NCBI GenBank assembly: GCA_937871985.1
Contig: CALMPB010000138.1
Location: 1-25,360 of the forward strand
DNA length: 25,360 nucleotides
Origin: an uncultured Burkholderiaceae bacterium
GTDB taxonomy: Bacteria; Pseudomonadota; Gammaproteobacteria; Burkholderiales; Burkholderiaceae
Direction: 5' to 3'
Both the position numbers and the translations under genes were made by a program. Shown here one piece after another: positions 1 to 25,360 of the stretch. How positions within the stretch are numbered: the first letter of the stretch is position 1; each line of letters starts with the position of its first letter. The notes beneath the pieces are model-generated. The model was not told the DNA's origin and did no database searches. It saw only the letters and a program-made list of their open reading frames with translations.

Positions 1-132
1 GGGGGGCAGCAAGCCGCGCAAGCGGCGCAGCGTGGGGGCTTTTTTATGGAGGATGTTTTGGTACAACGAATCAACGCGGCGGCCCTCGTCGGCCGTGTAG
101 AGGGCGAATTCATGGCAAGGTTCCTGAAATGA
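1..132 (+). CDS. Possible 3' end of an upstream gene, cut by the left edge
   Basis: A reading frame is open from the first base of the window to a TGA at 130-132. The stop overlaps the livH ATG at 129 in an ATGA arrangement, the same coupling seen between livM, livG and livF. The visible 43 codons begin with a Gln/Ala/Gly-rich stretch and end in RFLK. I do not recognise the protein. A shorter alternative is a 28-codon leader peptide starting at ATG 46. The short length means the open frame may be chance; the exact overlap with livH is the only real support. Confidence 0.3.
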   Translation, partial: GGQQAAQAAQRGGFFMEDVLVQRINAAALVGRVEGEFMARFLK

Positions 133-1049
133 ACTCGTCGATAGTCTTTGCCCAGCTTTTGAATGGATTTCAATTCGGCATCCTGCTGTTTCTTTTGTCC
201 GCCGGCCTGACCCTGGTGCTTGGCATCATGAATTTCGTCAACCTGGCCCACGGTTCGCTTTTCATGGCTGGAGCCTATTTTTCGGTCGCCGCCTACAACT
301 GGACGGGATCGTTCTTTGGCGCTGTGCTGCTGGCCATCGTGGCGACCATGCTGCTGGGTTTCATCATGGAACGCCTGGTTCTGGCAAAGCTCTATGCGCG
401 CGATCACCTGTACCAGGTGCTGGCGACGTTCGGGCTCATTCTTTTGCTCAACGAACTTGTGACGATGGTCTGGGGGCGGGCGGCCCTGTATGCCGAGCTG
501 CCGTCGGCCCTGTCCGGCACGGTGAACCTTTTCGGCCTGCATTATTCGGCTTACCGGGCGAGCATCATCGTGGTGGGCCTGCTGATAGGGCTGGCGCTGT
601 ACTGGATGATCAACAAGACGCGCGTGGGGATGCTCATCCGCGCCGGCGCATCGGATGCGCCCATGGTGTCGGCGCTCGGCGTCAACATCAAGCTGGTCAA
701 CCTCCTGGTATTTTGCGCGGGCGCCGGGCTGGCCGGGATTTCGGGCCTGATGGCCGCGCCCATATTGTCGGTGCAATCGGGCATGGGCGATCCGGTGCTG
801 ATCCTCACGCTGGTCGTGATCGTTACGGGGGGCATAGGCTCCATTCGGGGCGCGTTCTATGGCGCGCTCATCGTCGGCATGGTCGAGACGCTTGGGCGCG
901 CTTTCCTGCCCGTCCTGTTCCGGGCGATTCTCGACCCGGCGATGGCCCAGGTGGCGGGGCCCGCCGTCGCTTCGGTGTCCATTTATATTTTGATGATCAT
1001 TGTGCTGGCCATGCGTCCGCAAGGACTATTCCCGGTAAGGCACGGCTAG
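129..1049 (+). CDS. livH: Branched-chain amino acid-type ABC transporter permease (LivH)
   Basis: First of two inner-membrane permeases of a Liv-type importer. The 306-residue length is normal for LivH. The protein is strongly hydrophobic with about eight membrane segments. It carries family-typical stretches: GLTLVLGIMNFVNLAHGSLF near residues 26-45, and GGIGSIRGAFYGALIVG near 235-251, the cytoplasmic loop that docks on the ATPases. The start is the ATG at 129, with AAGG at 117-120 as a modest ribosome site. Paralogues of this transporter often carry aromatic acids or amides in soil betaproteobacteria, and the aromatic genes that follow favour that role, but the substrate cannot be read from a permease. 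No periplasmic binding protein gene is in the window. Confidence 0.93.
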   Translation: MNSSIVFAQLLNGFQFGILLFLLSAGLTLVLGIMNFVNLAHGSLFMAGAYFSVAAYNWTGSFFGAVLLAIVATMLLGFIMERLVLAKLYARDHLYQVLATFGLILLLNELVTMVWGRAALYAELPSALSGTVNLFGLHYSAYRASIIVVGLLIGLALYWMINKTRVGMLIRAGASDAPMVSALGVNIKLVNLLVFCAGAGLAGISGLMAAPILSVQSGMGDPVLILTLVVIVTGGIGSIRGAFYGALIVGMVETLGRAFLPVLFRAILDPAMAQVAGPAVASVSIYILMIIVLAMRPQGLFPVRHG

Positions 1050-1106
1050 TGTGCCTGGCCGATTCGAACGCATGAACCAATCAAACAGCACACCAGGACG
1101 TTTCAG

Positions 1107-2153
1107 ATGAATACAACACAGAATCTTCAGGGCGCCTCGGCTGCAGCGCCCGTCTCGCAAGCGCGAAAGCCGGGCCGGCCCTGGCTGCGGGTAGCTGCGC
1201 CTTTGGCCATCGTCATTGTCCTGGCCCTGGTGCCGGTCGCAACGTACCTGACCGCCGAGCCTTTTTACATCACGCTGGTGTCGCGCATCATGATCGTCGC
1301 GCTGGCCGCGGTGGGATTGAACCTGGTGCTCGGCTACGGTGGAATGGTCAGTTTCGGGCACGCGCTTTATATCGGCATTGGAGCCTACGCGGTCGGCATC
1401 CTGTCGTCTTATGGCATTACCGATGGCTGGGTGCAGCTTGCGGTGGCTCTGGCGGCGGGTACGGCGGCGGCGACGGTCATCGGACTGGTCTGCTCGCGAA
1501 CCAGCGGCGTGGGGTACATCATGATCACGCTGGCCTTCGCCCAGATGTTCTACTCGCTGGCGATCAGCTTCAAGGCGTTCGGCGGCGAGGACGGCATGCC
1601 GCTGCCCAAGCGCAGCGACTTCGGCATCATCAACATCGATAACAACGTCGTGCTGTATTACGTTATTTTCGCCATTCTTTTTCTCGTGGTGTTTTTCTTC
1701 CACAAGCTCATCCATGCCAGGTTCGGCATGGTGCTGCGAGGCAGCAAGTCCAACAAGCGGCGCATGGGCGCCCTGGGGTTCCCGGTGTTGCGCTACCAGC
1801 TTACGGCCTACGTGATTTCGGCATTGGTATGCGTGGTCGCCGGGTTGCTGCTTGCCAATCTGGCACGCTTCGTGTCGCCTTCCTACATGCACTGGACTTT
1901 TTCCGGCGACCTGATCGTCATGGCGGTATTGGGAGGCATGGCGTCCCTGATGGGGCCGATCGTCGGCGCGGCGGCATGGCTGGTTCTGGAGGAACTGCTG
2001 TCGTCGCTGTCCCTGGATTTGCCCTGGGGCCTGGACGACTACATTCATACGCACTGGCTGGCGGTCATGGGGCTTTTTGTGATTGTCATCACCATCACGC
2101 TCAAGCACGGGCTGTACGGCGTGGTGCTTTCCGGAAAAGGGAGGGCGTCATGA
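1107..2153 (+). CDS. livM: Branched-chain amino acid-type ABC transporter permease (LivM)
   Basis: Second permease of the Liv-type importer, 348 residues. A basic N-terminal tail of about 35 residues precedes the first membrane segment. The LivM-typical stretch LNLVLGYGGMVSFGHALYIG lies near residues 71-90 and GGMASLMGPIVGAA near 276-289. It follows livH by 57 bases and ends in an ATGA overlap with livG, so livM and livG are probably translationally coupled. LivH and LivM are expected to form the heterodimeric channel in the cytoplasmic membrane. No truncation is visible. Confidence 0.93.
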   Translation: MNTTQNLQGASAAAPVSQARKPGRPWLRVAAPLAIVIVLALVPVATYLTAEPFYITLVSRIMIVALAAVGLNLVLGYGGMVSFGHALYIGIGAYAVGILSSYGITDGWVQLAVALAAGTAAATVIGLVCSRTSGVGYIMITLAFAQMFYSLAISFKAFGGEDGMPLPKRSDFGIINIDNNVVLYYVIFAILFLVVFFFHKLIHARFGMVLRGSKSNKRRMGALGFPVLRYQLTAYVISALVCVVAGLLLANLARFVSPSYMHWTFSGDLIVMAVLGGMASLMGPIVGAAAWLVLEELLSSLSLDLPWGLDDYIHTHWLAVMGLFVIVITITLKHGLYGVVLSGKGRAS

Positions 2154-2902
2154 ACATACTTTCCGTCACCGGCCTCGTCAAACGCTTCGGCGGCCTGCTG
2201 GCGACCGATCACCTCGACCTTGAAGTCGAGGCGGGCCAGATCCACGCCGTCATCGGCCCCAACGGCGCGGGCAAGACCACACTGATGAACCAGCTTTCGG
2301 GCGACATCACGCCGACCGAGGGCCGCATCGTCTTCGAAGGCAAAGACATTACAGGGCAGCGTCCTTATCAGCGTGCTCTGGCCGGCATTGCGCGGTCGTT
2401 CCAGATCAGTTCCGTGTTCAACGAGTTCTCGGTCCTGGAAAATACCCTGATGGCCGTTCAGGCCCGCAGCCGGCACAGCTTCCGGTTCTGGAAGCCCGTG
2501 CTCCAGGACAAGCAGTTGGTCGAGCCGGCCCGCCAGGCGGTCGAGCGCGCCGGTCTGGGGCGGGAAATGCATACGCCGGTCGGGCAACTGGCGCATGGCG
2601 CGCGGCGCCAGCTCGAGATCGCCATGGCGCTGGCAATGCAGCCGAAGCTGTTGCTGCTGGACGAACCCATGGCAGGAATGAGCCAGCAAGAATCGCAAGA
2701 GGTGGTCGCGCTGTTGCAAAGCCTCAAGGGCGAGTACAGCATTCTGCTCGTGGAGCACGATATGGATGCCGTGTTTGCGCTGGCCGATCGAATTACCGTC
2801 GTGGTGTACGGCCGGCCCGTCGCCTGCGGCACGGCAGACGATATCCGCTGCAACGACGAGGTAAAGGCCGCCTATCTCGGCGACCAGGAGGAAACGGTAT
2901 GA
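2150..2902 (+). CDS. livG: Branched-chain amino acid-type ABC transporter ATP-binding protein (LivG)
   Basis: Cytoplasmic ATPase, 250 residues from the ATG at 2150, which overlaps the livM stop. The frame is open further upstream, but this start gives the family's normal length and N-terminus. Walker A is GPNGAGKT at residues 36-43. The signature loop is a degenerate LAHGARRQ at 147-154, usual for LivG where the first Ser-Gly-Gly is relaxed. Walker B is LLLLDEP at 167-173 and the switch histidine is H203 in VEHD. It pairs with LivF to power LivHM and shares a four-base overlap with livF. Confidence 0.93.
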   Translation: MNILSVTGLVKRFGGLLATDHLDLEVEAGQIHAVIGPNGAGKTTLMNQLSGDITPTEGRIVFEGKDITGQRPYQRALAGIARSFQISSVFNEFSVLENTLMAVQARSRHSFRFWKPVLQDKQLVEPARQAVERAGLGREMHTPVGQLAHGARRQLEIAMALAMQPKLLLLDEPMAGMSQQESQEVVALLQSLKGEYSILLVEHDMDAVFALADRITVVVYGRPVACGTADDIRCNDEVKAAYLGDQEETV

Positions 2903-3609
2903 CGGCGCTGCTTTCGATCAACGATTTGCAGACTTCCTATGGCACCAGCCAGGTTCTTTTCGGGGTTTCCTTCGAGGTGTCGGCGGGACAATGCGTAACG
3001 CTCATCGGCCGCAACGGCATGGGTAAAAGCACGACGATCAACACCATCATGGGATGGGTGCCGCCCAGATCCGGCAAGGTGAGTTTTGCGGGAATGGACA
3101 TCACCGGCCATGCTCCGTACCAGGTTGCCAAGGCGGGGATCGGCCTGGTGCCGGAAGGCCGGCGCATTTTTCCCACGCTTACCGTCAGGGAGAATCTGGT
3201 GGCGACGGCTGCCCACCGGTCGGAGCGCGGCAATCCCTGGAACATCGATAAAGTCTATCAAATGTTCCCCCGCCTGAAAGAGCGTGAACGCAACCTCGGT
3301 TCGAACCTGTCCGGCGGCGAGCAGCAAATGCTGGCGATAGGCCGGGCCCTGCTGACCAATCCTTCGCTGCTTATCCTGGACGAGGCCACCGAGGGGCTTG
3401 CGCCGGTGATCCGCGCCGAAATCTGGAAATCCCTCGAAAACCTGAAGGCTTCGGGCCTGGCGTTGATCGTCATCGATAAAAACATCGGCCCTTTGCTCCG
3501 GGTGGGCGATCATCATTACATCGTCGAGAAGGGCCGCATCGTATGGGATGGCGATTCGGCTCAGCTTCGTTCCCAGCCGGAGCTGTTGCGCGAATACGTG
3601 GGAGTCTGA
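2899..3609 (+). CDS. livF: Branched-chain amino acid-type ABC transporter ATP-binding protein (LivF)
   Basis: Second cytoplasmic ATPase of the importer, 236 residues, typical for LivF. Walker A is GRNGMGKST at 37-45, the signature is LSGGEQ at 137-142 and Walker B is LLILDE at 157-162. Where LivF usually reads VEQN after the last core strand, this one reads VIDKN at 191-195, so the switch position holds lysine rather than glutamine or histidine. LivF proteins are tolerant here, and the partner LivG keeps its histidine. The start overlaps the livG stop (ATGA), with GGAGGAAA upstream as a good ribosome site. It is the last gene of the transporter operon before the MarR regulator. Confidence 0.93.
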   Translation: MTALLSINDLQTSYGTSQVLFGVSFEVSAGQCVTLIGRNGMGKSTTINTIMGWVPPRSGKVSFAGMDITGHAPYQVAKAGIGLVPEGRRIFPTLTVRENLVATAAHRSERGNPWNIDKVYQMFPRLKERERNLGSNLSGGEQQMLAIGRALLTNPSLLILDEATEGLAPVIRAEIWKSLENLKASGLALIVIDKNIGPLLRVGDHHYIVEKGRIVWDGDSAQLRSQPELLREYVGV

Positions 3610-3686
3610 CCCACCGTTTTCAGTTCATGTAAGATTTGGCCTTATCGCTGATTATTTCGAATCAATGCAGTGGCAAAGGCATAACG

Positions 3687-4184
3687 GTGGATCAAAGCAC
3701 GACTTACCCAGAATTGAACCTTAATCGAGGCTTGCGTCACGATAACGTGGGCCGCCTGCTGATGGAGGGGTGGGGCTATTTCGAAGTCGCCTTGATGCGC
3801 CGGATCCACGAGTCGGGCTTCACCATGATCCGCCGCGTGCATTTCAAGGTACTTCGCCATCTCGATCTCGACGGAACCCGCATCGTGGAGCTTGCCTCGC
3901 GCGCGGGCATCACCAAGGGCTCCATGGGCCAGATCGTGAAGGAATGCGAGCAGTTGGGCCTGGTGACGCTGCATGCCGATCCGCGCGACGCCCGGGCGAA
4001 GGTCGTTGCGTTCGCGGAGCAGGGGGTTGTCCTGATGGGCGTCATTCGCAACGCCATCATGCAGGTTCAAGCGGAAATGATGGCGGCCATGGGAGAAGAA
4101 GATGGCGCCGTGGTGCTGCGCGCACTGCAGGCGCTGCGCGTGTATTTTGCCGAAAAGGAAGGCGCCCAGGCTTTCCGCGACTAA
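3687..4184 (+). CDS. MarR-family transcriptional regulator
   Basis: Winged-helix regulator of about 165 residues. The core ILxHLDLDGTRIVELASRAGITKGSMGQIVKECEQLGLV-like region is the MarR DNA-binding domain: helix-turn-helix near residues 65-90, followed by a wing rich in DPRDARAK near 100-107. I chose the GTG at 3687 because AAAGG sits at 3675-3679 at good spacing; the frame also allows a TTG at 3636 without a ribosome site. It follows livF by 77 bases on the same strand, so it may be cotranscribed and control uptake in response to an aromatic ligand, as many MarR proteins do. The ligand is unknown. Confidence 0.85.
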   Translation: MDQSTTYPELNLNRGLRHDNVGRLLMEGWGYFEVALMRRIHESGFTMIRRVHFKVLRHLDLDGTRIVELASRAGITKGSMGQIVKECEQLGLVTLHADPRDARAKVVAFAEQGVVLMGVIRNAIMQVQAEMMAAMGEEDGAVVLRALQALRVYFAEKEGAQAFRD

Positions 4185-4218
4185 AGCGCAAGCGGGGTCG
4201 GTTCAGGTAAGGCTGCCT

Positions 4219-4257
4219 GGCCCGGCTTCGAGTTTCGATTCGAAGGGATTCCGGGCC
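4219..4257. terminator. Strong hairpin between convergent genes
   Basis: GGCCCGG (4219-4225) pairs with CCGGGCC (4251-4257), and inside it CTTCGA (4226-4231) pairs with TCGAAG (4240-4245), leaving a five-base bulge GGATT on one side. It lies between the MarR gene and the convergent EthD-like gene. There is no T-tract on either side, so intrinsic termination is uncertain; a bidirectional transcript-end structure is the likeliest role. Confidence 0.45.
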
Positions 4258-4274
4258 TGGGCGCGGGTGGGTTT

Positions 4275-4610
4275 TCAGCCTGGCATTACCGCATGCGTCA
4301 CGGTTTGATTCGCGTGCTTTATCGTTCCTTCGAACAAAGGCAGGACGGCATTGGCGTAATGCGTTCGCAGCTCCTGGCGCACTGGCGTGGCAAGGGCGGC
4401 TTCCAGATCCTGCTTGCTGTCGAAGCAAAATTGTATGGTGGCATAGATGGCGGGCGCGCCTTCGTCGACTTCATCGGCAACCAGCATGTTTGCCCAGCGA
4501 ATGCGCGGGAAGCGCCGGTATAGTTCCACGACCCCGTGCAATTGGGCGTCCAGCTCGGCTTTTTTGCCGGCAACCGGCTGCCCGATGAAGTATCCGCATC
4601 TTACGTACAT
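4275..4610 (-). CDS. Small EthD-like dimeric alpha/beta-barrel protein
   Basis: A 111-residue protein starting MYVRCGYF, with a strand-helix-strand-strand-helix-strand pattern like the EthD/antibiotic-monooxygenase-type ferredoxin-like fold. A conserved-looking middle section, APAIYATIQFCFDS near residues 52-65, is followed by a helix (QDLEAAL) and the C-terminal PLFEGT. Such proteins act as small dimers in degradation pathways, as isomerases, decarboxylases or chaperone-like partners; no catalytic residue can be assigned here. GGAG lies about nine bases before the start. It is 21 bases downstream of the VOC gene on the same strand, so the two are probably one transcript. Confidence 0.7.
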   Translation of the reverse strand: MYVRCGYFIGQPVAGKKAELDAQLHGVVELYRRFPRIRWANMLVADEVDEGAPAIYATIQFCFDSKQDLEAALATPVRQELRTHYANAVLPLFEGTIKHANQTVTHAVMPG

Positions 4611-4631
4611 ATGTTCAGCTCCGGGTGACGA

Positions 4632-5231
4632 CTAGTGAGCCGCTTCGACGTACGGGTTCATTTTCGGGGCGATTTGGTCGCGCCACTCGCCATAGGGCTG
4701 GAAGCCTTCGCTGGATTCGCACATGGACTTGGTCAGCTCGTAGATTTCCTCGTCGGTTTTGCTGAAGTCCAGCGGGATGAGGAAGGGCTGCTTGATGTAC
4801 CAGTCGGTGTCGACGAAGAACTCCAGGTTGTTGCCTTCGGGATCGTGGGCGTAGATGCTCCAGGCCACGCCGTGGTTTGCCGGGAACACGCTGTCGCCGC
4901 CGCCCGCGTTCAGGCGTTCAAGGATGTCGCGCAGGTCGGGCAGCGAAGCCACCTTGAAGGAAATCTGGTTGATGCTGGGCCCGAACTGCGGGTTTGCCGT
5001 GTTGGGGGGCAGTTGGGCCGGGCGGCCCGTGGCAAGCACGATTTGATGGTGATCTTGCGGATCGCGTGAAAGAAAAACCAGTTGCATGCCACCGGCCAGG
5101 CCGCGATCGGTTACCGTAAAGCCCAGAACCTTGGTGTAGAACTCTTCCATGGCTTCGAGGTTTTTGACGCTTAGCCCCATGTGGCTGAATTTAAGGTTGG
5201 CGGCGCCGGTACGCGCTGTTGTCGCTGTCAT
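4632..5231 (-). CDS. VOC-family (glyoxalase/extradiol-dioxygenase fold) protein
   Basis: A 199-residue single vicinal-oxygen-chelate module with a C-terminal tail of about 55 residues. The start MTATTART at 5231 has GGAGACC just upstream. Candidate metal ligands by position in the fold are H17 in SHMGLSV and E137 in NNLEFFVD; the position of the usual second histidine is Q89 in NQISFKV. Gln at that place is known in glyoxalase-type members but not in classical type I extradiol dioxygenases, which are also about 290 residues with two modules. It is therefore a VOC enzyme of unassigned reaction, possibly an isomerase, lyase or small dioxygenase in the aromatic pathway. It sits between a LysR gene and an EthD-like gene on the same strand. 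Confidence 0.82.
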   Translation of the reverse strand: MTATTARTGAANLKFSHMGLSVKNLEAMEEFYTKVLGFTVTDRGLAGGMQLVFLSRDPQDHHQIVLATGRPAQLPPNTANPQFGPSINQISFKVASLPDLRDILERLNAGGGDSVFPANHGVAWSIYAHDPEGNNLEFFVDTDWYIKQPFLIPLDFSKTDEEIYELTKSMCESSEGFQPYGEWRDQIAPKMNPYVEAAH

Positions 5232-5311
5232 AGTGGTCTCCGTTTGCGTGGGCTGTTTGGGTGCGCCCAGGGGTTTGCCGTCGCAGTGAATGGTGCGATG
5301 ATCGTTATAGT

Positions 5312-5330
5312 TGGTATGGTGGCAGTACCA
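5312..5330. promoter_or_regulatory. Inverted repeat with LysR-type spacing upstream of the VOC gene
   Basis: TGGTA (5312-5316) and TACCA (5326-5330) form an inverted repeat with nine bases between; it contains a T-N11-A core (5315, 5327), the usual LysR-family box. It lies 81 bases upstream of the VOC start and just past the lysR gene. A TTGACA on the minus strand (5344-5339) is nearby but has no good -10 at normal spacing. Binding by the neighbouring LysR is inference. Confidence 0.35.
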
Positions 5331-5373
5331 TTTGGGCTTGTCAAACCTTTTCAGGCCGCGACTGATGCCATTT

Positions 5374-6297
5374 TCATACCGCTGAACGCGTCTTGCGTTC
5401 ATTCTCCAGATGCACGCTGGCCCGGCGGATCATGTCGCAAAAATATTCGACGGCGGGCGTTGGCGGCAGGCCCGAACGGCGCACCAGGCAAACGGGGGGT
5501 TCGGGCAAAGGTTCTTTGACTTTGATGATGTCGAGCGTGGCGCCCGTCATGGCCAGTTCGGCGAACTGGACGGGCAGGGCGGCTACCATGTCGGTGGTGG
5601 TCAGGGCTGTCAAGAACATAAGCGCCGAGTGGGCGCGCAGGACCAGCTTGGGCTTGGGCAGGCCGTATTGGGCAAACAAGGGCCCCAGTTCTTCCTCGGG
5701 CTTGAACGTGACCGACGTGGTGACCCATTCGGCATCGACGAGTTCGCTTAGCGAACGCGCCCCGGCCAATGGGTGGCCTTTCCGGCAAAGAATGACGCGA
5801 GTATTGTCGATGAGTTTTTCGACGAGCAGGTCGGGCGCCGGCGATGGCATCAGTATCGGCCCCACGTAGCAGTCGAGCGTACCGCTTTTCAGCAGCGGCT
5901 CCACGGTTGGAAACAGCCCGTCGCGCACGTTCAGGACGACTTCGGGGTAGCGGGCGCGAAATGCCTTGATCGCATAGGGAAAAAGCGCGATCTGGGAGAC
6001 GGTCGAAAGACCGACGTAGACCGAGCCCGTGGCGCTGCCCCGCAGTTGTTCGATTTCTTCCTGGGCGCGCCGGACTTCGCTTTGTATGATTTGCGCGCGC
6101 GTCAGGAAGCGCTGGCCCGTGGGAGTCAGGCTGATTCCCTTGGCTTCCCGATCGAACAGCGAGACATCCAGTTCGCGCTCCAGCTCTTGTATGCTGCGGG
6201 TCAGCGCCGACTGCGCCACGCCCAGATGACGCGCCGCAGCACGGACGCTGCCGTGTTCGGCAATCGCCAGCAGATTACGAACCTGGATGAGTTTCAT
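5374..6297 (-). CDS. LysR-family transcriptional regulator
   Basis: A 307-residue LysR regulator starting MKLIQVRNLLAIAEHGSV, normal length. The N-terminal winged helix-turn-helix is at about residues 10-60 (AAARHLGVAQSALTRSIQELE, then LFDREAKGISLTPTG). The rest is a two-lobed periplasmic-binding-protein-like effector domain. The start at 6297 gives the standard N-terminus; the frame continues 15 codons upstream without support. It is divergent from the FAD hydroxylase gene across a 302-base gap, the classical LysR layout, and it is upstream of the VOC and EthD-like genes on the same strand. Control of either unit by an aromatic effector is likely but not shown. Confidence 0.9.
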   Translation of the reverse strand: MKLIQVRNLLAIAEHGSVRAAARHLGVAQSALTRSIQELERELDVSLFDREAKGISLTPTGQRFLTRAQIIQSEVRRAQEEIEQLRGSATGSVYVGLSTVSQIALFPYAIKAFRARYPEVVLNVRDGLFPTVEPLLKSGTLDCYVGPILMPSPAPDLLVEKLIDNTRVILCRKGHPLAGARSLSELVDAEWVTTSVTFKPEEELGPLFAQYGLPKPKLVLRAHSALMFLTALTTTDMVAALPVQFAELAMTGATLDIIKVKEPLPEPPVCLVRRSGLPPTPAVEYFCDMIRRASVHLENERKTRSAV

Positions 6298-6599
6298 GAT
6301 GATGCCTGTCTCGTATCGATTGGATCCCGCAAGGGGGCGCATCTTGCCCGGACAAGAGCGAACCTTGGCGTACCTTCATATCTTATCTGATTAATTCTAG
6401 GCATCGTTCGAAAACATTTGCCATCTTCTCCGTGCAAGGGGCGCTGGGTATATTCCATGATACGCAACGGGGCGGTTCCGAAAGCACGGCAATACCCATA
6501 CGCGCTGTTCGGTTGATGCGCAGGCGCAAGCCGGGCAGGCGGCATATTGGCATGGTGGTATTTCTCAAACGAACGGCCCGGCGCCATAACGTATAAAAC
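6298..6599. other. Divergent intergenic region lysR / FAD hydroxylase
   Basis: A 302-base gap between divergent genes. An AT-rich patch at about 6377-6400 is the likeliest site of the lysR promoter and LysR binding, but I could not fix a -35/-10 pair or a clean palindrome. TTGCCA at 6418-6423 and TATATT at 6449-6454 are promoter-like but 25 bases apart, too far to call. No small gene or RNA was recognised. Confidence 0.4.
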
Positions 6600-8255
6600 A
6601 TGGAAGCAAAACCAGTGAACACGACAACATCCACACGCGTTGAAACGCAGGTCCTTATCGTCGGGGCCGGGCCGGTGGGGCAGGGGCTGGCCATCGAGCT
6701 TGGATTGCACGGCATCGACTGCATGGTCATCGACAAGAACGAACGCGTGGGCACGGCGCCCCGCGCGAAAACCACCAATATCCGCACGCGCGAGCATTTC
6801 CGGCGCTGGGGGATTGCCGAAGCCCTGCGTGAGGCTTCCCCGCTGGGCATTTATTATCCGTCCAACGTCATCTTCACCACCCGCTTGTCGGGCTACCAGT
6901 TGGCCAGATTCGACAACGCCTTGTATTGCGGCACGGGGCGCAATCCGTTGTTCTCCGAGCATGCGCAGTGGATTCCCCAATATACCGTCGAGCAAATCAT
7001 GCGCGACCGCCTCTCCACTTTGCCTTCCGTGCGGCTGCAATTGCAATGCGAGCTGCTCAGGTTCGAGCAGAGCGACGACCATGTCGTCGCCCACCTCGAC
7101 GATACGAAGAACGGCGTATCCATGGAGGTCAAGGCGCAGTATCTCATCGGATGCGACGGCCCGCGCAGCCTCGTTCGCGATGCCATCGGCGCAAAGCTCG
7201 AAGGCACTTACGGCCTGTCCAGGAACTACAACTTCGTATTCAGGGCGCCGGGGCTGGCCAAGGCGCATCATCACGGCCCGGCCATCATGTATTGGCAGGT
7301 CAACAGCGACGTGCCCAGCCTGATCGGCCCCATGGACACCGGCGATCGTTGGTTCTTCATGCCCACGGGCCTGGCGCCTGGCGTGCACATCACCAAGGAA
7401 GAAGCGCCCGCCCTCATCCGCAAGGCTACCGGCATCGACCTGCCGTACGAAATAATCAGCGCGGACGAATGGACGGCGAGCCGGCTGCTGGCCACCCATT
7501 ATCGCGACCGGCGCGTATTTCTGGCCGGCGATGCGGCGCATATGCATCCCCCCTTCGGCGGCTTCGGCATGAATATGGGTGTGGGCGACGCGGTCGACCT
7601 GGGCTGGAAGCTGGCGGCCGTGCTGCAGGGCTGGGGCGGCGCGAAGCTGCTGGACAGCTACGAGCGCGAGCGCCGTCCTGTGCATGTCCATGTCATGGGC
7701 GAGGCGACCAATAATCACAGCCTCATGAGCAATGCCCTGCTGGAAAGCGGCATCGAGGACGATACGCCCGAGGGCGAGGCGACTCGCGAGCACGCCGGCC
7801 GGCGCATCCAGGCGGGCAAGCTGTCCGAGTTCTATACGCTTGGAACCATTCTGGGCGATTGCTACGCCGATTCGCCGGTGATCGATCGCAGCGGCTATGC
7901 CAAGCCTGACGACGCCAAGCGCGATTTCCTCAACTACATTCCGTGTTCCGAGCCCGGCTATCGCGCGCCGCATGCGTGGCTGCACGACGGCAGTTCGCTG
8001 TACGACCATTTCGGATCCGGCCTGACGCTTCTGGTTTCGGCGCCGGAAGGCGAAGCCTCGGTCGCCGCGATCACCGCCGATGCGGCGCGCCTGAATATTC
8101 CGCTTACGGTCATCCGGCCCGAGATCGGGGCTATCCAGGGCCTGTATCCCCGCGCCCTGACCCTCATCAGGACGGATCAGCACGTTGCCTGGACGGGCGA
8201 CACATGGCCCGCGGGTGGTCAGGCGCTGGCTGTGGCCACGGGGCTCGATATTTGA
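6600..8255 (+). CDS. FAD-dependent aromatic monooxygenase (MhpA/TfdB-type)
   Basis: A class A flavoprotein hydroxylase of 551 residues. The dinucleotide fold GAGPVG is at residues 22-27, the CDGPRS motif of the NADPH/FAD region is near 184-190, and the second FAD motif LAGDAAHMHPPFGGFGMN begins near 309. The C-terminal part is a thioredoxin-like domain ending in a TDQHVAWTGD variant of the RPDxxxAWRG motif. Relatives hydroxylate phenols or 3-hydroxyphenylpropionate-type substrates ortho to an existing hydroxyl, using NAD(P)H and O2. The start is uncertain: ATG 6600 lacks a ribosome site, while GTG 6615 has GGAAG eight bases before it. It is cotranscribed with Rieske oxygenase 1, 80 bases downstream. 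The exact substrate cannot be read, so no symbol is given. Confidence 0.9.
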   Translation: MEAKPVNTTTSTRVETQVLIVGAGPVGQGLAIELGLHGIDCMVIDKNERVGTAPRAKTTNIRTREHFRRWGIAEALREASPLGIYYPSNVIFTTRLSGYQLARFDNALYCGTGRNPLFSEHAQWIPQYTVEQIMRDRLSTLPSVRLQLQCELLRFEQSDDHVVAHLDDTKNGVSMEVKAQYLIGCDGPRSLVRDAIGAKLEGTYGLSRNYNFVFRAPGLAKAHHHGPAIMYWQVNSDVPSLIGPMDTGDRWFFMPTGLAPGVHITKEEAPALIRKATGIDLPYEIISADEWTASRLLATHYRDRRVFLAGDAAHMHPPFGGFGMNMGVGDAVDLGWKLAAVLQGWGGAKLLDSYERERRPVHVHVMGEATNNHSLMSNALLESGIEDDTPEGEATREHAGRRIQAGKLSEFYTLGTILGDCYADSPVIDRSGYAKPDDAKRDFLNYIPCSEPGYRAPHAWLHDGSSLYDHFGSGLTLLVSAPEGEASVAAITADAARLNIPLTVIRPEIGAIQGLYPRALTLIRTDQHVAWTGDTWPAGGQALAVATGLDI

Positions 8256-8335
8256 ATTGATCGTTGTATAGCCGGCATGCCAGTCGAAAAACATAACAAG
8301 GACCACGGCAAGCCACATGGAGAATGGAGACAAAC

Positions 8336-9388
8336 ATGATTTATCTACGTAACGCATGGTATGCGGCCGCCCGGGACGACGAAGTTGCCGTGGGGCAGCT
8401 TTTGGCCCGGACTTTTCTGGATCAACCCGTCGTGCTTTATCGCGATGAGGCCGGCCGGCCGGTCGCGCTTGCCGATCGCTGCCCGCACCGGTTTGCGCCC
8501 TTGTCCAAGGGCAAGATCATCGACAACGCCATTCAGTGCCCGTACCATGGCCTGCGTTTCGGGTCGACGGGCGCCTGTGTGCATAATCCGCACGGCGCCA
8601 TTCCCAGGGCGGCGCATGTCGCCTCGTTTCCTTTGCTGGAAAAGTACGGCCTGGTCTGGATATGGATGGGCGACCCCGACGAGGCCGACCCGGCAAAGCT
8701 GCCCGATTTCAGCATCATCGCCGATCACGACAATTATGCGATCGTGAACGGCTACCTCAGGATCGAGGCCAACTACCAGTTGGTTACCGACAACCTGCTC
8801 GATCTCAGCCATGCGCAGTTCGTGCACACCTTCATAGGAAACTCCGATTCCAGCGATCGCAACACCTTCGAGATGAAGGTAGAGGGCAATACGGTATGGG
8901 CCTACAACAATATGCCCGGAGAGCCGCCCACCAAGCTTTGGCAGCTGATGTGGAAGAGCTCGGCCAAGGTGGGCGACCGGCGCGCCAATATGCGCTGGGA
9001 TGCGCCTTCGCATCTGCTGCTGGACGTGGGCTTCACCGATTGCGGCCGTCCCACGTCCGAGGGGCCGACCATGTTCAGTGCGCACATCCTCACCCCCGAA
9101 ACCGAAAGGACGACCCATTATTTCTGGGCGGCCGCGCGCGACACCATGCGGGACGACGAGGAACTGAGCAAGATAATCTGGAAGGGCATCGACGGCGCCT
9201 TCCGCCTGGAAGACGAACCCATGATCGAAGACTGCCAGGCTCGCATGCAAACCGTCGACCTCATGTCGCTGAACCCGGTCATGCTGACCACCGATGCGGC
9301 CGCCATTCGCGCGCGGCGGGTGTTGGCCATGATGATCGAAAAGGAGCAATCGGCTAATTTGGCAGCCCCCGCGCCCGTGGCCTCCTGA
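8336..9388 (+). CDS. Rieske non-heme iron oxygenase, VanA-type alpha subunit (copy 1)
   Basis: Terminal oxygenase of 350 residues in the vanillate O-demethylase / toluenesulfonate monooxygenase size class. The Rieske [2Fe-2S] ligands are C49, H51, C68 and H71 (CPH, then CPYH). The mononuclear iron histidines are H159 and H164 in DNLLDLSHAQFVH, with D156 as the bridging acid between subunits; the third ligand is probably the Asp of MIEDCQ near the C-terminus. I chose ATG 8336 because GGAGACAA immediately precedes it; an in-frame ATG at 8324 lies inside that site. Electrons must come from a reductase not present here. It follows the flavin hydroxylase and ends just before a terminator, so the pair may act in sequence on one substrate. 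Confidence 0.92.
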   Translation: MIYLRNAWYAAARDDEVAVGQLLARTFLDQPVVLYRDEAGRPVALADRCPHRFAPLSKGKIIDNAIQCPYHGLRFGSTGACVHNPHGAIPRAAHVASFPLLEKYGLVWIWMGDPDEADPAKLPDFSIIADHDNYAIVNGYLRIEANYQLVTDNLLDLSHAQFVHTFIGNSDSSDRNTFEMKVEGNTVWAYNNMPGEPPTKLWQLMWKSSAKVGDRRANMRWDAPSHLLLDVGFTDCGRPTSEGPTMFSAHILTPETERTTHYFWAAARDTMRDDEELSKIIWKGIDGAFRLEDEPMIEDCQARMQTVDLMSLNPVMLTTDAAAIRARRVLAMMIEKEQSANLAAPAPVAS

Positions 9389-9404
9389 CAGCCGGCGCAA
9401 TATC

Positions 9405-9430
9405 AAGCCCTGGGTTCCAGGGCTTTTTTT
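9405..9430 (+). terminator. Rho-independent terminator
   Basis: AAGCCCTGG (9405-9413), loop GTT, CCAGGGCTT (9417-9425), running into T's up to 9430. The nine-base perfect stem and following T-run are textbook. It ends the FAD hydroxylase / Rieske 1 operon 17 bases after the Rieske stop. Confidence 0.92.
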
Positions 9431-9442
9431 CCGGATAAGACA

Positions 9443-9472
9443 TTGACTGATCGGTCAGTCAGTTTTTATACT
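9443..9472 (+). promoter_or_regulatory. Promoter with overlapping TetR-type operator
   Basis: TTGACT (9443-9448) and TATACT (9467-9472) form a near-consensus sigma-70 promoter with an 18-base spacer. An inverted repeat TGACTGA-TCGG-TCAGTCA (9444-9461) covers the -35 and most of the spacer. Its composition (TGACTGATCGGTCAGTCA) is typical of operators of TetR-family repressors with acquired-resistance or catabolic roles. It lies just ahead of the tetR gene, so autorepression is the natural reading. Confidence 0.82.
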
Positions 9473-9575
9473 GCGGAAAAATAACGTTTTGCCAGTGTGC
9501 CGTTTGGTGAGTTCACGCGCCCGAAGTTGGGTATGCGAATTGGCCGAACAGCACGCCAAGGTCGAGGAGAACGGT

Positions 9576-10241
9576 TTGTCCGAGCAGAACGCCAGCCGGG
9601 GTATTTTGGATGCCGCCGAGCGCATATTCGCGCTGCATGGGTTCGAGGGCGCCAGCATGCGGCAGATTTCCGTCGAGGCCGGGGTCGCTCAGGCTTTGCT
9701 GCATTACCACTTCGGCACCAAGGAAAAACTGTACGAAGCCATGTTTTCCCGGCGCTCCGACGCCATCAACACAGAGCGGGCCGCGCGCCTTGACGCGCTG
9801 TTCGCGGTCGATGGGGGACACCCGCCATCGCTGGCAAGCCTGCTGGAAGCGCTGTTCCGTCCCACTGTCGAGTTCGGTCACGAAGGGCAGGCCGGCAATA
9901 TGTTTTCCCGGGTGCTGGCCGCTACCGCCAATGCCGACGACGAGCGTTCGCGCACGCTCATCGCCGCTCATTACGACGCCATAGCCCGGCGTTTCATCAA
10001 GGCTTTTCAACAGGTCGTGCCAGGCCTGAAGCCTTCGGATGCTGCCTGGTCGTACATGTTCGCCATTGGCGTGGGCATGACCATGATGGCCGCCACAGGC
10101 CGGGCAGGCCGGTTGTCGGACGGCATTTGCAACGACAGCGATGTCGATGCCGTCATGGCGCGGATCGTGCCGTTCATTTCCGCCGGCATCGAAGCCCTGG
10201 CGGACGGTGGCCGGCGTTCTCGGACATCGCCCCGAATTTGA
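9576..10241 (+). CDS. TetR-family transcriptional regulator
   Basis: About 221 residues. The N-terminal TetR DNA-binding domain is clear: ILDAAERIFALHGFEGASM, then the recognition helix region VAQALLHYHFGTKEKLYEAMF at about residues 37-57. The C-terminal ligand domain is not diagnostic. I prefer TTG 9576, which has GAGGAG upstream, giving the standard short N-terminal arm; TTG 9489 or 9540 are alternatives, and 9489 would leave almost no 5' leader after the mapped promoter. The gene is preceded by a promoter/operator and followed on the same strand, after 59 bases, by the cyclase and BKACE genes, which it probably controls together with itself. Confidence 0.85.
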   Translation: MSEQNASRGILDAAERIFALHGFEGASMRQISVEAGVAQALLHYHFGTKEKLYEAMFSRRSDAINTERAARLDALFAVDGGHPPSLASLLEALFRPTVEFGHEGQAGNMFSRVLAATANADDERSRTLIAAHYDAIARRFIKAFQQVVPGLKPSDAAWSYMFAIGVGMTMMAATGRAGRLSDGICNDSDVDAVMARIVPFISAGIEALADGGRRSRTSPRI

Positions 10242-10300
10242 TCATCATTTTCCCCACCCTTGCCGTCGGCGTTCTGGGACGCTGATTCAGGAGACCACTC

Positions 10301-11077
10301 ATGCCACGCCGCATTATCGATATTTCAGTGTCCCTCGATTCGGATATCGCCTCGGATCCGCCGGGCCACATGCCTGAAGTCAAGTATTTCAACCACCATG
10401 CCACGGCGGAAAATGTCGTCTCGTTCTTTCCGGGAGCAAAAGTCGAAGACCTGCCGGGCGGCGAGGGGTGGGCCATAGAACGGCTCAACGTATCCACCCA
10501 TAATGGCACGCACCTGGATGCTCCCTACCACTTCCATTCGACCATGGACAACGGCCAGCGGGCCATCACCATCGACGAAGTACCGCTGGAGTGGTGTTTC
10601 AATCCGGGCGTGAAGCTCGACTTCCGGCATCTTCCCGACGGTCACGTGGTCACCGCCGCCGAAGTCGAAGCCGAGCTGGCGCGCATCGGCCATACGCTGA
10701 AGCCGTACGACATCGTCGTGGTCAATACCGCGGCTGGCGCGCGCTATGGGCAACCAGATTACGTTTCAGCCGGCTGTGGCATGGGTGACGAGGCCACGCT
10801 TTACCTGACCGAGCGCGGTGTGCGGGTTACGGGCACCGATGCCTGGAGCTGGGATGCCCCCTTCGTGCATACGGCCAAGCGCTTTGCCGAAAACCACGAC
10901 GCCTCCATCATCTGGGAGGGGCATCGCGCCGGCATGAAGCGCGCCTATTGCCATCTGGAAAAACTCGGCAACCTGCACAGCCTGCCCCCCGACGGTTTCA
11001 TGATCGCCTGCTTTCCGTACAAGATACGCGGCGCCTCGGCCGGGTTTACGCGTGCGGTAGCCATATTCGAAGACTAG
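10301..11077 (+). CDS. Cyclase-family (kynurenine formamidase-like) metal hydrolase
   Basis: A 258-residue protein of the cyclase family, whose best-known members are kynurenine formamidase and isatin hydrolase. The hallmark HxGTHxDxPxHF motif is present, with H67, H71, D73 and H77 expected to bind a catalytic metal (Zn or Mn). AGGAG precedes the ATG. Family members hydrolyse amide or lactam/lactone-like bonds in aromatic breakdown. Together with the BKACE gene 52 bases downstream it looks like a lower-pathway unit acting on a ring-opened or cyclic keto compound. The substrate is unknown; a KynB symbol would overstate the evidence because no other kynurenine-pathway gene is near. Confidence 0.88.
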   Translation: MPRRIIDISVSLDSDIASDPPGHMPEVKYFNHHATAENVVSFFPGAKVEDLPGGEGWAIERLNVSTHNGTHLDAPYHFHSTMDNGQRAITIDEVPLEWCFNPGVKLDFRHLPDGHVVTAAEVEAELARIGHTLKPYDIVVVNTAAGARYGQPDYVSAGCGMGDEATLYLTERGVRVTGTDAWSWDAPFVHTAKRFAENHDASIIWEGHRAGMKRAYCHLEKLGNLHSLPPDGFMIACFPYKIRGASAGFTRAVAIFED

Positions 11078-11129
11078 GGCCCGTTAACACATATCGATGA
11101 ATCGCGAAGCCATTCACAAGGAGCAAACC

Positions 11130-12095
11130 GTGTCTGAAGCATCCACAGCAAAACCCAGGAAATCCCCGGCGCCCAAGGTCATCATCACCTGCGCGGTGAC
11201 CGGCGGCATCCACACGCCCACCATGTCGGATGCGCTGCCCTACAAGCCCGAAGACATCGCCAGCCAGGCGATTGCCGCCGCTCAGGCGGGAGCGGCCATT
11301 CTCCATTTGCATGCGCGCGATCCGCAGGACGGGCGGCCGACGCCCGATCCCGACGTATTCATGCAGTTTCTGCCGCGCATCAAAGAGGCCACCGACGCCG
11401 TCATCAACGTCACGACCGGCGGGGGGCTGAACATGACCGTCGAGCAGCGCCTGGCCGCGCCGCTGATTGCCAGGCCCGAAATGTGTTCGCTGAACATGGG
11501 ATCGATGAATTTCGGCATCTACCCTATGGCCGACCGCTACAAGAACTGGAAGTTCGACTGGGAAGAAAGCTATCTGCGCAACACCGACGATTTCATCTTC
11601 CGCAATACCTTCCGCGACATCGAGCGCATCCTCAAGATGCTGGGCGAAGAGCATGGCACTCGTTTCGAGCACGAGTGCTACGACGTCGGCCATTTGTACA
11701 ACGTTGCCCATTTCGTCGATCGGGGCCTGCTGAAGCCGCCGTTCTTCGTGCAGATGATTTTCGGCATCCTGGGCGGAATCGGCGCGGAGCTCGACAACCT
11801 GCTTTTCATGAAGCGCACCGCCGACAAACTATTCGGCGATGACTACCGCTGGTCGGTGCTGGCGGCTGGACGGCATCAAATGAATTTCGCGACGCAGGCC
11901 GCTTTGCTGGGCGGCAGTGTGCGGGTAGGCCTGGAAGACAGCCTGTATATCGGCAGGGGCGCGCTGGCGGCATCCAACGCAGAGCAGGTCTCCAAGGTGC
12001 GCGGCATCGTCGAGAGCCTGGGGCTTGAAATCGCCACACCCGACGAGGCCCGCGCCATGCTGGGTTTGAAAGGCGCGGCAAACGTCGGATTTTGA
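11130..12095 (+). CDS. BKACE (3-keto-5-aminohexanoate cleavage enzyme family, DUF849)
   Basis: About 321 residues from the GTG at 11130, chosen because AAGGAG lies at 11118-11123; an ATG at 11097 adds 11 unlikely residues. BKACE proteins are Zn-dependent TIM barrels that condense a beta-keto acid with acetyl-CoA and split it into acetoacetate and a new CoA ester. Visible family marks: VIITCAVTGG near residue 18, the metal-binding HLH at 59-61 followed by ARD, the INVTTGGG strand, and GGSVRVGLEDS near 261-271, whose Glu is the usual metal ligand. Beside the cyclase gene it suggests that a beta-keto acid is produced in this pathway. The specific beta-keto acid cannot be told from sequence. Confidence 0.9.
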   Translation: MSEASTAKPRKSPAPKVIITCAVTGGIHTPTMSDALPYKPEDIASQAIAAAQAGAAILHLHARDPQDGRPTPDPDVFMQFLPRIKEATDAVINVTTGGGLNMTVEQRLAAPLIARPEMCSLNMGSMNFGIYPMADRYKNWKFDWEESYLRNTDDFIFRNTFRDIERILKMLGEEHGTRFEHECYDVGHLYNVAHFVDRGLLKPPFFVQMIFGILGGIGAELDNLLFMKRTADKLFGDDYRWSVLAAGRHQMNFATQAALLGGSVRVGLEDSLYIGRGALAASNAEQVSKVRGIVESLGLEIATPDEARAMLGLKGAANVGF

Positions 12096-12141
12096 CGCCT
12101 GGAATCCATTACGGAATGGGTCCGGTCGTGTGATCCAGGCG
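12096..12141. terminator. Compound hairpin after the BKACE stop codon
   Basis: CGCCTGGA (12096-12103), starting right after the stop, pairs with TCCAGGCG (12134-12141). Inside it CCATT (12106-12110) pairs with AATGG (12115-12119). The structure is between convergent genes and has no T-run, so it is a probable transcript-end structure rather than a proven intrinsic terminator. A second small hairpin CCGCT-TTT-AGCGG follows at about 12148-12160. Confidence 0.42.
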
Positions 12142-12187
12142 GGGAGGCCGCTTTTAGCGGGGCAGGTTTACCAATGTCAGGCGGCTT

Positions 12188-13150
12188 TTATGAGTCGCCG
12201 GGCTGGCGCTGTGCCTTGCGGTATGCATTGGGCGGCAAGCCATGCTGGCGCTTGAAGGCTTCCCGAAAAGCGGTTTCCGACTGATAGCCCAGCTCGTTCG
12301 AAATGACGGCGACCGGCCGTTTGCTTGCGGCCAGCAGTTCGGCGGCCAATTGCATGCGCCATTCCGTCAGGTAGTCGATGGGCGTTCGGCCCAGCAGGTT
12401 CTGGAAGCGTTCGGCAAAGGCCGAGCGCGACATGCCGGCGGAGTTGGCAAGCGACGCCACCGTCCAGTCCTCGCCCGGGCTGGCATGAATGGCGGACAGC
12501 GCTTTGCCGATGCGCGCATCCAGCAGTCCGCGCAGCCAGCCGGTCGGCGGGTTGGGCGTCGAAAGAATGTAGGCCCGGATAAGGCTCTGGAACAAAAGCT
12601 CGGCGAGGCGGGTGGCGATGGCAACGTAGCCGTGTTTGGCGTCGGCCTCCTCGGCGGTCAGGAACTGCGTGGCCGTTGTCACCCATTGTTCTGTGCCGCT
12701 GCTCTTGCCGGGGAGAACAATGAGATCGGGCAGCGACGACAGCAAGGCGTTTCGGTGTTCATCGCGAAAGGAAAAGGCCAGGGAGACGATGCGGCTTTCT
12801 TTGCCCGACCCTCCCAGGCGCAGGAGCAGCGGGGCGGCAAGGCTGTTGCCGCGCGAATAAAAAGGCAATGCGCGATCGTGCCAGAGTTCGCTGGCGGTAA
12901 TGAGGGGGACGTTGGGTGCGGAAGCGATGACGCAGCGTCCGCCATGCGGCAGGAGCACGGTATCGCCCGGTTCCAGGAGCACTGGCGGCCTATCGTCGGG
13001 AAGCACCCAGCAATGCCCTTCGGCGACGCAGTAGCAGAAAGCGGGCTCGAAGCCGTTGATGTCCAGTCCCCACGGCTCGGTCAGCCTGAAGTGGCCGATC
13101 GCCGAGGACTCGACCTTCAGCGACAGCAGGACATCACTCAATAAATCCAT
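12188..13150 (-). CDS. AraC-family regulator with cupin sensor domain (copy 1)
   Basis: A 320-residue regulator. The N-terminal half (about residues 1-190), starting MDLLSDVLLSLKVES, matches the cupin-type ligand domain found in AraC regulators near catabolic genes, with the GHCWVLPDDRPPVLLEPGDTVLLPHGG-like core near 47-73. The C-terminal half carries two helix-turn-helix units: WTVASLANSAGMSRSAFAERF near 231-251, and VAVISNELGYQSETAFREAF near 279-298. AAGAAGAG is the likely ribosome site. It is divergent from Rieske 2 across 202 bases and probably activates that five-gene operon. The second AraC protein in the window (18950-19960) is a clear paralogue with the same layout. Confidence 0.92.
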   Translation of the reverse strand: MDLLSDVLLSLKVESSAIGHFRLTEPWGLDINGFEPAFCYCVAEGHCWVLPDDRPPVLLEPGDTVLLPHGGRCVIASAPNVPLITASELWHDRALPFYSRGNSLAAPLLLRLGGSGKESRIVSLAFSFRDEHRNALLSSLPDLIVLPGKSSGTEQWVTTATQFLTAEEADAKHGYVAIATRLAELLFQSLIRAYILSTPNPPTGWLRGLLDARIGKALSAIHASPGEDWTVASLANSAGMSRSAFAERFQNLLGRTPIDYLTEWRMQLAAELLAASKRPVAVISNELGYQSETAFREAFKRQHGLPPNAYRKAQRQPGDS

Positions 13151-13198
13151 GGAAAGCTCTTCTTGGTTGACGCTGGGCAGCGATTTGTGCGCATCAAT

Positions 13199-13295
13199 TC
13201 CGGACGAAATAGATGTTTTTCAGGACAAAACATGCTTTTTGATCCGGAATCGGCTAAGTATATTTGTCAGTGGTCAGGGAAATCAAGAGTCCGGA
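13199..13295. promoter_or_regulatory. Three TCCGGA palindromes in the AraC 1 / Rieske 2 gap
   Basis: The palindrome TCCGGA occurs at 13199-13204, 13243-13248 and 13290-13295, spaced 44 and 47 bases, all inside the 202-base divergent gap. Such a cluster could be regulator half-sites, but six-base palindromes also recur by chance in GC-rich DNA. No confident -35/-10 pair was found. Confidence 0.25.
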
Positions 13296-13352
13296 ATATA
13301 AAGCGCATGCAGAGCGCCTCGATCGGGCCATATCGAGTCAAGGAGACAAGCC

Positions 13353-14411
13353 ATGAATTTTCTGCGGAATGCCTGGTACTGCGCCGGCTGGGCTGCGGAT
13401 CTGGGCGCAGAGCCCATCACCAGGACCTATTTGAACGAGCCTGTGCTGTTGTATCGCCTGCGGGACGGCAGGGCGGTCGCCATCGGCGAGCGCTGCCCGC
13501 ATCGTTTTGCTCCTTTGCACAAGGGCAAGCTGCGGGATGACTGCATAGAATGCCCCTACCACGGCCTGCGGTTCGATGCCTCGGGGGCCTGTGTGCACAA
13601 CCCCCATGGCGATGGCGCGATTCCCAAGGCGGCAAGGGTCAAGGCCTATCCCCTGGTAGAGCAGTACGGCGCGCTATGGATATGGATGGGTGATCCCTCT
13701 TTGGCCGGCGAGTCGACGCTGATCGATGCGCATGAAATCGAGAAGCGCGAGGGCTGGGATGTCGTGAGGGGCCAATTGAACGTGCAGGGCAACTACGAGC
13801 TGCTGGCCGATAACCTGCTGGATTTGAGCCACGTTCCGTTCCTGCATCCATTCTTGTCTTTCGACGGTCCGCCGCCGCCAGGGTTTTCGTTTCATAGCGA
13901 ACTCAAGCAGGATGGCAACACGGTATATGCCATCAATCTTCTCACCAATACGCCTGTCAGTCCCCTTTACAAGCTGCTTTGGGACAATCCGCCGGAAGTC
14001 GGCGAGATGCGGGCCCATATGCGCTGGGATGCGCCGTGCACGCTCATGCTGGATACGGGCATGAATACCGTCGGAGGCTCCCGCGAAGATGGGCCATCGC
14101 TGCCCACGGCGCATTTCCTGACTCCGGAAACCGAAACATCGACGCATTACTTCTGGGCGCAGGCCCGTGATCGCAAGGTCGGCGATGAAGCCATGAGCGC
14201 GCTGCTGGCGAAAGGCGTGAACGATGCTTTCCAGAACGAAGATGAACCCATGATCGAGGACTGCCAGCGGCTGATGGGAACACCCGACCTGATGTCGCTA
14301 AAGCCGGTGTTGTTGCAGACCGATGCGCCCGCGATACGAGCGCGGCGCGTGCTTGCCTCCTTGCGTGAGCGCGAGCAAAAGCCGGCTGTGCGGGCTGAAG
14401 TTTCTGCATGA
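13353..14411 (+). CDS. Rieske non-heme iron oxygenase, VanA-type alpha subunit (copy 2)
   Basis: A 352-residue terminal oxygenase. The Rieske cluster ligands are C48, H50, C67 and H70; the catalytic iron histidines are H160 and H165 in DNLLDLSHVPFLH, with bridging D157. AAGGAGACAAGCC gives a strong start. It is the first gene of an operon with FAH-family, 2-hydroxyacid dehydrogenase, enolase and kinase genes, so it should carry out the opening step, a hydroxylation or oxidative demethylation. It is similar throughout to the other Rieske proteins here, including the HNPHGDGAIP and MGDP blocks. No reductase partner is encoded in the operon. Confidence 0.92.
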   Translation: MNFLRNAWYCAGWAADLGAEPITRTYLNEPVLLYRLRDGRAVAIGERCPHRFAPLHKGKLRDDCIECPYHGLRFDASGACVHNPHGDGAIPKAARVKAYPLVEQYGALWIWMGDPSLAGESTLIDAHEIEKREGWDVVRGQLNVQGNYELLADNLLDLSHVPFLHPFLSFDGPPPPGFSFHSELKQDGNTVYAINLLTNTPVSPLYKLLWDNPPEVGEMRAHMRWDAPCTLMLDTGMNTVGGSREDGPSLPTAHFLTPETETSTHYFWAQARDRKVGDEAMSALLAKGVNDAFQNEDEPMIEDCQRLMGTPDLMSLKPVLLQTDAPAIRARRVLASLREREQKPAVRAEVSA

Positions 14412-14464
14412 GGCCGATTGACGTTTGCCGGCGAAACCATTCGAACATCTGAAGAATAGAATTT

Positions 14465-15508
14465 ATGGAAAAATTGGACTTGTCTTTCCCGGCCTTCGGA
14501 CTGGGCCGGTTTTCTTTGGCCGGCTGCAGGCCTTTTATGGCCGTGGTATCGGGAGATTCCATTGTTGCATTGAGTGCCCTGGAGGCATTGGGCAGGCGCA
14601 TAGGGGTGGCTTTGCCGGAGGCGGGCGCCATGCATTCGCCGTTCGAGCAATGGCCAATGTCGTTTGATGCCTTGTGCAGGATCGTGACCGAGTTCGAGGG
14701 CAGCGAGCTGTTCCAGAAGCTGAAAACACCACTTGGCGGTCTAAAGACTCATGCACCATTTCAGCCGCGCCAGGCGTTCTGCACGATTGCCAATTATCGT
14801 TCCGGCGCTGTGCAGGCCAGGCTGGACGCGGCTCGCGATGGTGATTCCGCGTCAAAACTTGAGTTGCGCGCGGCGGCCCTTGCGGCGTGCGAACAGCGCT
14901 TGCGTTCCGGCCAGCCCTATGTATCGAACAAACTGCCTTCGTCGGTGATCGGGCCTTTCGATGCCATCGCCTTGCCGGCCCATGTCCGACAACCCGACTG
15001 GGAGGTGGAATTGGGTGTCGTCATCGGCAAAGAGGCCCGCAATGTGAAGCGCCAGGATGCCATGAATCATGTGGCCGGCTATACCGTGGTGAACGATATA
15101 ACGGTGCGCGAACTGGTGTCCCGCCATGAGCCGCAAGGCATGGGAACGGACTGGCTGGTGGCCAAGAACGCGCCCGGTTTCCTGCCCATCGGCCCCTGGT
15201 TCGTTCCCGCGGCGTTCGTTCCAGACCCCTATGCATTGCGCATGACGTTGCATTTGAACGGCGAATTGATGCAGGATGAAAAAGCCGGCGATATGATCTT
15301 CGATATCGCGGCACAAATAGAATATGTGTCCCGGCACGTTCGGCTATTGCCGGGAGATTTGCTGTGCACCGGTGCGCCCGCGGGATTCGGCTTGCATTAC
15401 GGCCGCTTTCTCGAGCCGGGAGACGTGGTGCAGGCAGGCATTGGCGGCCTCGGCAGCCAGCGCAACGTGTGCCGTCGCGAGGGTGCGGCGCAGGCCGAAA
15501 TTGACTGA
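14465..15508 (+). CDS. Fumarylacetoacetate hydrolase (FAH)-family protein
   Basis: A 347-residue enzyme with the FAH fold in its C-terminal two thirds. Metal-binding acids are visible in DWEVELGVVIG near residues 178-188 and in NDITVRE near 210-216, with further family blocks GTDWLVAKNAPGFLPIGPW near 227-245 and PGDLLCTGAPAGFG near 297-310. The family cleaves C-C bonds of acylpyruvates and fumarylacetoacetate, or hydrates or decarboxylates related dienoates, after aromatic ring opening. It begins 53 bases after Rieske 2 and ends 7 bases before the dehydrogenase gene. An acylpyruvate-type hydrolysis would give a 2-keto acid, a plausible substrate for that dehydrogenase. No obvious ribosome site precedes ATG 14465. 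Confidence 0.9.
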   Translation: MEKLDLSFPAFGLGRFSLAGCRPFMAVVSGDSIVALSALEALGRRIGVALPEAGAMHSPFEQWPMSFDALCRIVTEFEGSELFQKLKTPLGGLKTHAPFQPRQAFCTIANYRSGAVQARLDAARDGDSASKLELRAAALAACEQRLRSGQPYVSNKLPSSVIGPFDAIALPAHVRQPDWEVELGVVIGKEARNVKRQDAMNHVAGYTVVNDITVRELVSRHEPQGMGTDWLVAKNAPGFLPIGPWFVPAAFVPDPYALRMTLHLNGELMQDEKAGDMIFDIAAQIEYVSRHVRLLPGDLLCTGAPAGFGLHYGRFLEPGDVVQAGIGGLGSQRNVCRREGAAQAEID

Positions 15509-15515
15509 GGAATCT

Positions 15516-16508
15516 ATGGCATTGCATGCAGAACAAGCTGGAACGGTGGTATTGACGGACTATGCCTGGCCGGATCTGGAAATCGAGCGCCGCATCATCG
15601 AGGGCGCCGGCTTTCACTTGGTAGCGGGCGCTTCCGAGCCGGCCCCCGAAGCGCAAATCGACGAACTGATCATGCAGCATGACCCCGTCGCCATCATGAC
15701 ATGCTGGGCAAGGGTTTCCGCCCGGGCGATCACGGCCTCTCCCAATTTGAAGATCGTGGCCAGGCTGGGGGTGGGTCTGGACAATATCGCCGTCGAGACG
15801 GCGACCCGCCAGGGCGCATGGGTGACGAATGTGCCGGACTATTGTGTGGAAGAGGTGTCCGACCACGCCGTGGGCATGGTGTTGGCGTGGACGCGGGGTT
15901 TGATCCGGTTCGACCGGGATGTCAGGCAGGGGCGCTGGGATCCGGCGGCGGCACGCTTGCGCCGTCTGTCCACACTGACTTGCGGCATTGTCGGCTACGG
16001 CCGGATCGGGCATCGCACGGCGGCGAAGCTAAAGGCGTTTGGTGCCCGCCTGTTGACCCAGGCGCGCCCGGGCAAGCAACCCGACGGCGACATCGAGTGT
16101 GTCGAACTGGACGAACTGATGCGCCGCTGCGACGTCGTCATTGTGCATGTCCCGCTCAATGGCGAAACCCGGCATTTGATCGATGCACGGCGTCTTGGCT
16201 TGATGAAGCAGGGCTCCATGCTTGTCAACGTCAGCAGGGGCGGGGTGGTGGACACCGGAGCGCTCGTCGAGGCGCTGGAATCCGGCCGCCTGGCGGGCGC
16301 AGGCCTGGACGTGCTCGAGGATGAGCCGAACGTGCCCGATGCGCTGAAGGCGCAGCCCGGCGCCATCCTGACGCCGCACGTTGCCTTCTCTTCCGATGCA
16401 TCGCTGCTCGAGTTGCGTGAGCGCGCGTGCGAAGACGTGGTGCGCGCCTTGCGTGGCGAACCTGTGCATTATCCCTGTAATGAACCAATCGCCCGCCAGG
16501 GCCGATAG
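15516..16508 (+). CDS. D-2-hydroxyacid dehydrogenase (PGDH/CtBP family)
   Basis: About 330 residues from ATG 15516, with TGAGGA overlapping the upstream stop as ribosome site. The NAD(P)-binding motif GYGRIG is near residue 159. The catalytic triad of the family is visible: Arg in VSRGG near 239, Glu in LEDEP near 268 and His in TPHVA near 287. Preceding signatures GLDNI and VSDHAVGM are also typical. The enzyme interconverts a 2-keto acid and a D-2-hydroxyacid. In the operon it lies between a possible 2-keto-acid-producing FAH protein and an enolase/kinase pair that would need a hydroxyacid, so reduction of the keto acid is the suggested direction. Phosphoglycerate or hydroxypyruvate use is also possible. 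Confidence 0.9.
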   Translation: MALHAEQAGTVVLTDYAWPDLEIERRIIEGAGFHLVAGASEPAPEAQIDELIMQHDPVAIMTCWARVSARAITASPNLKIVARLGVGLDNIAVETATRQGAWVTNVPDYCVEEVSDHAVGMVLAWTRGLIRFDRDVRQGRWDPAAARLRRLSTLTCGIVGYGRIGHRTAAKLKAFGARLLTQARPGKQPDGDIECVELDELMRRCDVVIVHVPLNGETRHLIDARRLGLMKQGSMLVNVSRGGVVDTGALVEALESGRLAGAGLDVLEDEPNVPDALKAQPGAILTPHVAFSSDASLLELRERACEDVVRALRGEPVHYPCNEPIARQGR

Positions 16509-16541
16509 CTTCTCTTCGAAATCCAATTTACCTGATTCAAC

Positions 16542-17879
16542 ATGAAATCTTCCAGATCCATCCGTACCGTGCATGCCCGCCAAATACTTGATTCCCGCGG
16601 CCGGCCGACCGTCGAGGTCGACATCGTCCTGGAGGACGGGTCGTTCGGCCGTGCGGCTGTGCCCAGCGGCGCCTCCACCGGCGCGGCCGAGGCGCATGAG
16701 TTGCGCGATGGCGTGGCGCAGCGGTACGAGGGCCGAGGCGTGCTGAAGGCCGTAGGCAACGTCAATGCGGAAATCGCGAATGCAATCAAGGCCTGGGACG
16801 CCGCGGATCAAAGCGGCCTGGATGCGCGCTTGCGCGAACTGGACGGCACCGATCAGCTTGCGCGGCTCGGCGCCAATGCGGTGCTCGGGGTTTCGCTGGC
16901 CGCATGCCGCGCGGCGGCGGCCAGCGCGCGGCAGCCGTTGCATGAACGGCTCGCCGAACTGGCCGGTGTGAAATCGCCGACGATGCCCATGCCCATGGTC
17001 AATATTCTAAGCGGGGGCTTGCACGCGGGTCGCGGCATGGACATACAGGATTTCCTGGCGATTCCCGCCAGCGCCGGCTCCATGGACGAGGCCATTCACG
17101 TCGTATCACGCATTCGAAGCGCCGCGGCCGAGGTCATGCAAAAGCGCGGCCTTACCACGCTGCTGGCGGACGAAGGGGGGCTCAGTCCGGGATTCCGGAC
17201 GGGCCGGGAGGCCCTGGAACTCATGGTGGAAGCCACCGAGCATGCCGGCCTGATCCCGGGGACGGACATGGTCATTGCCATCGATGCCGCCGCCAGCTCC
17301 TTGGCGCAGTCCGGTGGCTTCTATCATCTGGCTCGCGAAGAAAGGCAATGCAGCAGCGACGAGATGATCGCCATGCTGCAGTCCTGGGTGGCCGACTTTC
17401 CCATCGTTTCCATCGAAGACGGCTTGGGCGAAGAAGATTGGTCCGGATGGAGGCGGTTGACCGAGGCCTTGGGGGGGAAGGTGCGCCTGATCGGCGACGA
17501 TTTGTTCACGACGAATGTATCCCGGCTGGAAAAAGGTATTTCGCAAGGCGTGGCCAATGGCGTGCTGGTCAAGGTCAATCAGAACGGCACCTTGTCCGGA
17601 ACGCTGGAAGTCATTGCGCGAGCCCGGGAAGCCGGCTACACGCCGGTCGTATCCGCCCGTTCGGGCGAAACGGAGGACAGCTTCATCGCGGATCTTGCCG
17701 TGGGCGCGGCGGCGGGCCAGATCAAGATCGGTTCGCTGAGGTGTTCCGACAGGCTGTCCAAATACAACCAGCTTTTGCGCATCGAAGAATACGGCGCGTA
17801 CCGATTCGCCGGCATGGATTCGATTCGGGGAGAAAACTTGCGCAAAGGGGGCGGTAATGCCGGCTACCGTGCATCCTGA
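16542..17879 (+). CDS. Enolase-family paralogue with altered active site
   Basis: A 445-residue protein that aligns by eye with enolase over its full length (usual 425-435). Conserved: the flexible loop PSGASTG at 41-47, loop H161, E211 in ADEGG, metal ligands D248, E292 and the GDD at 318-320, K344, the RSGETED block at 373-379 and K395. Changed: the yeast E168 position is D170 (QDF instead of QEF), and the histidine of SHRSGETED (yeast H373) is A372. These positions bind substrate or aid catalysis, so activity on ordinary 2-phosphoglycerate is doubtful while Mg binding and the Lys base are kept. The gene sits inside a catabolic operon and overlaps the kinase gene by 23 bases, so it is unlikely to be the housekeeping eno. 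Confidence 0.9.
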   Translation: MKSSRSIRTVHARQILDSRGRPTVEVDIVLEDGSFGRAAVPSGASTGAAEAHELRDGVAQRYEGRGVLKAVGNVNAEIANAIKAWDAADQSGLDARLRELDGTDQLARLGANAVLGVSLAACRAAAASARQPLHERLAELAGVKSPTMPMPMVNILSGGLHAGRGMDIQDFLAIPASAGSMDEAIHVVSRIRSAAAEVMQKRGLTTLLADEGGLSPGFRTGREALELMVEATEHAGLIPGTDMVIAIDAAASSLAQSGGFYHLAREERQCSSDEMIAMLQSWVADFPIVSIEDGLGEEDWSGWRRLTEALGGKVRLIGDDLFTTNVSRLEKGISQGVANGVLVKVNQNGTLSGTLEVIARAREAGYTPVVSARSGETEDSFIADLAVGAAAGQIKIGSLRCSDRLSKYNQLLRIEEYGAYRFAGMDSIRGENLRKGGGNAGYRAS

Positions 17880-18879
17880 CTCCATCGAGCCCGTCCTGCG
17901 GGATTTCCTGGTTCGTTGCGGGTTGGCGAAATCCGGCGAGGAAATCCGCTGGACGCCGCTGACCGGGGGCGTATCTTCCGACATTTGGCGGGTGGATCTG
18001 CCAGGGCGTTCGTTGTGCGTCAAGCGCGCGCTTTCCAAGTTGAAGGTCGCCGCGGACTGGCAGGCGCCGGTATCGCGCAACGCCTATGAATGGGCCTGGC
18101 TGAATTTCGCCAGCCGGTGCCGGCCCCAGGCGGTTCCACGGCCCCTGGCGCACGATGAGCAGGCGGGCTTGTTTGCCATGGAGTTCCTCGATCCTGCCGA
18201 TCACCCGGTCTGGAAAACCCAGTTGATGCAGGCCGAGGTGCGGGTGGACGTTGCCGCTTCGGTGGGCGAGCTGCTGGCGCAGCTGCATGCGGCAAGCGCC
18301 TTTGATCCCGAATTGGAAGCCGCTTTCAATACCACGGATAATTTCCACGCCATGCGCATGGATCCCTATTTGCTTGAAACGGGGCGCAAGCATCCCGGCC
18401 TTGCCGGCCAGCTCGAGCGCCTGGTGAAAAAGACGCTGGGCTTGCGCATTGCGCTCGTCCACGGCGATATCAGCCCGAAGAATATTCTGGTGGGCCCCAA
18501 GGGGCCGGTCATCGTCGATGCCGAGTGCGCCTGGTTCGGCGATCCGGCATTCGATGTCGCGTTCTGCCTGAACCATTTCCTGCTGAAGTGCCTGGTATGG
18601 CCGCGGCGCAGCGCCGACTACCTGGCGGCCTTCGAAGCATTCCAGCGCTCGTACATGGAGCAGGTGGCCTGGGAGCCGCGCGAGGAAATCGAAGGCCGGG
18701 CCGCCGCCTTGCTGCCGGCATTGATGCTGGCCCGCGTGGACGGCAAGTCGCCCGTGGAGTATCTGACCGACGAAGCGCAAAAAAACATAGTGCGCGGCGT
18801 GGCCGCGCCCATGGTGTCGGCGCCGCCTAAGCGGCTGGCCGAAGTCGCCTCGCGCTGGCGCGAGGTCTTTGATGCCTGA
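17857..18879 (+). CDS. APH-family small-molecule phosphotransferase
   Basis: A 340-residue kinase of the aminoglycoside-phosphotransferase/choline-kinase fold. The glycine-rich N-lobe GGVSSDIWRV is at 37-46, the ATP lysine is K56 in CVKRA, the Brenner motif HGDISPKN is at 202-209 with catalytic D204, and the second metal motif DAECAWFGDPAFD begins at D221. The N-lobe sequence VKRALSKL followed by R-x-x-YE resembles methylthioribose kinases more than antibiotic kinases. It starts inside the enolase gene, with AAAGGGGG upstream, a strong sign of coupled translation. Its likely job is to phosphorylate a hydroxylated pathway intermediate for the enolase; antibiotic resistance is not supported by the context. 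Confidence 0.9.
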   Translation: MPATVHPDSIEPVLRDFLVRCGLAKSGEEIRWTPLTGGVSSDIWRVDLPGRSLCVKRALSKLKVAADWQAPVSRNAYEWAWLNFASRCRPQAVPRPLAHDEQAGLFAMEFLDPADHPVWKTQLMQAEVRVDVAASVGELLAQLHAASAFDPELEAAFNTTDNFHAMRMDPYLLETGRKHPGLAGQLERLVKKTLGLRIALVHGDISPKNILVGPKGPVIVDAECAWFGDPAFDVAFCLNHFLLKCLVWPRRSADYLAAFEAFQRSYMEQVAWEPREEIEGRAAALLPALMLARVDGKSPVEYLTDEAQKNIVRGVAAPMVSAPPKRLAEVASRWREVFDA

Positions 18880-18899
18880 GCCCTTTGTTTCGTGCTGCA

Positions 18900-18931
18900 A
18901 ATCCGTGCGGCGGAGCCTGCCTTCGCGGATT
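18900..18931. terminator. Weak hairpin between convergent genes
   Basis: AATCCG (18900-18905) pairs with CGGATT (18926-18931), extendable by a T-G and a G-C pair. It lies 20 bases after the kinase stop and before the convergent AraC stop. There is no T-run; the loop is long. It may mark the end of the five-gene operon transcript. Confidence 0.28.
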
Positions 18932-18949
18932 GTGCCGTGTCTGCCGGGC

Positions 18950-19960
18950 TCATGATTCCAGGCTTGAGTGCATGGGCGAGCCAGACACCGCGCTCGAGCT
19001 GGCGTTCCGGCTGTGCTGGCTGGCGTATTTAAGGGGCGAGAGCCCGAAGCGGCGTTTGAACACATGGCGGAACGCGGCTTCCGAGCTATAGCCGACACGT
19101 TCGGCGATGGCGCTGATGGATTCCTTGCGGGCGACGACATGCTCGGCGGCCACGTGCATGCGCCATGCCAATAGATAGCTGGCCGGCGTCTGCCCGACCA
19201 GTTCCGAGAAGCGCCGCGCGAAGGTCGGGCGCGACATCCCCACTTCGACAGCCAAGGCAGTGGTTGTCCAGTCCTGTTCCGGGCGGGCATGGATCGCCGC
19301 CAGAGCCCGTCCGATTTGTGCATCGGACAGTCCCCGCACCCAGTTGGGTGACAGAGTGGGGGTGGACAATACGTGCGCGCGCAGGAAGCTGCTGAAGATC
19401 AACTCGGCCAGATGGGTGGCTGTGGCCAGATAGCCGGCTTTGGCATCGTTTTTTTCCGCGGCGAGAAATTCCAGGGTGGCGGGCAGCCAGGGAAAATGCC
19501 CGCTGCCGCTTTCCCGCAGCAGGATGGTGCTTGGCAGGATGGACAGCAGCGGGCTATGCGCAGGGTCGCGCAGGAAGTAGGCAATGGCAAGCAGGCGCGG
19601 CGCGCTATGGCTGCCGTCGAAGCCGAAATGAATCGGCGCATGGCGCCTGGTTTCCGGGCCGAAATCGGGCAGACCCTGGGTCTCCCAGTATTCCAGCAGC
19701 GGCGTCAGCGGGGCATCCGGGGTCGACGCCAGGGCGTGCGCATGCCCGTGCAGGATCAAGACCGAATCGCCATGGTTCAGCCGTATTGGATCGTCGCCGG
19801 GGGAGAGCAGCCAGCACGGCGGGCCGATCACGCTGTATGCAAAGACCATCGATGCGGGAACGTCGGGCATGGCGAAGCCCCACCCGTCGTTCGCGTGAAA
19901 GATACCAATGGAATTGGCCTCGATGGTCGCGGAAAGCAGCACCTCCCCGAGCAAGTCCAT
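18950..19960 (-). CDS. AraC-family regulator with cupin sensor domain (copy 2)
   Basis: A 336-residue paralogue of the AraC protein at 12188-13150: both begin MDLL-x-x-VLLS and share a cupin-type sensor half and two C-terminal helix-turn-helix units. Here these are WTTTALAVEVGMSRPTFARRF near 233-253, and SISAIAERVGYSSEAAFRHVF near 280-300, followed by GLSPLKYAS. AAGGAA is the ribosome site. It is divergent from Rieske 3 across 141 bases that contain a pair of 20-base-spaced direct repeats fitting AraC binding. It probably activates Rieske 3 in response to that enzyme's substrate. Confidence 0.92.
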   Translation of the reverse strand: MDLLGEVLLSATIEANSIGIFHANDGWGFAMPDVPASMVFAYSVIGPPCWLLSPGDDPIRLNHGDSVLILHGHAHALASTPDAPLTPLLEYWETQGLPDFGPETRRHAPIHFGFDGSHSAPRLLAIAYFLRDPAHSPLLSILPSTILLRESGSGHFPWLPATLEFLAAEKNDAKAGYLATATHLAELIFSSFLRAHVLSTPTLSPNWVRGLSDAQIGRALAAIHARPEQDWTTTALAVEVGMSRPTFARRFSELVGQTPASYLLAWRMHVAAEHVVARKESISAIAERVGYSSEAAFRHVFKRRFGLSPLKYASQHSRNASSSAVSGSPMHSSLES

Positions 19961-19987
19961 GCGATTTCCTTATTCGTATTTTTGAGC

Positions 19988-20031
19988 TGAATCAGTCGAA
20001 AATTGATTCATTACATCATAGATTGATCCAT
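19988..20031. promoter_or_regulatory. AraC-type direct repeats and inverted repeat upstream of Rieske 3
   Basis: ATTGATTCAT (20002-20011) and ATTGATCCAT (20022-20031) match at nine of ten bases and are exactly 20 bases apart, two helical turns, as expected for AraC-family sites. In addition TGAATCA (19988-19994) and TGATTCA (20004-20010) form an inverted repeat with nine bases between. All lie in the AraC 2 / Rieske 3 divergent gap. Confidence 0.5.
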
Positions 20032-20101
20032 ACGTTTTCCATAGACTGGCATGCATCGCCGGCGGATTGCGCGCGGCGGGTAAACAAGAGTGGAGACAAA
20101 A

Positions 20102-21130
20102 ATGACTTACTTGAGAAATGTCTGGTATATCGCGGCCTGGGGCAACGAGATTGAAGAGGGCGGCATGCTGGGGCGCACGATCCTGGACGAGCCCATTGCG
20201 TTCTATCGCAAGAAGAACGGCGAAGTTGCCGCCATCGGCGGCCGATGTCCGCACCGCTTCGCGCCCCTGCACATGGGCAAGTTGGTGGACGACTGTGTGC
20301 AATGCCCCTATCACGGCCTGCGCTTCGACGAGCAGGGAAAGTGCGTGCACAATCCGCACGGCGACGGTGCGATTCCCAGGGCGGCGCAGGTAACGTCCTA
20401 CCCCGTTTGCGAGCGCCACCTGGCTGTCTGGATATGGATGGGCGATGCGGCGCTGGCCGATCCTGGCCTGATTCCCGATTACTCTTTCTTGAGCAAGGCC
20501 AAGCCCACGGCACGGAATATCGGCTATTTGCCCACTCGCGCCAATTACGAATTATTGAGCGACAACATCATGGATCTCAGCCATGTCGACTTCCTGCATC
20601 CAGCCACGCTGGGTGGCGGCGCATTGAGCCGAACCAAGGCGAAAGTCAGCGAGATGGGCGATGGCCGCATCCATATTCTGTGGGAGGCCAAGAACGAAAT
20701 CGCTCCCCCGGCGTTCGCCGCGCATTTGCCCGATCCCGCAGCGCCGGCGGATTTATGGACCGACGTAATCTGGTCCGCGCCCGCGCTAATGCATTTGTCG
20801 ACTGGGGTAGCGCCCGCCGGGGAACCTTCCGCCCAGGGTATCGGCAGTTCCAACCTGCACATGATGACCCCCGAAACCGAGACCACCACCCATTATTTCT
20901 TTGCCAACACGCGCGACTTCCTGACCGACGACGGCGATTTCAACGCCATGCTCGACCGCATCCTGACCGGTGTGTTTTCCAGCGAGGACAAGCCGATGGT
21001 GGAAGGTCAGCAACGCCTGATCGGAACCGAGGAATTCTGGTCCCTGAAGCCCGTGCTTTTGTCGGGCGACGCCGGCGCGGTGCGGGTGCGCAGGGCGCTG
21101 CAGGAAATGATACGGGCCGAACAGGGCTAG
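20102..21130 (+). CDS. Rieske non-heme iron oxygenase, VanA-type alpha subunit (copy 3)
   Basis: A 342-residue terminal oxygenase. Rieske ligands are C49, H51, C68 and H71; catalytic iron histidines are H161 and H166 in DNIMDLSHVDFLH with bridging D158. ATG 20102 is preceded by GGAGACAA; a GTG at 20090 in frame lies before that site and is less likely. It stands alone as a single-gene unit: the AraC gene is divergent and the next gene, tetR, is convergent with only five bases between the stops. The mid-protein substrate region (residues about 170-260) differs clearly from copies 1, 2 and 4, suggesting a different substrate. Confidence 0.92.
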   Translation: MTYLRNVWYIAAWGNEIEEGGMLGRTILDEPIAFYRKKNGEVAAIGGRCPHRFAPLHMGKLVDDCVQCPYHGLRFDEQGKCVHNPHGDGAIPRAAQVTSYPVCERHLAVWIWMGDAALADPGLIPDYSFLSKAKPTARNIGYLPTRANYELLSDNIMDLSHVDFLHPATLGGGALSRTKAKVSEMGDGRIHILWEAKNEIAPPAFAAHLPDPAAPADLWTDVIWSAPALMHLSTGVAPAGEPSAQGIGSSNLHMMTPETETTTHYFFANTRDFLTDDGDFNAMLDRILTGVFSSEDKPMVEGQQRLIGTEEFWSLKPVLLSGDAGAVRVRRALQEMIRAEQG

Positions 21131-21135
21131 AAAAC

Positions 21136-21747
21136 TCAGACCTGCTTGAGTGGAGTGCCGATCGCGGCATTCAGCACGGCCATTTCGATTTCGTCTTTAT
21201 CGAGGCCGTCTTTCATATAGGGTTGAAGGATGCCGATCTGGCAGATTTTGGCAAAGCCGTACAAGGTCGACCACATGGTGATCAGCCGCAGTTTTCGCGC
21301 CTGGGGCGTCGTGCGGGGCAGGGCAAGAGCAAGCAGCTTATACAGGCCCTCGTAGGCGAGCCTCTGGCTTTCCGCCAGTTGCGGATGGACGTCCTTTCCG
21401 GTGAGGAGTTCCGCTTCGTACATGAGCCGGAACAACTTTGGATTGGCCCGCACGAACTCAAGAAACTGCTTGCCCGCCGCATAAAGCTTTTCACCGGGAG
21501 CCAGGGACTCCGCATTGGTTTTTTCCAGCAGCACGATCATCGTAGTGAAGCCGTTCAGCGCAACTTCGGCCAGCAACGCCTCGCGGTCGGGAAAATGCCG
21601 ATAGGGAGCGCCGCGCGATACCCCCAGGCTTTCCGCCAGCGCGCGTAAGGACACGGCTTCATGGCCTTGTTCTTGAACGACCGTTTCCGCGGCGGCGATG
21701 AGTGCCGCACGCAGATTGCCGTGATGATAGGAACGGGGTTCTGTCAT
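21136..21747 (-). CDS. TetR-family transcriptional regulator (WHG-type C-terminal domain)
   Basis: A 203-residue regulator. The start MTEPRSYHHGNLRAALIAAA is the familiar opening of TetR proteins with a WHG-type C-terminal domain. The helix-turn-helix is at about residues 30-52 (VSLRALAESLGVSRGAPYRHF). The ligand domain contains the LFRLMYEAELLT and WSTLYGFA blocks. It is divergent from Rieske 4, and the shared gap of 101 bases holds a 29-base perfect palindrome that is almost certainly its operator. Repression of Rieske 4, and of itself, relieved by the substrate is the simplest model. Confidence 0.92.
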   Translation of the reverse strand: MTEPRSYHHGNLRAALIAAAETVVQEQGHEAVSLRALAESLGVSRGAPYRHFPDREALLAEVALNGFTTMIVLLEKTNAESLAPGEKLYAAGKQFLEFVRANPKLFRLMYEAELLTGKDVHPQLAESQRLAYEGLYKLLALALPRTTPQARKLRLITMWSTLYGFAKICQIGILQPYMKDGLDKDEIEMAVLNAAIGTPLKQV

Positions 21748-21788
21748 GGGAAAAATTTTCTTCAGTTAGTCGAGAGTGTGCCATAATA

Positions 21789-21817
21789 ATTTAATGTATG
21801 CGTCGCATACATTAAAT
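21789..21817. promoter_or_regulatory. 29-base perfect palindrome, TetR operator
   Basis: ATTTAATGTATGCG (21789-21802), centre T (21803), and CGCATACATTAAAT (21804-21817) form a perfect inverted repeat with 14-base arms. It lies midway between divergent tetR and Rieske 4, 32 bases before the Rieske start. A CATAAT at 21782-21787 is a possible -10 for the plus strand, but its -35 is unclear. Confidence 0.85.
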
Positions 21818-21848
21818 CGGGAAATTGAAAATCACAAAGGAGGAGGCC

Positions 21849-22874
21849 ATGAAATTCCTGAGAAACGCCTGGTACGTGGCGGCGTGGGACAGTGAAATCG
21901 AGGCGGGAGCGCTGTTTCAGCGCGTTTTGCTCAACGAGCCCGTGTTGATGTTCCGGGACGAGGCCGGCAAGGTGCAGGCCATATCCGACCGCTGCCCGCA
22001 CCGCTTTGCGCCCTTGCATATGGGCAAGCACCTGGGAAACGCTGTGCAATGCCCATACCATGGGCTGGAATTCAATGGGCAAGGGCGGTGTACGCACAAT
22101 CCACATGGCGATGGCGCCATCCCCAGGGCGGCGGTCGTCAAGACCTATCCCGTCATCGAAAAATACAGCCTGATCTGGATCTGGATGGGAGACCCCGACA
22201 AAGCTGATGAAAGCCGTATTCCTGATTTTTCGAGTCTGGACCCCGAGCATTTCCATGTCGGCAAGCGCTACCTGCATGTGCAGGCCAATTACGTGCTGGA
22301 AACCGACAACATCATGGATCTGTCGCACATCCAGTATGTGCATCCGGGCACCCTTGGCAGCAGCGGGGTCAGCCAAAGCAAGACCAGCGTGGAGCAACAG
22401 GGTGACAGTGTATGGTCATACCGTGAGGTGCAGAACGAGATCATGCCCGACTTCCTGTACGAGGCAATGAACATTCCCAAAGGCACTCGCGTCGACAGAT
22501 GGATAGACGTGCGCTGGGATGCCCCCGCGAACATGATGCTCTTCGCCGGCGCCGTTCCAACCGGCCGGCCGCGTGAAGAAGGCGTCAACAATCCCTTGCC
22601 TCATCTGTTCTCGCCCGAAACGGACACGACGACGCATTACTGGTTTGCCTTCAGCCTGCCCAAAGCCATGGGCGACATGGCGGCGGGAATCGTGGAGCAG
22701 CAGGTGGCGTCGCTGGAGGTGCCGTTTCGCACTGAAGATCTGCCCATGCTGCAGGCCCAGCAGAACATGATGGGCGAATCCGAGTTCTGGGACTTGAAGC
22801 CGGTGCTGCTGGTCGGCGATGCCGGGGCCGTACGCGCCCGGCGCACCCTGGACAGGTTGATTGCTGCTGAGTAG
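21849..22874 (+). CDS. Rieske non-heme iron oxygenase, VanA-type alpha subunit (copy 4)
   Basis: A 341-residue terminal oxygenase. Rieske ligands are C49, H51, C68 and H71; catalytic iron histidines are H160 and H165 in DNIMDLSHIQYVH with bridging D157. The ATG at 21849 follows AAAGGAGGAGGCC, the strongest ribosome site in the window; an earlier in-frame ATG at 21825 lies before that site and is unlikely. Downstream blocks VPTGRPREEG and SPETDTTTHYWF match vanillate-demethylase-type proteins, more closely than the other copies do. It is a single-gene unit controlled from the palindrome upstream; the next gene is convergent. A reductase is needed in trans. Confidence 0.93.
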   Translation: MKFLRNAWYVAAWDSEIEAGALFQRVLLNEPVLMFRDEAGKVQAISDRCPHRFAPLHMGKHLGNAVQCPYHGLEFNGQGRCTHNPHGDGAIPRAAVVKTYPVIEKYSLIWIWMGDPDKADESRIPDFSSLDPEHFHVGKRYLHVQANYVLETDNIMDLSHIQYVHPGTLGSSGVSQSKTSVEQQGDSVWSYREVQNEIMPDFLYEAMNIPKGTRVDRWIDVRWDAPANMMLFAGAVPTGRPREEGVNNPLPHLFSPETDTTTHYWFAFSLPKAMGDMAAGIVEQQVASLEVPFRTEDLPMLQAQQNMMGESEFWDLKPVLLVGDAGAVRARRTLDRLIAAE

Positions 22875-22886
22875 CTCGGGCCGCTC

Positions 22887-22899
22887 GCCGCATTGCGGC
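22887..22899. terminator. Small hairpin between Rieske 4 and the SDR gene
   Basis: GCCGC (22887-22891), loop ATT, GCGGC (22895-22899), in the 39-base gap between convergent stops. The stem is short but GC-only; there is no T-run, so a terminator role is uncertain. Confidence 0.3.
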
Positions 22900-22913
22900 T
22901 GGCAGGCAATTAG

Positions 22914-23873
22914 TCAGGCCGATCCTTTCAGGGCATTGAGAATGAGGTCCTTCAACGTGCCGTCGTTGCGAAACCCGGCCTTCTCCGACGCTGGAACGTC
23001 TATGGGGGGCTGCCGGCCGAATACAGCTTCGACGGCTTCGATGGGTTTATAACGTATTCGTTGCAGCGTTTCGGGTCCGAACAACTCGGCAATGCCGCCG
23101 ACCAGTTCCCCCATCGACGTTCGGATGACTGGCAGCATCCAGGTACGTCGCTGCTCGACGGCCTCCTTGGGCAGCAGGGCGGCGTGCAGCAGATTCTCGG
23201 CGATGCAACGGGCCGACATCAACCAGACAGTGGAGGCGGCGCTGATGGGGCAGGTATATGGCCGTCCGGCGGCCAGCTCGCGGATCAGGTCGCTCATGAA
23301 AATGGAAATGGCGCCGTTGGGTGCCGGCGGGCGGGCCACGATGCCGGGCAGGCGCAGCGATCTGCCGTCTATCCAGCCGCGCCGGCTGAAATCGTCGATC
23401 AGTATTTCGCCGATCATTTTCTGCGCGCTATAGCTCATATTGTTGGGACGCGCGGGCGTGTCGTCGGTGACGATGTCGGGGATGGGCGCGCCGAACACGC
23501 CGATGGTGCTGGCAAATACCACCACGGGCGGCCTGGCCTGGTGGCGCAACGATTCAAGCAGTTCCAGGGTTGCGTCCAGATTGATGGCGCGCCCAAGCTC
23601 ATAGTTTTTCTCGGCCAGGCCGCCAGGGATGCTGGCAAGATGGAAAACCAGATCGAATGGTTCGGCCAACACCTTCTTCAGCAAGGCGCTGTCGCCAATG
23701 CTGCCGGTGATCTGCCGAAAGCATGGGTGGGGCGCGGGATTGTCGAACTGGATATCGAGCAGCGTTGCGGTTCCGATTTCGATTGGCGAGTGGCCCGCGG
23801 CAAGCAGTGCGGCCAGCCGGTTGACAAGCGTCTGACCGACGAAGCCGTTGGCGCCGGTGATGAGGACATTCAT
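22914..23873 (-). CDS. NAD-dependent epimerase/dehydratase, DenD-like (D-erythronate dehydrogenase family)
   Basis: A 319-residue extended SDR enzyme. The NAD motif GANGFVG is at 7-13; the catalytic pair is Y148 and K152 in SYSAQK, with S122/T123 as the third member. Length, the FHLASIPGGLAEKNYELG block near 77-94 and the RLPGIVARP block near 173-181 match D-erythronate dehydrogenases (DenD), which oxidise D-erythronate at C2, and related UxaE-like enzymes. The rest of the erythronate pathway (OtnK, OtnC, OtnI) is not here, so a sugar-acid role is not certain. AGGAG is a good ribosome site. It lies downstream of the LysR gene on the same strand, 224 bases away, and could have its own promoter there. 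Confidence 0.85.
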   Translation of the reverse strand: MNVLITGANGFVGQTLVNRLAALLAAGHSPIEIGTATLLDIQFDNPAPHPCFRQITGSIGDSALLKKVLAEPFDLVFHLASIPGGLAEKNYELGRAINLDATLELLESLRHQARPPVVVFASTIGVFGAPIPDIVTDDTPARPNNMSYSAQKMIGEILIDDFSRRGWIDGRSLRLPGIVARPPAPNGAISIFMSDLIRELAAGRPYTCPISAASTVWLMSARCIAENLLHAALLPKEAVEQRRTWMLPVIRTSMGELVGGIAELFGPETLQRIRYKPIEAVEAVFGRQPPIDVPASEKAGFRNDGTLKDLILNALKGSA

Positions 23874-23980
23874 GAGAGCTCCTGGTTATGAGTCGGCCAG
23901 GTATCGAAATTGACAATGATCGATGCCGAAGCCTGTTTTGGAGCAGTGTAGAAAGTCGCGCAGGATTGCGGAAATCGATA

Positions 23981-24087
23981 TATCCGATCCGATGTATCCG
24001 GATGCTCGATGTGTTCGCGTATGCGAGCTATCCCCGGGCAAGGCGGCCGGATAGCGGATATGTCGAGATATTTGGCATGCGCGGATA
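23981..24087. promoter_or_regulatory. Cluster of TATCCG/CGGATA hexamers upstream of the SDR gene
   Basis: TATCCG occurs at 23981-23986 and 23995-24000; its reverse complement CGGATA occurs at 24048-24053, 24055-24060 and 24082-24087. A seven-base inverted repeat GCTATCC/GGATAGC (24027-24033, 24049-24055) lies within. The last copy ends just before the lysR stop. The group may be regulator sites for the SDR gene; no promoter was resolved. Confidence 0.3.
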
Positions 24088-24097
24088 CGCAACCGCT

Positions 24098-25075
24098 TCA
24101 GGCTTTGCGGGCAGCCTTGGCCTGGCTTTGCCGCCGCGGCGAAGGAGGGCCCAACTCGGCGGCGACGCGATGTAGAAGCTGCCGGAACCAGATATTGGTC
24201 TGGTCGTGATCCTTGAACTTATGCCATTGAATCGTTTCCACAATGGGGGGGATGTGGAATGGGAGCGTCAATAGCCGCAGGGGCAGGGCCTGTGCAAACA
24301 GGCGCGCAAGGCGGGTTTGTACGGTCGCTATCATCTGAGTGCCCACAATCAGGTAGGGCAAGGTCGTAAAGCCTTCGGTGATGGCGCCGATGTTTCGATT
24401 GTGGCCCAGGGCCTCGATGGCGACGGTATCACGCGAGCGTATGCGGCCTTCGTCGAACTCGGCAACGGCATGGGTAAGATCGAGATATTTTTCTAGTGTG
24501 AGCCGCTTGCCGATTTTGGTGTTTCCCTCCCAGGCAATGCATGTGTAGCTGTCCTTGAGCAAAGGCTCGGCCGAGTGAATGCTGGATGTGTATTCGACGG
24601 GCATGATGGCAAAGTCGTTGTTGCGGCGATCCAGGGCTTCGACCACGGGGTGAACGCCATGGCGCATGGGCAGCGCCGTGGGGCGGATTGTTATCTGGAT
24701 GCCCGGCGCCTGCTCCTCCAGGGCGCGATTCAGCGAAGGCATCAGAATGGTTCCGATGTAATCGGAAACCGTCAAGGTGAAACGGCGCTGCGCCTTGAGC
24801 GGGTCGAAATGAGGCCTGACGTTGGCGATGATCTGCATCCGGTTCAGCGCCTCCTTGATGGGAAGCGCAAGATTCTGCGCCAGGGGGGTAGGCTCCATAC
24901 GCCTGCCCACCTGGATCAACAGCTCGTCCTGATAGTGTTCGCGCAGGCGCGCCAGCGCCGCGCTGACGGCGGGCTGCCCCAGATAAAGCCGCTTTGCGGT
25001 CTTGGTGACGCTCAGCTCCGAAAGCAGGGTATCCAAGACGAACAGCAGGTTCAGGTCGAGCCGATTGAAGCGCAT
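24098..25075 (-). CDS. NodD-like LysR-family transcriptional regulator
   Basis: A 325-residue LysR protein whose opening MRFNRLDLNLLFVLDTLLSE is characteristic of the NodD/NahR/SyrM branch. The helix-turn-helix is at about residues 20-45 (SVTKTAKRLYLGQPAVSAALARLRE), and the effector domain follows, with GRRMEPTPLAQNL near 57-69. The C-terminus ends in a basic tail (PSPRRQSQAKAARKA). This branch answers to aromatic or phenolic ligands such as flavonoids and salicylate. It is divergent from Rieske 5, and the gap holds an ATC-N9-GAT element and a T-N11-A box. It probably activates Rieske 5. Confidence 0.92.
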   Translation of the reverse strand: MRFNRLDLNLLFVLDTLLSELSVTKTAKRLYLGQPAVSAALARLREHYQDELLIQVGRRMEPTPLAQNLALPIKEALNRMQIIANVRPHFDPLKAQRRFTLTVSDYIGTILMPSLNRALEEQAPGIQITIRPTALPMRHGVHPVVEALDRRNNDFAIMPVEYTSSIHSAEPLLKDSYTCIAWEGNTKIGKRLTLEKYLDLTHAVAEFDEGRIRSRDTVAIEALGHNRNIGAITEGFTTLPYLIVGTQMIATVQTRLARLFAQALPLRLLTLPFHIPPIVETIQWHKFKDHDQTNIWFRQLLHRVAAELGPPSPRRQSQAKAARKA

Positions 25076-25081
25076 GTCTAT

Positions 25082-25175
25082 CTATCGAAATTATTGATTA
25101 ATAGTTAGCAAAATTATTAATTTTTATTATTGCTTCGCGATGCCGATAATGCAAGAACGCATTTGCAATGCTTGC
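25082..25175. promoter_or_regulatory. LysR/NodD-type operator cluster upstream of Rieske 5
   Basis: An AT-rich stretch holds three elements. ATC-N9-GAT, the nod-box half-site pattern, is at 25084-25098. ATTATTG (25126-25132) and CGATAAT (25144-25150) form a six-of-seven inverted repeat with exactly 11 bases between. GCATT-TGC-AATGC (25159-25171) lies nested in GCAA (25151-25154) / TTGC (25172-25175). All sit between divergent lysR and Rieske 5. Confidence 0.55.
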
Positions 25176-25253
25176 GTTGGGCCGCTATTCGGCATGGGTC
25201 CACAGGCAATGCAGGATTGACGATGCACAAGAATCAACCAAACGGAGACAACA

Positions 25254-25360
25254 ATGCAGGATGGAATCAATATGCTGCCGGGCGTGGCCGGCTACCCCCG
25301 GAACCAATGGTATGTGGCGGGGTTTTCGCGCGAGATAACCCGGGAATTCACGACGCGGAA
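25254..25360 (+). CDS. Rieske oxygenase alpha subunit, N-terminus only (copy 5, cut by right edge)
   Basis: From ATG 25254, preceded by CGGAGACAACA, 35 codons are open to the window end. The stretch YPRNQWYVAGFSREITREFT matches the usual N-terminus of Rieske terminal oxygenases (N-x-WYVAG/A then an E-x-x-R element); the cluster motif would lie beyond the edge. Its N-terminus is about ten residues longer than in copies 1-4 and has NQWYVAGF rather than NAWYxAxW, so it belongs to a different subgroup. The shared GGAGACAA leader and divergent regulator support the call. Confidence 0.75.
   Translation, partial: MQDGINMLPGVAGYPRNQWYVAGFSREITREFTTR

What the first reader, a model, noticed from the sequence alone, without database searches (positions are those of the whole stretch)
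13353..18879. Five-gene operon pairing a kinase and an enolase paralogue with aromatic catabolic enzymes
Seen: Rieske oxygenase, FAH-family hydrolase, D-2-hydroxyacid dehydrogenase, enolase paralogue and APH-type kinase on one strand with gaps of 53, 7, 33 and -23 bases, headed by a divergent AraC gene. Known: FAH-family acylpyruvases give 2-keto acids; PGDH-family enzymes reduce these to D-2-hydroxyacids; enolase dehydrates 2-phospho-hydroxyacids. Inference: a keto acid is reduced, phosphorylated by the kinase and dehydrated to a substituted phosphoenolpyruvate. A phospho-activated dehydration step in aromatic breakdown is not a route I know. A plain alternative is hydroxypyruvate to glycerate to 2-phosphoglycerate to PEP with a non-standard glycerate 2-kinase.
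Basis: partly seen in the sequence, partly recalled or inferred. Interest (0 to 1): 0.78.

Follow-up and report, generated by a model that had tools for sequence, protein, structure and literature searches.

The report
Kinase paired with an altered enolase
This window carries an operon that joins a kinase gene to an altered enolase gene; the same pair recurs across distant bacteria with the same two active-site changes, which suggests an uncharacterised phosphorylate-then-dehydrate step in the breakdown of ring-cleavage products and sugar acids.

Summary
The five genes are present where described. The conserved core is two of them, the kinase (KIN) and the enolase paralogue (ENO); a D-2-hydroxyacid dehydrogenase and FAH hydrolases often join it, while the Rieske gene is local. 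Of 300 genomes of the Variovorax order, KIN occurs in 42 and a motif diagnostic of this enolase in 41, 39 in common; alphaproteobacterial and actinobacterial samples behave alike. Every kinase-linked enolase readable at both sites has Asp for Glu168 and Ala for His373 (yeast numbering); nine other active-site residues are kept. All 27 relatives' genomes checked also hold a canonical Glu/His enolase, including eight of 1.2-1.5 Mb. So the pair probably does not make PEP from D-2-phosphoglycerate. Best reading: KIN phosphorylates the 2-hydroxyl of a short 2,3-dihydroxy acid, and ENO eliminates from it to give PEP or a PEP homologue. But the pair also sits in sugar-acid clusters, so it is not specific to aromatic breakdown, and the substrate (C3-substituted, L-configured or other) is unsettled. 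Exceptions exist: some kinase relatives lack this enolase. Ten text searches of open papers listed no description of the pair.

The parts
12188..13150 (-). AraC-family regulator (Cupin_6 + HTH_18), divergent from the operon
   Evidence: a 48% identical relative lies upstream and divergent in the similar Pseudomonas locus L043
13353..14411 (+). VanA-type Rieske oxygenase (Rieske + VanA_C); local member, not part of the widely kept core
   Evidence: Rieske genes of the window gave a kept match in 3 of 80 loci; of eight loci rechecked only L043, one of those three, has one
14465..15508 (+). FAH-family hydrolase (start uncertain)
   Evidence: best solved relative is L-2,4-diketo-3-deoxyrhamnonate hydrolase
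15516..16508 (+). D-2-hydroxyacid dehydrogenase, a subfamily annotated 'C-terminal binding protein' in relatives
   Evidence: relatives at 55% identity or more in 24 of 80 kinase loci
16542..17879 (+). variant enolase (ENO): Asp170 and Ala372 at the places of Glu168 and His373 of yeast enolase
17049..17051 (+). codon of Asp170 (Glu168 in canonical enolase)
   Evidence: D in 75 of 75 variant rows, E in 16 of 16 canonical rows
17655..17657 (+). codon of Ala372 (His373 in canonical enolase)
   Evidence: A in 75 of 75 variant rows, H in 16 of 16 canonical rows
17857..18879 (+). APH-superfamily small-molecule kinase (KIN), overlapping ENO by 23 bases; predicted methylthioribose-kinase-like fold
   Evidence: Lys56, His202-Gly-Asp204, Asn209 and Asp221 invariant in 22 of 22 aligned members

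Best explanation
KIN and ENO are a two-enzyme, phospho-activated dehydration module that different catabolic routes plug into. Upstream enzymes (here a Rieske oxygenase, FAH hydrolase and D-2-hydroxyacid dehydrogenase; elsewhere an extradiol dioxygenase or sugar-acid dehydratases) yield a short 2,3-dihydroxy acid. KIN transfers phosphate from ATP to its 2-hydroxyl. ENO, with two Mg ions, Lys345 as base and Glu211 as acid (yeast numbering), removes the C2 proton and the C3 leaving group to give an enol phosphate, PEP or a C3-substituted PEP, that enters central metabolism. Shown by sequence: the pairing, its spread, the altered active site, and a coexisting canonical enolase in relatives. Inferred: each chemical step. 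My first choice of substrate is a C3-substituted D-2-hydroxy acid (for example a tetronate), because the D-2-hydroxyacid dehydrogenase should set the D configuration at C2 and because, as I recall from yeast enolase structures, Glu168 and His373 lie on the side where the C3 hydroxyl leaves; I give that specific substrate class about 0.4.
For: Association: ENO in the held stretch of 74 of 80 KIN loci, within 600 bases on the same strand in 52. Of 300 genomes in the order of G005 (a Variovorax), 42 have KIN, 41 the SARSGExED codon motif, 39 both, Fisher p 6e-43; 40 of the 42 KIN regions were fetched and all 40 hold an ENO match, G005 has one about 5 kb away, G255 was not fetched. Of 190 genomes in the class of a Rhizobium, 19 have KIN, 18 the motif, 17 both (counted by eye). 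Of 197 genomes in the class of a Streptomyces, 16 have the motif; 13 of the 15 fetched are enolases, each with a KIN relative next to it or one gene away. Active site: Asp/Ala in 69 of 69 rows covering both sites, 52 of 52, 13 of 13; these sets overlap. Yeast E168 is one of four catalytic residues listed for 7ENL (PMC4922564, one table passage). Redundancy: canonical enolase in 14 of 14 and 13 of 13 genomes. Variant rows are split from canonical ones by a single branch, SH-aLRT 100.
Against: No activity, substrate or phenotype was tested, and the window's own genome is not held, so a canonical enolase there is assumed. ENO still scores 510 bits against the enolase model, cut-off 300, so activity on 2-PG is not excluded. 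The small-genome actinobacteria gave no match to class I and II glycerate kinases, so KIN could fill that role there. KIN without the motif in the genome occurs: 4 of the 6 genomes behind the ENO-less loci, L029 and L030 with full flanks, and 2 of 19 in the Rhizobium class; the exact motif can miss true members, as in G155. In many Alpha- and Betaproteobacteria no catabolic partner was recognised beside the pair. The PEP carboxylase beside the pair in five Rhizobium loci is the only one in the three Rhizobium genomes checked, so it need not mark the product. Pocket geometry was recalled, not modelled.
Confidence: 0.6

Rival explanations
1. Plain D-glycerate route: hydroxypyruvate is reduced to D-glycerate, KIN is an unrecognised class of glycerate 2-kinase, and ENO is a redundant enolase that makes ordinary PEP.
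For: The dehydrogenase's PDB matches include glyoxylate/hydroxypyruvate reductases and phosphoglycerate dehydrogenases; no match to class I or MOFRL glycerate kinases in the eight 1.2-1.5 Mb actinobacterial genomes that keep KIN (class III not searched); sugar-acid clusters with FAH hydrolases could release glycerate (inference).
Against: A canonical enolase is present in 27 of 27 genomes, even at 1.2 Mb, where a redundant copy would not be expected to last; Glu168 and His373 are changed in every member read at both sites; 39 of 42 KIN-bearing genomes of the Variovorax order already have a MOFRL glycerate kinase, against 121 of 258 others.
Confidence: 0.17
2. Stereo-inverted route: KIN is an L-glycerate 2-kinase and ENO dehydrates L-2-phosphoglycerate to PEP; the Glu168/His373 side is rebuilt to take the proton from the other face.
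For: Would explain why neither the standard glycerate kinase nor the standard enolase suffices; fits sugar-acid contexts with lactonase, dehydratase, FAH and aldehyde dehydrogenase; product would be plain PEP.
Against: The linked dehydrogenase family normally makes D-2-hydroxy acids (recalled); the IlvD/EDD enzyme beside the pair in L131 has L-arabinonate dehydratase among its closest PDB matches, which does not by itself predict L-glycerate.
Confidence: 0.2
3. Other leaving group: ENO eliminates something other than water from C3 of a 2-phospho-lactate (an alcohol, a phenol or sulfite), so a 3-O-alkyl, 3-O-aryl or 3-sulfo lactate would yield PEP.
For: The changed residues lie where the C3 group leaves (recalled); four VanA-type Rieske genes in the window point to methoxylated substrates (the fourth, at 21825-22874, judged from its sequence); a TauD/TfdA-family dioxygenase, a family with sulfonate- and ether-cleaving members (recalled), lies three genes after KIN in L004.
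Against: Glu211 and Lys345 are kept; apart from L004 no sulfonate or ether gene was recognised among the neighbours scanned.
Confidence: 0.08

Closest known systems
Enolase (phosphopyruvate hydratase, TIGR01060)
   Same: Both domains, three metal ligands, Lys345, Glu211, Lys396, Arg374, Ser375 and His159 kept.
   Different: Glu168 is Asp and His373 is Ala throughout the kinase-linked class, with further class-wide changes; coexists with a canonical enolase in the relatives checked.
Glycerate kinases, classes I, II (MOFRL) and III (PMC2063504, passages seen)
   Same: Would stand at the same place in a route: a kinase acting on the 2-hydroxyl ahead of an enolase.
   Different: KIN is in the APH/methylthioribose-kinase superfamily and matches neither PF02595 nor PF05161.
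5-Methylthioribose kinase
   Same: Best PDB fold matches (ranks 1-15; TM 0.72-0.80 normalised by query, 16-18% identity) and best NCBIfam match.
   Different: 64 bits against a cut-off of 275; no methionine-salvage gene recognised among the neighbours scanned.
Non-phosphorylative sugar-acid pathways ending in an FAH hydrolase (2,4-diketo-3-deoxy-rhamnonate or -fuconate hydrolase)
   Same: The window FAH and one near the pair in L131 resemble this hydrolase.
   Different: Those pathways, as recalled, end in pyruvate plus lactate or glycolate and have no kinase-enolase step.
Carboxyphosphonoenolpyruvate synthase of phosphinothricin biosynthesis (recalled as an enolase homologue with a new reaction)
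   Same: A precedent for an enolase paralogue with a different substrate (recalled).
   Different: Biosynthetic; its sequence was not compared here.

Membership tests
Enolase (TIGR01060) | Score over the curated cut-off | tested here: met
   510.1 bits, cut-off 300
Enolase (TIGR01060) | Metal ligands D246, E295, D320 and residues H159, E211, K345, R374, S375, K396 | tested here: met
Enolase (TIGR01060) | Catalytic E168 (CSA list for 7ENL, PMC4922564) | tested here: not met
   Asp170 in the window; Asp in 75 of 75 variant rows
Enolase (TIGR01060) | Active-site H373 (its role is recalled; it is not in the CSA list seen) | tested here: not met
   Ala372 in the window; Ala in 75 of 75 variant rows
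Enolase (TIGR01060) | Interconversion of D-2-phosphoglycerate and PEP | not testable with these tools
   needs purified enzyme
Glycerate kinase class I or II | Gly_kinase (PF02595) or MOFRL (PF05161) domain | tested here: not met
   only APH and a sub-cut-off Fructosamin_kin match in KIN
Methylthioribose kinase (TIGR01767) | Score over the curated cut-off | tested here: not met
   64.3 bits, cut-off 275
Methylthioribose kinase (TIGR01767) | Fold | tested here: met
   AlphaFold2 model, mean pLDDT 91.6; best PDB matches are MTR kinases
APH phosphotransferase superfamily (PF01636) | Domain over cut-off and HGDxxxxN...D motif | tested here: met
   74.6 bits, cut-off 23.2; residues invariant in 22 rows
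FAH-family acylpyruvase or diketo acid hydrolase | FAA_hydrolase domain and a specific equivalog over cut-off | tested here: inconclusive
   PF01557 203.5 bits, met; best equivalog NF053535 164.5 bits, cut-off 500, not met
D-2-hydroxyacid dehydrogenase | 2-Hacid_dh and 2-Hacid_dh_C domains | tested here: met
   no specific equivalog reached its cut-off

The most novel reading that the evidence does not exclude
An ancient, single-origin class of enolases, marked by Asp168 and Ala373 and nearly always paired with one kinase family, catalyses a dehydration not yet described: phosphorylated C3-substituted (or L-configured) 2,3-dihydroxy acids to PEP-type enol phosphates, as a portable exit module for ring-cleavage and sugar-acid catabolism across Pseudomonadota and Actinomycetota.
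Probability: 0.5. Interest if true: 0.87.

Novelty: new variant of a known kind. Interest (0 to 1): 0.72.

Why it matters
Members are named 'phosphopyruvate hydratase' or 'enolase' in public records (for example), so an enolase with a changed catalytic residue is being annotated as glycolysis. If the pair does what is proposed, it adds a kinase class and an enolase-type reaction to the routes that carry aromatics and sugar acids into central metabolism, and it is directly testable with two purified proteins and a short panel of hydroxy acids. That genomes of 1.2-1.5 Mb keep both enolases suggests the function is worth its cost.

Tried and rejected
PEP carboxylase as a marker of the product: a PEPC (one scanned, full length; five in the cluster) lies beside the pair in five Rhizobium loci, but it is the only PEPC in the three Rhizobium genomes checked, so it may be the housekeeping gene; not used as support. 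Flavonoid-degradation clusters as the known parent route: two papers were searched for enolase, phosphotransferase, hydroxyacid dehydrogenase and fumarylacetoacetate, with no occurrence. Neighbours that look like bystanders: urease genes in L018 and BrkB in L004, Obg- and ribosomal-protein-like genes in L046, L055, L056 (judged by eye from the sequences printed). Near-identical plasmid copies of the region: none. The pocket: model coordinates cannot be read here, so no ENO model was ordered. Literature: of open-licence PubMed Central full text; listings were read (capped), and five papers were opened for term passages only.

Rows dropped before counts: enolase rows of 395 residues or fewer (under 390 for blast rows); four of 73 rows and three of 55 did not cover both sites (each agreed at the site it had). 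In one search L110 is a 78-residue fragment, and L089 missed my text pattern around Glu168 but is among the 16 canonical rows with Glu. In one search G455 has a second, chance motif match that was not fetched. Exact-motif controls (pattern reversed) matched in one genome in each. In one search five of 133 rows are duplicates.
Full report
What is there. No specific NCBIfam model reached its cut-off for the Rieske, FAH, dehydrogenase or kinase proteins; the enolase model did, 510 bits against 300. The window is 61% G+C and no whole genome is held for it, so the claims about a second, canonical enolase below concern relatives only.

What is conserved. A protein search with KIN and one with ENO returned proteins on contigs of the same lengths, and an FAH search returned several of those lengths again; that is an inference from lengths, not from sequence. 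ENO lies in the held stretch in 74 of 80, within 600 bases on the same strand in 52; a dehydrogenase at least 55% identical to the window's lies in 24, an FAH relative in 16. Of the six loci without ENO, L005 and L036 are short contigs and L041 and L075 lie at a contig or locus end; L029 and L030 have full flanks. The diagnostic motif was found in two of those six genomes, those of L005 and L041. So KIN relatives without this enolase exist; three of the four are MAGs labelled Acidobacteria or Pyrinomonadaceae, though another such MAG (L037) has both.

The strict order FAH - dehydrogenase - ENO - KIN of the window is found in Pseudomonas sp. GM21 (L043), on two Rhodococcus plasmids (L111 and L112) and in an actinomycete (L128): one of 80 loci, two of six plasmid regions read, and one of 57 loci fetched. 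Dehydrogenase - ENO - KIN is also in L026 and L033. A Rieske relative was not found in L111, L112 and L128; in L043 it lies on the opposite strand about 6.5 kb from KIN, near relatives of the window's cyclase (59%) and of its epimerase-like gene at 22914-23873 (44%) and a further FAH.

Genome-level association. In 300 genomes of the order of G005 (the genome of L006, Variovorax; so presumably Burkholderiales) KIN was found in 42. A 27-base degenerate pattern for Ser-Ala-Arg-Ser-Gly-Glu-x-Glu-Asp, which contains Ala373, was found in 41. They coincide in 39, Fisher p 6e-43. Forty of the 42 KIN regions were fetched and all 40 hold an ENO match; G005 has one about 5 kb away; G255 was not fetched, and its motif is on another contig. 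The three KIN genomes without the motif are explained: in G132 and G140 the contig ends inside ENO (L166, L152), and in G155 the enolase is adjacent and has SARSGE but missed the longer pattern (L176). In the two motif genomes without KIN, G066 and G114, the motif lies near a contig start (L142, L143). In 190 genomes of the class of G001 (Rhizobium; presumably Alphaproteobacteria) KIN is in 19, the motif in 18, both in 17, counted by eye; the one motif genome without KIN (G516) matched a different peptide, Ser-Ala-Arg-Thr. In 197 genomes of the class of G009 (Streptomyces; presumably Actinomycetes) the motif is in 16. One is G009 itself, known from L014, where ENO and KIN are some 7 kb apart. 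Of the other 15, fetched, 13 are enolases with a KIN relative next to them or one gene away, down to 31% identity, and two (G469, G456) are chance matches with neither.

The altered active site. Rows covering both sites have Asp at 168 and Ala at 373 in 69 of 69, 52 of 52 and 13 of 13; the sets share some genomes. His159, Glu211, Asp246, Glu295, Asp320, Lys345, Arg374, Ser375 and Lys396 are kept. Comparing 75 variant with 16 canonical rows, further class-wide changes are Gly to Ala just before the Asp-Glu211 pair (75 of 75), Leu to Ala at window residue 195 (74 of 75), Asn to Gly or Ser at 157, Thr to Val or Ile after Lys396. The window's ENO is 41-73% identical to the other kinase-linked enolases and 53% to the canonical yardstick, so the class is about as deep as the split from canonical enolases. 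A tree puts all 104 variant rows on one side of one branch and all 29 canonical rows on the other, SH-aLRT 100 (quick method, long branches present, root by midpoint only). The three best PDB alignments shown for the variant profile are canonical at both sites (3 of 67 matches read).

Not the housekeeping enolase. Fourteen genomes drawn from the loci each have a canonical enolase and a variant, and so do all 13 actinobacterial genomes. Eight of those are 1.2-1.5 Mb, where a redundant enzyme would be unexpected.

Not simply the missing glycerate kinase. MOFRL is over cut-off in 160 of the 300 genomes and in 39 of the 42 with KIN. The opposite holds in the 13 actinobacteria: none has MOFRL, three have class I; class III was not searched. 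So KIN could be the only glycerate-type kinase in some of them, but a second, altered enolase would then still need a reason.

Contexts. (1) Extradiol cluster: a homoprotocatechuate 2,3-dioxygenase-like VOC enzyme (17 of 80 loci) with cupin, CMD, zinc alcohol dehydrogenase and FMN reductase near dehydrogenase, KIN and ENO in Streptomyces, Rhizobium, Variovorax and Paraburkholderia, not every gene in every locus, and VOC, CMD, alcohol dehydrogenase and NAD(P)H oxidoreductase genes annotated near the Rhodococcus operons. (2) Sugar-acid clusters: IlvD/EDD dehydratase with FAH, SDR and aldehyde dehydrogenase in L131 (L132 looks the same by ORF lengths), an SMP-30 lactonase between KIN and ENO plus a mandelate-racemase-type protein next to KIN in L130, another such protein with TctC and TauD-family genes after KIN in L004, and a carbohydrate-type ABC transporter in L133. 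(3) DUF6807 and FAH in L047, L067, L072 and L076, with a DctP-type receptor in L047, L072 and L076 and GFO/IDH/MocA in L047 and L067 (one member of each cluster scanned). (4) No catabolic partner recognised, in many Alpha- and Betaproteobacteria. Pfam was run on 80 selected entries only (one repeated, one a kinase), so no frequencies are claimed for contexts 2 to 4.

Mechanism. Shown: the pairing, the signature, the redundancy in relatives. Inferred: KIN phosphorylates a 2-hydroxyl; ENO performs enolase-type elimination. The conserved bimetal site, Lys345, Glu211 and the phosphate contacts argue for the same chemistry on a related substrate; the loss of Glu168 and His373 argues against D-2-phosphoglycerate. 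I rank a C3-substituted D-hydroxy acid first, L-2-phosphoglycerate second, D-2-phosphoglycerate third and another leaving group fourth. The role of Glu168 and His373 near the C3 hydroxyl is recalled, apart from the CSA listing of E168 (PMC4922564, one table passage).

Novelty. Ten searches of open-licence full text listed no paper on the pair (calls under Tried and rejected). That does not cover subscription journals, and capped listings were not read to the end. I file it as a new variant of a known kind: an enolase-family dehydratase with a new partner and, probably, a new substrate.

Noticed in passing
window 11097-12095: BKACE protein over the cut-off of NCBIfam NF053538, 3,5-dioxohexanoate:acetyl-CoA acetone transferase (539.6 bits, cut-off 430), next to a PF04199 cyclase at 10301-11077; may point to a phloroglucinol-like intermediate (recalled).
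   Followed up: no
window 8324-9388, 13353-14411, 20090-21130, 21825-22874: Four VanA-type Rieske oxygenase genes in 14.5 kb (three by Pfam; the fourth by likeness of its sequence), which suggests successive O-demethylations of a polymethoxylated substrate.
   Followed up: no
window 12188-13150 and 18950-19960: Two similar AraC/Cupin_6 regulators, one at each end of the five-gene operon, both on the minus strand.
   Followed up: no
L043:5492-6535: A 347-aa ORF between two FAH genes in the Pseudomonas GM21 operon has no Pfam match.
   Followed up: partly
L137:4903-5826: A 307-aa protein upstream of KIN-ENO in a small actinobacterial genome has only a partial Peptidase_U32 match and no PDB relative at E 0.1.
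   Followed up: partly
L029, L030: Kinase relatives in two MAGs (Acidobacteria, Pyrinomonadaceae) with full flanks but no variant enolase in the locus and no motif in the genome.
   Followed up: partly
L010, L013, L020, L024, L027: A PEP carboxylase-family gene upstream of dehydrogenase-KIN in five Rhizobium loci; the only PEP carboxylase in the three genomes checked.
   Followed up: partly
L174 (G230): Two kinase copies about 8 kb apart in one genome, with the variant enolase beside one of them.
   Followed up: no
plasmid collection: Enolase-like genes match in 1120 plasmid records, 683 of them Escherichia; 1114 are below 60% identity to this ENO. Why so many plasmids carry an enolase-like gene was not examined.
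   Followed up: no
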